Shown one piece after another: positions 1 through 64,000 of a stretch of DNA of 64,000 nucleotides (position 1 is the first letter of the stretch; each line of letters starts with the position of its first letter). The stretch is taken from the NCBI RefSeq assembly GCF_026130165.1, contig NZ_JAIHOM010000010.1, forward strand, positions 1-64,000. The letters are read 5' to 3'. The position numbers were made by a program, and so were the translations under genes. This stretch comes from Spirulina subsalsa FACHB-351. Lineage in GTDB: Bacteria; Cyanobacteriota; Cyanobacteriia; Cyanobacteriales; Spirulinaceae. Below the pieces are notes generated by a model. That model did not search any database, had not been told where the DNA came from, and worked only from the letters and a program-made list of their open reading frames with translations.

Positions 1-440
1 TTATGTGCCAAAAAATTAGCTATGTACACTGGTTTAAAGAGCTAGTCCCACCTGGTTAAATTTACCTCTTGACAGGGTTACTATGTCCATTTTTACCTAG
101 TTCATAAGTACCGATTCAACACTTCTGGTCAAAAACAACTAGAACGAGTTAGAAAAACACTGATTGGCTAGTCTAGAGCGGTTTCTCAATCGATGAGGTA
201 CAGTCTAAAGCCCCTTGCCCTCTTTGGGAGAAGGGTTTGGGGTGAGGGCTAGACTTCATGAGTACCGAAAACGCTATATCGTTTAGAGATTTCTTTAAGA
301 GAAGCTATTCGCGTTCCGAAATACTGTGCGATTCCCCCTTATCCCCTAGAGGCGATCGCACTGGAGAAGCGGTTGTGGGAGCGATCGCATTACTCCAGTA
401 CCCCAATGTGTGATCGCTCATTACTCAAGGAGAAACCACG
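1..440. other. Left-edge noncoding stretch
   Basis: I see no convincing gene here. Both strands carry only short reading frames. At about 209-250 there is a palindromic G-rich repeat (CCCTTGCCCTCTTTGG followed by GAAGGGTTTGGGGTGAGGGC), a type often dispersed in cyanobacterial and other genomes. Two HIP1-like GCGATCGC octamers lie near 353 and 382. An AAGGAG Shine-Dalgarno near 426-431 belongs to the small gene that starts at 441. Confidence 0.6.
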
Positions 441-602
441 ATGTCAGAACAATACCCTTACGACAAAGGAAAACCAGAAAAAGAAAAATCCGAAAAAAAG
501 TGTCCTAAGTGTCATGGAAAAGGACGGATTTCTGTCCCCGGTGGCAAACGAGAACCTCAATGTCCTACCGGCAAAGGTACAGGCTGGGTTCAAGGTTCTT
601 AA
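441..602 (+). CDS. Small DnaJ-type zinc-knuckle protein (53 aa)
   Basis: The 53-residue product begins MSEQYPYDKG and has a Lys/Glu-rich N-terminus. It then has one CxxCxGxG knuckle (CPKCHGKGRI, residues 21-30), a short basic linker (VPGGKREPQ) and a second motif reading CPTGKGTGW. CxxCxGxG pairs bind zinc in DnaJ-type zinc fingers. The second knuckle here has Gly where the second Cys would be, so only three of four cysteines remain. The start is supported by AAGGAG nine bases upstream. A longer overlapping frame (373-612) has no such motif and is rejected. The function is unknown; the fold suggests a zinc-binding or chaperone-linked mini-protein. Confidence 0.72.
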   Translation: MSEQYPYDKGKPEKEKSEKKCPKCHGKGRISVPGGKREPQCPTGKGTGWVQGS

Positions 603-674
603 ACTTGACTAGAAGATGATCGATCGCGCCTTGATGAATTTAGGCGAGATCTCCTGTTACCCCTCGCCAATCAA

Positions 675-893
675 CTAAACAAACCAGTTCTCAATCGTCA
701 GTCCTTCAAAGTCCACAAAGTCTGAAACATTCCGAGTCACTAGAATCAAATGATTAACCTGAGCGATCGCCGCGATCTGCCCATCCGGGTATGAAGGCAT
801 TCGGCCCAAAGTCGTGAGCCTAGCCCGTTCAGCCGCAAACCATCCGGCGGCAGCATCACAGTAGGGCAAGATGACCATGTTTGCTTGGATCAC
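675..893 (-). pseudogene. VapC-like PIN-domain toxin, N-terminally truncated
   Basis: The 72 residues match the C-terminal half of VapC-type PIN ribonucleases. There is a helix leading to DGQIAAIAQVN, then LILVTRNVSDF with the late acidic residue, then the closing strand LTIENWFV. The N-terminal half, which normally carries the first catalytic Asp (LLDTNVxS), is missing. Upstream sequence belongs to the thioesterase gene, so the lost part is not in another frame nearby. The only available start is a GTG overlapping the thioesterase TGA (GTGA). No antitoxin is adjacent. Without half of the acidic site it should be inactive as a nuclease, and I treat it as a relic. Confidence 0.75.
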
Positions 894-1375
894 CTTGATA
901 ACTGCACCAACGCATCCTTAACCGTTGGAGGGAGTCGGCGCATAATTTTCCCCTTGTCTCGGTCTACCGCCACTAATGTAACTTTCGCCGTGAGTAATAA
1001 TACTTGAGGGTCTAGGCCGACCATTTGATAATCCCAATCGATTCTAACCCCCGTCATCTCTAACATTCGGGTTTTAATCACGGCCGACTGTCCTAAACGG
1101 AGAGCGCGATGGTACCGCACAGACAAATCCACAACCGGTAAATCACACCCCACCTTGACCAATTCGGCAAAATCAATACCAATGGAACGCAAACATTCCA
1201 CCCGGGCTTCTTCAAGCCAGGTTAAATAGGCTCCGTGCCATACTACCCCCCCATAGTCGGTATGGTGAGGTTGGGCTTTAACCAAATACTCAAACCAGCC
1301 CTCGGTTTTGGCGCGCAGGGCGTTATCTGGTGCGATCGCCCTTGTCGGTGGTAATTGTGGCTGTTCTTGACCCAT
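890..1375 (-). CDS. Hot-dog acyl-CoA thioesterase (4HBT / DHNA-CoA hydrolase-like)
   Basis: The 161-aa protein has a single 4HBT hot-dog domain (about residues 27-150). The signature is HTDYGGVVWHGAYLTWLEEAR, where D40 is the expected catalytic Asp and the following helix carries the conserved Glu-Ala-Arg. Proteins of this type hydrolyse aromatic acyl-CoAs. In cyanobacteria a relative acts on 1,4-dihydroxy-2-naphthoyl-CoA in phylloquinone synthesis. That substrate is plausible here but is inferred from family only. The first ~25 residues are a low-similarity extension. The gene lies about 60 bases upstream of nothing obvious and divergent genes are absent, so it is probably transcribed alone. 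Its stop overlaps the VapC relic. Confidence 0.8.
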   Translation of the reverse strand: MGQEQPQLPPTRAIAPDNALRAKTEGWFEYLVKAQPHHTDYGGVVWHGAYLTWLEEARVECLRSIGIDFAELVKVGCDLPVVDLSVRYHRALRLGQSAVIKTRMLEMTGVRIDWDYQMVGLDPQVLLLTAKVTLVAVDRDKGKIMRRLPPTVKDALVQLSR

Positions 1376-1438
1376 CGATTCCCTATTTTCACAACAAGCT
1401 TAGAGGAGAGGAGATTCTATCCCCCTCCTCTTTGCATC

Positions 1439-2563
1439 TTATCCTATAGAGGCATTCAGAATCTTGCTGTCTGCGAGGGGAAACATTTGGGCAGGGTGTC
1501 CCGAACCATTGTGAGAGATTTCTAAGGACCCTTCATGTTCACCAATATAAATCCCTAGACCCACTGCTGTTTTCACTAAGGTATCATGGGGATCCACAAT
1601 GCGAATCTTGCCTGTCGCTTCTTCAATGGGAACCGGTACCACTTGATGGTTTTGCCAAGCGACAATCTTGTTGTAATTTTCTTGAGCGATTAAATCCACA
1701 GCGGCCACCCCAAAGGAAGAGGCTAAAATTCGGTCGGCCGGACTGGGCATCCCACCCCGTTGCACATGACCTAAAACCGTTACTCGGGTATCAATTCCGG
1801 TGAGTTCCGTAATCATATCTGCGAAGAACTGCCCAATTTTACCCACGCGACAAGTGCCATTACGAGTATAAACGGCTTCGGAAACAATCATCACGGTATG
1901 ATTAAACCCGTGTTGTTTCCGTTCAGCAATTTTCCGGCAAACATTCTCGATATTGTAGGGAATTTCGGGGATCAGAATAATATGCGCCCCTCCGGCAATG
2001 CCCGCATTCAGGGCAATATGTCCGGCATCCCGTCCCATGACCTCTAAGATCATAATCCGCTCATGACTCTCGGCGGTAGAATGGAGACGATCTAAGGCTT
2101 CTGTGGCCACGTTAACGGCGGTTTGATACCCAATGGCATATTCCGTTAAATACACATCATTATCGATGGTTTTGGGAATCCCCACAAAGTTAATATTGCC
2201 GTATTTGGCGATGCGGTGCAAAATGGCTAAACTTCCATCTCCGCCAATACCGATGAGGGCATGAAGACCCAAACGGTGGTAGTTTTCTACGATGAGATCC
2301 AAGCATTCTTCAAGCCGTTTCTCTCCTTTGTTGGTGGTGCCGAGTAGAGTTCCGCCCTTAGTGAGCAGGGATTCTACTTTGCTCAGGTGTAGGTCTATAT
2401 ATTCGGGGGGTGTAGTCATTAGGCCATTGGTGGCACCTTTAATCCCAACGACTTCCCACCCATAAGTGACGACGGCGCGATTGACTATAGCGCGAATGGT
2501 GGCGTTTAATCCAGCACAGTCGCCGCCACTTGTCAAGACTCCGATCCGTTTTTTTTCTCCCAT
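1439..2563 (-). CDS. pfkA: 6-phosphofructokinase
   Basis: The 374-aa protein phosphorylates fructose 6-phosphate in glycolysis in the cytosol. It is slightly longer than the ~320-aa Escherichia coli enzyme, as is usual for cyanobacterial forms. The N-terminal nucleotide loop is TSGGDCAGLN (11-20), the phosphate-donor motif is GIGGDGSL (105-112), and the catalytic loop is PKTIDND (130-136) with the base D134. The Gly after GGD favours ATP as donor. The Lys in PKTIDND is typical of PPi-dependent enzymes and of some actinobacterial ATP enzymes, where ATP enzymes usually have Gly. The G/K combination leaves the donor uncertain, though ATP is more likely. The start ATG is preceded by AGAGGAACAAATC-type purine-rich sequence on the minus strand. 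Confidence 0.93.
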   Translation of the reverse strand: MGEKKRIGVLTSGGDCAGLNATIRAIVNRAVVTYGWEVVGIKGATNGLMTTPPEYIDLHLSKVESLLTKGGTLLGTTNKGEKRLEECLDLIVENYHRLGLHALIGIGGDGSLAILHRIAKYGNINFVGIPKTIDNDVYLTEYAIGYQTAVNVATEALDRLHSTAESHERIMILEVMGRDAGHIALNAGIAGGAHIILIPEIPYNIENVCRKIAERKQHGFNHTVMIVSEAVYTRNGTCRVGKIGQFFADMITELTGIDTRVTVLGHVQRGGMPSPADRILASSFGVAAVDLIAQENYNKIVAWQNHQVVPVPIEEATGKIRIVDPHDTLVKTAVGLGIYIGEHEGSLEISHNGSGHPAQMFPLADSKILNASIG

Positions 2564-2691
2564 GATTTGTTCCTCTAAGAACTAGAAGCACAGGGATCAT
2601 TGTCGGGTCTTTCTCGGGGAGTTTTTAATTTTGCGGGGTTTGATTTTAGATTTGCCTTAAAGTAATTACTATTTACTGTTGACTGAATCTA

Positions 2692-3786
2692 ATGACTCGC
2701 TCCGGCTATACCCTTCCTGTTTTCGCTTGTGCTTCGGCTGTGGCGGCGTTACGCTGCCTTCAGGAGTCAAACGCCCTTGCATCGGTCGAAATTGATCTGA
2801 TCACTCCCCCTCAACGGGTGACGATTGAGGTCGAACAAGTTGCACCCTTGGGGGAAAATCGCGCCCTGGCCATTACCCGCAGTGATCCGGGGGATAATTT
2901 GGATTTAACCCGTCATACCCCTGTTTGGGCGTTAGTGGAACGACGACGGCGAGAGGGGGATGAGGATGCTATTACCCTCGCCGGGGGAGAAGGTGTGGGC
3001 AGAATTAGCCAACAGGAGGGGCGGGCGGCTATTTATCGCTACGGGGAGCAACTGTTACGGGAGAATCTACAACGGGAGTTAGCCCCAGATTGGGCGATTA
3101 CCGTTCAGGTGATTTTACCGGAGGGGCGGAAATTGGCTGAACGGACTTCTAATGCGGCTTTTGGGGTGGTGGAGGGTTTATCGTTGTTGGGAACGACGGG
3201 GATTAGTCAACCGCTCACTTCTCCTGAACAGTTGGCGGACTATCAAACTCAGTTGCGCCAAAAAGCCCAACAGTTCAAGACGTTGGTGTTTTGTGTGGGG
3301 GAGAATGGGCTAGACTTGGCGCGGAAAATGGGGATAGAAAGCGATCGCCTCGTTAAAACAGCCAATTGGTTGGGCGCTCTTCTGGTGACAGCAGCCGAGG
3401 CCGGGGTTGAGTCGGTTTTACTCTTTGGCTACCATGGCAAACTCTTAAAACTCGCTGGGGGAATTTTCCACACCCACCACCATTTAGCCGATGGACGATT
3501 AGAAATTCTCACCGCGTTTGGGGTTAAAGCGGGTTTACCCCTGACCGATTTGCAGGCCGTCCTAAACTGTGAGACGGCCGAACAAGCCCTACAAGGGTTA
3601 CAACAACGGGGACAAGCTCAAGGGGTGTATGAACACCTAGCTGAAGCCATTGATCAACGTTCAGAACACTATGTCCGGCAACACAGTGAAAACCCCTTGC
3701 GCGTAGGCTGTTTGCTCTTTCGGCGCGATCGCACTGTAATTATCAGAAGTTCTTACGGCACAACGCTTTTATCGGAATTGTGCTAG
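2692..3786 (+). CDS. cbiD: Cobalt-precorrin-5B C1-methyltransferase CbiD
   Basis: The 364-aa protein methylates C1 of cobalt-precorrin-5B with S-adenosylmethionine in the anaerobic cobalamin or pseudocobalamin pathway. The N-terminal signature is GYTLPVFACASAVAAL (residues 5-20), followed by the long conserved body with EVEQVAPLGEN, a TRSDPGDNLDLT region and the C-terminal YGTTLLSELC tail. The length is normal for the family. cobQ lies in the same window at 26.8 kb, but no other corrin gene is adjacent. The start ATG fits the family N-terminus. The gene runs away from pfkA, so 2564-2691 is a shared divergent promoter region. Confidence 0.88.
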   Translation: MTRSGYTLPVFACASAVAALRCLQESNALASVEIDLITPPQRVTIEVEQVAPLGENRALAITRSDPGDNLDLTRHTPVWALVERRRREGDEDAITLAGGEGVGRISQQEGRAAIYRYGEQLLRENLQRELAPDWAITVQVILPEGRKLAERTSNAAFGVVEGLSLLGTTGISQPLTSPEQLADYQTQLRQKAQQFKTLVFCVGENGLDLARKMGIESDRLVKTANWLGALLVTAAEAGVESVLLFGYHGKLLKLAGGIFHTHHHLADGRLEILTAFGVKAGLPLTDLQAVLNCETAEQALQGLQQRGQAQGVYEHLAEAIDQRSEHYVRQHSENPLRVGCLLFRRDRTVIIRSSYGTTLLSELC

Positions 3787-4038
3787 AATTCGTTGAATCG
3801 CCCATTTTTTATTTCCCCGAAATTTAAATTCTTATTTAATTGGCTCATTTCCCCACCGTTGCGGGTAATAGCAACTGTTTTAACTGTTTTGATTAATAAG
3901 TTTGTATCTGAGAGTCTGGTAACTCTGTAAGGGTTGCCCGCTTCGCTTTCAACTTGACTCATCCTGAACGACAAAACTCAGGGTGCAATTTTACCCTCTC
4001 AATCTTGTTGCTAAACATCAGATCGAATAACGACTCAA
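3787..4038. other. cbiD-guaA spacer
   Basis: About 250 bases lie between two co-directional genes. A 63-codon reading frame on the minus strand has no recognisable features and overlaps the cbiD stop, so I do not call it. No hairpin with a T-tract was clear. Confidence 0.5.
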
Positions 4039-5658
4039 ATGAAATCCATGACCCCTAATCCGACCGAGACTTTGCCCTCAGAGTCTGCCCCAGAAAAACT
4101 CAATCGCCAGATGATTGTCATTCTGGATTTTGGCTCCCAATATTCAGAACTCATTGCCCGACGGATTCGGGAAACTCAAGTTTATTCTGAAGTGCTTTCC
4201 TACCGCACCACGGCCGAACAGTTACGCCAACTCAGTCCCCGGGGGATTATTTTATCCGGCGGTCCCAGTTCGGTGTACGATCCCTATGCTCCCCAATGTG
4301 ATAGCCAAATCTGGGACTTAGGCATTCCCGTTTTAGGGGTATGTTACGGAATGCAGTTAATGGTTAAACAACTGGGGGGCAGTGTTGAACGGGCGAAACA
4401 AGCCGAATATGGCAAAGCCTCCCTCTTTATTGACGACCCCACAGACTTGCTAACTAACGTTGAAGATGGTTCCACTATGTGGATGAGTCATGGGGACTCT
4501 TGCACCAGCTTACCAGAGGGCTTTCAGGTTCTGGCTCATACCGATAATACCCCCTGCGCTGCGATCGCCCACCATGAACGGCAACTCTACGGAGTCCAAT
4601 TCCATCCCGAAGTTGTCCACTCCGTCGATGGCATCGCCCTGATTCGGAACTTTGTTTATCATATCTGCGACTGCGAACCCACCTGGACCACCGAGGCCTT
4701 TTTAGAAGAATCCATCCGGGAAATCCGCGCCAAAGTTGGGGATAAACGAGTTCTCCTCGCCCTTTCTGGGGGCGTGGACTCTTCTACTTTAGCGTTTCTT
4801 CTTCATCGCGCCATTGGCGACCAACTCACCTGTATGTTCATCGACCAGGGGTTTATGCGGAAAGGGGAACCGGAACGCTTAATGGAAATCTTTAACGAAC
4901 GATTTCATATTAAGGTTGAATATGTCAGCGCCCGCGATCGCTTCTTAGAAAAACTGGTAGGAGTCTTAGACCCCGAAGAAAAACGCCGTCGCATTGGTCA
5001 CGAATTTATCCGCGTCTTTGAGGAAGAATCCCGGCGCTTAGGTCCCTTTGACTATCTCGCTCAAGGCACCCTCTACCCCGATGTGATTGAGTCTGCCGAC
5101 ACCAACGTAGACCCCCAAACCGGGGAACGAGTGGCCGTGAAAATCAAAAGCCATCACAACGTTGGAGGTTTGCCCGAAGACCTACAATTTAAGCTAGTTG
5201 AACCCCTGCGCAAACTGTTTAAAGATGAAGTGCGCCAACTCGCCCGTACCATTGGTTTACCCCCAGAAATTGTCCGTCGTCACCCCTTCCCGGGCCCAGG
5301 TTTAGCCATTCGCATTATTGGCGAAGTGACAGCCGAACGGTTAAATATTTTGCGCGACGCGGATTTTGTGGTGCGGGATGAGATCCGCAAGTGGGATATG
5401 TATAATGACTTCTGGCAAGCTTTCGCAGTCTTGTTACCGATTCACAGTGTTGGGGTGATGGGAGATCAACGAACCTATGCCCATCCGGTAGTAGTGCGTT
5501 GTGTCTCTAGTGAAGATGGTATGACTGCCGACTGGTCCCGTGCGCCCTACGACCTCTTAGAGGCCATTTCTAACCGCATTGTAAACGAGGTTAAGGGGGT
5601 TAATCGCGTGGTTTATGATATTACCTCCAAACCCCCCGGAACCATTGAGTGGGAATAG
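4039..5658 (+). CDS. guaA: GMP synthase (glutamine-hydrolysing)
   Basis: The 539-aa enzyme converts XMP to GMP using glutamine and ATP. The N-terminal class I amidotransferase domain (about 24-215) has the nucleophile C102 in GVCYGMQ and the HPEVV His-Glu pair. The ATP-pyrophosphatase domain begins near 225 with the P-loop SGGVDSS (243-249). The dimerisation domain ends with the canonical KPPGTIEWE. The first ~23 residues are a cyanobacterial-style extension. The TAG stop lies in the first unit of a GGGAATA tandem repeat that begins exactly there. Confidence 0.97.
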
Positions 5659-5739
5659 GGAATAGGGAATAGGTAATGGGGAATAGGTAATGGGGAATAG
5701 GTAATAGGTAATAGGTAATAGGTAATAGGTAATAATTAT
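5650..5739 (+). repeat. Short tandemly repeated repetitive sequence (GGGAATA/GGTAATA heptads)
   Basis: About a dozen near-perfect heptamers (GGGAATA, GGTAATA, GGGGAATA) follow the guaA coding end and include its TAG stop. Similar STRR heptads occur at 36130-36180, 44983-45092 and 50556-50660. The tract is followed by AATTATCAATTGTCAATTATC-type direct repeats (5735-5765) and by GACTCCC heptads (5808-5830). Such STRRs are common in filamentous cyanobacteria, and their function is unknown. Confidence 0.9.
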
Positions 5740-5889
5740 CAATTGTCAATTATCAATTATCAATTCCCCTCTTCCCTGCTCCCCCTCTCCCCTGCTCCCC
5801 TGCTCCCCGACTCCCGACTCCCGACTCCCGATGCTCTTGACTTCTAACTTGGGATCTTAACTTGTCAAGATTGTATTTCTCCTTCCCTA

Positions 5890-6927
5890 TTAACGGTCAA
5901 GGATGGCTAAAATGTCCTCACGGTTTAAGGATTTGCCGATGAAAACTAGGCGAGTTTGGCGGGGTTCTTCGGGTCGCCAAGGACGATCATAAAAAGACTG
6001 GATAGATTTCCCTACACCTTGTAAGACTAAGCGCATGGGTTTGTTTTCTACCACGACAAACCCTTTAATTCGATAAATTTCCTCCTGTTCTACAAGGTGT
6101 TTTAATTGTTGGGTGAGACGTTTGGGATCAAAGGCTTGGTCTGTAATCCACTCGACTGAGTTGATCTCGTCGTCGTGATCATGGTCTTCTTCGTGGTCGT
6201 GGTGGCTGGGGCGCTGGTCAAGTTGGTCTTCAACGGCAGCATTGAATCCCAGCAGAATGTCGGGGTTGATTTGGCCTTCCTGACAGGGGATGATTTTAGA
6301 TCCGGCGGGGATTTCTTTTTCTAACCAACTCTTGACTTTTTCCAATTCTTGTGCATCAAGTAGATCGGCTTTGGTCAAGAGGACTAAATCGGCGCAGGCG
6401 AGTTGATCCTCAAAGAGTTCTTCGAGGGGGGTTTCATGGTCAAGGTTGGGATCGGCTTGGCGTTGGGCTTCGAGGGCGGCTAAGTCGCCGACGGGGACCC
6501 CACTAGCAAGGGCTTGACTATCAACGACGGTTACGACACCATCAACGGTAGCGTAGTTGCGAATTTCCTGCCATCGGAAGGCTTGAATGAGGGGTTTGGG
6601 CAGGGCGAGGCCGGAGGTTTCAATCAGGATGGAGTCAAGGCGATCGCGCCGGGCTAAAATTTGCTGCATGGTGGGGTAAAATTCCTCTTGTACTGTGCAA
6701 CAGAGACAGCCATTGGTCAATTCCACAATATTATCGGTCGGTTGTTCTCCCTCGTCGCAAATCTGGCAATCTCGCAAGAGTTCGCCATCAATGCCGACTT
6801 CGCCAAATTCGTTGACTAATACGGCAATTTTCCGACCTTGGTTATTTTGCAGTAGATGACGGATCAGGGTAGTTTTCCCTGCCCCTAAAAACCCAGTGAT
6901 GACCGTGACGGGAATTTTAGCAGCCAT
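5890..6927 (-). CDS. COG0523 / CobW-family GTPase metallochaperone
   Basis: The 345-aa protein is a G3E-family P-loop GTPase. It has Walker A GFLGAGKT near the N-terminus, the metal-binding motif GCLCC, the switch-type Glu/Asp region ETSGLALP, and the guanine motif LTKADLL. A His/Asp-rich linker (HHDHEEDHDHDDE) precedes the C-terminal CobW_C domain (about 255-340). These proteins deliver Zn, Co or other metals to client enzymes, and the His-rich stretch is a metal-binding hallmark. I chose the ATG of MAAKIPVTVITG at 6927. A TTG six codons upstream extends the frame but is less likely. No Zur box was recognised in the divergent spacer with the dehydratase gene. Confidence 0.88.
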   Translation of the reverse strand: MAAKIPVTVITGFLGAGKTTLIRHLLQNNQGRKIAVLVNEFGEVGIDGELLRDCQICDEGEQPTDNIVELTNGCLCCTVQEEFYPTMQQILARRDRLDSILIETSGLALPKPLIQAFRWQEIRNYATVDGVVTVVDSQALASGVPVGDLAALEAQRQADPNLDHETPLEELFEDQLACADLVLLTKADLLDAQELEKVKSWLEKEIPAGSKIIPCQEGQINPDILLGFNAAVEDQLDQRPSHHDHEEDHDHDDEINSVEWITDQAFDPKRLTQQLKHLVEQEEIYRIKGFVVVENKPMRLVLQGVGKSIQSFYDRPWRPEEPRQTRLVFIGKSLNREDILAILDR

Positions 6928-7051
6928 GTTTAAGTTATCTCCCAATCTATAGAGCGTTTTTGTCCATAATCCTCGTTAGGATGACACAATTATCCCAGAA
7001 ACCCGTTTTCTGTAGGACGAATCGAGAAGAGATACCATCGAACCAAAAACT
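6928..7051. promoter_or_regulatory. Divergent promoter region (COG0523 GTPase / dehydratase)
   Basis: A spacer of about 125 bases separates two divergently transcribed genes and must hold both promoters. I could not identify a convincing -35/-10 pair or a metal-responsive operator. Confidence 0.4.
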
Positions 7052-8029
7052 ATGACCCAAGTTAAACCCTTAATCCAGTTGTCTCCGACCTATGAGGATA
7101 TCACCGCCGCCGCCGAACGTCTCCGGGGGGTTGCCCACCGTACCCCGGTTTTAACGTCTCGTCTGATTAATGAAAAGGTGGATTGTCAGGTGTTTTTTAA
7201 GGCGGAAAATTTCCAGAAAACGGGGTCTTTTAAGTTTCGGGGGGCTTACAATGCGTTATCTCAATTCTCGGAGTCTCAGAAACAAGGGGGGGTGATTACT
7301 TACTCTTCCGGTAATCATGCTCAGGCGATCGCCCATGCGGGACGATTGTTAGGGATTAAAACAACTATTGTGATGCCGAAAGATGCCCCCCGGGTGAAAA
7401 TTGAGGCGACCCAAGGCTATGGGGCTGAGGTGATTTTGTATAATCGGGCGGAAGCGGTGCGGGAGGAACTGGCGCATCGGATTGCTCAGGAACGAGGAAT
7501 GATGGTGATTCCCCCCTATAATTATGAGCCGGTGATTGCTGGACAAGGGACGACGGCTCAGGAATTATTGGAAGAGGTGGGGGATTTGGATTATTTGCTG
7601 GTTTGTTGTGGTGGTGGGGGGTTGTTGTCGGGTTGTGCGATCGCCGCTAAAACCCTTTCTCCCCATTGTCGCATTATTGGTGTAGAACCAAGGGCGGGAG
7701 ATGATGCCACCCGTTCGTTTTATACCAAAACCTTACAACGGGTAGAAAACCCAGACACCATTGCTGATGGCGCTCGTACTCCTTGTTTAGGGAGTCTCAC
7801 GTTCCCCCTGATTCTGCACTACGTTGATGATATGGTGACGGTCAAGGACGAGGCCATTGTGACAACGATGTTTTACCTTTGGGAGCGCTTAAAGGTCATC
7901 ATTGAGCCGACAGGGGCCTTAGCCGCAACGGCATTATTACAGGGTAAGTTTACTCCTCCGGTCGGTTCTAAGGTAGGGGTGGTTATCACGGGAGGCAATG
8001 TGGAGCTTGATCAGGTTTTGCGTTGTTAA
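7052..8029 (+). CDS. PLP-dependent threonine/serine dehydratase
   Basis: The 325-aa fold-type II PLP enzyme has the Schiff-base Lys K61 in GSFKFRGAYNAL, the substrate loop SSGNHAQ, and the phosphate-binding glycine loop CGGGGLLSG. It lacks the C-terminal ACT-like regulatory domain of biosynthetic IlvA (about 500 aa). It therefore resembles catabolic threonine ammonia-lyase or serine racemase/dehydratase. It would deaminate L-threonine to 2-oxobutanoate and/or L-serine to pyruvate; the preference cannot be read from sequence. The gene is monocistronic and converges with the downstream allantoinase gene, whose end is 25 bases away. Confidence 0.88.
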   Translation: MTQVKPLIQLSPTYEDITAAAERLRGVAHRTPVLTSRLINEKVDCQVFFKAENFQKTGSFKFRGAYNALSQFSESQKQGGVITYSSGNHAQAIAHAGRLLGIKTTIVMPKDAPRVKIEATQGYGAEVILYNRAEAVREELAHRIAQERGMMVIPPYNYEPVIAGQGTTAQELLEEVGDLDYLLVCCGGGGLLSGCAIAAKTLSPHCRIIGVEPRAGDDATRSFYTKTLQRVENPDTIADGARTPCLGSLTFPLILHYVDDMVTVKDEAIVTTMFYLWERLKVIIEPTGALAATALLQGKFTPPVGSKVGVVITGGNVELDQVLRC

Positions 8030-8054
8030 TCGATTCGTCCACCCTATTTATGGG

Positions 8055-8981
8055 CTATTCACTAGGGGACGCAGGATAATGGACCTGATGCCAATGATGA
8101 GCAATGTCCAGCCGACGACAGAGCCAAACTCGCTCCCGTTGTTGAATATAGTCCAAAAACCGAGTTAGGGCGGCCGTGCGTCCCGGTCGTCCGACTAAAC
8201 GACAGTGTAGCCCAATGCTCATCATTTTGGGCTGGGTTGCCCCCTCTTCATATAGGGTATCAAAGGCATCTCGTAGGTAAGTGAAAAACTGATCTCCACT
8301 GTTAAAGCCTTGATAACTGGCGAAGCGCATATCATTGTTATCGAGGGTGTAGGGGATAACCAGATGGGGTTTGCCATAGTCTAAAACCCAATAGGGGAGA
8401 TCATCGGCATAACTATCTGAGTCGTAGAGAAACCCCCCCGCTTCGACCACGAGGCGGCGAGTGTTGGGACTGATGCGCCCTGTATACCAGCCCAGAGGGC
8501 GGTTTCCGGTCATTTTGGTGTGAATGGCGATCGCATGATGAATATGTTCTCGTTCCTGTTCTTCCCCAAAATACTGATACTCAATCCAACGGTAGCCATG
8601 AGAAGCAATTTCCCAATCCGCCTCTAACATGGCCGCAACAGCTTCAGGATTGCGCTCTAACGCCATTGCTACCCCATAAACGGTGACAGGTACACCCCGC
8701 CCGGTAAACAGGCGATAGAGTCGCCAAAACCCTGCTCTGCTGCCATATTCAAACATGGATTCCATGTTCATATTGCGCACCCCTAATAAAGGAGCCGCTC
8801 CGATGGACTCCGATAAAAAAGCCTCCGATGCTGGATCTCCATGTAAGATACAGTTTTCTCCCCCTTCCTCGTAGTTAATCACAAACTGAACAGCAATCCG
8901 GGCATCTCCGGGCCATTGGGCATGGGGGGGGGTGCGTCCATAGCCAATCAAATCACGGGGATAGGGGGCAGAATGGGTCAT
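8055..8981 (-). CDS. puuE: PuuE-type allantoinase (polysaccharide-deacetylase fold)
   Basis: The 308-aa protein has a NodB-like deacetylase fold of the PuuE class. The N-terminus reads PRDLIGYGRTPPHAQWPGDA, followed by VQFVINYEEGGEN. Metal and active-site segments include IASHGYRWIEYQ, GWYTGRISPNTR and SIGLHCRLVGRPGR. PuuE enzymes hydrolyse allantoin to allantoate without the amidohydrolase-type allantoinase. No other ureide or purine-degradation gene is in this window, so the pathway is not shown by context. The length is normal for the family and the start ATG is clear. Confidence 0.87.
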   Translation of the reverse strand: MTHSAPYPRDLIGYGRTPPHAQWPGDARIAVQFVINYEEGGENCILHGDPASEAFLSESIGAAPLLGVRNMNMESMFEYGSRAGFWRLYRLFTGRGVPVTVYGVAMALERNPEAVAAMLEADWEIASHGYRWIEYQYFGEEQEREHIHHAIAIHTKMTGNRPLGWYTGRISPNTRRLVVEAGGFLYDSDSYADDLPYWVLDYGKPHLVIPYTLDNNDMRFASYQGFNSGDQFFTYLRDAFDTLYEEGATQPKMMSIGLHCRLVGRPGRTAALTRFLDYIQQRERVWLCRRLDIAHHWHQVHYPASPSE

Positions 8982-9352
8982 AGTGCTTTATCAGAAGAAT
9001 GGGTCTAAAACCCCGTCACTTCGACAGGCTCAGTGCATCGCCTTCTAGGACGGCTTTTTTTGATTCTCAAGATCAGTCTTGAGTATAGCGATGCCCCACC
9101 GACCGCAGCTAGAAATTGATTAAACTAAGTTAGTATAATGCCACAGAACCACTTAGCCCACAGCGATGAAAGCACGCTATCAGTATAGAATCATAGAATC
9201 TATCCCACCACGTTAGACCCCAGCCTAGGGCAGTGGCTTGTTTGTCTACCCGTCAGGAGGCCATGTAATGGTCAGACTGAGAATCCCCACGCCGTGATAG
9301 CTGGGGAGGATGTCGGATTCTCTAATATTTCGGATGGCTCACACAGATTGCT
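8982..9352. other. Long divergent spacer upstream of the kinase fusion gene
   Basis: About 370 bases without a gene. It holds a dispersed-repeat-like segment (CTTCGACAGGCTCAGTGC, near 9018-9035), a T7 run, a CTCAAGA-TCAG-TCTTGAG hairpin (about 9066-9083) and a TATAAT hexamer at 9134-9139 that could be the -10 box for the downstream gene. A CAGTATAGAA string at 9181-9190 also occurs at 45148, 48091 and 48630. The -35 element is not clear. Confidence 0.5.
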
Positions 9353-12300
9353 ATGCTCCAACTTGCTGGTTATGAAGAACTGGATCAACTGTATTCTGGG
9401 AATCGTACTCTGGTATATCGTGCCATTCGGAAACCAGAAAAACAGCCCGTTATTATCAAGATTCTGCGCAATCCCCACCCCGATTTTCAGGAGTTAGTTC
9501 AATTTCGCCATCAATATACTATTACCAGCCAACTGGAACATCCCCGCATTGTTAAACCTCTGGGGCTGGAAACTCGGGGGAATAGTTATGCTTTAGTGAT
9601 GCCTGATGATGGTGCGATCGCCTTATCTGACTATTGGTATCGTTCTCCCCGTTCCCTAGAGGCCTTTCTCGCCCTCGCCATCCAACTCACCGAAGCCCTC
9701 GGGTACTTGATTCAACAGCATATCATCCACAAAGATATTAAACCCGCCAATATTCTCATACACCCGGAAACCGGGGAGATTAAACTGATTGATTTCAGCA
9801 TTTCCAGCATACTGCCCAAGGAACACCACCACATCATAAACCCCAATGTTCTCGAAGGCACCCTAGCTTATATTTCCCCCGAACAAACCGGACGCATGAA
9901 CCGAGGCATTGATTACCGCACCGATTTTTACTCCTTGGGGGTGACATTTTTTGAACTGTTAACCGGAGAATTACCTTTTAAAAGTGACGATGCAATGGAA
10001 TTAGTCCATTGTCATATTGCCCAAGGGGTGCGCTTTCCCGAAGACACCAACGGCGAGAAAATTCCGACCATCTTACAGGCCATTGTCTTAAAACTAATGG
10101 CCAAAAATGCCGAAAACCGCTATCAGAGCGCTTGGGGATTACGATACGACCTCGAACGTTGTTTAGAGCAGTTAGAAACCACCGGGAAAATAGAACCCTT
10201 TACTCTGGGAGAACGAGATCAGTGCGATCGCTTTTCAATCCCAGAAACCCTTTATGGACGAGAAGACCAAGTACAAACCCTCTTAGACATTTTCCAGCGT
10301 GTTGCTGACCCCCATCAAGAGCATAAACAAGCAGAAATGGTTCTCGTAGCCGGATTTTCCGGCATTGGGAAAACCGCCGTCATCAACGAAGTTCACAAAC
10401 CCATCGTTAAACAACGGGGCTATTTTATCAAAGGCAAATTTGACCAATTTAATCGCAATATTCCCTTATCAGCCTTTGTCCAAGCCTTCCAGGACTTAAT
10501 CGGACAACTCCTAGGAGAACCAGACCTTCAATTAGCCAACTGGAAAAATAAAATCCTCATGGCCCTAGGAGACAGCGCCCAAGTCATAATTGAAGTCATC
10601 CCAGAATTAGAACAAATTATCGGCCCTCAGCCTGCCATAGCCGAACTTTCCGGCAATGCCGCCCAAAACCGCTTTAATCTCCTGTTCAAGAACTTTGTTC
10701 AAGTCTTCACCACACCCCAGCATCCCCTCGTCATCTTCCTGGACGATCTCCAGTGGGCCGATGCCGCCTCCTTAAACCTGTTGAAACTCCTAATGACCGA
10801 AGCAGAAGGAGGGTACTTATTAATCTTAGCCTCCTATCGAGATAATGAAGTCCATCCGACCCATCCCCTCCTGCTTACCCTCGGGGAAATTGCCCAACAA
10901 GGAGCCAATTTAAGCCCCCTCACCCTCACCCCCCTCACCCCCGAGGACATTAACCATCTGGTGGCCGATACCTTACGCTGCTCCTGGGAATTGGCCACCC
11001 CCCTCTCCCAATTACTCTACCAAAAGACCCAAGGCAATCCCTTCTTTGCCACCCAATTCCTAAAAAGCCTCTATGAGGACGGTTTAATCACCTTTAATCT
11101 GGAGTCAGGACACTGGGAATGTGATTTAACCGCAGTACGCGGTTTAGCCATCACCGACGATATAGTAGGCTTTTTGGTAGAACGTTTACGCAAATTACCC
11201 CCATCCACCCAAGACATCCTGAAACTCGCCGCCTGTATTGGCAATCAGTTTGATTTAAATACCTTGGCTGTAGTTCACAAACAGGACAGAGAAACCGTCG
11301 CGACCAGCCTCTGGGAAGCCTTGCAAGAGGGGTTTATTGTACCCGAGAACGAAACCTACAAATTCTTGGCCTATGTTCCCCAAGGGGAAGATCAGCCAGA
11401 ATCCGATCCCTTGGCCGGACAAACCGTGACTTATCGCTTTTTACATGATCGGGTACAACAGGCGGCCTATAGTTTAATTCCCCCGAGAGACAAGGAAATC
11501 ACCCATTTAACCATCGGTCGTCTACTGCTCCAAAACACCTCCCAAGGAGAAGAGAATCTCTTTCAAATTGTTAACCAGTTGAATATGGGGGAATCCCTGC
11601 TGGAAAGTCAGCCAGAACGGGAAGAAGTCGTCCAGTTAAACCTGCGGGCAGCTGAGAAAGCGAGAGCTTCGGCGGCCTACAGTGCGGCGGCCAATTATCT
11701 CCACCAAGCCATTGTCCTCCTTAGGCGCTCCTCCTCCCACCCTTGGCAAGACCACTATGATCTCCTGTTCCCCTTACATAGCTTACTGGCCGAGGTGAGC
11801 TACTTAAACGGCGACTTCCTGACGGCCGATGAACAAATTCAGATCGTTCTAAGGGAGGGACAATCGGTATTGGATACGGTTAAAGTCTACGAAATTCGCA
11901 TTCAGTGTTACGTCGCCCAAAATCAATGTCAAGAGGCTCTAAATGTGGGGCTAGAGGTGTTAAATCGGCTAGAAATTCCCCTCCATGATGCCCCCCTACC
12001 CCAGATTCAAGTTGCAACCCTCTACCATCTCCCCCCCTTAACCAATCCTCGGATTCTCGCCGCCCTACGCATTTTAAGTAAACTTTGGGCCCCCGCCTTC
12101 ATTGCCAATCCCGCCCTTCTGCCCCAAGTTATCTTAACCCTGCTCAACCTCTCCATCACCCACGGCAACTCAAGCCTCGGGGCCTTTGCCTACGCCCTCT
12201 ATGGGATGTTCCTCTGTGCCACCCTGACGGATCTTGAGTTAGGCTATCGGTTCGGAGAATTAGCCCTCCATACCCTCGATCAATATCAAGATGTAGAACT

Positions 12301-14674
12301 GACCTGTAAAGTCAATCAACTGTTCTACGCCTTCATTCGGAACTGGAAAGAATTAGTGCGCGATCGCGTCGAAGCCCTCGCCCAAAACGTCCTCACAGGC
12401 TTAGAAAACGGGGATCTCGAATTTGCCTGCTATTCCGCCATTAACTACTGTGACAACCTTTGTCTCATGGGCGAGTTCCTTCCCATCATCCAACAGAAAC
12501 AAGAATACTATATCGAACTCACAGGCAGCCTCCACCAAACCATTCAACATAGTATTGCCCAATTGTGGGGGCAATTTGTAGACAACCTAATCAGCCCAGG
12601 GGAAAATCCCACCCAACTCGAAGGTCAAAAATTCCAGGAATCCCAACAAATCCCCGCCCTCCAAGCCGCCAACGCCTTCAGCGCCCTGTTCTTCTTCTGG
12701 ACCGCCAAAACCATCCTCGCCTACATTTTCCAAGATTATCAAGCCACCCTCAACCATGCCGCCACCGCCAGTCAATACCAACTCGCAGGCGGGGGGCTAT
12801 TGCCCATCACCCAAATTCCCTTTTATCGCGCCCTCGCCCAGTTAGCCCTCTACCCCCGCCTAGAGACTGACCAAAAACCCCAATCCTTCGCCCAAATTGA
12901 GCAAGATTACGCCCAACTGAGCCAGTGGGTCACCCACGCCCCCCAGAACTTCCAACATAAAGTAAATCTCATCGCCGCAGAACAGGCGAAAGTCTTGGGG
13001 CAACGGGAACAGGCCATGAATTTGTATGATCAGGCGATCGCCCAAGCCAAAGAACATCAATATCTCCACGAACAAGCCCTAGCTTACGAATGCGCCGCCT
13101 ACTTTTACCTCGACTGGGGCAAAGACATCATCGCCAGCGCCTACCTTCAAAAAGCCTACTACTGTTATGCCCACTGGGGCGCTCAAGCCAAAATCCACCA
13201 ACTCGAACAAAATTACTCCCATCTCCTCACCCCCATCCTCGAAAAACCCGATCTCACCGTCACCGCCACCAATCCCCGAGTTTCTACCCAGAGTTTCGGC
13301 ACCCTCACCACCACCACCACCCTCTTTGACCTCGGTTCCGCCCTCAAAGCCTCCCAAGCCCTCTCCGAAGAAATCGAACTTGATGCCCTCCTCGGGAAAC
13401 TCATGCACATTGTCCTCGAAAATGCCGGAGCCGATCAGGGAGTCTTAGTCCTCAACACCTTGGGACAATGGGAAGTCGTCGCCCACTGCCAACACAACAG
13501 TTGTTCCCTCATTCACCTCACCCTAGACCAAGTGCAAATCCTACCCCAAACCCTGATTCATTGGGTCAAACGAACCGCCCGCCCCATTCTCCTCAATCAC
13601 TGTGAACAGGATAATCAATTCATCGGGGATCTGTATTTCAACCAACATCACCCCAAAAGCCTCTTCTGTACGCCCATCCTCAACCAAGGCCGCCTCATCG
13701 GCATCCTCTATCTAGAAAACAACTTGACCGCCGAAGTATTCACCCCCCGCCGCCTTGAGATGTTAAACCTCCTCACCGCCCAAGCCGCCATTTCCTTAGA
13801 AAATGCTCAACTCTATCACAATCTAGAAGATAAAGTCACCCAACGCACCGCCCAACTCGCCGCCGCCAATGCCGAAATTAGCCAACTTAACGAACGATTA
13901 AGGGCGGAAAACCTGCGCATGGGTGCAGAATTAGACGTAGCCCGACGGGTACAGCAGATGATTTTACCCAAACCCGAAGAATTACAAGCCATTACACCCC
14001 TAGAAATTGCAGGCTATATGGCCCCGGCCGATGAAGTAGGAGGAGATTATTATGATGTCCTAGTAGAAGAAGATGTCATCACCATCAGCATTGGAGATGT
14101 CACCGGACATGGTTTAGAAAGTGGTTTAGTCATGTTGATGGCACAAACCATTGTCCGCACCCTACGCGAATTAGGCGAGCAAAACCCCATCCGTTTCCTC
14201 AACACCGTTAACGCCACCATTTACAAAAATGTGCAACGCATGGGAGTTGACCGCACCTTGAGTTTAGCCGTTCTCAACTATAGAGAAGGGTTATTAAGTA
14301 TTAGCGGTCAACATGAATTAGTCTTAGTCGTGCGCGCCAATGGTCACTTAGAAGCCATTGATACAATGAACTTAGGAATGACCATTGGTTTAGTAGATGA
14401 TATTAGCTCCTTTGTCTCACAAATTTCCCTAGTCTTAGAACCGGGGGATGGAATTGTCCTCTACACCGATGGCATCCCCGAAGCCGAAAATCAAGCCGGA
14501 GAATTTTACGGTTTAGACCGTTTCTGTGATGTCATCCGCCGCCACTGGGACAAAGACGCATCGGCCATTCATCAAGCCGTCATCGACGATTTAGAGACTT
14601 TTATTGCGTCCCATAAGGTGTTTGACGATATCACTCTGTTAGTGGTTAAGCGTCGGGAGCAAGATCCCACTTAG
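9353..14674 (+). CDS. Serine/threonine kinase - AAA ATPase - GAF - SpoIIE-type phosphatase fusion
   Basis: The 1773-aa signalling protein has an N-terminal Hanks-type kinase (about 5-270): ATP-binding K36, catalytic loop HKDIKPAN with D128, DFS (147-149) in place of DFG, and SPEQTGRMNR in the activation segment. Next come an AAA/NB-ATPase with Walker A GFSGIGKT (about 334-341) and Walker B IFLDDLQWADA, a long TPR-like helical region (about 620-1290), a GAF domain (about 1325-1490), a coiled coil, and a PP2C/SpoIIE-type phosphatase (about 1530-1770) with GGDYYD and ISIGDVTGHG. Kinase-AAA-GAF fusions are common in cyanobacteria, more often ending in a histidine kinase. The DFS variant recurs in this family. 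The TAG stop is the first triplet of a MITE-like repeat. Confidence 0.92.
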   Translation: MLQLAGYEELDQLYSGNRTLVYRAIRKPEKQPVIIKILRNPHPDFQELVQFRHQYTITSQLEHPRIVKPLGLETRGNSYALVMPDDGAIALSDYWYRSPRSLEAFLALAIQLTEALGYLIQQHIIHKDIKPANILIHPETGEIKLIDFSISSILPKEHHHIINPNVLEGTLAYISPEQTGRMNRGIDYRTDFYSLGVTFFELLTGELPFKSDDAMELVHCHIAQGVRFPEDTNGEKIPTILQAIVLKLMAKNAENRYQSAWGLRYDLERCLEQLETTGKIEPFTLGERDQCDRFSIPETLYGREDQVQTLLDIFQRVADPHQEHKQAEMVLVAGFSGIGKTAVINEVHKPIVKQRGYFIKGKFDQFNRNIPLSAFVQAFQDLIGQLLGEPDLQLANWKNKILMALGDSAQVIIEVIPELEQIIGPQPAIAELSGNAAQNRFNLLFKNFVQVFTTPQHPLVIFLDDLQWADAASLNLLKLLMTEAEGGYLLILASYRDNEVHPTHPLLLTLGEIAQQGANLSPLTLTPLTPEDINHLVADTLRCSWELATPLSQLLYQKTQGNPFFATQFLKSLYEDGLITFNLESGHWECDLTAVRGLAITDDIVGFLVERLRKLPPSTQDILKLAACIGNQFDLNTLAVVHKQDRETVATSLWEALQEGFIVPENETYKFLAYVPQGEDQPESDPLAGQTVTYRFLHDRVQQAAYSLIPPRDKEITHLTIGRLLLQNTSQGEENLFQIVNQLNMGESLLESQPEREEVVQLNLRAAEKARASAAYSAAANYLHQAIVLLRRSSSHPWQDHYDLLFPLHSLLAEVSYLNGDFLTADEQIQIVLREGQSVLDTVKVYEIRIQCYVAQNQCQEALNVGLEVLNRLEIPLHDAPLPQIQVATLYHLPPLTNPRILAALRILSKLWAPAFIANPALLPQVILTLLNLSITHGNSSLGAFAYALYGMFLCATLTDLELGYRFGELALHTLDQYQDVELTCKVNQLFYAFIRNWKELVRDRVEALAQNVLTGLENGDLEFACYSAINYCDNLCLMGEFLPIIQQKQEYYIELTGSLHQTIQHSIAQLWGQFVDNLISPGENPTQLEGQKFQESQQIPALQAANAFSALFFFWTAKTILAYIFQDYQATLNHAATASQYQLAGGGLLPITQIPFYRALAQLALYPRLETDQKPQSFAQIEQDYAQLSQWVTHAPQNFQHKVNLIAAEQAKVLGQREQAMNLYDQAIAQAKEHQYLHEQALAYECAAYFYLDWGKDIIASAYLQKAYYCYAHWGAQAKIHQLEQNYSHLLTPILEKPDLTVTATNPRVSTQSFGTLTTTTTLFDLGSALKASQALSEEIELDALLGKLMHIVLENAGADQGVLVLNTLGQWEVVAHCQHNSCSLIHLTLDQVQILPQTLIHWVKRTARPILLNHCEQDNQFIGDLYFNQHHPKSLFCTPILNQGRLIGILYLENNLTAEVFTPRRLEMLNLLTAQAAISLENAQLYHNLEDKVTQRTAQLAAANAEISQLNERLRAENLRMGAELDVARRVQQMILPKPEELQAITPLEIAGYMAPADEVGGDYYDVLVEEDVITISIGDVTGHGLESGLVMLMAQTIVRTLRELGEQNPIRFLNTVNATIYKNVQRMGVDRTLSLAVLNYREGLLSISGQHELVLVVRANGHLEAIDTMNLGMTIGLVDDISSFVSQISLVLEPGDGIVLYTDGIPEAENQAGEFYGLDRFCDVIRRHWDKDASAIHQAVIDDLETFIASHKVFDDITLLVVKRREQDPT

Positions 14675-14797
14675 GGCTTGCTGAAAAAGTCCGGGAGTCG
14701 GGAATCCGGGGATTTGCAGGAGTCGGGGAATTCAGAATTATTCCCTATTGCCTATTCCCTTATTGAGTCTAGCGTTGGGCTTATTCAGCAGACCCTA
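14672..14797. mobile_element. MITE-like element, copy A
   Basis: The left terminus TAGGGCTTGCTGAAAAAGTC (14672) and the right terminus TTATTCAGCAGACCCTA (ends 14797) are imperfect inverted repeats. The interior holds GGGAGTCGGGAATC and TTCCCTATTGCCTATTCCC heptad-type repeats. No reading frame for a transposase is present. The same termini bound copies at 38262-38392 and 43186-43287. Confidence 0.75.
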
Positions 14798-14822
14798 AAT
14801 AAGGGAGACAGGATTCAGGACA

Positions 14823-15149
14823 TCAGGAAGGGGGAGTGCAAGTATTCGCCACACCTCTGGGGATATTATCATCAGGAATTAACCAAGTCGTACCATTAGA
14901 AGTACAACGAATAATTGCCCTTCCTCCCCGTCTCACGCGCAATAAATCACCATGAAAAAGGTCTACTGTCACCTGCACAGTTTTATATTGAGACTCCCCC
15001 GCTTGTTTCCGTTCTACTAAACCTTCTGCTACGATTAACTCAGCAATTTTAAGACGATTCTCAGCCATAACAGCCGTTTGAATATTGTTAATCAACAGAG
15101 GAATTAACACCGAAATGAGGTAAAGGCAAAGGGTGAATGGTTTCAGCAT
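14823..15149 (-). CDS. Small exported FecR-like protein
   Basis: The 108-aa protein has an N-terminal hydrophobic export signal (FTLCLYLISVLIPLLINNIQ). The globular part includes VTVDLFHGDLLRVRRGGRAI, which resembles the FecR-type beta domain found in cyanobacterial secreted proteins, and then IIRCTSNGTTWLIP. Its C-terminus (TCTPPS) ends 26 bases from MITE copy A. It is short for a FecR-domain protein, so the C-terminus may have been lost. It begins 15 bases downstream of the TPR-membrane gene on the same strand, so the two are probably one transcript. The function is not known. Confidence 0.6.
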   Translation of the reverse strand: MLKPFTLCLYLISVLIPLLINNIQTAVMAENRLKIAELIVAEGLVERKQAGESQYKTVQVTVDLFHGDLLRVRRGGRAIIRCTSNGTTWLIPDDNIPRGVANTCTPPS

Positions 15150-15164
15150 AGTTTGTTGTCTAGA

Positions 15165-16592
15165 TTACTCTAGATCCTCCGCTAGATAGGAACGTGCTTT
15201 GATTTGATATTGATACTCTTCTGGATTAGTTTGATCGGCATTAGCATTACATTGTTCCCAAGCTACTATAGCCTCTCCATTTAAGCCTTCAACCGCTAAA
15301 GCTTCTGCCATTAAACAGTAAGCTAATGCTTTTTGAGGTTTTAAATCAATGGCTTTCTGTAGCTGAAATTTAGCTTCAGAATTAGCTTGAGATTTGAGTT
15401 GAATTTTGCCTAAACTTGTTAAAAGAACATATTCTTTTTCTGGGTGATTTCGTACCCCTCCTAAACCCAAATTAATCCAGCGTAAGGCTTGAGAATTTTG
15501 TTCTAAGTTCAGATGAATGGTTAGCAGTTGTTCTAGGTTCTTAAACTGCTGATCGGTAATGATATAACTTTCACCCGCTTGGCTGGCTTTTCTGGCATCT
15601 TCAACGGATTTCCATAGCCAATTATCGGCTTGACTATAATCTTTTTGGGCTAAGTAAATACTGGCAAGAGATGCGGCGGCTGTTGCGGAACAATCGGGAG
15701 ATTGTACGGCAATTTTATAATTTCTTATGGCGGTATCTAGTTCAACTAATTCATGGTTGATATTGCCTAATTGTAGATAAATTTTGGGGTTATCTGGATT
15801 GAGTCTCAAGGATAGTTCGTATTTTTCTAAAGCAATTTTCAATTGTTTTTTATCGTAGGCTTCGCTAGCTTGTCGGAAATAAAAATGTGCTAAATGGGCT
15901 GAACCTAACTCTACAAAGAGGATGGAACAAAGAAGGGTTAGCAGGGAAAAGGAAAACCGATCTCGGTCAGAAAAGGGTTTTGGGGGACCGAGTTTATGTT
16001 CTGGGGAAAAGAGGGTATGGAAGGACTGTAAACGGTTTTGTAGGCGAAATCCCCGGAGGAGACGCTCAATTTTTTCTTGTCCTAAATTTTTGGCTAAAAT
16101 GCCTGCATTTCCTAGGGGAAGTAAACTATTAATTAAGATGGTCATAATACCGATTAAGCCTGTTCCACTGACTAGAATTCTGGGAATTAAGCTTAACCAA
16201 ATGGCGGAAGAACCTGTTAGGCAAATAATGGAAAGCAGGCGTAAAATTCCGTTTTGAGAGTCGGAGGGGGCTTGAAACCACCACCAATAACTGGGGGTGG
16301 GTTTTAAGATAGCTCGCCATTGATCAAACCATTCGTCGAGTTCATCTAGGTTATGATCGGGTTTACGAAGTTCTCGGAAAATGTCTTGCAGTTGATGGTC
16401 TAAAATTTCTAGGGTAATCAGGAGGGAACCGGAAACTTTACTATGATCTTTTAGGTCTAGTTGTTGTTGCACGGCATCCCGCGCTGTTAGGACTTTGGCG
16501 ACGTTTTCTTTGTGCAGAACTTGAGTTAATAAATTAGCGTTAATCTCAAGGATTGCCTGTTGGTAGTGGTGGATGGCTTGTGCAAGAGACAC
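15165..16592 (-). CDS. Membrane-anchored TPR protein
   Basis: The 475-aa protein has an N-terminal helical region (1-115), then hydrophobic segments at about 127-150, 150-170 and 215-240 that should anchor it in the inner membrane. A C-terminal TPR array (about 240-470) has units such as YDKKQLKIALEKYELSLRLN, LGNINHELVELDTAIRNYKI and LMAEALAVEGLNGEAIVAWE. TPR arrays mediate protein contacts. It is followed by the small exported FecR-like gene and preceded by the SRPBCC and TPS-CHAT genes on the same strand, which suggests work in an envelope-linked process. No enzyme motif is visible. Confidence 0.7.
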   Translation of the reverse strand: MSLAQAIHHYQQAILEINANLLTQVLHKENVAKVLTARDAVQQQLDLKDHSKVSGSLLITLEILDHQLQDIFRELRKPDHNLDELDEWFDQWRAILKPTPSYWWWFQAPSDSQNGILRLLSIICLTGSSAIWLSLIPRILVSGTGLIGIMTILINSLLPLGNAGILAKNLGQEKIERLLRGFRLQNRLQSFHTLFSPEHKLGPPKPFSDRDRFSFSLLTLLCSILFVELGSAHLAHFYFRQASEAYDKKQLKIALEKYELSLRLNPDNPKIYLQLGNINHELVELDTAIRNYKIAVQSPDCSATAAASLASIYLAQKDYSQADNWLWKSVEDARKASQAGESYIITDQQFKNLEQLLTIHLNLEQNSQALRWINLGLGGVRNHPEKEYVLLTSLGKIQLKSQANSEAKFQLQKAIDLKPQKALAYCLMAEALAVEGLNGEAIVAWEQCNANADQTNPEEYQYQIKARSYLAEDLE

Positions 16593-16602
16593 TGTATTTT
16601 TA

Positions 16603-16642
16603 ACCCCTAACCTGATTGTTTTAATCTACAAGGGTTAGGGGT
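16603..16642. repeat. Inverted repeat in the TPR gene leader
   Basis: Ten-base perfect arms (ACCCCTAACC at 16603-16612 and GGTTAGGGGT at 16633-16642) flank a 20-base loop about 10 bases upstream of the TPR gene start. GTTTTTCC follows on the plus strand only, so it is not a good terminator for the minus-strand SRPBCC gene. It might be a leader hairpin. Confidence 0.45.
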
Positions 16643-16706
16643 GTTTTTCCGGATGGTTATGGGGGCTACAAACTGGGTTGGTTGTTGGGCTTTAGCCCTG
16701 AAACTA

Positions 16707-16732
16707 GGGCGCGGAAGCGCAACTACGAACCT
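16707..16732. repeat. Dispersed repeat GGGCGC..AAGCGCAACTACGAACC
   Basis: A 26-base sequence containing AAGCGCAACTACGAACCT recurs in reverse complement at 44951-44976 with two mismatches. Here it contains the TAG stop codon (16723-16725, read on the minus strand) of the SRPBCC gene. Confidence 0.75.
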
Positions 16733-17190
16733 GATGAATTGGGTTGGTTGTTTTGTTGTAGGTTTAGGATATATTCTCGGAAGCGGTCTAAGTCGGCTTG
16801 AATGGTGGATTCAACGACTCGACCTAAGAATAAGTTATCCATTAACTGACCTAAAAAACCGGGGATGGCGTAGGCAACGGTGAGGCGGACAATACTACTA
16901 TCATGACGGTCATAAAAACGTACTGCGCCACGATTGGGGAGACCGTCTACGGATTCCCATTGAATGATTTGATGGGGGACGACTTTTAAGATGCGGGATA
17001 ACCAACTAAATTCTAGGTTGCCTGCTTCGAGTTGCCAACGGGATAAGTCGGGATTGTCTTGGAGGACGGCGACGGATTTAATCCATTTCATCCAGCGTGG
17101 CATTTGTTCTAAATCGGACCAGAGACTCCATACTAAGTCCATGGGCGCGTTTACTTCAACTTGAACGCTATGTTCTAACCAATCAGCCAT
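16723..17190 (-). CDS. SRPBCC-superfamily (polyketide cyclase/START-like) protein
   Basis: The 155-aa protein is a single SRPBCC fold of the Polyketide_cyc type. It begins with SVQVEVNAPMDLVWSLWSDL, then MPRWMKWIKSVAVLQ, and ends with a long C-terminal helix (LFLGRVVESTIQADLDRFRE). Members bind small hydrophobic ligands or act as cyclases, and cyanobacterial members of this size are usually uncharacterised. It begins 63 bases downstream of the TPS-CHAT gene on the same strand. The last residues (PNSSGS) and stop are contributed by a dispersed repeat, so the native C-terminus may differ. Confidence 0.78.
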   Translation of the reverse strand: MADWLEHSVQVEVNAPMDLVWSLWSDLEQMPRWMKWIKSVAVLQDNPDLSRWQLEAGNLEFSWLSRILKVVPHQIIQWESVDGLPNRGAVRFYDRHDSSIVRLTVAYAIPGFLGQLMDNLFLGRVVESTIQADLDRFREYILNLQQNNQPNSSGS

Positions 17191-17253
17191 AAGGGGAAGC
17201 AGGGGAAGCGAATTTTCTTTTTTATTCTACTGTATGGCTTGCCTTTCTTGGGT

Positions 17254-20200
17254 TTACCAAGGACTGCCAACGAGGGTGAAGGCACTCCAGTAGTAGGGAT
17301 GGGAGAAGTCTTGCTCGGGGGGGGTGTCGGGACTGGCGCTGAAGTCTTGGCGTATCATGGCGATTTGGGCTTGTCGGAGGGCTTCTGCTTTGACGGGGGC
17401 GGTGGTGAGGTGATGGTAGAAGGAGGACATGAGGGCGAGGGTGCCATCATCGCTGACGTACCAGAGACTGCCGAGGGCAGATTTGACTCCGGATGCGATC
17501 GCAAATCCAGCAAAACCTAATTCGGCTTCTGGGCTCCCCAAGGCGGTACGACAGGCACTCAGCACTAATAAATCAACGGGGGGATTGTTTAAGTTGAGTT
17601 CCCGCAGGCGATTGAGGGGGAGTCTTTGGTCCCAAAATTGAATGTAGGAGTTGCTGAAGTCCCCCGGTTGGAATTCGCCGTGAGTGGCAAGGTGTAGGAT
17701 GGGGTGGGGATTGTCAGCCCGTGCTTGTTGGAAGGAGGAGAGGGTAAATTGTTCGTTGAGGAAGGCAATACCCTGTTTAGTGTCTTGGGTAATGCGAGAA
17801 AGTTCTTTGGGAACGGCAGGTAAGGGGGTAGCTTGATCATTGAGGAAGGATGAGGCACCCATGGCTAGCACTTTTTGCGCTCTGAGGTCGTTATAACGCC
17901 CGTCGGTGAGGCTAAAACTGGGCATGAAGCCGATATTATATTTTTCGATCAGGAACTGTTCTCCGTCGTGTAGGGCGGCGAGGGGGAGCGATCGCAATCC
18001 AGCATCCAGAATAAAGGAAAGGTTGCTAATGCCCTCGGTTTCTAGGGCTTCTTCTAAGGGGGCTATTAGGACATTGTAGAGGTCTTGGGCGGGTTTGAGG
18101 TAACTGGTGCGGCGGGGATTGGTGACGCGGGCCCGATAGTCTTCGGCGAGGGCTAAGACTTGTTCGCGGGTGGCTTCTTCGAGTCGCCAGCGTTTCATGC
18201 CGCCGTTGGAGGTGACGATGATTAATTCTAGATGATCGTTGGGTTGAGCGCGATCGCCTTGACCCAGAAAACGATTCCCAGCCTTACGCGGGTATTCCCA
18301 TAACGCCACGTCTTCCTCTGCTGCCCCTTCCGGTTTAAAAAAGCCATAGACTAAAGCCGTTTTTACCCCCGTTAACCGTTCCGTTTCCCGTAATCTTGCT
18401 TGGGTTTCCTGTAACGTTAAACTAGGCGCATTTTCCAGCCCTAAATAAGACGTAAAACTATTAGAAAATTCCCCCTCTAACGCTTCTAACGCTTCACTAT
18501 CTACACTGATAGATTCTTGATGCCCCCCCTCATTTAAGCGCACTTCTTGTTTCGGCTTAACCTCAGCCTCTTCTGTCTGACTTTCTACCATTTTTTTCGT
18601 AGACTTAATGGCTTCAGGAGAAGGATTCGTCGCCACTTGAACCTCAGTCTCCGGCTCAGAATTGGGTTCAACTCCGGGGACTGAAATGATTTTTAAATTA
18701 TTATTTTCGTAGGTAAAGAAAAATGAGCGATTCGGAACAATTGTCACCTCTCCCGTCGTGATTGCCCCCATTGTCCCATTGACACTCCCATCCCCAATTT
18801 TAAAGGGAACTACACCTTCCCCACCATGAGCAATTCTAATCTGACCGCCATAGAATCCCCCTCCCGTTGCAATACTTGCTAACAAACCAGAAGCCGTTTC
18901 AAATGCTCCTGTCACCCGGAAAAATCGAGGAGTATTGATAGTAACATCACCGCCCCCCATTCTCCCTTGAGTATTGAGACTTTGGGCTTGAATATTGTCC
19001 GTCGCTCTTAGGCTAATATCTCCCCCCCAATACTCTTGAGCAGAGGTGTTTAACTGCCCGGTTTTAATTCCCCCTTGCAAGCTAGTTAAACGAATATCAC
19101 CGCCATAGTAACCCCCTTGGGTAGAGGTGTTAATATTACTCGTGGTAACATTACCGTATCCGGTGTAGAAATTAACAGTCCCACCGCCCCAGAAACCCCA
19201 AGTGGAACGGGTATCAATATTTCCGGTTTTAAGATCACCAAAATAAGTCCAAGCGTTAATATTACCCCCATCTCCCCAGTTAGACGAGGCGGTTAAATCC
19301 CCCACTTCAATGAAGCCATAATAACTATCTAAGTCAATATTTCCGGCTTGATATCCATATTCAGAACGGGTATTAATATTTCCCGTTACAATGTTATAAA
19401 AGGGAGTGATACTTACATTTCCCCCATCTCCCCACCAGGCCGATGTATTGATATTTCCCGTATAAATCGAAGCCCAATTACTATTTAATCTCACCTCACC
19501 GGATTGATTGCCATAGGTGGATTCTGTGGTAATATTTCCCGTCACAATTAATTCCTGTGCATCTAGGTTAATATTGCCCCCATCACCATCAAACGCTGAT
19601 GAATTGAGATGACCTGTTTTTATATCACCAGATGAGGTTCTTAAATTAAGATCCCCCCCATAGTACCCTCCTTGGGTAGAGGTGTTAATATTTCCCGTAG
19701 TAACATTACCAGATCCGGTGTAGAAATTGACATCTCCTCCACCCCACCAGCCCCAAGTGGAATGGGTATCGATATTTCCAGTATTAATCCAACCAAAATA
19801 AGTCCAAGCGTTAATATTACCCCCATCTCCCCAGTTAGATGAGGCCGTTAAATCTCCCACTTGAATAAAGCCATAATAACTATCTAAGTGAATATTTCCG
19901 GCTTGATATCCATATTCAGAACGAGTATTAATATTTCCCGTTACAATATTATAAAAGGGAGTAATACTCACATTTCCCCCATCTCCCCACCAGGCCGATG
20001 TATTGATATTTCCCGTATAAATTGAAGCCCCATCACTATTTAATGTAATCTGTCCTGCCTGATTGCCATAGGTAGATTCTGTCGTGAGATTTCCAGTAAC
20101 AATTAACTGTAGTGAATCTAGGCTAATATTTCCCCCATCTCCCTCCCAAGCAGAAGCCGTTAAGTTTCCGGTTTTAATCTCCCCTATCCAAGCAGTTAAA

Positions 20201-22725
20201 TTAATATTTCCGGCTTGATAGCCATATTCTGAACGGGTGTTAATATTCCCCGTTGTGATATCATAATATCCCGTGTATAAATTCACATTTCCACCACCCC
20301 AAAAGCCCCAAATTGAATGGGTATCGATATTTCCAGTATTAATCCAACCAAAATAAGTCCAAGCGTTAATATTACCCCCATCTCCCCAGTTAGACGAGGC
20401 CGTTAAATCCCCCACTTCAATAAAGCCATAATAACTATCTAAGTCAATATTTCCGGCTTGATATCCATATTCAGAACGAGTATTAATATTTCCCGTTACA
20501 ATGTTATAAAAGGGAGTAATACTCACATTTCCCCCATCTCCATTCTGGGATGATGTGTTAATATGTCCCGTATAAATTGACCCTTGAAAATTGCTTAAAT
20601 TAACCGTTCCTCCATCGCCAGATTGACGAGAATTTACTACAATATTACCTGTGCTAATAGTGGAACGAGCTTGAATGGATAAATTTCCGCCATCGCCATT
20701 GACAGAATAACTATTAATCCCATCATTGACATTGACTGATCCCGATAAACTGGATATCTGAATATCTCCGCCTTTGCCATGATAACTAGAGACATCAAAA
20801 GCCCCCCATGCCCCACCTCCGGTAATAGTAATATTATTGACGGCGTTGAGCAAAACATCCCCACCATCTCCCATAGACCCAGAGGAACTATAACTATAAG
20901 TATAAATTGAGCCGTTGATATTAATACCATTTTTAGAGTCAATATAAACCGCTCCCCCATCCTGATTATTTACCATGATTGAGGTATTAATTGAACCCGT
21001 GTTAATATTGCCCGCTAAACTATGATTAGGTTCGTATTGATTCGTCAGTAAAACGACTCCATTGGGGGCAGAAACTCGAATATTACCAGTCGTAATCGCG
21101 CCAGAAGTTAGGCCGGAATGGGTGGCAGTTGGAGCGTTGGCTGTTCCCCCGTTGCCCGGTGCGCCACCCCCAAATTGATTCCAGTTAATCCCTGCACGAA
21201 TGTCTAGGGTAGGGTACCAAGATCCGTCTATTTCTAAAGCTATGCCATTACTTAAAAAAACATTGGCTAAATTGGCAATGGTATCTACTCCATTAAAGGG
21301 ATTCCAATTATTGGGATTAATTGATTGGTCAGTAGTATCTACTCCGGTGATGTTAATATCTCCGGTGGTGACACTACCCCCAGCTAAAATATGTAGGGAG
21401 GCTCCGGTATAGTTACCGATGGAAACGTTACCTTGGGCGAAAATAATGGGATCGTCGGGACTGGCGAGATCGCCTATAGTGCCATCGAGTTGTTCAATGC
21501 GGAAATCTCCTCCGGTAAAATAGTGAGCGTCGCCGTTGACGGTGCTGCTGGAACGTAGGGTTAAATCTTGCCCTGCCCAGAGTCCACTGTGGGGATGGTT
21601 GAGGGCAGAAATGTTAATTTGTTGGTTGCCTTGAACTAATAAATTGCCACCGGCTTGGGCAATGAAGGGGGTGCTGGGACTATCTTGGATTAAAATGCGA
21701 TCGCCTGCTAATAAGGACAGATCCCCTAAACTGTACAGTTGGCTCTGGATTAAGGCTAAGTTTCTCTGGGCAGAAATCAGGGTGTTTCCGGCCTGACTTT
21801 GCTGCACCAAGACATCCCCTGTGCTGAGGGGGGTGTTACTGTGCCGGGGGGTGACTTCTCCGGTGGGAGTGGTGCTTAAACCTGTCTCAGGGGCCCCTGT
21901 GAGGAGACTGGGCAAGTCTAAGGGGGAAAAGGGAATAATTTGCCCTTGGGTGTCCCGAGGGGCTTCTATTTCGAGGCTGAGGAGGTGTCCGGGAAGGGAC
22001 AAACGAATGCGACTACTTTGGGGGACTGAGGCGATAATTAAATTGCCTGTGGGGGCGTTTAGCTCTCCTGTACTAATCACGGTTCCGGCTAAGAGGCCTA
22101 AATTGTGGCCGGGGGTGACGCTTAAATGGCCGGCGTTGATAATCCCTCCCGAGGAGGACAAGTCAAAGGCAAACTGGGAGGGGGTGCCGATGAGGGTTTG
22201 ATAGTCATTATCGCCCCAAGCGTTGAACCATTGATTCTCCCCAAATCCTATCCCGGTGGCGGTTGTGGCGAAAAAGTCGGCGGGAACGTTGAGTTGAGCA
22301 TGGGGGCCGAAAATAATCCCGGCTGGATTCATAAGGTAGAGGTTGGAGTTACCCCCACTGACTTGGATTAAGCCGTTAATATAGGAAGGATCTCCCCCCA
22401 CAATGCGACCGAGGATGTTGTCAATTTGGGGGTTAGAGAGAAAGTTAGCAATTTGCCCGGGGTTGAGTCCGAATTGTTGCAAACTGTGGAAGAGGTTGGC
22501 CCCGTCGCTGGATAAGCTGCCTCCGGTGATGTCAATGCGATCGCCATTTTCCAGAATAATCGTCCCGGTGCCATCGTTGGCGGGGATGATGGTTTGGGCG
22601 GCAAGGGGTGCAGCGTGGGAGACTAGAACTGTTCCCAAGGTGTAGCCAGCAATTTTGGCAGAAGGGCAAACCAACGCACTCACTCGACTCCAGATTGATT
22701 GAACTTGTCCCACAACCTTACTCAT
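17254..22725 (-). CDS. Two-partner-secretion exoprotein with C-terminal CHAT protease
   Basis: The 1823-aa protein has a long signal-like N-terminus (1-44). A TPS/filamentous haemagglutinin secretion domain follows (about 45-270), with motifs such as [21 protein letters not shown] Gly/Asn-rich beta-helical region (about 370-1310) follows, with units like [16 protein letters not shown] linker leads to a CHAT caspase-like domain (about 1490-1820) with catalytic H1682 in HLATHGEF and C1725 in [12 protein letters not shown] exoproteins cross the outer membrane through an FhaC/TpsB pore; no such gene is in this window. The CHAT dyad is intact, so an active protease that is exported or surface-tethered is possible. 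The middle contains 555-bp repeats. Confidence 0.93.
18970..20566 (-). repeat. Higher-order 555-bp repeat within the TPS-CHAT gene
   Basis: Three copies of a 185-codon supra-unit lie in the beta-helix region. A marker segment (AAAAGGGAGT near 19398, 19953 and 20508) recurs at exactly 555 bases. Each unit begins near [20 protein letters not shown] and includes [14 protein letters not shown] and TESTYGNQ. The copies are near-identical in DNA, with the last one partial. The pattern implies recent in-frame duplication or recombination. Confidence 0.88.
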
Positions 22726-23169
22726 CTCTTACCATCCCGTGAGTTATAAAAACCACTCAGTTATGACATAATAATTCCCTATTATTTGATGCGACCCTAA
22801 ACTGATAAACTTCACCTTTTATGGAAAACCTTTGAAGTGAGGATCTAATAACCCCTAATTTCATGATGGCATAGTTTCACATAATGGAATGTATAGACTT
22901 GATGAAGTTGTTAAAAATCGGCAAAATCACTTATTCCAAAGATAAAAACGAACTCATTTACTCTCTAGCCAAAGCAGAGAAAATCTCCAGTCTGCCCTAG
23001 ATTTTTTCTCTGCTTAAAGCTTATTAATTGGGGCAAAATTACCCTAAAATCATGAATTCCATTCGGTCAAGGACTCCAAAAATAAATAAAAAGTTCCTGA
23101 CTTTTTTAAATCTTCCTACATGGAACTCTATAATCATTAATAAATATTCCGAAAGTCGCCGAAACCGCT
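22726..23169. promoter_or_regulatory. Divergent spacer between TPS-CHAT and dus genes
   Basis: About 440 bases, AT-rich and without a gene. The clearest structure is a hairpin with 12-base perfect arms (AAGCAGAGAAAA at 22972-22983; TTTTCTCTGCTT at 23004-23015), and TCT/AGA can extend it inward. It lies in the dus leader orientation and could be an attenuator or terminator. Promoter hexamers could not be chosen with confidence. Confidence 0.5.
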
Positions 23170-24168
23170 ATGTTATCCCTATCCCCCACCCTACAGACCA
23201 AACTCTCCACCCCCCTCACCATCGGCACCGTGCAGGTCAACAGTCGGGTGTTACAGTCTCCCCTATCCGGTGTCACCGATTTAGTATTTCGCCGCTTAGT
23301 CCGACGTTATGCCCCCAGTTCCATGCTTTATACTGAAATGGTACAAGCTTCGGAAATTCATCATTTGCAAGAACTTCCCCGGGTGATGGAAGTGGATCCC
23401 CAAGAACATCCCATTAGTATTCAACTCTTTGATTGTCGCCCTGATTTTATGGCCGAAGCTGCACGGAAGGCTGTGGCTCAAGGAGCGGATACCATTGATA
23501 TTAATATGGGCTGTCCTGTTAATAAAATTACCAAAAAAGGGGGCGGTTCTTCTCTCCTTCGTCAGCCAGAAGTAGCGGCAGAAATTGTTAAAACAGTAGT
23601 TGAAGCTGTGCCGATTCCTGTTACTGTAAAAACCCGCATTGGTTGGGATGATCAAGAAATTAATATTCTCGATTTTGCCCGACGTTTAGAAGATGCCGGA
23701 GCGCAAATGTTAACCCTTCATGGGCGGACTCGCGCTCAAGGATATACGGGACAAGCACGTTGGGAATGGATTGCTAAGGTGAAGGAAATTCTCTCTATTC
23801 CGGTGATTGCTAATGGGGATATTTTCTCGGTAGAAAGTGCCGTCCGTTGTTTGATGGAAACAGGGGCGGATGGGGTAATGTGTTCTCGCGGAACGTTGGG
23901 TTATCCGTTTTTGGTGGGAGAAATTGACTACTTTTTGAAAACGGGGCAGTTGTTACCCCAACCCTCTTTAGATGAGCGGTTACAATGTGCGAAAGAGCAT
24001 TTACAAGGGTTGTGGGAGTATAAGGGACAACGGGGAATTTATCAGTCTCGGAAACATATGACGTGGTATGTGAAGGGGTTTCCCGGTGCGGGGGAATTGC
24101 GGGATCAGTTGTCGCGGATTACGTCGGTTGAGGAGGGTTATTTTTTATTAGATAGTGTCTTGATTTAA
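23170..24168 (+). CDS. dus: tRNA-dihydrouridine synthase
   Basis: The 332-aa FMN enzyme reduces uridine to dihydrouridine in tRNA. The N-terminal motif is VLQSPLSGVTDLVFRRLVRR, the catalytic Cys lies in INMGCPVNK, and phosphate/FMN contacts include TVKTRIGW, LTLHGRTRAQGYTG and PVIANGDI. The length fits DusB-like cyanobacterial enzymes. The start at 23170 gives the expected short N-terminal extension. It appears monocistronic and is followed by a palindromic repeat and a terminator-like hairpin. Confidence 0.92.
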   Translation: MLSLSPTLQTKLSTPLTIGTVQVNSRVLQSPLSGVTDLVFRRLVRRYAPSSMLYTEMVQASEIHHLQELPRVMEVDPQEHPISIQLFDCRPDFMAEAARKAVAQGADTIDINMGCPVNKITKKGGGSSLLRQPEVAAEIVKTVVEAVPIPVTVKTRIGWDDQEINILDFARRLEDAGAQMLTLHGRTRAQGYTGQARWEWIAKVKEILSIPVIANGDIFSVESAVRCLMETGADGVMCSRGTLGYPFLVGEIDYFLKTGQLLPQPSLDERLQCAKEHLQGLWEYKGQRGIYQSRKHMTWYVKGFPGAGELRDQLSRITSVEEGYFLLDSVLI

Positions 24169-24180
24169 GCCTTATTATTC

Positions 24181-24276
24181 GTAGGTTGGGTGCAGCGCTA
24201 GCGTAACCCAACATTGGGGTTGGGGATACACTAGGATGGGGAAATGTTGGGTTGCACTTCGTTCCACCCAACCTAC
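24181..24276. repeat. Nested palindromic repeat (GTAGGTTGGGTG element)
   Basis: The outer arms GTAGGTTGGGTG (24181-24192) and CACCCAACCTAC (24265-24276) are a perfect 12-base inverted repeat. An inner pair AACCCAACATT (24205-24215) and AATGTTGGGTT (24243-24253) is a perfect 11-base repeat. This 96-base element has no coding content and resembles widely dispersed MITE/REP-like palindromes of cyanobacteria. Confidence 0.8.
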
Positions 24277-24298
24277 TTTAACTGTTCCCTGAACTAAT

Positions 24299-24331
24299 AC
24301 CCCCAGATCAATGCAGAGACGATCTGGGGGT
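24299..24331. terminator. Hairpin between dus and rpsU
   Basis: ACCCCCAGATC and GATCTGGGGGT form a perfect 11-base stem with a loop of about 10 bases, between the converging 3' ends of dus and rpsU. The plus side is followed by a moderately T-rich stretch (TAGTTATTTTATAC). It can serve as a shared terminator. Confidence 0.65.
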
Positions 24332-24356
24332 GCTAGTTATTTTATACTACTTCAGT

Positions 24357-24536
24357 TTAGCTAAAACGTTTTTTCCGACGCCGTGCGATCGCCTTGCGTT
24401 TGCGCTTTTCTTGGGGGGTTTCAAAGTGGCGTAAACGCTTCATATCGGCGAAGATTCCCGCTTTTGATACTTCCCGTCTGAATCGTCTGAGTGCAGATTC
24501 AATACCTTCATTTTCGCCAACGGTTACTTGCGTCAT
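24357..24536 (-). CDS. rpsU: 30S ribosomal protein S21
   Basis: The 59-aa product reads [19 protein letters not shown] at its start, continues with [20 protein letters not shown], and ends in the basic tail [16 protein letters not shown]. This is a full-length bS21, which binds near the 3' end of 16S rRNA in the small subunit. It lies downstream of an RNA-binding protein gene on the same strand. That rbp-rpsU order is known from Anabaena, where both respond to cold. Upstream purines AGGAGGAAACTG-like sequence supports the start. Confidence 0.95.
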
Positions 24537-24700
24537 TCAGTTTCCTCCTAAAGGTTAGTTTGTTCACAATTATGGAATTAACCGGATTGAATCAACCGGA
24601 TTGAATTAATCGGCTGGTGTAAATCAACAAAATAGACAGATCAAGACACCCCATGCTCTTATTTGGCAGGGATGTTGAAATGCCTTTTTTCATCATAACA

Positions 24701-24749
24701 CTAGAAGTTGAAAAACCAAACCGCATTAAGCGGGTTTTTCAACTTCTAG
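24701..24749. terminator. Perfect 17-bp hairpin between rbp and rpsU
   Basis: CTAGAAGTTGAAAAACC (24701-24717) and GGTTTTTCAACTTCTAG (24733-24749) are fully complementary, with a further CCGC/GCGG pairing inside the loop region. It lies 11 bases after the rbp stop and about 165 bases before rpsU on the minus strand. There is no U-run immediately after it, so it may be an attenuating or processing hairpin rather than a simple terminator. Confidence 0.6.
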
Positions 24750-24759
24750 TAGACCCAAA

Positions 24760-25035
24760 TTAATTTCTGCGGCCGCCACCTCCCGACCCACCATCCCGGG
24801 GTCTTGCTTTATTCACTTTCAGAGAACGTCCCAGCCACTCTGCACCGTCTAACTCTTGAATCGCTGCATCTTCTTCCTCGTCACTGGACATTTCCACAAA
24901 ACCAAAACCACGAGGGCGACCGGATTCACGGTCTGTGGGGAGATAAACCCGCCTAACGGTACCGTACTCCGCAAAGACTTCTGATAGGTCGTCTTGGGTG
25001 ACGTTATAGGCGAGGTTGCCCACATAAATCGACAT
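24760..25035 (-). CDS. RRM-type RNA-binding protein (cyanobacterial Rbp)
   Basis: The 91-aa protein has one RNA-recognition motif: RNP2 is IYVGNLAY (residues 3-10) and RNP1 is RGFGFVEM. A short Gly/Arg-rich tail follows (RDGGSGGGGRRN). Cyanobacterial Rbp proteins of this size bind RNA, and several are induced by cold and affect mRNA localisation or stability. The start is the ATG of MSIYVGN at 25035, preceded by GGAGA. An upstream in-frame start at 25059 is rejected because it adds residues not typical of the family. Confidence 0.94.
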   Translation of the reverse strand: MSIYVGNLAYNVTQDDLSEVFAEYGTVRRVYLPTDRESGRPRGFGFVEMSSDEEEDAAIQELDGAEWLGRSLKVNKARPRDGGSGGGGRRN

Positions 25036-25357
25036 AATGTATCTCCAAAGCCAATGCAAAACTAAAAATAGAGCAGTTGAGATTCGGAGATCGGCCTGCT
25101 AATCTGTACCAATGAACGATGAACTAACATCAATGAACAATGAATCAACAAACGATTTAATCCGAACTTACACATACTCACTCCCGTAGTTTAACATAGA
25201 AACACGGAAAGGGTATCATTTCTGCCAGCAATTGCAATGATTGCTATGGCAGGGATTTCAGCCCCCCTTGTCTTGAAACATCTACTGTGGAATGGAGTCT
25301 TTGTTCCGGATCTCCCCTCGGGAAATCAATCAGTTGTTAAGAATAGTCTCAATTGCT
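25036..25357. promoter_or_regulatory. Divergent leader region of rbp and exported protein gene
   Basis: No gene is seen in this ~320-base spacer. It holds direct repeats with CAATGAAC (about 25110-25140), consistent with a long rbp 5' leader, and a hairpin CTGCCA..GCAAT..ATTGC..TGGCAG (about 25225-25255). rbp genes in other cyanobacteria have long regulated leaders, so cold control is plausible but not shown. Confidence 0.4.
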
Positions 25358-25720
25358 ATGTATAAGAATTTTCGACACCGGAATTTTTGGCCATCTATGT
25401 TAAGTCTCGGGGTTTTCCTGAGTTTCTTAGGGGGAGCGACTTCTCCCCTGTTGGCCCAAACTAACCATAATCCCAGTCGGGAGGGGTTTCAAAATAATGA
25501 GGTGAATTCTCTTTTCGGCAATACAGAGGGGTTGAACCCCTTTGATTTAATCCACCGGGCAACAATGGGCAATGGGCGTTCTCTGGGTGATTTTCGCCGA
25601 GACAGCAACCGTCAGTTAAACCGGGCGAGTGAGGAGTTTCGCCGTCTTCAGTTGGAACGGATGCAGCAATTACAGCAACCTACTGAGTCGGAAGCTTTGA
25701 CCACTCCTGACGAGGAGTAG
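25358..25720 (+). CDS. Hypothetical exported protein
   Basis: I do not recognise a family. From the ATG at 25358 the 120-aa product has a positively charged start (MYKNFRHRNF), a hydrophobic core (MLSLGVFLSFLGGATSPLL) and a likely signal-peptidase site at LLAQ, then a polar region of about 80 residues. The mature part is Asn/Gln/Arg-rich with a predicted C-terminal helix (ASEEFRRLQLERMQQLQQ). An upstream in-frame ATG at 25292 would bury the signal peptide. It converges with bcp across a perfect palindrome. Confidence 0.55.
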   Translation: MYKNFRHRNFWPSMLSLGVFLSFLGGATSPLLAQTNHNPSREGFQNNEVNSLFGNTEGLNPFDLIHRATMGNGRSLGDFRRDSNRQLNRASEEFRRLQLERMQQLQQPTESEALTTPDEE

Positions 25721-25730
25721 AGTCAGTTAC

Positions 25731-25766
25731 TATCAATTATCAAAGTTTAAACTTTGATAATTGATA
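25731..25766. terminator. 36-bp perfect palindrome between converging genes
   Basis: TATCAATTATCAAAGTTT is followed directly by its exact reverse complement AAACTTTGATAATTGATA, with no loop bases. It sits 10 bases after one gene and 8 bases before the end of the converging bcp. A bidirectional terminator is the simplest role; TATCAATTATC units also occur in the strain's dispersed repeats. Confidence 0.65.
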
Positions 25767-25774
25767 ATAAATTT

Positions 25775-26209
25775 CTAGCCGACAACTTTCAAGATATCTT
25801 GGGCATGGGTAGAGGTTTGCACGGACGCATCGACATGGGTAATATTGCCTTCCCCATCGATAATGTAGGTGACACGCTTGGCATAGCCGCCTCCTTCCAC
25901 ATCGTAGGCTTTGCTGATGGTGCCATCCACATCGGTTAAGAGGGTAAAGGGAAGACCATATTTTTCTTTAAAGGCTTTGTGGGAGGCTTCATCATCCATG
26001 CTCACCCCTAAAACTACCATGTCTTTCCCTTGATACTCTTCGTAATTATCCCGGAAGCTTTGGGCCTGTTTGGTGCAACCGGGGGTGTCGTCTTTGGGGT
26101 AAAAATACAGGACGACGACTTTTCCGGCAAAGTCAGAGAGGGAAACGGTGTTTCCTTGGTCGTCTTTGGTGGTAAAGGTGGGCGCTTTGGTACCGACTGC
26201 TAAAGCCAT
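25775..26209 (-). CDS. bcp: Peroxiredoxin Bcp/PrxQ, single-cysteine form
   Basis: The 144-aa thiol peroxidase has a thioredoxin fold. The peroxidatic C45 lies in DTPGCTKQAQSFRD, preceded by VVLYFYPKD. Classical PrxQ has a resolving Cys five residues later (CTxExCxFRD); here that position is Ser and C45 is the only cysteine. It should therefore work as a 1-Cys Bcp, resolved by an external thiol. It detoxifies hydrogen and organic peroxides in the cytosol. The gene is divergent from the next gene across a very short spacer. Confidence 0.93.
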   Translation of the reverse strand: MALAVGTKAPTFTTKDDQGNTVSLSDFAGKVVVLYFYPKDDTPGCTKQAQSFRDNYEEYQGKDMVVLGVSMDDEASHKAFKEKYGLPFTLLTDVDGTISKAYDVEGGGYAKRVTYIIDGEGNITHVDASVQTSTHAQDILKVVG

Positions 26210-26334
26210 AATGAGAAAGTTCCTTGCTCAAAATCAACGAATGTCCTCATAAATTTTACAATGATTTACAGAGCCTCGGAGTGGGGGAGAAATATCTCCC
26301 ACTTCCGATAGAGCCACTGTTTATTAATGAATCT

Positions 26335-26751
26335 ATGACTATTAGCACGCCTAAAACTCAAGGGAATTCTGGGAAAATTCACTATGGAGAACGCACCATC
26401 GAACGGGCAGAACGGGCTTTATTTTGTTCGCCGTTTTTGTTACTTTTGTTGGCGACCATGCGGGTGCAAAGTGTGGCATTAGGGGCGATCGCCGGACAAA
26501 GGGGAGTACAACAAGGGTATACCCGCTCCCCTGTCTTGGAAAGAAGGGCTGAAAGTCAGTTAGACTGGCTGATTAAGGTAGGAGTTTTACGGCGAGAAGT
26601 AGACGGTCAGGGGATTACCGATAGTTTTCGCCTCACGCCCTTGGGTCGTCAAATTGTAGACCACTGGCAAAAGCAAGGGGAATTTCCTCCGCCGACTCTG
26701 AGGCAACGGGTTTTAAATGCGATCGCCCGGTGGTTGAGTGGGTCTTTCTAA
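26335..26751 (+). CDS. Cyanobacterial conserved protein (Npun_F0494-like)
   Basis: The product from the ATG at 26335 is 138 aa. It contains GERTIERAERALFCSPFLLL, then ATMRVQSVALGAIAGQ and a winged-helix-like C-terminal part (WLIKVGVLRREVDG..DSFRLTPLGRQIVDHW). I recognise it as resembling the cyanobacterial family labelled Npun_F0494, whose role is unknown. The C-terminal part looks like a small DNA-binding winged helix, which is inference. An upstream in-frame ATG at 26224 adds 37 unrelated residues and overlaps the bcp promoter, so I prefer the shorter form. Confidence 0.6.
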   Translation: MTISTPKTQGNSGKIHYGERTIERAERALFCSPFLLLLLATMRVQSVALGAIAGQRGVQQGYTRSPVLERRAESQLDWLIKVGVLRREVDGQGITDSFRLTPLGRQIVDHWQKQGEFPPPTLRQRVLNAIARWLSGSF

Positions 26752-26844
26752 GATTCCCGGTTTCTCAGGGAGATCACGGGCATAATGGAATAAGCACCAA
26801 TTGACTCCTGCTCGTTCCTTGACCTCTACCCCTAATTGTTGCCC

Positions 26845-28338
26845 ATGAGAGCCATTATGGTGGTTGGAACCACCTCCAATGCTGGAAAATCCATGATCAC
26901 GGCCGCCCTCTGTCGCATTCTCTCCCATCGAGGTTGGCGGATTACTCCCTTTAAAGGTCAAAACATGGCACTCAATGCCTACGTCACCGCAACAGGGGGC
27001 GAAATTGGCTATGCTCAAGCGGTGCAAGCTTGGGCGGCCGGGGTGAATCCCTTGGTGGAAATGAACCCCATTCTCCTTAAACCCCAAGGGAATATGACCT
27101 CTCAAGTCATTCTGAAAGGAAAACCCATTGGTTACACCACAGCCCAAGAGTATTATGAGCAGTATTTTGAGTTAGGCTGGGAAGCCATTAGAGACTCTCT
27201 ACAACGTCTCTCGGCAGAATTTGATCTGATTATCTGCGAAGGAGCAGGCAGTCCGGCGGAAATTAATCTAAAACACCGGGATTTAACCAATATGAGGGTG
27301 GCGAAATATCTCAACGCTCCCACCATTTTGGTCGTAGATATTGATCGGGGGGGAGCTTTTGCCCATGTGGTGGGAACTCTCGCCCTGTTAGACCCGGAGG
27401 AGCGGATTTTGATTCGGGGAATTGTGATTAATAAGTTTCGTGGACAACGTTCCCTATTAGATTCGGGGATTCAATGGTTGGAAGACTATACAAAAATTCC
27501 GGTTTTGGGGGTGATTCCTTGGAGTGAGAATCTATTCCCGGCCGAAGATTCTTTAGGTTTGTTGGAAAGGCGATCGCGCAAACCCAATTCCGAACTTACC
27601 ATAGGTGTCCTCCGCTTACCCCGCATCTCCAACTTTACCGACTTTGACCCCCTCGACGCAGAACCTAGCGTCACCCTGAAATATATCCACCTCAACGACT
27701 CCCTCGCCTATCCCGATGCCCTAATTATCCCCGGGTCTAAAACCACCATTGCCGACCTCAAAGCCCTCCATGACAGTGGGATGGCCAAGAAAATCCAAGA
27801 CTACGCGGCCGCTGGGGGCAATGTATTAGGAATCTGTGGCGGTTTTCAAATGTTGGGACAACTGATCACCGATCCCGAAGGCCTAGAAGGGGAAGATCGG
27901 TATTACCCCGGCCTCAATCTCCTGCCAGTGCGTACCACCATCACCCGGAATAAAATCGTCCGTCAACGCAGTTGTTTGTCCCACTTTCCCCACAAAGGTC
28001 TACCCATTGATGGCTACGAAATCCACCAAGGTCGCACTCATCCCATTGAAGGCAATAAAGACACTCAAATTCCCCCCTGTCATCCTCTCTTTGATGATCC
28101 CGGATTAGGAGTCGTGGATCACAGTCAAACGGTGTGGGGCTGCTATTTACATGGTTTATTTGATAACGGGGCGTGGCGCAGGTCTTGGCTGAATCATTTG
28201 CGCCAACGTCGGGGGTTATCTTCCCTGCCGACGGGAGTTCCTAACTACCGAGAACAACGGGAAATGATCTTAGATGGGATTGCTGATTTAGTCTCCCATA
28301 ATTTGAATTTAGCCCCTATTCTACCCATGTACTTGTAG
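26845..28338 (+). CDS. cobQ: Cobyric acid synthase
   Basis: The 497-aa enzyme amidates four carboxylates of adenosylcobyrinic a,c-diamide in corrin synthesis. The N-terminal MinD-like ATPase domain begins MVVGTTSNAGKSMI and continues FKGQNMALNAYVT. The class I amidotransferase domain has the Cys in GICGGFQMLG and the His in YEIHQGRTH. The ATG at 26845 matches the family N-terminus; an upstream TTG in frame is rejected. The TAG stop abuts the ATG of the following gene with no spacer, so translation may be coupled. Confidence 0.95.
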   Translation: MRAIMVVGTTSNAGKSMITAALCRILSHRGWRITPFKGQNMALNAYVTATGGEIGYAQAVQAWAAGVNPLVEMNPILLKPQGNMTSQVILKGKPIGYTTAQEYYEQYFELGWEAIRDSLQRLSAEFDLIICEGAGSPAEINLKHRDLTNMRVAKYLNAPTILVVDIDRGGAFAHVVGTLALLDPEERILIRGIVINKFRGQRSLLDSGIQWLEDYTKIPVLGVIPWSENLFPAEDSLGLLERRSRKPNSELTIGVLRLPRISNFTDFDPLDAEPSVTLKYIHLNDSLAYPDALIIPGSKTTIADLKALHDSGMAKKIQDYAAAGGNVLGICGGFQMLGQLITDPEGLEGEDRYYPGLNLLPVRTTITRNKIVRQRSCLSHFPHKGLPIDGYEIHQGRTHPIEGNKDTQIPPCHPLFDDPGLGVVDHSQTVWGCYLHGLFDNGAWRRSWLNHLRQRRGLSSLPTGVPNYREQREMILDGIADLVSHNLNLAPILPMYL

Positions 28339-29253
28339 ATGACCGTTTCCATTGTGTATCACCCGGATTATGTTACCCCCCTACCGGATCAACATCGGTT
28401 TCCCATGCCGAAATTTAAACGGCTCTATGATTATTTATTGCAGACGGGGATTACCACAGGCGATCGCGTTTTTACCCCCACCCTTCCTCCTCGCACTTGG
28501 ATTGAACAAGTCCACACCCCCGACTATGTAGCGGCCTATTGTGAGGGAACTTTAGACCCCAAAGCCCAGCGCCGCATCGGTTTACCCTGGAGCCCGGAGT
28601 TAGTCAAGCGCACCTGTACGGCGGTGGGGGGGACAATTTTAGCCGCCGAGTTAGCCTTAGAGGAGGGGATTGTCTGTAATACTGCCGGGGGAACACACCA
28701 TGCGTTCCCCAGTTACGGCTCCGGATTTTGTATTTTTAATGATTTAGCGATCGCCTCTCAAATCCTCCTCAATCAAGGGAAAGTCCAGAAAATCCTCATC
28801 CTTGACCTTGACGTTCACCAAGGAGATGGCACAGCCTTTATCTTTCGGGATGATCCCCGAGTCTTCACCTTTTCCATGCACTGCGAAGCAAACTTTCCCC
28901 ACCGCAAACAAAATAGCGATCTCGACATTCCCCTCCCCATTGGTTTAGATGATGATGGCTACTTACAAATTTTGGCGCAACAGTTGCCCGATCTGCTCAG
29001 TGCCGTGAAACCGGATTTGGTCTTATACGATGCGGGAGTAGACACCCACGTTGAAGATCGTCTCGGGAAATTAGCCCTCAGTGATTGGGGGATTTATCGA
29101 CGGGAGAAAATGGTATTAACGACCTGTTATAGTGCCGGATACCCCCTCGCCGCCGTCATTGGGGGAGGCTACGCTCAAGATATCATGACCCTCGTCCGTC
29201 GCCATAGTCTACTTCATCAAGCCGCTAGTGAAACCCTTGTCAGTAAACAGTAA
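28339..29253 (+). CDS. Histone-deacetylase-like amidohydrolase
   Basis: The 304-aa arginase/HDAC-fold protein has the charge-relay and metal motifs GGTHHAFPSYGSGFCIFND, ILDLDVHQGDGTAFIFRD and YDAGVDTHVEDRLGKL. Bacterial relatives deacetylate acetylpolyamines, acetylated metabolites or acetyl-lysine; the substrate cannot be read here. The start codon follows the cobQ stop directly. The TAA stop lies inside the dispersed repeat AACAGTAATCAGT. Family assignment is confident and cellular role is not. Confidence 0.88.
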   Translation: MTVSIVYHPDYVTPLPDQHRFPMPKFKRLYDYLLQTGITTGDRVFTPTLPPRTWIEQVHTPDYVAAYCEGTLDPKAQRRIGLPWSPELVKRTCTAVGGTILAAELALEEGIVCNTAGGTHHAFPSYGSGFCIFNDLAIASQILLNQGKVQKILILDLDVHQGDGTAFIFRDDPRVFTFSMHCEANFPHRKQNSDLDIPLPIGLDDDGYLQILAQQLPDLLSAVKPDLVLYDAGVDTHVEDRLGKLALSDWGIYRREKMVLTTCYSAGYPLAAVIGGGYAQDIMTLVRRHSLLHQAASETLVSKQ

Positions 29254-29319
29254 TCAGTGAACATAGGCCAGAGGGAATAGGGAACAATTATCAATTCCCA
29301 CATCTGACTGATTACTGTT
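29246..29319. repeat. Inverted AACAGTAATCAGT element
   Basis: AACAGTAATCAGT (29246-29258) and ACTGATTACTGTT (29307-29319) are perfect 13-base inverted repeats around a short interior with GGGAATAGGG and ATTATCAATTCCC. The left arm contains the deacetylase stop codon. A single AACAGTAATCAGT arm is also at 50505-50517, again covering a stop. Confidence 0.8.
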
Positions 29320-29424
29320 CCCTATTCCCTGACCTTAACCAGAGGACATTCAGACCTAACTTGTCACTAATGAGTAACGGGTTTTCGTTTACAATGTTTG
29401 GGTGAACTCAATCTATTCTCTTAT

Positions 29425-29964
29425 ATGGTGACTCCCTCTGAATATCCCACGTTAGCCAGTTTAGAATTTATTCCCTATTTAACCGAAGAGGGAAAAATTG
29501 CTGAGTCTTGGCATAAAAAAATCGGGGTTTATGCCATTTTTGATCAACAAAAAACCTTACAGCTAGTCAACTATTCCCGGGATATTGAGGTCAGCTTAAA
29601 ACAGCATTTAGTCCGGAAACCGTTTAATTGTTATTGGCTAAAGATTCAAACTATAGACCGTCCTATTCGGACGATTTTAGAAGAAATTAAGCAAGCTTGG
29701 CTGATGGAAAATGGCGCAATTCCCCTAGGAAATGATGAGGAGGAAGGGGCATGGAATAATCCAATTGATGCTAAGTTCACCTTGACCGAAGAAGAGCAAG
29801 AAGCTTATCAAAAGCAAGATGATTTAGGGAAGATTAAGTTACTGAAAAAAGTAGCGCGTCGTCTCGAAGCAGAGATTTTAAAGCAATTAGAACAGCGCGG
29901 CGTTACCTTAGATATGCGCTTTAACCCCAAGTTAAAAGAACAAGGATTGTTAGACTTAAAATGA
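29425..29964 (+). CDS. GIY-YIG-like family protein
   Basis: The 179-aa protein starts at the ATG of MVTPSEYPTLASL. It contains a GIY-YIG-like core (IGVYAIFDQQKTLQLVNYSR, then LKQHLVRKPFNCYWLKIQ), where GVY and the second aromatic-rich strand fit the fold. The cyanobacterial group is annotated as GIY-YIG nucleases, but the strict YIG and the distal catalytic Arg/Glu are not clearly seen, so activity is doubtful. The C-terminus (150-179) is helical and charged. A TTG nine codons upstream could extend it. Confidence 0.6.
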   Translation: MVTPSEYPTLASLEFIPYLTEEGKIAESWHKKIGVYAIFDQQKTLQLVNYSRDIEVSLKQHLVRKPFNCYWLKIQTIDRPIRTILEEIKQAWLMENGAIPLGNDEEEGAWNNPIDAKFTLTEEEQEAYQKQDDLGKIKLLKKVARRLEAEILKQLEQRGVTLDMRFNPKLKEQGLLDLK

Positions 29965-30012
29965 TAGACGCATCCCAGAATTAAAACGGTTTAATTTTCC
30001 GATAGTCACCCA

Positions 30013-30906
30013 TTAAACAAATAATTCCCCTTGGGCAATCATCACCACTTGCCCCCCAATATGTACCTCGATCCCCTCTGTTTTTGGTTTTGCTCTTAAA
30101 AACAGCAGGGAGGGGCGCTCTATTTCATACCCTTGTTCAACCTGTATGTCTACCGTCGGTTGATTGAAATAATTATGTTCGGCTAAATAGCCTGCTAGAC
30201 AACCGTTAGCACTGCCCGTGGCGGGATCTTCTGGGATGCCTAAATAGTCGGCAAAGACGCGCACATTGAGTTGATGATCCCCTTGATAGGTTTCTGGACA
30301 AAAGACTAAAATACATTTAGCCTCGCTGTTAGTAATTAGCTCAAAATAACGGTCACGCTGAAGCCTAATTTGTTGGACATCGGAGAGGGTTTTGAGGGGA
30401 ACAATAATAAAAGGAACTCCAGTTGATACCGCTTGGATGGGGAAGCGGGGATCAATGGACTCTGGGGAAAGATTAAGGACAGGGGCCAAGGTTTCTCGGG
30501 GGAAGGTTTCGCCAAATTGGGGCGGATTTTGCTGCATCCAGAGGATTTCACCCAGGGGATGATCCCCTTGGACGGTGACGGGGATCGGTCCAACTTTTAG
30601 ATTCAGGGTGAGACAGTGGGGAGGGGAGGAGAGAATTTTTTCCTTGAGGATGTAAGCGGTGCCGAGGGTGGGATGTCCGGCAAAGGGGAGTTCTTGTTTC
30701 GGGGTGAAAATGCGCACGTCGTAGCCACCAGATCGGGGAGTATCGCTGAGGATAAAGGTGGTTTCAGAGTAATTCATCTCTCGGGCGATCGCCTGCATCT
30801 GTTGATCATCTAAGAAATCGGCTGAAGTGATGACGGCAAGAGGGTTTCCCGTATAAGACCCCAGGGCAAAAACATCCACAATATAAAAGGGAATCAAGTG
30901 CGGCAT
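30013..30906 (-). CDS. PhzF-family isomerase
   Basis: The 297-aa protein has the two-lobe diaminopimelate-epimerase fold of the PhzF family. It begins PFYIVDVFALGSYTGNPLAV, has the likely catalytic Glu in NYSETTFIL, and has FTPKQELPFAGHPTLGTAY and EDPATGSANGCLAGYL. Relatives isomerise phenazine precursors or small amino acid derivatives. No phenazine cluster is present, so the substrate is unknown. I chose ATG 30906; a longer in-frame start at 30975 encodes an unrelated Gly/Arg-rich leader. Confidence 0.88.
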   Translation of the reverse strand: MPHLIPFYIVDVFALGSYTGNPLAVITSADFLDDQQMQAIAREMNYSETTFILSDTPRSGGYDVRIFTPKQELPFAGHPTLGTAYILKEKILSSPPHCLTLNLKVGPIPVTVQGDHPLGEILWMQQNPPQFGETFPRETLAPVLNLSPESIDPRFPIQAVSTGVPFIIVPLKTLSDVQQIRLQRDRYFELITNSEAKCILVFCPETYQGDHQLNVRVFADYLGIPEDPATGSANGCLAGYLAEHNYFNQPTVDIQVEQGYEIERPSLLFLRAKPKTEGIEVHIGGQVVMIAQGELFV

Positions 30907-31072
30907 AAAGGTTTTGAGCATAGAGAAGAAATCAGCAAGACCGGGGGATTTTGACCTTCTGCCCCCACACCCCAAGGGTGGGATATTAACGGCTTGGGCG
31001 GGATTGTCCCCTATTCACTTTTCCTGATCCCCTGCGCTCTGTCAACAGGGAACGAGGGGCCTTGAGAGAGGC

Positions 31073-31115
31073 GGGGATCAAAATTTGCTTGATCCCCGAG
31101 GAAATTATGTATACT
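31073..31115 (+). promoter_or_regulatory. Leader hairpin and possible promoter before rlpA
   Basis: GGGGATCAA (31073-31081) and TTGATCCCC (31089-31097) form a perfect 9-base stem with a 7-base loop. Downstream is TATACT at 31110-31115, which could be a -10 box, with TTGCTT at 31085-31090 as a possible -35 at 19-base spacing. It is a weak prediction. Confidence 0.3.
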
Positions 31116-31164
31116 AAGGTACGTTTCGTTCCTCCCGGTGTGTCGTCTTTAAAAAATACTGCTC

Positions 31165-32454
31165 ATGACTTTTTTCAGACTAGCCTGGGTGACATCCTGT
31201 GTCGGGATCTTACTAGGGTTTAGCCAATTTATCCTGACAGACTCTCGTTTAACAGGATTACGCCTAGCATCTGCTCCTAAAAATAGTCATTTATTGAGTT
31301 ATTCTTCAGATTTGGGTTCATGGATGCCCTCTGCCCCTTGGCAATGGTCTTGGGCAACCGCAGGGTTACATCTCGGAGGCTACAATCCGAGCAACGAAAA
31401 GCCCCTTGATGTGGCGTTTCATCGTCTTCCTGAGACGCTTTCGAGTTGGGAAACGGATTTTCGCTCCTATGAAGGAGTCCCCCGCCCCTTACGGGGAAAA
31501 ACTATCTCTTGGCAAAATTCCGCTCAGGATGGGTTCTGTCCTTCGCCCTTGTCTCCTACTCCTCAATGGTCGAAGCAACCACAGACGGAGAAATTGGGGG
31601 AGTCTCAGCCTAAATTGACCCATCACACGAGCCTGAGAGAGCGTTTGATGCAGGTGGTTGAGAATGTGTTCCGTTGGTCAGAAATGGCTAAAGAGTCGGA
31701 AAATGTGGTGGAAATTACTCAGGTGGTTAATGGTGAAACCCGCAGACTAACTTTTCCTGAGCGATTACAATGGGTGAGTTGGCGATCGCAACCGGAAACT
31801 CCTTCCAACTATCGGGAGGAGTTTCATCTTTTGGTCAATGGTCAGACGGTGATGAAATTAGAGAACCGTCAACAGATTGAAGATTTGGCTGAACGTTTAC
31901 GCTATTTGCTGAATAAGGGGGATCTAGATCCGACGGAGATTAAGCCCAGTCTGTTGGGGGGCAATCCGGCGGGGATGGTCGGCGATCGCCTTTTATTTTT
32001 AGTGGATTCTAATATTACCCCCCTCGAAGAACCCCATCGGGAATTAATGGTCATTCATTGGGTGAATCATCTCCGTCAAGCACTTGGAGCCGAGGCCTTG
32101 AGTTTGGTAGAAGCTCAACGGGCGATGTACGGTTTAGTGGAAACCCGTCGTCAGTTTGAGGGGTTAGCCTCTTGGTATGGTTCCTATTTTCATGGTCGCA
32201 TGACGGCCAATGGGGAAATTTATGATCAAGAAGCATTTACCGCCGCTCATCCCTATTTACCCTTTAATACCTATCTCAAGGTGACAAATTTAGAAAGTCA
32301 GGAAAGCGTAATTGTGCGCATTAATGACCGAGGCCCTTATATCTATCCCCGCACCCTTGATTTATCCCGAGGGGTGGCGCGCTGTCTGGATAGTAAGCAT
32401 TCGGGTGTCGTGCGCTATCGAGCGGTGGTGATGGAATCTTATTCTCGTCTCTAG
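31165..32454 (+). CDS. rlpA: RlpA-like septal/cell-wall protein
   Basis: The 429-aa exported protein has an N-terminal hydrophobic segment (LAWVTSCVGILLGFSQFIL). A long cyanobacteria-specific middle has little recognisable structure. The C-terminal double-psi beta-barrel domain (about 330-428) has GLASWYGSYFHGRMTANGE, PFNTYLKVTN, INDRGPYIYPRTLDLSR and the catalytic-type Asp in NDRGP. RlpA proteins are lytic transglycosylases acting on denuded glycan at septa. No C-terminal SPOR domain is present, so localisation may depend on the middle region. Confidence 0.85.
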   Translation: MTFFRLAWVTSCVGILLGFSQFILTDSRLTGLRLASAPKNSHLLSYSSDLGSWMPSAPWQWSWATAGLHLGGYNPSNEKPLDVAFHRLPETLSSWETDFRSYEGVPRPLRGKTISWQNSAQDGFCPSPLSPTPQWSKQPQTEKLGESQPKLTHHTSLRERLMQVVENVFRWSEMAKESENVVEITQVVNGETRRLTFPERLQWVSWRSQPETPSNYREEFHLLVNGQTVMKLENRQQIEDLAERLRYLLNKGDLDPTEIKPSLLGGNPAGMVGDRLLFLVDSNITPLEEPHRELMVIHWVNHLRQALGAEALSLVEAQRAMYGLVETRRQFEGLASWYGSYFHGRMTANGEIYDQEAFTAAHPYLPFNTYLKVTNLESQESVIVRINDRGPYIYPRTLDLSRGVARCLDSKHSGVVRYRAVVMESYSRL

Positions 32455-32530
32455 ATTCGTGATCCCCAACCTAAAGTCAGCAGGGGCCGCCCGTTATACC
32501 CCTAGGGTTAGCGGGGGAGAACTTCGCACC

Positions 32531-34063
32531 CTACCGTAAGCAGCGAATGGCCTCTAACAATCCTTTGGCTTTATTGAGGGTTTCCTCATATTCCTTGTCG
32601 GGTACAGAGTCAGCCACTACCCCAGCCCCCGCTTGAACGGAGACAAGATGCTGATCGGGGCCTTGGGGGCGGACTACCATTGTCCGAATGGCGATCGCAC
32701 TATTTAACTGACCTTCAAAATCATAGTACCCATAAACTCCCGAATAGGGTCCTCGTCGTTCCGGTTCTAATTCGTGGATGATCTCCATTGCCCGGATTTT
32801 GGGCGCACCACTCACGGTTCCGGCGGGAAAAGTCGCCTTGAGTAGATCCCAAGCATTCTTATCCTGCTGTAATTTTCCCGTCACATTACTAACAATGTGC
32901 ATGACATGGGAATATCGTTCAATCACCATTAATTCATCAACTGTAACCGTCCCACTTTGACAAACGCGCCCCAAATCATTGCGTCCTAGGTCTACGAGCA
33001 TAACGTGTTCGGCGATTTCTTTGGGATCTTGGAGTAAATCCACCTCTAGGGCTTTATCTTCTTGGGGGTTTTGTCCCCGGCGGCGAGTCCCGGCAATGGG
33101 TCTTAAAATGGCTTCTGTGCCTCCCTCAGCGTCTTTTTGCGCTCGTACCATCACTTCTGGACTAGAGCCGATAATCTGCCAATTACGGAAATTGTAATAG
33201 GCCATGTAGGGGGAGGGATTAATCAAACGCAAGGAGCGGTAGAGATCAAAGGGATTACCCCGATAGGAGGCAGACAGCCGTTGAGATAACACCACTTGAA
33301 AAATATCCCCAGCGCGGATGTAGTCCTTCGCTTTCTCCACGTTGGCGCAAAACTGCTCTGGGGGGGTATTACTTTCAGAGGAGAGGGAGGCGGTTTGAGA
33401 AATAGGACTGTCCGGGGATTTCCATTCGAGGGGTTTAGCTTCGGTGGGGGAGGGGAGTTGTAACTTTAAGACAAGGGTAGTCACGCGATCGCAGGCCGCT
33501 TGATAAGCGTCTTGGAGGTTCACCGATGGATCTCTTAAATCCGCATAGGCGATCGCCCAGATTTTCCGTTTCACCTGATCAAAAATCAGCAAGTTATCCA
33601 CCTGCATCCATACCCCATCCGGTAAATCCTCCTCCGTGATGGGATACACCGGAACCCGATTTTCAATCCACCGGATTAACTCATACCCCCAAAAGCCAAA
33701 TAACCCCCCAATCCCCGAGGGCAGTTGGGGCAACTGCACAGGATGATAGGGATCCAAACAATCCGCCAACACATCAAAAGGATTGCCTGTAAACTCAATC
33801 ACCGTGCCATCCCGATGGATTTGTTGGGTTTGCTCTCCCCTCGCTTCTAACACCCAAACGGGATCACTGCCCAATAAACTATAACGCCCCAGAGTTTCTC
33901 CCCCTTCTACAGATTCTAAAAGGAAGCTATAGGGTTGTCCGGCACAGATTTTATACCAGGCTGAAACGGGAGTTTCTAAATCAGCCACCCATTCTTGATA
34001 TACCGGAATAAAGTTTCCTTGGGCTGCTAGTTCGCAAAATTGGTTGAAATCGGGAAAAATCAT
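32531..34063 (-). CDS. trpE: Anthranilate synthase component I
   Basis: The 510-aa enzyme makes anthranilate from chorismate with an amidotransferase partner (TrpG, not in the window). The N-terminal anthranilate synthase I domain contains the tryptophan-binding element LLESVEGGETLGRYSLLG. The chorismate-binding domain has DIFQVVLSQRL, PIAGTRRRG, FPAGTVSGAPKIRAMEII and RRGPYSGVYGYYD. LLES is the allosteric motif for Trp feedback, so inhibition is expected. The length is normal and the start ATG is well placed. Confidence 0.95.
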   Translation of the reverse strand: MIFPDFNQFCELAAQGNFIPVYQEWVADLETPVSAWYKICAGQPYSFLLESVEGGETLGRYSLLGSDPVWVLEARGEQTQQIHRDGTVIEFTGNPFDVLADCLDPYHPVQLPQLPSGIGGLFGFWGYELIRWIENRVPVYPITEEDLPDGVWMQVDNLLIFDQVKRKIWAIAYADLRDPSVNLQDAYQAACDRVTTLVLKLQLPSPTEAKPLEWKSPDSPISQTASLSSESNTPPEQFCANVEKAKDYIRAGDIFQVVLSQRLSASYRGNPFDLYRSLRLINPSPYMAYYNFRNWQIIGSSPEVMVRAQKDAEGGTEAILRPIAGTRRRGQNPQEDKALEVDLLQDPKEIAEHVMLVDLGRNDLGRVCQSGTVTVDELMVIERYSHVMHIVSNVTGKLQQDKNAWDLLKATFPAGTVSGAPKIRAMEIIHELEPERRGPYSGVYGYYDFEGQLNSAIAIRTMVVRPQGPDQHLVSVQAGAGVVADSVPDKEYEETLNKAKGLLEAIRCLR

Positions 34064-34127
34064 AGATCAGGTCAGGCCGTGATGTCATCCCCCCATTATC
34101 CTATGATGGGGGATCAAAATCCTAATC

Positions 34128-34334
34128 TAGGGCTTGCTGTACCACTTCGTGGAGCTTTGCTAACGCGAAGCGTGCCGTTTTGACACTCTCAGCGTCTTTA
34201 GACGCTGAGATTCTTGAATAGCCCAAAGATTGAGCTTCAAAGGCGTAGTCAAAACACCTCTACTGATTCCACTACTGAGTTTCCAAACTCCCACCCTTTT
34301 CTTATGATTTTTGATTGAACGGTGGGAGTGTCAA
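34128..34334. mobile_element. Repeat-rich spacer with two IS200/IS605-type right-end hairpins
   Basis: A half MITE terminus (TAGGGCTTGCTG, 34128-34139) is followed by a minus-oriented hairpin CTCAGCGTC/GACGCTGAG (34188-34209) flanked by AGTGTCA and GAAT. A plus-oriented hairpin ACTCCCACC/GGTGGGAGT (34287-34329) follows, running into TCAAC. The GAAT-hairpin-AGTGTCAAC layout matches the right end next to the tnpB remnant at 48.6 kb. No transposase frame remains. The second end contains the sppA TGA stop. Confidence 0.6.
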
Positions 34335-36127
34335 CGGATGCGTAAATCAAAGAGCAGATGGCTGTAAATATCCCGAGGATCATTGAGTTGAGTTAATACA
34401 CTTAATTCTCCATGCAAGCGGGATAATTCTGTCGTAATGGGATCTTGGGATTGGGTTTCGGCCTGGAAAATCATCACGAGACGACGAAAGAGAATATCTT
34501 CTAAACGGGGTTCTTCGATGTACTCTTCCGCTTCCCAATCATCGCCTAATTCGGCTTTTTCGGCGGCATGGGCGATCGCATTTTCCAAACCTCCCAACTC
34601 ATCCACTAAGCCCAGATTCTGAGCCGCTATCCCTGACCAGATGCGACCTTGAGCCACTTCAGCCACCGCACTGGGCGATAAATCCCGACTGTTGGCCACT
34701 TTCTCTAAAAACAGGTCGTAGATTTGATTGACAAAGTTTTGTAACAAAGCTAACTCGGCCTCGTTTTTGGGGCGAGAAATGCTCTCAATATCCGCAAAAG
34801 GCGAGGTTTTCACCCCATCCCAAGTAATGCCGTTATTACTGGAGATTTCCTCCACATTGGGAATCACCCCAAACACGCCGATAGAGCCTGTAATCGTGTT
34901 AGGTTGGGCAAAGATGTAATCAGCCCCCGTCGCGATCCAATAGCCCCCAGATGCGGCCACATCGCCCATAGAGACGACTACAGGTTTCTCCTCCGCTAAC
35001 AGTTGCAGTTCCCGCAGGATAATATCTGAGGCGGTGGCACTGCCCCCCGGACTATTCACTCGCAGGACAAGGGCTTTCACCTCGTCACTGTGGCGAATGG
35101 TGCGCAATTGTCGAACAAGGCGATCGCTACTAATCTGTCGTTCCCCCCCTCGGCCATAAACAATAGGCCCCTCCGCATAAACCACCGCCACCTTATTCTG
35201 GGAGGGTTTGCGGGCGGCCGCTTCTACTGCCATGGTGGTGTAATTGCTCAAACTCACCTGCCGGAAATTGCGCGTTGTGCTGTCTTGTCCGGTTAACTCC
35301 TTGATTTCCCCCATCACCTCATCGTAGTGGGCTACCTCATCGATTAAATTGGCAGCTAAGGCCGCTTCGGGTAATAAAATCCCTTGTTCATTGGCGGCAG
35401 TTTCCACTTGAGATACACTTAGTTCTCGTCCCGCACTCACAACCGTTAAATACTCTCCCCAAATTTCTTGTAACAGTTGGCTAATCTGTTGGCGATTTTC
35501 TGGGCTTAACTCTTCTTGAATCAACGGTTCAACGGCGGATTTGTAGTCTCCCACCCGCACCACCTGCACCCCAATCCCCAACTGATCTAAAGCCCCGGCT
35601 AAAAAGAATTGTTCGGAACTTAACCCATTGAGTTCTAATACCCCCATCGGGTTTAAAATCAGACGATCGGCTAGAGATGCCAAATAATAGCCCTTTTTGC
35701 CCATATTCACGTCGTAGGCCATGATCGTCTTGCCCGACTCCTTGAACTGCTCTAAGGCAGCGCGCACTTCCTTCAGGGTGGCATAACCAGCCGTTGGACT
35801 CCCATTGCTCCCATCTAACAATAGACCCACAATCCGATCATCTTGGGCGGCCTTCTCCAGATTTTGGATGACTCGACGAAGTGCGATCGCCCTCGGGGAC
35901 CCACTACCAAAACTCTCGGAAAAACGCAAAATCGGTTCTGTGTCCCGAATTTCCAAGGACAAATCAAACACCAACATCGATTGATTCCGCAGTCGGGGGG
36001 ATTCTTCTTGACTTAAGGCTGCCACAATCAAAAGGGTAAACAATCCCAGCCCCATAGTCGATAAAATCAGCAAGGCCGCTAAGGTACCGATTAAACTGGC
36101 AATAACTTGTTGAAGGAAACGCAACAT
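34331..36127 (-). CDS. sppA: Signal peptide peptidase SppA (67-kDa type)
   Basis: The 598-aa membrane serine protease has an N-terminal membrane segment (VIASLIGTLAALLILSTMGL) and two tandem S49 domains. The first domain has the Lys-type active-site region (VNMGKKGYYLASLADRL) and the second the Ser in GDVAASGGYWIATGADYIFA, as in the E. coli long form. In cyanobacteria SppA has been linked to light-stress remodelling of antenna. I chose ATG 36127 (MLRFLQQ). A start further upstream would translate GGGAATA repeat sequence. The TGA stop lies in an IS-type right end. Confidence 0.93.
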   Translation of the reverse strand: MLRFLQQVIASLIGTLAALLILSTMGLGLFTLLIVAALSQEESPRLRNQSMLVFDLSLEIRDTEPILRFSESFGSGSPRAIALRRVIQNLEKAAQDDRIVGLLLDGSNGSPTAGYATLKEVRAALEQFKESGKTIMAYDVNMGKKGYYLASLADRLILNPMGVLELNGLSSEQFFLAGALDQLGIGVQVVRVGDYKSAVEPLIQEELSPENRQQISQLLQEIWGEYLTVVSAGRELSVSQVETAANEQGILLPEAALAANLIDEVAHYDEVMGEIKELTGQDSTTRNFRQVSLSNYTTMAVEAAARKPSQNKVAVVYAEGPIVYGRGGERQISSDRLVRQLRTIRHSDEVKALVLRVNSPGGSATASDIILRELQLLAEEKPVVVSMGDVAASGGYWIATGADYIFAQPNTITGSIGVFGVIPNVEEISSNNGITWDGVKTSPFADIESISRPKNEAELALLQNFVNQIYDLFLEKVANSRDLSPSAVAEVAQGRIWSGIAAQNLGLVDELGGLENAIAHAAEKAELGDDWEAEEYIEEPRLEDILFRRLVMIFQAETQSQDPITTELSRLHGELSVLTQLNDPRDIYSHLLFDLRIR

Positions 36128-36129
36128 GA

Positions 36130-36180
36130 TTAGGTAATAGGGAATAGGGAATAGGGAATAGGGAATGGGGAATGGGGAAT
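36130..36180. repeat. STRR heptads upstream of sppA
   Basis: About seven GGTAATA/GGGAATA/GGGGAAT units lie directly upstream of the sppA start, followed by AATTATCAATTATCAAT. Read on the minus strand in the sppA frame they encode an open PIPYSLF-type peptide, which would lengthen SppA if an upstream start were used. Confidence 0.85.
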
Positions 36181-36227
36181 AATAATCAATTATCAATTAT
36201 CAATGCTTAATTCTCCCCCCCCAGTTC

Positions 36228-37271
36228 CTAACGTTGTTGCAAACTAGAAGACTGTTGTAACGCTTCTATCGTAGAATTTCCTGTGCAGAAAAGCACAGTT
36301 TTGAGTTCAGCCTGCAACAATTGCACCCACTCCTCTAAAGCTTCAGGGGATTCCGAGGCCGCCTTCAGGAAGGGTAACGCTAACCCCGCCAAATTTGCCC
36401 CCAAAGCCAAAGTTTTCGCTACATCCAGCCCATTGCGCAGCCCTCCTGACGCAATCAGGGGCAAATTAGGAAACAAACTGCGAATACTCACCACACAGTC
36501 AGCCGTCGGTAAACCCCAATCCGCAAAAGTTTCCCCGAGTCGCCGTTGTAGCCAATTTTCCGCCCGTTCGCTTTCCACCCGCGCCCAAGACGTTCCCCCA
36601 GCCCCCGCCACATCAATCACCCTCACCCCGGCATTCACCAAGCGTGTCGCCATCACCGGAGAAATGCCATTCCCCACCTCCTTAGCAATCACCGGAACAG
36701 GTAATTTAGAGCATATTTTTTCTATTTTGTCAAGTAATCCTTTAAAATGTCGATCGCCTCGGGGTTGGATACATTCCTGTAGAGGGTTTAAATGGAGGAT
36801 TAGGGCATTGGCTTCTAGAATATCCACCACCTTTAAGCACTCTTCCACCCCATAAGTATAGTTCAATTGCACTGCGCCCAAATTGGCAAATAAGAGAATA
36901 TCCGGAGCAAAAGATCGCACAGCAAAGGTATGTGCTACCTCCGGCTTTTCCACAGCCACCCGTTGGGACCCTACTCCCATCGCTAAACCGTACTGTTGCG
37001 CCACTACCGCCAAACGCTGGTTAATTAACTTCGCCTGATCGGTTCCTCCCGTCATGGAAGAAATTAATACAGGCATCCCCACAGCACGACCTAAAAATTG
37101 AGTGGTCAGATCAATTTCCTCATAATCTAATTCGGGTAGGCAGCAATGACTAAACTGGTAGCGTTCTAGTCCGTTAGTTTGGCGATTAAACTGGACATCT
37201 TCCTCTAAACAGATCCGCAGATGGTCGGCCTTGCGGGTTTGGGTTGTGCTGAGGGGTGGCAAAATAGACAT
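36228..37271 (-). CDS. fni: Isopentenyl-diphosphate delta-isomerase, type 2
   Basis: The 347-aa FMN/NADPH-dependent enzyme interconverts isopentenyl and dimethylallyl diphosphate for carotenoid, chlorophyll and quinone side chains. It has [16 protein letters not shown], the FMN-contact [24 protein letters not shown], the substrate loop [17 protein letters not shown] and the late [13 protein letters not shown]. This is the usual cyanobacterial IDI type. It starts 20 bases after the TPR gene on the same strand and precedes sppA, so a three-gene transcript is possible. Confidence 0.95.
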
Positions 37272-37291
37272 AATTTGAGAATAATTAGAGA

Positions 37292-38149
37292 TTATTCGGG
37301 ACTTTCTTCGGGAGAATCCTGAGTCGGGGGGGGCATTTGGGCCAGTTGATCGGCAATTTGCTGAATTTGGTCTTTGTAGCGCGGGGGAGCTAAGGCAACG
37401 GCGGCCTGATAGAGCGGTTTCGCTTGGCTATACTGTCCTTGTTGCTTGAGAATTTCAGCTTTTGCCCAGACGGGACGGAAATCCCCCGGATTGGCGCTCA
37501 TGATTTGGTCATAAATGGCGATCGCCTCCGTAAATCGTTCTTGGTAGGCATACACCCACCCCAGCAACAACTGCACCGAAGCCACATCTACACTCCCCGG
37601 ATTCGCTGCATTGGCTTGAGCAGCCAGTTTTAACGTATCCTGAAGCCTTCCAATGGCTCCCTCAGGGCGATTTTGTTGTAACTGAAGGTTGATCATTCCT
37701 TGCAGCGCGTTCACATCCCCCGGATTGGCTTGTAAGATGCGATCATAGGCCCGGAAAGACCCCTCATAATCCCCTAAATGTTGTCTCGCTTGGGCCAATA
37801 AGATGGTATAGTCCGGCTGCTCTGGTTGCAGTTGACTCAATGTCTCTAAGGGAGCTAACGCCTGTTGTAGTTTCCCTTGTTCTAATCGCACTTCCAGCAA
37901 GCGTCTTAAAACTGTTGTATTATTGGGGTCGTCTCGCAGCACCAACTCATAACTATGGGCCCGATTTTCCAATTCTGTCTGATCCGCAACAGAAAGCTGG
38001 AATCCTGACGCTGAATTATTGGCTACCGGACGGGTTCCCCCTCGCAAGGCGCTACTCACCAGTGGCAAGAGAGGAACACCGATAAACAGTACCAACACCG
38101 CTACTAGCACAAGGTAAATCCAAGGACTTCTTTTCTGGGTAGTTCTCAC
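37292..38149 (-). CDS. Membrane-anchored TPR protein
   Basis: The product is about 285 aa from the GTG at 38149; a TTG eight codons upstream is also possible. An N-terminal transmembrane helix ([21 protein letters not shown]) precedes TPR units: [58 protein letters not shown] and [18 protein letters not shown]. The C-terminus is Pro/Ser/Glu-rich. Proteins like this are widespread and uncharacterised in cyanobacteria. It leads the gene run to fni and sppA. Confidence 0.72.
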
Positions 38150-38261
38150 GATAATCCCACAGGCTAAAGACAACTCTTAGCTGCTATTTTCGCACAGATA
38201 CCTCGGAATGGCGAGTTAGCCATTCCTGCGGGAAGCTAACGGGAGTAGGCCAAACTCTAGC

Positions 38262-38392
38262 TAGGGTCTGCTGAATAACTGGAGCAGGGGAGCAGGGGGA
38301 GAAGTAATAGGGAATTGATAATTGATAATTGACAATTGATAATTGTTTCCGACTCCCGATTCCCGACACTCGGACTTATTCAGCAAGCCCTA
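38262..38392. mobile_element. MITE-like element, copy B
   Basis: TAGGGTCTGCTGAATAA (38262-38278) and TTATTCAGCAAGCCCTA (38376-38392) bound 131 bases with no coding content. The interior holds GGGGAGCAGGGG, ATTGATAATTGAC and GACTCCCGATTCCC repeats. TAGCTA lies on both sides of the GGG/CCC ends, either as a 6-base target duplication or as part of the palindrome. Confidence 0.8.
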
Positions 38393-38469
38393 GCTATACC
38401 GTTAAGTGTTATCTTGATGGTGCAGAACCGAGCAAACCTCTCAGTTGAATAGCCCCCTTATCATCCCCT

Positions 38470-39384
38470 ATGGATAGTAGTAATATTGTTTTACAAACTC
38501 ACCATCTCCAGAAAAAATATGGCGCGCTGCAAGCAGTCGAGGATGTGAGTTTAACGGTGCGCAAAGGCGATGTTTTCGGCTTTTTAGGTCCCAATGGTGC
38601 GGGGAAAACTACCACCATTAGCATGATTTTGGGTTTAACTCGTCCGACGCGGGGAGAGGTGCGGGTGTTAGAGCGTCGGGTAACTCCTCAAAAAAAACAA
38701 ATTTTACGGCAAGTGGGGGCCTTGGTGGGAGCAATTCCGGGCTTGATTCCCTATCTCTCAGCCCGGGAGAATTTGCGGTTGATGAGTCAGTTATATCCCC
38801 AAGTCTCCTCCCAGCGTGTTGATGAGGTGTTGGAGTTGGTGGGTTTACAAGGGGTGGGGAAACGCCCGACTGCTCAGTTTTCCACGGGGATGAAACAACG
38901 GTTGGGGATGGGATTGGCGATTTTACATCAACCCCAGTTATTAGTGCTAGATGAACCCACTAACGGTATGGATCCCGCAGGAATGCAGGAAATGCGCCAG
39001 ATTATTCTACAGTTGGCTAAGGAGGGGGTGACAATTTTCCTCTCTAGTCATTTGTTGAATGAGGTTGAACAGGTCTGTAATCGTATTGCGGTGCTACATC
39101 AGGGGAAATTGGTGGCCCAGGGTGCGATCGCCGAATTACGCGGAGAGGAAAAAAATGTCCGCGTGAAAGCCAAGGATTTAGATGCCGTGGAAAAGGTTTT
39201 ACAAGGTTTACCCACCATTCCCCCTTTTCAACGCCAAGAGGAAGCCATTGATATTACAGGTCTAGACAGTGAATGGGTGATTCAGCAATTAGTAGAACAT
39301 CAAGTCTATCCCGCGGAGGTCTTTTATACGGGTTATGATCTCGAACGGTTATTTCTAGAGTTAACCCAAAAAGCCCAAGGTTGA
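38470..39384 (+). CDS. ABC transporter ATP-binding protein (CcmA-like)
   Basis: The 304-aa ATPase has Walker A GPNGAGKTTT, signature FSTGMKQRLGMG, Walker B LLVLDEPTNGMD and the switch His in LSSHLLNEVE. A C-terminal accessory region follows (about 225-304). It belongs to the exporter-type group that pairs with separate ABC-2 permeases. No permease gene follows in this window, so it is an orphan half-transporter component. Its substrate cannot be deduced. Confidence 0.88.
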   Translation: MDSSNIVLQTHHLQKKYGALQAVEDVSLTVRKGDVFGFLGPNGAGKTTTISMILGLTRPTRGEVRVLERRVTPQKKQILRQVGALVGAIPGLIPYLSARENLRLMSQLYPQVSSQRVDEVLELVGLQGVGKRPTAQFSTGMKQRLGMGLAILHQPQLLVLDEPTNGMDPAGMQEMRQIILQLAKEGVTIFLSSHLLNEVEQVCNRIAVLHQGKLVAQGAIAELRGEEKNVRVKAKDLDAVEKVLQGLPTIPPFQRQEEAIDITGLDSEWVIQQLVEHQVYPAEVFYTGYDLERLFLELTQKAQG

Positions 39385-39712
39385 TTAAATGGTTTCCCGT
39401 CCCATTTTGACTTTAAAGCGGGTCGTTTTCTATTGTATAATTGACCCAGTTTGAGGTCAGCAGCGACTTATGATCATGATTAACAATTCTTATTGTTAAA
39501 AATTCTCTGGTTCAAAAATCCTCAGTGATTTTTGCTTTTTAAGGCATTGCTCTTTGTGAAAAAAGAGAATTACAGGGGAGATAATTGAATTATACAAGGT
39601 TGAGGATTGGTAAACTTATTTGCCATTTTAATACTTTGTGAACTGCTTTGATTGACCTCAAGATAACTGGTACAGTCCAAACTCTCTATTTCAACCTAAA
39701 TTACGAGCTAAT
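39385..39712. promoter_or_regulatory. Regulatory spacer upstream of ccaA
   Basis: About 330 bases without a gene. An 8-base perfect inverted repeat TTAACAAT-TCTT-ATTGTTAA (39480-39499) looks like an operator. AAAAATC-CTCAGT-GATTTTT followed by GCTTTTT (39514-39540) could terminate the ABC gene. The remainder is AT-rich leader. Confidence 0.45.
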
Positions 39713-40459
39713 ATGGAAAAATTAGTGCGCGGTTTGCGTCACTTCCAAACCGATTATTTTAGTAAGCACCAAGACCTATTTCAACAACTTTCTTTAGGTC
39801 AACATCCCCGAGTTTTATTTATTACTTGTTCTGACTCCCGCATTGACCCCAATTTGATTACAGATGCCGATCCGGGAGAACTGTTTGTGATTCGGAATGC
39901 GGGGAATATCATTCCTCCTTACGGGGCAACCAATGGCGGGGAAGGTGCGGCCATTGAATACGCGGTACAAGCATTAGGCATCAAGGATATTATTGTTTGC
40001 GGTCATTCCCACTGTGGGGCAATGAAAGGACTGCTTAAATTAGACAAACTAGAGGAAGAAATGCCTTTAGTTTATGAGTGGTTAAAAGAAGCAGAGGCAA
40101 CTCGCCGTTTAGTGAAAGAGAATTACTCTAACCTAACGGGAGAAGATTTATTAAGCATTACCATTGCGGAGAATGTTTTAACCCAAATTGAGAACCTGAG
40201 AACCTATCCGGTGATTCACTCAAAACTCCGTCAAGGGAAGCTACATCTCAGTGCTTGGGTGTATCATATTGAAAATGGCAAGGTGTTTGCCTATGATGCG
40301 GTTCGACATGAATATGTTGCGCCATCGAGTCCGTTAGAACCCTTAGATCCCGAGGAATTGCTACCTAACAGTATTGGACATCCTGCCAGTTGGTTATCTC
40401 CTGAACAAGCCCATCGTATTTATCGCGGATCCTATCATCATCAAACCCTTAAAAGTTAG
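39713..40459 (+). CDS. ccaA: Carboxysomal beta-carbonic anhydrase
   Basis: The 248-aa enzyme interconverts bicarbonate and CO2 inside beta-carboxysomes. Zinc ligands are C39, H98 and C101 (FITCSDSR and CGHSHCG), with the catalytic D41-R43 pair. The C-terminus ends near PASWLSPEQAHRIYRGSY, which resembles the tail shared by carboxysomal CcaA/IcfA proteins and separates them from general beta-CAs. The tail linker is shorter than in Synechococcus (about 270 aa). It is not adjacent to ccm genes, as in several cyanobacteria. It is preceded by an operator-like inverted repeat. Confidence 0.93.
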   Translation: MEKLVRGLRHFQTDYFSKHQDLFQQLSLGQHPRVLFITCSDSRIDPNLITDADPGELFVIRNAGNIIPPYGATNGGEGAAIEYAVQALGIKDIIVCGHSHCGAMKGLLKLDKLEEEMPLVYEWLKEAEATRRLVKENYSNLTGEDLLSITIAENVLTQIENLRTYPVIHSKLRQGKLHLSAWVYHIENGKVFAYDAVRHEYVAPSSPLEPLDPEELLPNSIGHPASWLSPEQAHRIYRGSYHHQTLKS

Positions 40460-40475
40460 GGCGAGTTGTCCTATT

Positions 40476-40492
40476 TAGGGCTTGCTGAATAT
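40476..40492 (+). repeat. Half MITE terminus
   Basis: TAGGGCTTGCTGAATAT matches the left terminus of the MITE-like family and has no partner arm nearby. It lies between ccaA and the small Cys-rich gene. A second orphan half (GGGTCTGCTGAATAA) is at 47177-47191 after dnaK, and a third at 34128-34139. Confidence 0.65.
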
Positions 40493-40523
40493 CCCTCTCA
40501 GTAGTGTTTTGAGGAAAAGTGCA

Positions 40524-40724
40524 ATGGAAACTGAAATTAATTGCGCAGAAGCTTGTGTTAATGGTTGTGTGTTGGGGGATCAATGTCCTAACCGTGAATA
40601 TGTTAAACAAGCGAGCGAATTTATGGAAACGACTTCTTTAGACCAAATGCTAGAAATTGCGGAAGCGGCGCGTTTGAAGAAGTTAAGCGAACCGACCCAA
40701 TGGGTCATTCCAGATGAAATTTAA
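40524..40724 (+). CDS. Small Cys-rich conserved protein
   Basis: The 66-aa product from ATG 40524 reads METEINCAEACVNGCVLGDQ, then CPNREYVKQASEFMETTSLD and a charged helix. GAGG lies about 12 bases upstream. Four cysteines (C-x3-C-x3-C-x5-C) in the first third could bind a metal or form disulfides. I do not recognise a function. A start at 40482 would run through the repeat half-site and is rejected. Confidence 0.65.
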   Translation: METEINCAEACVNGCVLGDQCPNREYVKQASEFMETTSLDQMLEIAEAARLKKLSEPTQWVIPDEI

Positions 40725-40736
40725 AAAGATTGCCGA

Positions 40737-40766
40737 GAATTCCCCATCCCCTCGTGGGTGGGGATG
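40737..40766. repeat. Hairpin after small Cys-rich gene
   Basis: CATCCCC (40745-40751) and GGGGATG (40760-40766) form a 7-base stem with an 8-base loop, preceded by GAAT. There is no strong T-tract, but it lies where the terminator of the upstream gene would be. It faintly resembles the IS right-end hairpins. Confidence 0.4.
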
Positions 40767-40843
40767 AACTGTTCCCTTTGCTTTCCCTTGTGGATTACAA
40801 AACTCAAATGGAAACGCTATAGCTCCAGTAAACTCCTCAAAAG

Positions 40844-43138
40844 TTAACTGGGGGTATGGGGGAGGGTGATTTTAACGGTGGTGCCTTCTCCGAGTTGACT
40901 CTGAATCTGGAGAGTACCTTGGAGAAGATCAACATAGGTTTTGACAATGGCTAAACCTAAACCTGTGCCGGGGGTAGATCCGACGTTACTGGCACGATAG
41001 AAAGCTGTGCCGAGGTGTTCTTGAGCTTCGGGAGGGATGCCAATACCGCGATCGCACACTTCTAGAATTAAATGATTTTTCGTTTGGGTCATTTTCAATT
41101 CTACTGGGTCATCCGGTGAAGAATATTTTAGAGCATTGCTCAACAGGTTAATTAAAATTTGTTGTAATAACGTGCTATCAGTAATAAAAGCAACGGTTTG
41201 TTTTTCTTCTGTTTTGTCCTCAAATTTTAGGCGATGATCAGGATACTGTGCCTTTAATTGTTTTAGCAAACGCTGACAAAATTGGGAGACATTAATTAAA
41301 TTCCATTTACACTGAAGTTGCTCCGATTCCCCTCGACTCAGAATTAGTAAATCATCCAATAAATGGGTTAAGTGAGCAACCGCGTCTTGAATCGCTTGGA
41401 GTTCCTCCTGTTGATCTTCTGGCGAAAGAGGATAGGAGGTAAGCAGTTCCACAGAACATTGAATAATTGTTAAGGGAGTGCGAAATTCATGGGAAGTTAT
41501 GGTAATAAAATTAGATTTTAGTTCGCCCAGTTCTTTCTCTCGAATTAAGGTTTTTAGCATTTCCGCTTCTGCCCGTTTTCGTTCTTGAATTTCAAAGCCA
41601 ATCATTAGATAATGTTGAGGTTTTCCCGCTTCATTAAAAAAGGGAATAAAGGTGACATTTACCCAATAGGTGCGTTGACGAGGGGTTTGATGTTGAATTT
41701 CCCCTTGCCAGATGAAATTATGCGCTAAGGTTGTCCAAACTTCTTGCCAAAATGTTTCGGACTCAGGAGGAACACAAAGATCACCATAAAAACGCCCCAA
41801 TAATTGCTCAGGAGACGCTTGGGCTAATTCAGAAAATTTTTCGTTAACTTCTAAAATATGCCCCTGACTATCAACACTGGCAACCAGAGCAATTTGATCC
41901 AAGCCATATTTAAAATCGGAGAGGGTTTGTAGAGACTTTTGTAAGGCTTCTTCTGTTTGTTTATAGAGTGTAATGTCATCAGCAATCCCAACTAAACAAT
42001 CAATACCACCGGAGGAATTGTGAATGGGAAAGGCTCGATTACGCAGCCAGCACACTGTGCCATCCTGTTGAATGATGCGAAATTCTTGGGAATCTTTTTC
42101 GACTAGATCCCTATTGTAAAAGTTAATCACTTTTTCCTGATCTGCGGGGTGGATTAAAGGATACCAAGCCGCAGGAAAAACCATTTCAGAGTCTTGACCT
42201 TCACCAAAAAATTTTTGATAGGCAGGGGATTGATATAGAATTTCAGTCCGTTCAGGATTGGTAATCCAAAAAATACTATCAATATGTTCAACCAGTTGGC
42301 GAAAATGGTCTTCCCCGGTGGCTAATTGGCTTTTACAAACCTGAATTTGTTGAGTTAATCGCTCATTAATTTCTGCTCGCATCAAATGATGTAATGCCGA
42401 TTCGATTAGGGTTTTGCCATCAGTATATTGGGATAAATAATCCCCTTGGCAAAAATGTTGTAACAATTGGCGTACCCGAGGATTGAGGTCTGGGGAAGTG
42501 GGTGCAGGAGGGGGTATGATTTCTTCTGATGCTAGGGCTACGGAAGATTTTAGGGCTATTTCACCCCTTGGATGGAGTAACAGGGGCTGTCTTTGTTGAG
42601 CTTTTTGCTCTGCGTGATAGGCTTTTAAGCAGGATTCATAGGCTATGATGGCTACCCAGTTGCCTTGATCATCCAAAACGGGGGCGTGGTTGAGAGCATA
42701 TTGCTCAAAATAACTCAAAATAGGGTATAAATTTTGAACTTCTGCTTCAATCAGGGTGTGAATGGGGGGTGTTACGATGTCTTGTAGGGATGTGGTGGCG
42801 AGATTCACCCCAGTTGCGATCGCACCCATAACCTCACTGGTGCTGAAAATACCTAAACAATGGACAGGTGCCACCGTTTGCACCACAACGGCATAGGATT
42901 TTCCGCTGCGGTGCATTCTTTGGACGGCATCAGAGATTAAAACGTCTCCGGCTATCATCAAGGGAGTACGATCTATCCAAGGGGTGGATAATCGGGTCAG
43001 AGAAAGAGGTAACACTTCACTAGCCCTCAGTATAAAAGTCAGTAAATCCTGAAAAACCCATCTCTCAAGAGAAGGGCGCTGACTACAAGGATAGTCAGTG
43101 TTTCCACTCATTGTGTCTAATCCCTTCGACAAGATCAC
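40844..43138 (-). CDS. CBS-PAS sensor histidine kinase
   Basis: The 764-aa cytoplasmic kinase has a pair of CBS domains (about 45-175; IAGDVLISDAVQRMHRSG, IVTPPIHTLIEAEVQN), two PAS/PAC regions (about 270-395 and 400-520), a HisKA domain with H550 in TSHEFRTPLT, and an HATPase with NLLSNALKYSS, ICDRGIGIPPEA-type and GTGLGLAIVKTYV motifs. CBS pairs often bind adenosine nucleotides, so it may read energy state, which is inference. No transmembrane segment is visible. No response regulator is adjacent. Confidence 0.9.
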   Translation of the reverse strand: MILSKGLDTMSGNTDYPCSQRPSLERWVFQDLLTFILRASEVLPLSLTRLSTPWIDRTPLMIAGDVLISDAVQRMHRSGKSYAVVVQTVAPVHCLGIFSTSEVMGAIATGVNLATTSLQDIVTPPIHTLIEAEVQNLYPILSYFEQYALNHAPVLDDQGNWVAIIAYESCLKAYHAEQKAQQRQPLLLHPRGEIALKSSVALASEEIIPPPAPTSPDLNPRVRQLLQHFCQGDYLSQYTDGKTLIESALHHLMRAEINERLTQQIQVCKSQLATGEDHFRQLVEHIDSIFWITNPERTEILYQSPAYQKFFGEGQDSEMVFPAAWYPLIHPADQEKVINFYNRDLVEKDSQEFRIIQQDGTVCWLRNRAFPIHNSSGGIDCLVGIADDITLYKQTEEALQKSLQTLSDFKYGLDQIALVASVDSQGHILEVNEKFSELAQASPEQLLGRFYGDLCVPPESETFWQEVWTTLAHNFIWQGEIQHQTPRQRTYWVNVTFIPFFNEAGKPQHYLMIGFEIQERKRAEAEMLKTLIREKELGELKSNFITITSHEFRTPLTIIQCSVELLTSYPLSPEDQQEELQAIQDAVAHLTHLLDDLLILSRGESEQLQCKWNLINVSQFCQRLLKQLKAQYPDHRLKFEDKTEEKQTVAFITDSTLLQQILINLLSNALKYSSPDDPVELKMTQTKNHLILEVCDRGIGIPPEAQEHLGTAFYRASNVGSTPGTGLGLAIVKTYVDLLQGTLQIQSQLGEGTTVKITLPHTPS

Positions 43139-43185
43139 GAAATTTTAAGGTTTTCTAAGGATTTCCTGACATAGCCACCCTAAAA

Positions 43186-43287
43186 TAGGACTTGCTGAAT
43201 AAGTGCAAGGTTGATTCTGAAAATAGATAATTGAACAATTATTTATTGTTACTTATGCCCATGAGCAAATTTATTCAGCAAGCCCTA
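43186..43287. mobile_element. MITE-like element, copy C
   Basis: TAGGACTTGCTGAATAA (43186-43202) and TTATTCAGCAAGCCCTA (43271-43287) are inverted termini around 68 bases with no heptads and no coding content. On the minus strand the right end supplies the TAG stop of the membrane GTPase gene. Confidence 0.8.
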
Positions 43288-44928
43288 CCAATCATCGGAG
43301 GGGGAGGAGGGGGGGATGTCCCAATCGTCCACTAGCAGGGGGTTTTGCCAAGTTTTTTCTAGGGGCATCGGAACAATTTCGGGGGGTGTTTCTTCTAACT
43401 CAGCCCGAATTTTTATGGTGTCCTGCATGGGTTGGACAAATTTTACAATGGCATCTTTGACAAAGCCCTTCATAAATTGCTCTTTTTGCAACAATTTAAA
43501 CTGAGTTTGCACAACTTCTGTCATACCACCATCGCCCCAATCTTGATTATGGCGGAAGTATTCAATAAAACTTTTCCCGGCAATGCGCGTTAAATAGGCG
43601 GCCGTGATGCCTTGGATGGTTTTCCCGACTAAATAGGTAGCTACATTGAGTTGGAGGAGGGTAGAGAGCATTTGCACCGCCCCTTTAACCACTCCTAAAC
43701 TGACTAAAGTTTTGCCCAAAGAGAGGGCTAATTCACGGCCGCGTTCCATATTCAATTCACAGCCGTATATTTTGCCAATTTCGACCACCATTTGAGCATT
43801 AACGGCGGCCGTGGCGAGCAAATCCACCACGGGAACCGGAGTCACAGCAATCACCCCGGCCCCAATCCACTGGAAACGGTCAATAATTTTATCGGCCTGT
43901 CTGCGTCGTTGTTTGTCGATTAAGCGCCGCGCTTCTTCCCCTAAACGCTGGGATTGCAAGAGGATGTTGTCGGCAATGAGATCCTCCCCTTCGGCGCGTA
44001 AAACGGCGGCTAAACGGCGAATCAGGGGCATAATTTCCACCTCTGGCGTTACCCAGTCGCCACTGTCTAGGGCTACGGCTTGGGGATTCGCTGAGACGGC
44101 CACCACATCGGAGGGGGGAATAAAGGATTGAACGCGATCGCGCAACTGTTGCAAAATGACCTCTTGTTCTTGTTCCGTATAGAGATCCGCCTTATTTAAC
44201 ACAATGAGCGATCGCTTACCAATTTCCGCCAACACCCGCAACGGAGTATATTCCGACTGGCGCAAATCATTATCCACCACAAATAACAACAAATCCGCCT
44301 CCGTCGCCAACTGCCGGGCCAATTGTTCCCGTTGACTGCCCGCCTCCCCCACCTCTAAAATTCCCGGTGTATCGGTGATTAAAATTTCACGGGATAGACC
44401 TTGTAACTGCAAACGGTAGGTTTCCCCGGCCTGAGTCGTCCCCATCGGCGCGCCCACTTCCCCCACCATACGACCGATTAAACCATTCACCACCGAGGTT
44501 TTCCCCGCCGATCCCGTCCCGAAGACTACCACGCGAATATTACCCCGCGTTAAGTTGCGTTCAATTTCCTGCGATCGCTCCAACAGGGCCTGACGACTAA
44601 TTTCATCCTGAATCTGCGCCACTTGTTGCCGAATCGCCTTTAAATTTTCCCCCGCCGCTTCAGTTTTCTGGGCGGGCAATTGCACCAAGCGGGCGCTATT
44701 ACGGGACGTGGAACTTTTGCGTCCAGAAAAGAGATTGAAATAGTAAATAAACGCCGCAATTAGCACCCCCAACAGCACAATCAACAGCAACAGTAGAAGA
44801 TTCGCTAAAAGCGGGGCGGTAAAGGAGATTTGGAAATAAAGCCGATAAATAGCATCCACCAACCAGATCATTAGCCCCAGAATAAAGCTAATCCCTACAA
44901 TTAAAATCAATAGTCGGTAGATAGTCAC
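43285..44928 (-). CDS. Membrane GTPase with DUF697-type domain
   Basis: The 547-aa protein has two N-terminal transmembrane helices (about 5-25 and 38-63), then an Era/Der-like GTPase domain (about 130-300) with P-loop GTGSAGKT (137-144), DTPGILE and the guanine motif NKADLY. A C-terminal DUF697-like region contains VTPVPVVDLLATAAVNAQMV. DUF697 GTPases are common in cyanobacteria and of unknown role, probably at membranes. Its TAG stop is part of MITE copy C, so the final residues (SPSDDW) may have been altered by the insertion. Confidence 0.87.
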   Translation of the reverse strand: MTIYRLLILIVGISFILGLMIWLVDAIYRLYFQISFTAPLLANLLLLLLIVLLGVLIAAFIYYFNLFSGRKSSTSRNSARLVQLPAQKTEAAGENLKAIRQQVAQIQDEISRQALLERSQEIERNLTRGNIRVVVFGTGSAGKTSVVNGLIGRMVGEVGAPMGTTQAGETYRLQLQGLSREILITDTPGILEVGEAGSQREQLARQLATEADLLLFVVDNDLRQSEYTPLRVLAEIGKRSLIVLNKADLYTEQEQEVILQQLRDRVQSFIPPSDVVAVSANPQAVALDSGDWVTPEVEIMPLIRRLAAVLRAEGEDLIADNILLQSQRLGEEARRLIDKQRRRQADKIIDRFQWIGAGVIAVTPVPVVDLLATAAVNAQMVVEIGKIYGCELNMERGRELALSLGKTLVSLGVVKGAVQMLSTLLQLNVATYLVGKTIQGITAAYLTRIAGKSFIEYFRHNQDWGDGGMTEVVQTQFKLLQKEQFMKGFVKDAIVKFVQPMQDTIKIRAELEETPPEIVPMPLEKTWQNPLLVDDWDIPPSSPSDDW

Positions 44929-45262
44929 GGTAAATAGGGAATAGGGAGTCAGGTTCGTAGTTGCGCTTTAGCGCCCAGTCGGGAGTCGGGAGTCGGGAGT
45001 CGGGAATCGGGAGTCGGGAGTCGGGGAATTAAGAATTATTACCTATTCCCTATTACCTATTCCCTATTCCCTATTACCTATTCCCCATTCCCGAACCGTC
45101 CTGAGAGGTTCGGAAAATACCACTTACAGAGATCATCCCCTCCCCGTCAGTATAGAAAGGAGAATAATCAGTTGTAAAGAGAGCAAGGGCAGGCTGAGAG
45201 CAAAGCTGGGTTCAGTTTCTCTTGGAAACTCATTGTTGTTAGCTTGGAGCAGACTTAATATT
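44929..45262. repeat. STRR block and dnaK leader
   Basis: The spacer contains a second copy of the 26-base dispersed repeat (44951-44976), then GGGAGTC heptads (44983-45024), TATTACCTATTCCC heptads (45035-45092) and the dnaK leader. CAGTATAGAAAGGAG near 45148 may include promoter elements. No CIRCE element (TTAGCACTC-N9-GAGTGCTAA) was seen. Confidence 0.65.
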
Positions 45263-47173
45263 ATGGCAAAAGTTGTCGGAATTGATTTAGGAACCACCAA
45301 CTCCTGCGTAGCGGTCATGGAAGGGGGCAAACCTACCGTTATTGCTAACGCCGAGGGCTTTAGAACCACCCCCTCCGTCGTAGCCTATGCCAAAAATGGC
45401 GATCGCCTAGTGGGTCAAATTGCCAAACGTCAGGCCGTAATGAACCCCGCCAACACCTTTTATTCCGTAAAACGGTTCATCGGGCGGAAATCCGGCGAAG
45501 TAACCAACGAAACCACCGAAGTATCTTACAAAGTCCTACAAGACAGCAACGGCAACGTTAAACTCGACTGTCCCAACCTCAACAAACAGTTTGCCCCCGA
45601 AGAAATTGCCGCTCAAGTGCTGCGCAAACTGATTGAAGATGCCAGTAAATACCTCGGGGAAACCGTCACCCAAGCCGTGATTACCGTCCCCGCCTACTTT
45701 AACGACTCCCAACGTCAAGCCACCAAAGACGCAGGGAAAATTGCCGGGGTAGAAGTTCTGCGCATCATCAACGAACCCACCGCCGCCTCCCTCGCCTACG
45801 GTTTAGATAAAAAAAGCAATGAAACAATCCTCGTCTTTGACCTAGGGGGTGGAACCTTCGACGTATCCATCCTCGAAGTAGGCGACGGCGTATTTGAAGT
45901 ATTAGCCACCTCCGGCGACACCCACCTAGGAGGCGACGATTTTGATAAAAAAATCGTAGACTACCTCGCCGAAGAATTCCGCAAAACTGAAGGCATTGAC
46001 CTCCGCAAAGATAGTCAAGCCCTCCAACGGCTCACCGAAGCCGCCGAGAAAGCCAAAATCGAACTCTCCAGCGTCACTCAAGCGGAGATTAACCTCCCCT
46101 TCATCACCGCCACCCAAGACGGCCCCAAACACCTTGACACCACCCTCACCCGGGGTAAATTCGAGGAAATTTGTGCCGACCTCATCGACCGTTCTCGCAT
46201 CCCCGTAGAAAACGCCATTCGGGATGCCAAAATCGACAAAAGCGCCATTGATGAAATCGTCCTCGTCGGCGGTTCCACCCGGATTCCCGCCGTTCAAGAA
46301 CTGGTTAAACGGGTATTAGGTAAAGACCCCAACCAAAGCGTTAACCCAGATGAAGTGGTCGCCGTCGGTGCCGCCATTCAAGGGGGTGTTCTGGCCGGAG
46401 AAGTGAAAGATATCCTCCTGTTAGACGTGACTCCCCTCTCCCTTGGGGTAGAAACCTTGGGCGGTGTTATGACCAAAATCATCCCCCGCAACACCACCAT
46501 CCCCACCAAAAAATCCGAAGTCTTCTCCACAGCCGTGGACGGACAGACCAACGTGGAAATCCACGTCCTGCAAGGGGAACGGGAAATGGCGAAGGATAAC
46601 AAGAGCTTGGGAACCTTCCGCTTAGATGGCATTCCTCCCGCCGCTCGTGGGGTCCCCCAAATTGAAGTCACCTTTGATATTGACGCCAACGGGATTCTGA
46701 ACGTCACCGCCAAAGACAAAGGCACCGGAAAAGAACAGTCCATCAGTATTACAGGGGCTTCCACCTTACCCGACACCGAAGTAGACCGCATGGTACGGGA
46801 AGCCGAAGCCAACGCCGCCGCCGACAAAGAGCGCCGGGAGAAAATCGACCGCAAGAACCAAGCCGACTCCTTGGTATACCAAGCAGACAAGCAGTTACAG
46901 GATTTAGGCGATAAAGTTTCGGCCGATGATAAAGCCAAAGCCGAAGCCTTAATCAAAGACCTGCGAGAAGCGGTACAGAAGGAAGACGACGAAAAAATTA
47001 AAACCGTCATGCCTGAGTTACAACAAACTCTCTACAGCATTGGTAGCAGTGTTTACCAAGATGCCGCCGGAGCCCCCGGTGCTGGCCCCGATGATGCTGG
47101 CCCCACGGGTGGCGGTTCCACAGGGGGCGGAGATGATGTGATTGATGCAGAATTCTCCGAAACCAAGGAATAA
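45263..47173 (+). CDS. dnaK: Chaperone DnaK
   Basis: The 636-aa Hsp70 starts [14 protein letters not shown] at ATG 45263. The ATPase domain has [13 protein letters not shown]-type, [14 protein letters not shown] and [12 protein letters not shown] motifs. The substrate domain and helical lid follow, ending in a Gly-rich tail and AEFSETKE. The sequence is closest to the essential general-purpose DnaK2 type of cyanobacteria, judged from the N-terminal block only. It folds and refolds cytosolic proteins with DnaJ and GrpE, neither in the window. A strong terminator follows. Confidence 0.96.
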
Positions 47174-47204
47174 AAAGGGTCTGCTGAATAACAGGCTGCG
47201 GAGG

Positions 47205-47241
47205 GGAGAGAGTGTAAATTGCACTCTCTCCTCTCTTTTTT
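47205..47241 (+). terminator. dnaK terminator
   Basis: GGAGAGAGTG (47205-47214) and CACTCTCTCC (47222-47231) form a perfect 10-base stem with a 7-base loop, followed by TCTCTTTTTTTC. This is a canonical intrinsic terminator 32 bases after the dnaK stop. Confidence 0.9.
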
Positions 47242-47300
47242 TCTGGACGTTTAAGTTGAATCAGGAAGCCCCATCCTCGCCAACGGCAGGGTGGGGTAGT

Positions 47301-47999
47301 TCACCCAACATCTTCAAACTTATAGCCAACGCCAACCACAGTTTTAAGAAAAGTGGGTTGGGAGGAGTCGGGTTCTATTTTTTTGCGCAATCTACCAATA
47401 TGAGTATCCACTACTCGTTCATCGCCAAAAAAGTCATCTCCCCAGAGTTTTTCAATCAGTTGGCTACGACTCCAAACCCGGCCGGGATAACTTAAGAAGG
47501 TGGCTAAGAGATTAAATTCAAGGGGGGTTAAATCGAGGATTTCGGCCTCTTCTGACAGGGAACGAGTGGCAACCCGTTGCTCTAAATCAATGCGAAAATG
47601 AGCGGTTTGGTAGGTGCGACTGGGGGCTTGGCGTAAACTGCGACGGAGTAAAGCCCGGACACGGGCGACTAATTCCCGAGGACTAAAGGGTTTGACGAGG
47701 TAATCATCCGCCCCGGTGGAGAGGCCAATTACTCGGTCAATTTCTTCTCCTTTGGCGGTCAGCATGAGAATATAGGGGTCTTTGAGGTGGGTGGTTTGAC
47801 GAATCCGGGTACAAACTTCCAGACCATCTAATTGGGGCAGCATTAAATCGAGGATAATCAGATCGGGTTGATAGAGACGAAAGTCCTCTAGTGCCTGTAA
47901 ACCATCAGTGGCTAGGCGACAGGAAAAACCCTCACGAGTTAGGGTGTCTTGTAGGAGTTGACCGATTTCTGGGTCATCTTCGACGATTAGAAGTTCCAT
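47301..47999 (-). CDS. OmpR-family response regulator
   Basis: The 232-aa regulator has a receiver domain with phospho-acceptor D51 (LIILDLMLPQLDG), the acidic pair in VEDDPE and K in LVKPFSPREL. A winged-helix DNA-binding domain (about 130-230) has LTPLEFNLLATFLSYPGRVW and ERVVDTHIGRLRKKI. No kinase gene is directly adjacent. It converges with dnaK. I cannot assign it to a named cyanobacterial regulator from sequence memory alone. Confidence 0.92.
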   Translation of the reverse strand: MELLIVEDDPEIGQLLQDTLTREGFSCRLATDGLQALEDFRLYQPDLIILDLMLPQLDGLEVCTRIRQTTHLKDPYILMLTAKGEEIDRVIGLSTGADDYLVKPFSPRELVARVRALLRRSLRQAPSRTYQTAHFRIDLEQRVATRSLSEEAEILDLTPLEFNLLATFLSYPGRVWSRSQLIEKLWGDDFFGDERVVDTHIGRLRKKIEPDSSQPTFLKTVVGVGYKFEDVG

Positions 48000-48200
48000 G
48001 AGGTTGATTAAAATATCAGCAATTCGGCGTTGGGGCTTATCTGCAATGTCGGGTGAAGACCCTCGGTTTTACCGACGGGATGAAACCCGACCAGTATAGA
48101 AACAGCGAAGCACGACTCTTTAGCTAAGGCTCAGGGATAGAGCATGACAATTTGTGCTGTATATGTTAGCATACATCTAGTTGTTTGAGGTCAATAAACA

Positions 48201-48572
48201 ATGATTGTCTTGGAAATGAAAGCAGTATTAAAACCAAATCAGTCTACTGCCATTGATGATGCCATTGTTATTTGGGGGGCTTCCCCCCAAACCCCCTTTC
48301 GCACAGTTCAGTTCATCAGAAACAAAGCTTTAAGACTTTGGATGGATGCTAAACCAGAGGATAAAATAGATCAATATTCTCTCAATAAGTATTGTGCGGT
48401 TTTAGCCAAAGAATTTAAGTTCGCTAATGACCTTAACTCTACAGCTAGACAAGCATCGGCAGAAAGGGCATGGTCTGCTATTTCTCGTTTCTATGACAAT
48501 TGTAAGAAGAAAGGTCAACCCCAATCAAACAACTACAAAAAAGCTAGGAAGAGATATGCCTTAAAACATTAA
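48201..48572 (+). pseudogene. tnpB: TnpB (IS200/IS605 OrfB) N-terminal remnant
   Basis: The 123-aa frame starts MIVLEMKAVLKPNQS and continues RTVQFIRNKALRLWMD, LNKYCAVLAKEFKFANDLNS and TARQASAERAWSAISRFYDN. This matches the N-terminal wedge/REC-like part of IS605-type TnpB. The RuvC and zinc-ribbon parts (about 270 residues) are missing, replaced by a short tail and stop. An in-frame G-rich palindrome (48270-48299) adds about 11 residues (VIWGASPQTPF) before RTVQFIR. The right-end hairpin is kept 20 bases later. It cannot be an active nuclease. Confidence 0.88.
48270..48299 (+). repeat. Palindromic insertion in the tnpB remnant
   Basis: GGGGGG-CTT-CCCCCC with flanking TTT and AAACCCCC forms a strong hairpin inside the tnpB frame. 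Its insertion preserved the frame. Similar GGGGGCTTCCCCC-type mini-palindromes are dispersed in cyanobacterial genomes. Confidence 0.6.
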
Positions 48573-48586
48573 GGAAACTCGTTGAA

Positions 48587-48624
48587 CCAAGAATCCCTCG
48601 CTTTTAGCGATGGGAGTGTCAACC
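48587..48624 (+). mobile_element. IS200/IS605-type right end beside tnpB remnant
   Basis: GAATCCCTCGC-TTTTA-GCGATGGGAGTGTCAAC forms a stem-loop with subterminal GAAT and terminal TGTCAAC, the layout of OrfB-element right ends and the 3' part of the omega/reRNA. In an intact element the guide would be copied from the bases that follow (from about 48624), just upstream of the multi-REC regulator start at 48656. Confidence 0.65.
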
Positions 48625-48655
48625 GACTGTACAGTATAGAAGCTTAGGAAAAACA

Positions 48656-50512
48656 GTGAGAATTCTTCTGATTGAAGATGACGAGACATTGGCGGAACTG
48701 TTGACCGAAACGTTGATCAGTAATTACTATCTGGTAGATCATGCGACGGATGGTCAGACGGGATGGGATTTGGCGGAGGCTTTTGAATATGATTTGATCC
48801 TGTTGGATTTTCTCGTTCCCCAAATGAATGGGCTGGAGTTTTGCCAAGAATTGCGCAAAAAAGGCGATCGCACTCCCATTTTACTCATGACCGGAGATCA
48901 AAGCCAGACCCGCAAGGTGGCGATTTTAGACGCGGGGGCTGATGATTATTTAACCAAACCCTTCAATTTAGAGGAGTTATTAGCCCGGGTGCGCGCCCTC
49001 CTGCGACGGGGGAACGATATCGCCCTACCCGTGATTGAATGGGGGGAGCTTCATCTTGACCCGAGTAGTTGTATTGTCACCTTTCAAGGGCAACCTTTAC
49101 GGTTAACCGCGAAAGAATACCAGATGTTAGACTTATTTTTGCGCAACCCAGAACGGATTTTTAGTCAAAGTGCCTTACTCGACAATCTTTGGTCCTTTGA
49201 TGATCCCCCTTCAGAAAATGCCGTGCGCACCCAAATTAAGAGTCTACGGCAAAAGTTAAAACGGGCGGGAGCGGGAGATGTGATTGAAACCTTATATGGT
49301 CTGGGGTATCGTCTCAAGACTCCAGATGCCGTCTCGCCTCAACCCCCCGCCCCCCCAAAACCAAATAGCACCCCCCCGGCCAACTCCATGCCGAGTTACA
49401 TGGTGAAGATTTGGGAGCGGAATCGAGATAAATATGATCAACGGATTGATATTATTGAACAGGCGATCGCGGCGTTACAGATTAATCCTGATGATGGGGA
49501 ATGGCGAGACAAAAGTAAGCGAGAAGCTCATACTTTAGCCGGATCTTTGGGCAGTTTTGGACTCCACGGGGCCTCAGAACAAGCGCGGGTGATTGAGCAG
49601 TATTTACAGGCAACGCCCCTCAATTTGCCCCAACTCTCCCTAGCGGTGAACCATTTGCGGCAACTCCTTCACCCTACTCCCCAAACATCTCCCCCTTCTA
49701 GGATAGCTTCACCCTCCGTCCCCCTCCGGGAAAAAGCCTCTCTGCTCATTGTGGATCATGATGTAGCCTTAACGGAAGTGTTAAGTCAGGAAGCGCAACA
49801 GTGGGGAATAACCGTGCGTACCGCTTACAGTGTAGAACAAGCCCGGGATGCGATCGCCCAAGCCAAACCCGATATTATTCTACTCGACCTTAACTTTCCC
49901 CAAGCCCCAGGCGCCGGATTTGAACTCCTGACTGAACTTGCTCCTCCCAAGAGCAAAATTCCCATCGTCGTTTTCTCAGCCCGAGAAGACTTTGATCACC
50001 GTTTAAAAGTCGCCCGTTTAGGGGGGCAAGGCTTTTTACAAAAACCCCTCTCTCCCTTTCATGTTCTCGGCACCCTACAGCAAGTTCTCCATCAATCCAA
50101 GGCCACAGTGGCCACATTAATGATTGTGGATGACGACCCAGAACTTTTAGAGTGTTTAGAAGTTATCTTGAAACCTTGGGGATTTACTTTAATTCTCTTG
50201 GACAATCCTAAAACATTTTGGGATGTTCTCAAACAATCCCATCCTGATTTGCTAATTTTAGATGTACAAATGCCTCAAATTAGTGGAATTGAATTGTGCC
50301 AAGTCCTGCGCAACGATCCCCAATGGTACACCATTCCCATTCTTATTCTCTCAGCCCATCGGGACTCAGACACCATTCAACAGGTCTTTATGGCTGGAGC
50401 CGATGATTATATTCAAAAACCCATTGTTGAACCGGAATTAATTGCCCGCATTCTCAACCGTTTAGAACGGAGTCAGTTACAGCGCCGGGTTGCCATTTCT
50501 GGAAAACAGTAA
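48656..50512 (+). CDS. Multi-receiver response regulator (REC-wHTH-Hpt-REC-REC)
   Basis: The 618-aa protein starts at GTG 48656 with AGGA upstream. REC1 (1-120) has D51 in LILLDFLVPQMNG. A winged-helix DNA-binding domain follows (about 130-225; EWGELHLDPSSCIVTF, VRTQIKSLRQKLKRAG). The Hpt domain (about 250-345) has H292 in REAHTLAGSLGSFG. REC2 (about 365-480) has D411 in IILLDLNFPQ, and REC3 (485-605) has D536 in LLILDVQMPQ. It can both receive and pass phosphate and bind DNA. It is followed by the giant kinase 158 bases later. The TAA stop lies in an AACAGTAATCAGT repeat arm. Confidence 0.92.
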   Translation: MRILLIEDDETLAELLTETLISNYYLVDHATDGQTGWDLAEAFEYDLILLDFLVPQMNGLEFCQELRKKGDRTPILLMTGDQSQTRKVAILDAGADDYLTKPFNLEELLARVRALLRRGNDIALPVIEWGELHLDPSSCIVTFQGQPLRLTAKEYQMLDLFLRNPERIFSQSALLDNLWSFDDPPSENAVRTQIKSLRQKLKRAGAGDVIETLYGLGYRLKTPDAVSPQPPAPPKPNSTPPANSMPSYMVKIWERNRDKYDQRIDIIEQAIAALQINPDDGEWRDKSKREAHTLAGSLGSFGLHGASEQARVIEQYLQATPLNLPQLSLAVNHLRQLLHPTPQTSPPSRIASPSVPLREKASLLIVDHDVALTEVLSQEAQQWGITVRTAYSVEQARDAIAQAKPDIILLDLNFPQAPGAGFELLTELAPPKSKIPIVVFSAREDFDHRLKVARLGGQGFLQKPLSPFHVLGTLQQVLHQSKATVATLMIVDDDPELLECLEVILKPWGFTLILLDNPKTFWDVLKQSHPDLLILDVQMPQISGIELCQVLRNDPQWYTIPILILSAHRDSDTIQQVFMAGADDYIQKPIVEPELIARILNRLERSQLQRRVAISGKQ

Positions 50513-50555
50513 TCAGTACACTATGGAACTTCACAATTAATAATTATTAATTGTT

Positions 50556-50660
50556 CCCCATTCCCTATTCCCTATTACCTATTCCCCATTCCCCATTCCC
50601 TATTCCCCATTCCCTATTACCTATTCCCTATTCCCTATTACCTATTCCCCATTCCTTATT
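50556..50660 (+). repeat. STRR heptads upstream of giant kinase
   Basis: About 14 TTCCCTA/TTACCTA/TTCCCCA units form a tract directly upstream of the kinase start. The tract is open in the kinase frame and would encode repeated [14 protein letters not shown] units, extending the N-terminus by 40 residues if the ATG at 50551 were used. Confidence 0.88.
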
Positions 50661-50670
50661 ACCTCGTAAT

Positions 50671-53600
50671 ATGTTTGAATCCTTACCCTTAACCCTTGAT
50701 CAATTTCTAAGTACATTTCCTAGCCATCTCTTCTGGATTGATTGGTCAGAACGAGAGATCCGTCCTTTGCCCCAGACAGCAAACCAGCCCGACTCAGAAC
50801 ATTTTTCCCTGTTGCTAGAGGCCTTTGAGCAGCAGCCGGAATTTTGGCAGATCGTAGAACAAGTAATAACCCAACAACACCCCCAACCCTTCTCCTATAG
50901 TCTCCCCAATCAAACCCACTTCAGCGCTCAGATTAGCCCCTGCACCCCCCAGAACGTCCTCTGGGTCGCCCAAGAGGTAACAGCCCTACAACAGCCCTCA
51001 CCGCCCCCCTCGCCCCCCTCAGAGTCCTTTGAGCAACTGGTTGTCACCCTGTTAAATAGCTTTGTCCATCTTCAAGACCCTTCCGAACTCGACCAAACCA
51101 TCCAAAAAGCACTGACCCAAATCCTGCAATATACAGGCTTTGACCGCAGTTTTATCATGTTATTTTCCGAAGACGGACAGGACGGGCATTTAGCCTATGA
51201 AGCTTGTCGTCCGGGCGTTCCCTCCGCCACCCCTCGGCGCAATTTACCCACCGAACCGTTTACCTGGTGGATGGAAAAAATGTATCGGCAAGAAATCATT
51301 GAAATCTCCAACCTTGACCAACTGCCGCCCCAAGCCACCCCAGAACGGATTGCCCTAGAAAGTGCTGGCATTCATTCCCTCGTAGTCGTTCCCTTGATCT
51401 CCCGGCAAGAAACCCTATGGGGGGCGCGCTACACCCTGGGCTATGTGGGCTTTTCCAGCTTTGAACGAGAGCAAACTTGGTCAAGCCAGACCGTTTCCTT
51501 GTTGCGTTTAGTGGGAGATTTATTTGCTCAAACCCTTGAACGTTACTCCACCGTTACCGCCTTACAAAATACAGAACAGCGCTTTCATGCCATCTTTGAA
51601 CAGACCTTTCAGTTCATGAGTTTGTTAACAACTGAAGGGGTGATATTAGAAGCCAATGCCAGTTTTTTAGACTGGGCCGAACAAACGGCCGTCGAGGGCA
51701 GAATGTTGTGGAGTATGCAGATTTTTCAAAATGCCCAGGTCACGCTCTGTCCTTCCTCTCCCATCACCTCAGACCAAGACTCGGCCGAGAGAGAAACGAG
51801 GGGGGATTGTCCCTTAACCTTGAACTATTGTCCCTTATCCCAATCAACAGAAGGTTCGCCCGCCTGTTGGCAGGGAGATGCCAATGTATCCATTGACCAG
51901 CAATTACAGTTAGCCATTCAGCAAGCGGCTGGGGGGCAATTAGTGCGCTGTGCTTTGAAGGTGCGGCCTCGTTTCCAAGACCCTCTGACAGCCTCTCCGG
52001 AGTCCGTGGGACTGACTCCCTCGGTTTATCTGGCCAGTATCCTCTATAAACAGGGTCAAGCGTGGGATTATCAAGAGCGGATTTTTGATTTTTCTCTTAA
52101 ACCGGTGCGAGATCATGGTGGAGAGGTGCAGTTTTTGATTGTGGAAGGTCATGATATTACCGACCACTACCGAGCGGTGGAACAAATCCGCTTTCAAGCC
52201 AATTTACTGGATGTGGTGGAACAGGCCGTGATTGTCACCGACTTTGATGGCAAGATTTGTTATTGGAATCGCCACGCGGAAAAACTCTATGGCTGGTCGG
52301 TGGAGGAAGTGCTAGGGCGGTCTTTATTTGAGACAGTGGCCGATACAAACGCCCAAGAGGTCGGCCGGGAGATTATGGTCAATCTGGAACGGGGGGAAAG
52401 TTGGTCGGGGGAATTTTGGGTGCGCCATAAGGATGGGTTTACCTTTCCCGCTTGGGTGATGGACTCTCCCATTGCCGATGACCAGGGGAATCTGGTGGGG
52501 GTGATTGGTATTTCGACGGATATCACAGAACGCTTAGAAGCGGCGGCCGCTTTACAACAAAGTGAGGAGTTATTCCGGGTGACGTTTGAACAGTCTCCCA
52601 TCGGGATGTTAGTCCGGCCGTTGGATGGTGGGCCGAATCGTCCGAATCAGGCTCTGGCGAAGTTGTTGGGGTATAGCTTAGAAGAGTTAGAGCATATCAC
52701 CTATCACGATTATACTCACCCGGAGGATTTGCCCTTAGATATCGTGTTGGATGAACAGTTAGTGCGGGGGGAGATTTCGGATTTTCACTTAGAAAAACGC
52801 TATATCTGTAAGGATGGGCAGGTGGTCTATACCTTGCTGCACTGTGCTTTAGTGCGGGATGCTGAGGGTCGTCCCCATTATGTGATTGGGCAGGTGGTGA
52901 ATATTACCGAACGCAAGGAGAAGGAGACGGCCTTACAACAAAGTGAGGAACGGTGGCAATTGGCCCTCCGGGGAACTCATGATGGGATTTGGGATTGGAA
53001 TGTTCGGAGCGGGGAGGTGTTTTATTCCGACCGTTTATTAACCATGTTGGGGTATGAACCGGGGGATTGGGAGAAGACGTTGGAGGCGTGGACTGAGCGC
53101 ATTCACCCGGCGGATTATGGGATGGTGATGCAGGCGTTGGAGGAGCATTTAGTCCAAAAAACGCCGTATTATATTACGGAACATCGGGTGCGCTGTCAGA
53201 ATGGGGAGTATCTCTGGATTTTGGATCGGGGTCAAGCCTTGTGGGATGAAGAGGGGGAAGCGGTGCGAGTTGTGGGGTCCCATACGGATATTGGCGATCG
53301 CAAACGTTCAGAAGTCGCACTCCAACGAGCCAACCGCGCCCTAAAAACCCTCAGTGATTGTAACCAAGCCCTCGTTCACGCCGACACCGAAGAAGCCCTC
53401 TTTCAGCAAATCTGCGAAATTATGGTGACAGTGGGCGGATACCGTCTCGCTTGGGTCGGTTATCCTGAATATGACTCCGCCCAAAGTGTCCGCGTCGTTG
53501 CCCAAGCGGGTTGGGAAGCGGGCTATTTAGACCAACTTCAGATTACTTGGGCTGATCGAGAACGAGGCCGCGGCCCCACGGGAATCGCTATCCGCACCGG

Positions 53601-56403
53601 AAAACCCGCCGTTTTACAGAATATCCTCACGGACCCCCACTATGCCCCCTGGCGAGAAGAAGCCCGTAAGCGAGGCTATCGTTCCTCGATCGCCATTCCC
53701 TTAAACCAAAGTTATCAAAACCTCGGCCATTGGGTTCAAGAGAACAGTAAGGGAGAAGAGAAAGAAGACACCATAGCAGGCAGTTTTCCCCCCCCTCTCC
53801 CTCTAACCCCCGCGATGGGAGTCTTAAACCTCTATTCCACGGAACCCGAAGCCTTTGATGAGGCTGAAGTGCAACTACTCTGTGAATTGGCCAACGATTT
53901 AAGCTATGGCATCATGGCCCTACGCACCCATCGCGCTCAGATTGAAAGTGAGGAGAAATTCCGACAACTGGCGGAAAATATCGAGGATGTATTCTGGATG
54001 AGTCGCATTGATGGAACTCAGATGCTCTATGTCAGTCCCGCCTATGAGCAGATTTGGGGTCGTTCTCGCCGGGAATTGTATCAAAACCCCCAGGCCTTTT
54101 TTGCCGCCATTCACCCAGAGGATAAACACCGCGCTATCTCCACCATTCGTAACCCCCAAAATTTACGCTTTGATCTTGAATACCGCATTGTCCGACCTGA
54201 TGGGAGTATGCGCTGGGTCTGGGATCGGGGGTTTCCTATTGTGGATCGGGACTCCCGGAAAGTGTACCGTCGGGCAGGGATTGCTAAAGATATCACCGAG
54301 CGTAAACAAGCTGAACAAATGCTTCATTATGCCAAGGAGGAGCTAGAGTTACGGGTGGCCTATCGCACGGTGGAATTGGAAACGGCCAATGAGCGCCTAC
54401 AAAACGAGTTAATGCAGCGTCACCGGACGGAAATGAAATTGCGTAAAAGTGAGGAACAGTATCGGACTTTGGTGCGTAATTTCCCCAAGGGGGCGGTTTT
54501 CCTGTTTAATCAAGACTTGCGCTATACCATCGCCGATGGGGTGGGTTTGGCGACTCAAGGCTTATCCCGGGAACAGTTGGAAGATCGCACGATTTGGGAG
54601 GTTCTGCCGCCGGATTTGTGCCGGGATTTAGAACCCCTCTATTATGCGGCTTTGGCGGGGGAAACTCGCAGCGCAGAAATTGAATATCAAGGACGTTTAT
54701 ATTTGTATCAGGCGCTCCCGGTGCGCAATAAGCAGGGAGAGCGCTTTGCAGGGATGATTGTGATGCAGGATATCACCGAGCGCCAACAGGCTGAGGCAGA
54801 ACGGAATCAACTGATTGCCATTATTGAGGCTACCCCAGACTTTATTTCTTCTGTCACCCCAGAAGGTGAGATTGTGTATATGAACCAATCAGCCCGGCAA
54901 ATTCTGGGGGTACCGTCGGATGAATCTCTCTGGGATGCAGATGAAACACCGCCCCATCCCTTACCTTGGGGTAAAGGGGAGGGGGGCAAAACGAAACGTT
55001 CTTTTCATAGTCAGCGACTCTCTTCGGCTTATCCTCAGTGGGCGGATCATCTGATTCGCTCGGAAGGTATCCCCACGGCCATTCGGGAGGGAACTTGGAT
55101 CGGAGAAACGGCGATTTTGAGCCATGATGGTCAGGAAATTCCCCTCTCTCAGTTGATTATTGCTCACCGTTCCTTGCGGGAGGGGGAAAGAATGGGGACG
55201 GTGCAGTTACTTTCGACTATTGCCCGGGATATTAGTGAACAGAAACGCAGTGAGGCTACCTTGCGGGAGTCGGAACGGCGCTGGCGTAGTTTTTTGGAAA
55301 ATATTCCTCTGTTGGTGGTGAATTTAACGCCAAGGGGGAAGGTGGATTATGTGAATCCCTACTTATTAAAAGTTACAGGTTATAATAAAGCGGAAGTGAT
55401 GGGACAGGATTGGTTTGAGTTTTTCCTCCCGGCAGCCCAGCGTCAAAGTACCCATCACCATTTTGAGGCGATGCTCCATGATGCGGGACAAGCGCGCTAT
55501 GAGGAGTCATTATTAACGAAGTTTGGGGAAGAACGGCGGATTGCTTGGAATAATACGGTGTTGCGGGATTCTCAGGGTCATGTAGTGGGGACTTTGAGTA
55601 TTGGGGAAGATATCACGGAACGCTACGCGGTGGAACGGATGAAGGATGAGTTTATTTCGGTGGTGAGTCATGAACTGCGCACCCCGTTAACCTCGATTCA
55701 TGGGGCGTTGAATCTACTGGCGAGTGGTTTGGTGGATTGTAAGTCTCAACGGGGCGATCGCGTGATTCAAATTGCTGCCGAAAGTGCTGAACGTCTGGTG
55801 CGTTTGGTCAATGACATTCTGGAGCTAGAACGCCTAGAATCGGGCAAAATCAAGCTGATTACTCAACAGGTCAATAGTGCAGACTTACTAATCCGAGCAA
55901 CAGAGCAAATGCAGGTGATGGCTACTCGCTCCGGGATTCGCTTGGAGGCGGAAATCCGGGCGATTGAATTCGAGGCGGATGCAGATCGGGTGATTCAGGT
56001 GTTAACGAATTTGTTGAGTAATGCGATTAAGTTCTCCGAGGCAGATAGCACAATCTGGTTATCGGTGCAGGCTCTGTCCTATGATGCCAATAATCCCCTT
56101 GATCTCCAACGCCAAGATCCAGCAAGGGTTCTCGCGGACAGTTTAACCTCCGATTCTGTGGCCTGTGTTGTATTCTCTGTGCGAGATCAAGGCCGAGGGA
56201 TTCCGGCGGATAAAATCGAGAGTATTTTTGAGCGCTTCCATCAAGTGGATGCTTCGGATTCTCGGAAAAAAGGCGGTACGGGTTTAGGGTTGGCCATTTG
56301 TCGGAGTATTGTGGAACAACATGGCGGACAAATTTGGGTGCAAAGTCGAGTCGGAGAAGGGAGTTGTTTCTTTTTTACTATCCCAATCATCAAGAATCAT
56401 TGA
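50671..56403 (+). CDS. Giant multi-PAS/GAF sensor histidine kinase
   Basis: The 1910-aa protein from ATG 50671 (MFESLPLTLDQF) has a GAF domain (about 128-290), PAS domains at about 298-490, 495-620, 625-750 and 755-880, a second GAF (about 890-1090), a PAS (1095-1215), a coiled coil, three more PAS (1262-1375, 1380-1530, 1535-1655), a HisKA with H1667 in VVSHELRTPLTSIHG and an HATPase with NLLSNAIKFSE and GTGLGLAICRSIV. There is no receiver and no membrane helix. The upstream multi-REC/Hpt regulator is the likely partner. The TGA stop is in an IS-type right end. The GAF domains lack a clear bilin Cys-His motif. Confidence 0.92.
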   Translation: MFESLPLTLDQFLSTFPSHLFWIDWSEREIRPLPQTANQPDSEHFSLLLEAFEQQPEFWQIVEQVITQQHPQPFSYSLPNQTHFSAQISPCTPQNVLWVAQEVTALQQPSPPPSPPSESFEQLVVTLLNSFVHLQDPSELDQTIQKALTQILQYTGFDRSFIMLFSEDGQDGHLAYEACRPGVPSATPRRNLPTEPFTWWMEKMYRQEIIEISNLDQLPPQATPERIALESAGIHSLVVVPLISRQETLWGARYTLGYVGFSSFEREQTWSSQTVSLLRLVGDLFAQTLERYSTVTALQNTEQRFHAIFEQTFQFMSLLTTEGVILEANASFLDWAEQTAVEGRMLWSMQIFQNAQVTLCPSSPITSDQDSAERETRGDCPLTLNYCPLSQSTEGSPACWQGDANVSIDQQLQLAIQQAAGGQLVRCALKVRPRFQDPLTASPESVGLTPSVYLASILYKQGQAWDYQERIFDFSLKPVRDHGGEVQFLIVEGHDITDHYRAVEQIRFQANLLDVVEQAVIVTDFDGKICYWNRHAEKLYGWSVEEVLGRSLFETVADTNAQEVGREIMVNLERGESWSGEFWVRHKDGFTFPAWVMDSPIADDQGNLVGVIGISTDITERLEAAAALQQSEELFRVTFEQSPIGMLVRPLDGGPNRPNQALAKLLGYSLEELEHITYHDYTHPEDLPLDIVLDEQLVRGEISDFHLEKRYICKDGQVVYTLLHCALVRDAEGRPHYVIGQVVNITERKEKETALQQSEERWQLALRGTHDGIWDWNVRSGEVFYSDRLLTMLGYEPGDWEKTLEAWTERIHPADYGMVMQALEEHLVQKTPYYITEHRVRCQNGEYLWILDRGQALWDEEGEAVRVVGSHTDIGDRKRSEVALQRANRALKTLSDCNQALVHADTEEALFQQICEIMVTVGGYRLAWVGYPEYDSAQSVRVVAQAGWEAGYLDQLQITWADRERGRGPTGIAIRTGKPAVLQNILTDPHYAPWREEARKRGYRSSIAIPLNQSYQNLGHWVQENSKGEEKEDTIAGSFPPPLPLTPAMGVLNLYSTEPEAFDEAEVQLLCELANDLSYGIMALRTHRAQIESEEKFRQLAENIEDVFWMSRIDGTQMLYVSPAYEQIWGRSRRELYQNPQAFFAAIHPEDKHRAISTIRNPQNLRFDLEYRIVRPDGSMRWVWDRGFPIVDRDSRKVYRRAGIAKDITERKQAEQMLHYAKEELELRVAYRTVELETANERLQNELMQRHRTEMKLRKSEEQYRTLVRNFPKGAVFLFNQDLRYTIADGVGLATQGLSREQLEDRTIWEVLPPDLCRDLEPLYYAALAGETRSAEIEYQGRLYLYQALPVRNKQGERFAGMIVMQDITERQQAEAERNQLIAIIEATPDFISSVTPEGEIVYMNQSARQILGVPSDESLWDADETPPHPLPWGKGEGGKTKRSFHSQRLSSAYPQWADHLIRSEGIPTAIREGTWIGETAILSHDGQEIPLSQLIIAHRSLREGERMGTVQLLSTIARDISEQKRSEATLRESERRWRSFLENIPLLVVNLTPRGKVDYVNPYLLKVTGYNKAEVMGQDWFEFFLPAAQRQSTHHHFEAMLHDAGQARYEESLLTKFGEERRIAWNNTVLRDSQGHVVGTLSIGEDITERYAVERMKDEFISVVSHELRTPLTSIHGALNLLASGLVDCKSQRGDRVIQIAAESAERLVRLVNDILELERLESGKIKLITQQVNSADLLIRATEQMQVMATRSGIRLEAEIRAIEFEADADRVIQVLTNLLSNAIKFSEADSTIWLSVQALSYDANNPLDLQRQDPARVLADSLTSDSVACVVFSVRDQGRGIPADKIESIFERFHQVDASDSRKKGGTGLGLAICRSIVEQHGGQIWVQSRVGEGSCFFFTIPIIKNH

Positions 56404-56435
56404 CATCCGCCCCGCCTTAAACGGACGGGGATTCC
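56401..56435 (-). mobile_element. IS200/IS605-type right-end hairpin (orphan)
   Basis: On the minus strand GAATCCCCGTCC-GTTTAA-GGCGGGGCGGATGTCAA forms a stem-loop with GAAT before it and TGTCAA after, matching the right-end layout at 48.6 kb. On the plus strand it begins TGACATCC and supplies the TGA stop of the giant kinase. No transposase gene is near. Confidence 0.6.
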
Positions 56436-56566
56436 ATCTATTTCAACAGGTCAAAAAATAACTGATTACTGGTAACTGTTGGCGATGCTTGAAGTTAAAG
56501 CGGGGAAATCCCGCAATATTTTGTGAAATACAGAGAGAAGTTGAAGGGCGGAAAATTAGCCGGGAA

Positions 56567-56740
56567 TTAGTCTACTTGTACGAGGCCGGAGCTAATCCAT
56601 TGATCTAGCTGGCGCAAAATGCTGATTTCTGAATCGTCAAAGGATCTAGACCAGAGCAGAATGTCCAATTCTTGACCCAGTTCAGGGGTAATTTTACCGA
56701 GACGGGCGATTTCTTGGATGATATCTAGTAGAGTTAACAT
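56567..56740 (-). CDS. Small conserved helical protein (57 aa)
   Basis: The product reads MLTLLDIIQEIARLGKITPE, then LGQELDILLWSRSFDDSEIS and ILRQLDQWISSGLVQVD. It is almost entirely helical with no cysteines or membrane helix. It looks like a small conserved cyanobacterial protein of unknown function; this is a recollection of pattern, not a verified match. It lies alone between the giant kinase and the methyltransferase gene on the other strand. Codon use and amino-acid content are natural, which supports it being real. Confidence 0.6.
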   Translation of the reverse strand: MLTLLDIIQEIARLGKITPELGQELDILLWSRSFDDSEISILRQLDQWISSGLVQVD

Positions 56741-56983
56741 GGTTTTCTGATTTAACTCGATACATTAAGTATGTCGGAAAACACGGGGGGGCGGATGTGA
56801 TAAGGAGCGCAATATTCAGTGAATGCGATCGCCTTTTCGAGTGATCTCTATCAAAGATGCGGTCACTACTGACCCTGATCAGAGGACATTCATGCTTAAC
56901 TTGTCAAGATTGCCCCACCTCTTGCTCAAAGTCCCCTGTGAATCTAATCTGGATCTGTTCACCTCACACTTAACCCTTGAGCC
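56741..56983. promoter_or_regulatory. Spacer with dispersed repeat upstream of methyltransferase
   Basis: No reading frame here looks real. AGAGGACATTCATGC followed by TTAACTTGTCAAGATTG (56881-56912) is a dispersed repeat: AGAGGACATTCA recurs at 29341 and CTTAACTTGTCAAGATTG at 5856-5873. Confidence 0.5.
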
Positions 56984-58204
56984 ATGCCGGACGCAAAAAC
57001 TGTTAGCCAAGCGGTGGCTAAACTTTACGATACTTACCCCTTTCCCCCGGAACCAATTTTAGATGAACCCCCACCGGGGTATAATTGGCGCTGGAATTGG
57101 GTCGCCGCCTATAATTTCTGCACGGGACGCAAACCAGAAACTTCAACAGTTCGGATCTTGGACGCGGGCTGTGGGACGGGTGTGGGGACGGAGTATCTGG
57201 TGCATTTAAACCCCGAGGCGACGGTGACGGGGGTGGATCTCAGTGCGGGAGCGCTAGAAGTGGCAAGGGAACGCTGTCGTCGGTCAGGAGCGGAGCGGGT
57301 GACGTTCCACCAGATGGATTTAACTCAAGTGGGTGATTCTAGTTCCGAGACACTACGGAATCCCATTCCCGGAGAATTTGAGATGATTAACTGTGTGGGA
57401 GTTCTCCACCATCTCCCGGATCCCATCGCTGGTATTCAAGCGTTAGCCCAAAAACTTGCACCGGGGGGGATTTTTCATGTTTTTGTTTACGCGGAGTTGG
57501 GTCGTTGGGAAATTCAGTTAATGCAGGAGGCGATCGCACTGCTCCAAGGCCAACAACGGGGAGACTATACCGACGGGGTAAAGGTGGGGCGGGAGCTTTT
57601 TGCCACGTTGCCGGAAAATAACCCTCTGGTGCAACGGGAAAAGGAACGCTGGTCTTTAGAAAATACCCGCGATCAGTGTTTTGCTGATATGTATGTTCAT
57701 CCCCAAGAAGTGGACTACAACATCCACACGCTGTTTGAGTTGATTGATGCCTCGGGATTGGAGTTTGTGGGGTTTTCTAATCCGGGTTTCTGGCAACTGG
57801 AACGCTTACTCGGCCAGTCTTCGGAGTTGATAGCAAGGGGGGAAACTATGACGGAGCGCGATCGCTATCGGTTAATCGAACTCCTCGACCCCAAAAACAT
57901 CACCCACTACGAGTTTTTCCTCACTAAGCCCCCCCTCCCCCGTCAAGATTGGTCTGACGACGAGGTACTCCTTGCCGCTATTCCAGAACTCCATCCCTGT
58001 CTTGACGGTTGGGAAAGTAAATGTCTATTTGATTATAATTATCAAATTGTAAACTTATCTGATGATGAGTTTACTTTTATGCAAAAGTGTGCTAAAAACA
58101 CGCAAGCGCGGCAAACCATCCGGGAACTCTGTTCAGGGGAGGTGCTGGATTTAGCCATGATTCGCCGTTTACAGGAGCGGCAGTTAGTGGTTTTTGGATT
58201 CTAA
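56984..58204 (+). CDS. Class I SAM-dependent methyltransferase
   Basis: The 406-aa protein has an N-terminal YDTYPFPPEPIL segment. A Rossmann methyltransferase domain (about 58-200) follows, with motif I ILDAGCGTGVGTEYL, acidic motif TGVDLSAGALEVA and motif IV-like INCVGVLHHLPDP. A C-terminal accessory domain (about 200-406) may bind substrate. Similar YPFPP-containing proteins are found across cyanobacteria and proteobacteria without a fixed substrate. It converges with the flavoprotein gene 8 bases away. Confidence 0.85.
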   Translation: MPDAKTVSQAVAKLYDTYPFPPEPILDEPPPGYNWRWNWVAAYNFCTGRKPETSTVRILDAGCGTGVGTEYLVHLNPEATVTGVDLSAGALEVARERCRRSGAERVTFHQMDLTQVGDSSSETLRNPIPGEFEMINCVGVLHHLPDPIAGIQALAQKLAPGGIFHVFVYAELGRWEIQLMQEAIALLQGQQRGDYTDGVKVGRELFATLPENNPLVQREKERWSLENTRDQCFADMYVHPQEVDYNIHTLFELIDASGLEFVGFSNPGFWQLERLLGQSSELIARGETMTERDRYRLIELLDPKNITHYEFFLTKPPLPRQDWSDDEVLLAAIPELHPCLDGWESKCLFDYNYQIVNLSDDEFTFMQKCAKNTQARQTIRELCSGEVLDLAMIRRLQERQLVVFGF

Positions 58205-58211
58205 GACAGCC

Positions 58212-59498
58212 TTAAAAAAAACGCCCCGGACTGAAGATATTCGCCGGATCAAATTTCTGTTTAATTTGTTCCATTGTTCCCCAAGCATTGCCACTATATC
58301 CCCAAGGATCAAGGTCTTGTTTCAGGCTTACAGGCGCTTCTAATACGGTGATAAATCCTTGGCGAATTTGACAAAATGCCCGTAGTTTGTTGATTTGTTC
58401 TCGGGCATTTTCTCCCGTGAGTTGGAGTTTCCCCAGTCCACTACTGGTATGGAGAAGGGCTAACCCTTGTTGTTGCGTTACAAGGTCTAAATGGTCGAAA
58501 AAGGGCAAGATTTCGGCGGGGAGAAGGGCGAGTTTAGCGGTAATGGCTTCTGGGGTGGCGGGCTGGTTAATGGTTTGCAGGGCTTGCCAGAGTTGGGTTT
58601 CCTCGTTTTCTGTGTAAACAGTACAGGTTAACCCAGCTTGTTGACCGAGGCTCATCAGTTGGTCTTGTTGCTGTTGGACACTGGCGGGGATACTCTGAAA
58701 ACGGACGACTAGACCAATGCCTTGACCCAGATTGAGTTTTTGGACTAGGGAGGGGGAGAGTAAATCCGCCCGGGTGGGGGTAAGGGGGGACATGATCAGG
58801 GTATGTTGTAGGGCGGCGATCGCACTTTTGCCCCCGATTAACAATAAAGTGCTAGAGGCATCGGGAATCGGGTAGGTGCGGAAAGTGATTTGAGTAATCG
58901 CCCCCAAGGTACCATAGGACCCGGTGAATAACTTCATCAAGTCATAGCCCGCCACATTTTTCACCACTCGCCCTCCGGCCTTGGCGATCGCACCATCCCC
59001 CCGGACAAAAGATAAACCCAGCACCAAATCCCGCACCCCCCCATAACGATGTCGCCAACTTCCGGCCTCAGCCGTGGCCACTAGCCCCCCCAAGGTCGCT
59101 GTCCCGGCCGAGTCTAGGGGTAAAAACTGCCCCGTGGGGGCTAATTGGGCTTGTAGGGCTTCTAACGTGACACCTGCCTCCACCGTAACGGTTAAATCCC
59201 CCACCGCATGATCGATAATACGATTTAGATTTTGGGTACTCACAACCGCTTCAATCCCTTGGGGAAGGCCGCCCCAACTTAATTGACTTCCTCGGCCAGC
59301 TACAAGGAGGGGACAATGCTCCTCTTTAGCCCAAGCAACAATTTCACTTAAAGCCTCAATCCTGTGAGGAAATAAAATTCCCTGAGAGGATAATCCCGTT
59401 TTTTCTAAAGCTTTTTGCCAAGGCAAAGGAAGACTTTCCCCTGTCACAAAATTTACATCTGTCCAAGACTCAACTACATGGGCGATTAGCCTGGTCAT
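58212..59498 (-). CDS. FAD-binding oxidoreductase, GlcE-like
   Basis: The 428-aa protein has an FAD-binding PCMH domain (about 40-215) with LLVAGRGSQLSWGG, VEAGVTLEALQAQLAPTGQF and GGRVVKNVAGYDLMKLFTGS. The C-terminal FAD-linked oxidase cap ends in FDPANIFSPGRFF. It resembles the GlcE subunit of glycolate dehydrogenase. GlcD and GlcF genes are not adjacent, so a role in photorespiratory glycolate oxidation is plausible but not shown. The start ATG fits the family. Confidence 0.87.
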   Translation of the reverse strand: MTRLIAHVVESWTDVNFVTGESLPLPWQKALEKTGLSSQGILFPHRIEALSEIVAWAKEEHCPLLVAGRGSQLSWGGLPQGIEAVVSTQNLNRIIDHAVGDLTVTVEAGVTLEALQAQLAPTGQFLPLDSAGTATLGGLVATAEAGSWRHRYGGVRDLVLGLSFVRGDGAIAKAGGRVVKNVAGYDLMKLFTGSYGTLGAITQITFRTYPIPDASSTLLLIGGKSAIAALQHTLIMSPLTPTRADLLSPSLVQKLNLGQGIGLVVRFQSIPASVQQQQDQLMSLGQQAGLTCTVYTENEETQLWQALQTINQPATPEAITAKLALLPAEILPFFDHLDLVTQQQGLALLHTSSGLGKLQLTGENAREQINKLRAFCQIRQGFITVLEAPVSLKQDLDPWGYSGNAWGTMEQIKQKFDPANIFSPGRFF

Positions 59499-59854
59499 AC
59501 ATCCTTATTTAAATCCTTTAAGCTCATTAAATCACACCCTTCCTCCTAGTTTCTCGATAAGATGGAAGATTAAGACCCTCGGCATAGACTCCGTGAACTT
59601 AATAGATATTGCGGTATAGTATTACGCTAAATAGCTTATGAGCTTAAATTCTGACCAATTCCGGCAATGTTTCCTAGCCCAATTGCCGGATTAATCCCTC
59701 ATAAGCCCACTAGCCATCCCCAGTCGCCTTGAGCAAACAAGGTGCCGGAAGGAGAATCATTCCTGAAGAGATCCAACTTCAGCCCTGATCAGTTTTTTGG
59801 CCTAACTGTTCAACCCTATTCCATTAGGAAGACAGATGAGAGTAAATCAACAGT
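59499..59854 (+). promoter_or_regulatory. Structured leader upstream of phytochrome gene
   Basis: About 355 bases with no gene but several hairpins in the downstream gene's sense: TCCGGCAAT/ATTGCCGGA (59660-59690, 9-base stem), CCTTG-AGCAAA-CAAGG (59727-59742), GGAA/TTCC near 59747-59763, and CTGAAG/CTTCAG (59763-59782) followed within ten bases by a TTTTTT run. The layout suggests a structured, possibly attenuated leader. I do not recognise a known riboswitch class. Confidence 0.5.
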
Positions 59855-62530
59855 ATGATTGAATCAAACCCTAACCCCCTGCCATCCCAGCCCAATCATC
59901 CGGCGGATCAATCTTCAGATGATTTCTCTTCCGTGGTATTAAATTCTACCCCCTCCCCGGATTCTTGGGTAGCCGGAAAACCAACTCGTTTTGTACGGGA
60001 AGGAGAAAACATTGTCAAACGCATCACGGCGCAAATTCGGGACTCTCTCGATTTAAAGACGATTTTAGACAGTACGGTGCGGGAAATTCGCAGTTTTCTC
60101 AATGTAGACCGGACAAAGATTTATCAATTTGCCCCCGATGCCAGTGGGGAAGTGATTGCCGAAGCCCTACAAGGGGACAGTTTACCCTCCCTGTTAGGCT
60201 TACACTTTCCGGCCGGAGATATTCCCCCCTATGCCCGACAAATGTTTATTCAGACCCGTCAACGGGTGATTGTTGATGTTAACGCTGGTCATAAAACCTG
60301 TCAGGCCATAAACCTAGATAGTAAGGATGGATTGGAATGGGGGGAAACCTCCTATGTTCCCGTAGATCCTTGTCATCAGCAGTATTTAAAGGGCATGGGG
60401 GTAGTGTCTTCAATGGTGTTGCCCATCTTAACCCGTGAGGGGTTATGGGGGTTATTTGTAGTGCATCACCGAGAGAGTCGGCTCTATAGCGATCGCGAAT
60501 TGCAAATTGTTCAGTTAGTGGTGGATCAGGTTTCCATTGCGATCGCCCAATCCCAACTCCTACAACAGGCCCAACAACAGGCCGAACATGAGGCCGCCCT
60601 CAACGCCGTGAGTAATATCCTTCACGCCACCCCCAACGCCTTCCAAAACCCCAAAAAAATCCTAGAAATCACCGTCCAAGCCACAGGTAGCAATGGGGGA
60701 CGACTCTATATCCTCTCAGAAAACAACCAACCCACCCAACTCCATCATGTAGGCATTCAACCTCATCTTGTCATGCTAGAAGAAACCCCCTTCTGGCAAA
60801 ATATCCTCGCCACCTCCACTACGGCCCCACAGCCCCCCACGCCCGGTCAACTCTGGGATTCAGCCTTACCCGACTTACAAGATAGCCCCCAACTGCAAGT
60901 TCACTATATCGAAAATGTCAAAACTCATCCCCCTTTCCAAAACCTTCAGCCTAACTTTAGGGAACAGAAAATCTGCTCCTTATTAGTGATTCCCCTGCGC
61001 TATCAACAGCGTTGTATCGGTTGTTTGACCCTATTTCGCCAAGAAATCGAAACCGCCACCCTCTGGGCAGGACGCAGCAGCTCAGACCATCGGAATTACT
61101 TGCCTCGGCGCTCCTTTGATGCTTGGCGCGAAATTAGCCGAGGCATCCCCCCCCAATGGAGTTTAGAAGAAATTAAACTCGCCCAAGCCATTAGCTTACA
61201 GATTTATATGGCCGTCATGGAACGCCACGTTAAAGCCATGTTGCACCATCAGGCCTATCATGATCACCTCACCGGATTACCCAACCGGATGTTATTCAAC
61301 GATAATCTGAACCTTGCCCTCGCCAACACCCGTCTAGGGCGAGGGGAATTAATGGCCGTGTTATTTTTGGACTTAGACGGCTTTAAAACCATTAACGACA
61401 CCTTGGGTCACTATATCGGCGATGAAATTTTAATCCGCGTCGGTCAACGATTGCGCACCTCTCTCCCCCCCGAGGCCATCGTTGCCCGGTGGGGGGGAGA
61501 TGAATTTACCATCCTCCTCTGTCCCCTGCGCGCCCCCCACAATGCCAATTTAATGGCCCAGAAAATCCTCACCCTACTCAATGTTCCCTTTACTTGTCAG
61601 GGGAAAGAGTTATATGTCAAGGGGAGTATTGGGATTGCGATCGCCCCCTACCATGGCGAAGACTCCCAAACCCTACTCAAACACGCCGATGCCGCCCTCT
61701 ACGAAGCCAAACAAAAAGGGCGCAATATTTTTCAACTTTATACCCCTGAACTCAGCACCCAAGCCCAACAACGCTTAGTCTTAGAACACAGTTTATATAA
61801 AGCCCTCGAACGTCAAGAATTTAGTCTTCATTACCAGCCTCAATTCTGTTTAACGAGTCAGAAAATTGTCGGCATGGAAGCCTTAATTCGTTGGCATTCT
61901 GAGGAACATGGTTGGATTTCTCCCGCTCAATTTATCCCCCTTGCCGAAGAGACAGGCTTAATTAATGGGATTGGCGATTGGGTGTTAGAAACCGCTTGTC
62001 AAAACATCAAAAAGTGGCAAGGCTTAAATTCTATAATTGTTCCCATTGCCGTTAATTTATCTGCCCGACAATTTCAAAAAAATGACTTAGTAAAAACCAT
62101 TTTAAATTTACTAAATAAACTATCTATCTCTCCGCGTTTGCTAGAATTAGAAATAACTGAAAGTATTGCCATGCAAGATGTTCAGCATACAGTTTCTGTA
62201 TTACGAAATCTACAAAAATTAGGGATTAAAATTGCGATGGACGATTTCGGAACTGGCTATTCTTCTCTGGCCGCGTTGAAATATTTTCCTTTAGATAAAC
62301 TTAAAATTGATCAATCTTTTGTTCGAGATTTAACAGTTGACTCACAAGATGAGGCAATTGTCAAGTCCATTATTGCCCTCGGACATGGTTTAAATTTAAC
62401 CGTTGTCGCGGAAGGAGTGGAAACCAAAGCCCAGTTAGATTGGTTAGAATCAATGGGTTGTGATCTCGCTCAAGGCTATTTTATCAGTCGTCCTCTCGCA
62501 GAATCTGATGCTAGAGCCGTGATGGGTTAA
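59855..62530 (+). CDS. Knotless (Cph2-type) phytochrome with GGDEF and EAL domains
   Basis: The 891-aa protein has a bilin-type GAF domain (about 45-235). It carries the DIP motif (D122-P124 in FPAGDIPPYAR) and the canonical chromophore Cys-His pair C173-H174 in VDPCHQQYLKGMGV. A second GAF/PHY-type domain (about 245-455) carries the tongue signatures W404-A-G406 and PRRSF (417-421, then DAWREI). No N-terminal PAS is present, so it is of the knotless class. GGDEF (547-551) is intact, and the EAL domain (from E675) keeps ELEITES, DDFGTGYSSL, KIDQSFV and VAEGVET. It should be a light-regulated c-di-GMP enzyme with either or both activities. Confidence 0.93.
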   Translation: MIESNPNPLPSQPNHPADQSSDDFSSVVLNSTPSPDSWVAGKPTRFVREGENIVKRITAQIRDSLDLKTILDSTVREIRSFLNVDRTKIYQFAPDASGEVIAEALQGDSLPSLLGLHFPAGDIPPYARQMFIQTRQRVIVDVNAGHKTCQAINLDSKDGLEWGETSYVPVDPCHQQYLKGMGVVSSMVLPILTREGLWGLFVVHHRESRLYSDRELQIVQLVVDQVSIAIAQSQLLQQAQQQAEHEAALNAVSNILHATPNAFQNPKKILEITVQATGSNGGRLYILSENNQPTQLHHVGIQPHLVMLEETPFWQNILATSTTAPQPPTPGQLWDSALPDLQDSPQLQVHYIENVKTHPPFQNLQPNFREQKICSLLVIPLRYQQRCIGCLTLFRQEIETATLWAGRSSSDHRNYLPRRSFDAWREISRGIPPQWSLEEIKLAQAISLQIYMAVMERHVKAMLHHQAYHDHLTGLPNRMLFNDNLNLALANTRLGRGELMAVLFLDLDGFKTINDTLGHYIGDEILIRVGQRLRTSLPPEAIVARWGGDEFTILLCPLRAPHNANLMAQKILTLLNVPFTCQGKELYVKGSIGIAIAPYHGEDSQTLLKHADAALYEAKQKGRNIFQLYTPELSTQAQQRLVLEHSLYKALERQEFSLHYQPQFCLTSQKIVGMEALIRWHSEEHGWISPAQFIPLAEETGLINGIGDWVLETACQNIKKWQGLNSIIVPIAVNLSARQFQKNDLVKTILNLLNKLSISPRLLELEITESIAMQDVQHTVSVLRNLQKLGIKIAMDDFGTGYSSLAALKYFPLDKLKIDQSFVRDLTVDSQDEAIVKSIIALGHGLNLTVVAEGVETKAQLDWLESMGCDLAQGYFISRPLAESDARAVMG

Positions 62531-62548
62531 TCCTTGAGAACTTGATGT

Positions 62549-64000
62549 ATGAAACCGCTTCCACTCTACTTAATTTTAGCCGTTCAGTTCACCACCCAAA
62601 CCTTGGGCATTGTGGGGCTAGTGGGGTATTTATCCTATCGAAGTGGTGAACAATCGGTAGAGTATTTAGCCCATCAATTAATTAGGGAAAGTGGGCGGCG
62701 GGTGACATTATATTTGGAAAAAACCCTCGCCATTCCCCATTTAGTCAATCAACTCAATGCCCAAGCTATTGAAGCGGGCAATATTCCGGGGTTTGAGGTG
62801 GAAGAAACCACAGAACTAGAAGCGCATTTTGGTCAACAAATCACCTTATTTCCTTCCGTTAGCACTATTGCGATCGCCAATGAACGAGGAGGCATGATCG
62901 GATCGAGCGAAGGATCTCATACTCCCAGCGTTTACCGAACCGAGAATTTCGCCCAGGGTGTTTATACCTTATCCCGACTCGATGAACAAGGAAAAATCGC
63001 CACCACTCAGGTGATTTCCACCACCTATGATGCTCGTGTTCGCCCTTGGTATCAAGCCCCCGTGGAAGCCAGAGGCCCGGTTTGGAGTCCCATCTATCAA
63101 TTCATTAATGATCGCCCTCTGTTAGGAATTTCGGCGGGTTTACCCCTGTATCATCCCACCGGAGAACTACGCGGGGTTCTCGCCACAGATATTACACTAG
63201 AACATTTAAATCACTTCTTAATCAGTCTCAATATTAGTCCGTCGGGACAAGTGTTCATTGTGGAGCGTTCCGGGTTATTAGTCGCCAATTCTACCGACTC
63301 GCCCCTTTATATCCCACAAGAAGACGGCGAGATGAAACGGATTATGGCTCAGGACAGCCTGAATCCCTTAATTCGCACGATCACAAAAGAATTTACCCAA
63401 ACTTGGGGCCCAATGATTGAGTGGAGCAATGCCCAGCAAGATGTCCGTCATCAAGGAGTGCGTCACTTTAGCCAAGTCGTCAACTATCGCGATGATTTTG
63501 GCTTAGATTGGCTGATTGTGCTAGTGATACCCGAATCCGATTTTATCGCCGAAGTCCAGAAAAATTTACGCCGCACGCTGGTTTTATGCTTGGTAGCTTT
63601 GGGGGCATCAGTGGGGAGTAGTGTGTGGGTATCCCGACGCATTACCCGCTCCCTCTCTCGTTTGGCGAAAGTGACAGAAGCTTGTGCTGCTGGGAATTTA
63701 GAACAATCGCCCCTGGGGAGTCGCATTCAAGAGATAGACCACCTCGCCACCTCTCTCGATCAAATGGTGAGTACCCTTCGAGCAGCGCAACAGTTGAGTC
63801 TTCACTATACCCATCAGCTAGAACAAGAGGTGAGGGAAAAAACAGCCGCCCTGACGGAAGCCCAACACATCGCCCATGTGGGCAGTTGGGAATGCGATCC
63901 GGCAACCGACAGTGTAACCTGGTCTGAGGAATTGTATCGCATTTATGAGGCCAATCCAGAATCTCCCGTTCCCCGACCCGATTTAACGATTCAGCACATT
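62549..64000 (+). CDS. Cache-HAMP-PAS sensor protein, partial (3' end beyond window)
   Basis: The 484 codons visible from ATG 62549 encode an N-terminal transmembrane helix (LYLILAVQFTTQTLGIVGLV), an extracytoplasmic dCache-type ligand domain (about 35-330; VRPWYQAPVEARGPVW and LGISAGLPLYHPTGELRGVL), and a second membrane helix (LVLCLVALGASVGSSVWV, about 350-367). A HAMP domain (about 370-420), a coiled coil and the beginning of a PAS domain (HIAHVGSWECDPATDSVTWS) follow. The continuation is most likely a histidine kinase. It begins 18 bases after the phytochrome gene, so co-transcription is likely. A second ATG at 62545 is out of frame. Confidence 0.9.
   Translation, partial: MKPLPLYLILAVQFTTQTLGIVGLVGYLSYRSGEQSVEYLAHQLIRESGRRVTLYLEKTLAIPHLVNQLNAQAIEAGNIPGFEVEETTELEAHFGQQITLFPSVSTIAIANERGGMIGSSEGSHTPSVYRTENFAQGVYTLSRLDEQGKIATTQVISTTYDARVRPWYQAPVEARGPVWSPIYQFINDRPLLGISAGLPLYHPTGELRGVLATDITLEHLNHFLISLNISPSGQVFIVERSGLLVANSTDSPLYIPQEDGEMKRIMAQDSLNPLIRTITKEFTQTWGPMIEWSNAQQDVRHQGVRHFSQVVNYRDDFGLDWLIVLVIPESDFIAEVQKNLRRTLVLCLVALGASVGSSVWVSRRITRSLSRLAKVTEACAAGNLEQSPLGSRIQEIDHLATSLDQMVSTLRAAQQLSLHYTHQLEQEVREKTAALTEAQHIAHVGSWECDPATDSVTWSEELYRIYEANPESPVPRPDLTIQHI

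Follow-up and report, generated by a model that had tools for sequence, protein, structure and literature searches.

Two-partner secretion (type Vb) exoproteins such as FHA, HMW1, HxuA and EtpA combine a signal peptide, an N-terminal TPS domain and a long beta-repeat stalk with a TpsB partner. CHAT proteases with a known role are cytosolic or nuclear enzymes; they include Craspase Csx29, separase kin and SAVED-CHAT. Here we analyze a protein of 1823 aa, encoded within a 64-kb window (the whole stretch of DNA analyzed), that unites the two. Its features strongly support export of this very long chain, whose distal end carries a caspase-like protease domain.

TPS-CHAT shares all the above elements with the four exoproteins. 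Unlike them, it ends in a C-terminal CHAT protease domain, and its genome has seven genes of this kind alongside a small number of TpsBs, most of them unlinked. With Csx29 of Craspase (TPR-CHAT), SAVED-CHAT and HetF it shares the CHAT fold and His/Cys dyad. It has no known CRISPR partner and is predicted to be exported, whereas they are cytosolic; a Pfam scan of the full protein found no TPR domain N-terminal to CHAT as in type III-E Csx29. The signal-peptide TPR-CHATs of cyanobacteria (L038, L024 and L046–L049 in this genome) likewise join CHAT to a signal-like N-terminus and have few cysteines (one in L046–L048), but have a TPR N-terminus and no TPS domain. CdiA and other TPS-borne polymorphic toxins also place an enzyme at the C-terminal end of a TPS stalk. 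Gingipain R (RgpB) is a caspase-fold cysteine protease outside the cell, as predicted for TPS-CHAT; its export route and organism group differ, making it a parallel rather than family kin.

Domain architecture of the TPS-CHAT gene

The gene is a genuine open reading frame on the minus strand with the following features.

17254..22725, minus strand: TPS-CHAT exoprotein gene, an open frame of 1823 aa with TPS and CHAT domains and a syntenic orthologue in congener G001
22597..22725, minus strand: signal peptide region, residues 1–43, with an n-region and a hydrophobic stretch of 17 residues (sequence)
21988..22566, minus strand: TPS secretion domain, residues 54–246, with a 10-residue motif (Pfam PF05860, TIGR01901)
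20626..21945, minus strand: first stalk part, residues 261–700, beta-rich and without a Pfam family (Pfam scan, model)
18691..20625, minus strand: repetitive stalk, residues 701–1345, with GNINT-type repeats (repeats, model)
19040..20449, minus strand: 300-nt repeat in three copies, 555 nt (185 aa) apart and 80–81% identical (repeat search)
18418..18690, minus strand: low-complexity linker, residues 1346–1436, the fastest-evolving part (dN/dS 0.33)
18097..18417, minus strand: conserved pre-CHAT alpha/beta segment, residues 1437–1543, modelled within the CHAT fold unit (alignment, model)
17263..18096, minus strand: CHAT peptidase domain, residues 1544–1821 (Pfam PF12770, model, Foldseek)
17680..17682, minus strand: His1682 codon (HLATHGEF), conserved in 68/68 homologues
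17551..17553, minus strand: Cys1725 codon (LSACRTALG), conserved in 68/68 homologues and the sole Cys after the signal region

Comparison with the congener excludes a chance open frame, since the syntenic copy gives dN/dS values of 0.08 for the TPS domain, the part under strongest constraint, and 0.19 for CHAT; the linker's value is the highest. Promoter and terminator scans returned signals no better than shuffles. Its neighbors are ordinary (SRPBCC, a TPR membrane protein and dihydrouridine synthase), and none of TpsB, DUF928 or CHASE2 adjoins it.

The N-terminal part of the architecture is that of a TpsA (type Vb) protein. From the sequence and a paralogue alignment the N-terminus appears signal-like, and the aligned signal regions of seven paralogues all end at an invariant Gln44. 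The TPS domain that follows matches Pfam PF05860 (137.7 bits) and, at residues 79–156, NCBIfam adhes_NPXG; its relatives in the PDB are EtpA, HxuA, HMW1 and FHA, the first three matching in sequence. Its model (pLDDT mostly 92–98) retrieved EtpA, HxuA and HMW1 again in Foldseek, confirming the secretion domain that the original prediction had named and adding the beta-helix fold of FHA, HMW1 and HxuA to the TpsA features present. The long beta-helix it had proposed is well supported for this domain; for the remaining stalk it is only plausible, on the repeats and an all-beta model in which the repeats reach a pLDDT of about 80 and residues 460–570 fall below 50. By eye, the C-terminal segment of the repetitive stalk looks like that of L034.

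The CHAT domain is an apparently intact protease. It matches PF12770 at 228.5 bits, and its model (pLDDT 89.7, pTM 0.91) retrieved Csx29 (E 9.5e-14) as well as separase and, more weakly, gingipain R (E 2.7e-5). The CHAT profile matched no PDB sequence; its likeness to the gingipain (C25) family is one of fold. His1682 and Cys1725, correctly numbered in the original prediction, are intact in all 68 full-length homologues at about 50% identity, by which we rejected a pseudo-enzyme. Because the dyad is invariant, and because this Cys alone is retained in a protein otherwise nearly Cys-free, catalysis by CHAT is, on sequence evidence, under selection.

Family, secretion partners and neighborhood

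TPS-CHAT belongs to a large family that in these searches appears confined to cyanobacteria. We found more than 500 related loci, and all 76 fetched were cyanobacterial. Viral contigs yielded no relative; plasmids carry CHAT relatives below 60% identity, of which we inspected one, H2, a CHAT protein of 450 aa with no annotation beyond "CHAT domain-containing". Counting from searches and fetched stretches, the genome itself has nine TPS proteins, seven of them TPS-CHAT fusions. Tandem arrays occur, and copy number reaches 49 in one genome. TPS-CHAT forms one clade across cyanobacteria, whose closest sisters are TPR-CHATs with signal-like N-termini (L038 and L024 fall in this sister clade). Across the family the TPS and CHAT ends are constant while the stalk is exchanged. 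Short CHATs of the same type have a signal-like N-terminus and no TPS domain (L141, L188–L190), indicating that the stalk is not essential for this type of enzyme. DUF4347, present in L033, L036, L037 and the CHAT-less L041 protein, was considered as a second, degenerate caspase-like domain and dropped: comparison with the CHAT profile aligned only 15 columns, over the Cys motif, at a probability of 2.6%.

Secretion partners are encoded elsewhere in the genome. As originally noted, the window contains no TpsB; a genome-wide absence had been offered as grounds for abandoning the idea, and here the search went the other way, finding strong ShlB matches with POTRA_2. The candidate genes, on contigs C158 and C130, each combine POTRA_2 and ShlB and sit in a 100/100 clade with TpsBs encoded beside TPS-CHAT genes in other genomes, which makes them putative partners of the window gene. 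A TpsB gene adjoins TPS-CHAT in L057, L070, L075, L094, L096, L097, L117, L127 and L180–L186, although TpsB or DUF928 lies next door at only a minority of TPS-CHAT loci. TpsB is present in all 39 of the class genomes that carry this type of CHAT, and the 16 genomes without TpsB have none of it (Fisher p 3e-8 in the sampled genomes, ignoring kinship among them).

Cysteine depletion is a strong sign that the family lives outside the cytoplasm. The homologues average 1.19 Cys per 1000 aa, whereas the values for ordinary ORFs are 10.5 and 9.2. In about half (35/68) a single Cys lies beyond residue 50, and just one is seen even in members of 2280–3928 aa; the congener's orthologue retains only Cys1723. 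Together with the signal peptide, the homology of the TPS domain to EtpA, HxuA and HMW1, the cognate TpsBs and the TpsB genes beside TPS-CHAT in many genomes, this strongly supports the proposed export of a catalytically intact CHAT on a haemagglutinin-like stalk; protease activity is a prediction. Such export had been seen as a departure from the usual cytosolic CHAT, but it is not exceptional here, as the genome encodes at least six further CHAT proteins with signal-like N-terminal sequences.

The neighborhood of exported CHATs suggests a role in envelope sensing. The survey of neighbors across genomes that had been proposed found DUF928 and CHASE2-sensor genes near exported CHATs, a pattern of the family rather than of the window gene. 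The DUF928 proteins have signal peptide-like N-termini, and the CHASE2 sensors join a periplasmic sensor domain to a cyclase or a second CHAT domain. The one DUF928 paper that our literature searches turned up concerns WD40 proteins.

Proposed mechanism and alternatives

TPS-CHAT is probably best explained as a type Vb exoprotein with a CHAT cysteine protease as its effector. Its domains, dyad, family, TpsB linkage, cysteine depletion and neighborhood are read directly from sequence; its export, location, proteolysis, substrate and signaling are predictions. The chain would leave the cytoplasm by Sec, and its TPS domain would dock on a TpsB pore; the genome encodes few of these, and those of C158 and C130 are the best candidates. 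The stalk would be threaded to the surface and CHAT would follow last, ending outside the cytoplasm, either tethered at the surface as an enzyme or held as a periplasmic cap. Since only the stalk is exchanged between family members and both ends stay constant, the stalk may determine the signal or ligand recognized, while CHAT may supply an output common to all, the site-specific cleavage of a protein in the envelope or outside the cell.

Alternative readings account for parts of this evidence. CHAT may be an autoprocessing device that cuts its own linker or stalk to free the fiber or itself, with no outside substrate. Known TPS adhesins undergo proteolytic maturation, and the acidic, low-complexity, fast-evolving linker resembles a flexible tether. 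Yet the linker is not conserved between paralogues and shows no shared cut site, and self-release alone leaves stalk-less exported CHATs and the DUF928/CHASE2 neighborhood unexplained, making this reading unlikely. The position originally given, at the cell surface or outside, has an alternative, as the C-terminal parts of some TPS exoproteins remain in the periplasm. CHAT, C-terminal and exported last, might accordingly be a folded cap anchoring the fiber there with catalysis secondary or absent, but the invariant dyad and the single retained Cys render such a cap improbable.

The remaining readings fare worse. Tandem arrays, copy numbers of up to 49 per genome and a C-terminal enzyme on a TPS stalk recall a CdiA-like toxin delivered to neighbors with CHAT as its tip. 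A constant enzyme on a variable stalk is the reverse of CdiA, however, and led us to reject a polymorphic toxin; one genome would moreover carry seven copies of a single toxin type, and no recurrent small gene downstream, as expected of immunity, was found among the loci examined, leaving very little probability for this reading. That CHAT proteases of known function are cytosolic would fit an ordinary CHAT with an accidental TPS-like N-terminus, but the constraint on the TPS domain, the cysteine depletion, the TpsB linkage and the single clade across cyanobacteria make this scarcely credible.

Implications for cyanobacterial CHAT proteins

For the exoprotein reading, the proximity of exported CHATs to DUF928 proteins and CHASE2 sensors makes envelope or contact sensing through these partners the leading candidate for the output, though we hold this signaling part only tentatively. 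A fuller scheme, which we consider doubtful, is a caspase-type relay across the envelope: exported CHATs, many on exchangeable TPS stalks passing through shared TpsB pores, would report contact or ligand binding to a second, cytosolic CHAT or a cyclase by way of DUF928 and a CHASE2 sensor.

The architecture can be pieced together from existing domain annotations. Our literature searches found no paper describing it, none joining "CHAT domain" with two-partner secretion or filamentous hemagglutinin, and no experimental function for the family. A phage-resistant Nostoc 7120 mutant is changed in a gene annotated with a "filamentous hemagglutinin N-terminal domain" (PMC10811720), known here by that annotation alone, so proteins of this sort may play a part in contact with phages. 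The cyanobacterial TPS-CHAT family, with up to 49 genes per genome, appears to present a CHAT enzyme outside the cytoplasm, mounted on stalks that are interchangeable. If so, DUF928 and CHASE2 proteins near exported CHATs would gain a candidate function, and the role of many cyanobacterial CHAT genes would become directly testable.

TPS-CHAT proteins within and beyond one genome

The window gene belongs to a family whose hallmark is constant ends around an exchanged stalk.

22725 down to 17254, minus strand: TPS-CHAT ORF, 1823 aa

Pfam places the TPS domain at residues 54–246 (137.7 bits) and CHAT at 1544–1821 (228.5 bits), with NCBIfam adhes_NPXG at 79–156. The signal peptide-like N-terminus ends near APLAAQ, at a Gln invariant across the seven paralogues of this genome. 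The catalytic pair of the original prediction, His1682/Cys1725, is borne out in the protein sequence. Elsewhere, the window encodes a 1773-aa signalling protein with Ser/Thr kinase, AAA ATPase, GAF and SpoIIE phosphatase domains (9353–14674), and carries 7-nt tandem repeat arrays at 5651–5831, 36131–36181, 44977–45092 and 50554–50664. Because the last array overlaps the called start of a 1950-aa PAS/GAF histidine kinase ORF, the true start probably lies downstream.

In the FACHB-351 genome (5.26 Mb in 279 contigs; completeness 99.99%), searches gave 22 CHAT and nine TPS matches. TPS and CHAT are fused in seven of the nine TPS proteins, namely the window protein and L032–L037. These six paralogues share 46–56% identity with the window protein in the CHAT region and 51–63% in the N-terminal region. 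Their stalks contain Cadherin_4 (L032), FG-GAP (L034), or DUF4347 with DUF11, Beta_helix or Big_1 (L033, L036, L037); in this comparison the middle of the window protein has no known domain.

As far as sampled, the family is cyanobacterial. When the seven CHATs were used to search 84,980 genomes, at least 510 relatives emerged, and all 76 loci kept are of cyanobacterial origin. In a tree of 103 CHATs, sampled by similarity and with bootstrap still unsettled, TPS-CHATs fall into a single clade (support 100/99), together with a small number of relatives that are truncated or lack TPS; the sisters of this clade are TPR-CHATs with signal-like N-termini (L038 and L024 of this genome, L062 of Phormidium). 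The seven FACHB-351 proteins interleave with those of other genera and are therefore old paralogues. TPS-CHAT-type CHATs occur in 14 of 14 near-relative genomes, one of which has 49 matches, and in 39 of 146 genomes sampled phylum-wide, some of these matches being short CHATs without TPS. Contig C428 of the 49-match genome carries at least five TPS-CHAT genes head-to-tail with similar N-termini (L145 1–20000, L146 1–8493). Short CHATs of this type (440–515 aa), with a signal-like N-terminus and no TPS, lie at L141 8384–9928, L188 3826–5190, L189 4366–5685 and L190 4694–6070; the L141 gene is divergent from a TpsB gene.

The peptidase domain and its probable export

The CHAT unit is modelled with confidence as a CHAT fold. 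The model (residues 1420–1823, 67-row alignment; pLDDT 89.7, pTM 0.91) matches Csx29/TPR-CHAT (E 9.5e-14), separase (E 4e-8) and gingipain R (E 2.7e-5), as well as DdvA and SAVED-CHAT. Among distinct TPS-CHAT proteins whose start is complete, all 68 keep both His and Cys. Between the window gene and its congener, dN/dS is 0.08 in TPS, 0.18–0.21 in the stalk, 0.33 in the linker (residues 1346–1436) and 0.19 in CHAT. The predicted catalysis is under selection.

The N-terminus and cysteine content point to export. The window TPS domain is homologous, by sequence and model, to those of EtpA, HxuA, HMW1 and FHA. Hydrophobic N-terminal stretches occur in 63 of 76 TPS-CHATs versus 186 of 490 control ORFs, and the lowest-scoring members lacking one look like too-early start calls. 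Per 1000 aa, TPS-CHATs contain 1.19 Cys overall; the remaining ORFs of this genome average 10.5, and ORFs that flank the other loci 9.2. Exactly one Cys follows residue 50 in 35 of 68 members; single-Cys proteins include giants of 2280, 2430, 2669 and 3928 aa, and in the congener orthologue the only Cys is Cys1723. Cytosolic-looking CHATs of this genome are mostly richer in Cys (up to 11). The TPR-CHATs L046, L047 and L048, with signal-like N-termini and the catalytic cysteine as their sole one, are apparently also exported, without TPS. Because low-complexity repeats reduce Cys regardless, its depletion supports export rather than proving it.

TpsB transporters

FACHB-351 encodes candidate transporters outside the window. 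A ShlB search gave three strong matches (contigs C158, C130, C19) plus Omp85-like proteins, and a local profile added a fourth candidate on C225. The C158 and C130 TpsBs have both POTRA_2 and ShlB, and in a TpsB tree they group across a 100/100 branch with TPS-CHAT-linked TpsBs, C19 and C225 falling outside. A TpsB gene directly adjoins TPS-CHAT in L057, L070, L075, L094, L096, L097, L117 and L127, and in L180–L186, regions selected for close coordinates. Of 67 sampled genomes of class Cyanobacteriia, 51 have TpsB, and 39 of these carry the CHAT type; none of the 16 lacking TpsB does (p 3e-8, kinship ignored). When a long frame is required, the counts are 36 and 0. Given these transporters, the linkage elsewhere and the co-occurrence, candidate TpsB partners, whose absence would have counted against the original prediction, are present in the genome.

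CHAT-less TPS genes also adjoin TpsB, as on C130, at L041 11235–13820 (with DUF4347) and at L140 3943–7065. In the congener G001, a gap of about 960 bases lies between such a gene and TpsB, and CHAT may therefore have been lost.

Neighbourhood and proposed role

The congener keeps the order dihydrouridine synthase, TPS-CHAT, SRPBCC, TPR membrane protein; these neighbours do not recur at the other TPS-CHAT loci compared. At family level, exported-type CHATs recurrently neighbour DUF928 and CHASE2:

L057 (Nostoc): TpsB / TPS-CHAT / DUF928 / CHASE2-cyclase
L078: TPS-CHAT / DUF928 / CHASE2-cyclase
L035 (FACHB-351): DUF928 / TPS-CHAT
L143 (congener): CHASE2-CHAT / DUF928 / TPR-CHAT / TpsB
L191: TPS-CHAT / CHASE2

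Across 30 DUF928 loci (L149–L178, 1.5-kb flanks), CHASE2 adjoins in 16, CHAT in 10–11, TPS in eight and TpsB in two. DUF928 (PF06051), a family of unknown function, thus has a strong neighbourhood signal, one or another of these partners adjoining in most loci; the N-terminus is hydrophobic in 37 of the 38 DUF928 proteins compared. Some CHATs are fused to the sensor itself and retain the GHS...NSC dyad:

L038 13009–15360: N-terminal CHAT fused to CHASE2
L030 6138–8516: N-terminal CHAT fused to CHASE2
L143 683–3031: N-terminal CHAT fused to CHASE2
L123 1460–3889: N-terminal CHAT fused to CHASE2

These fusions often adjoin DUF928 and exported-type CHATs, and could represent a second CHAT of one shared pathway, acting in the cytosol.

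The TPS-CHAT architecture is already derivable from existing domain annotations; a literature search, with most subscription journals outside its reach, found no paper describing it. The sequences themselves establish the architecture, the intact dyad, the family, its linkage to TpsB, the depletion of Cys, the selection and the gene neighbourhood. In the mechanism we propose beyond these, the window protein would leave through a TpsB of the C158/C130 type, its stalk would serve as sensor, CHAT would act by proteolysis, either in the periplasm or at the surface, and output would pass through CHASE2 or DUF928. The DUF928/CHASE2 neighbourhood lends support to a family role in envelope sensing, and we infer the same role for the window gene itself.
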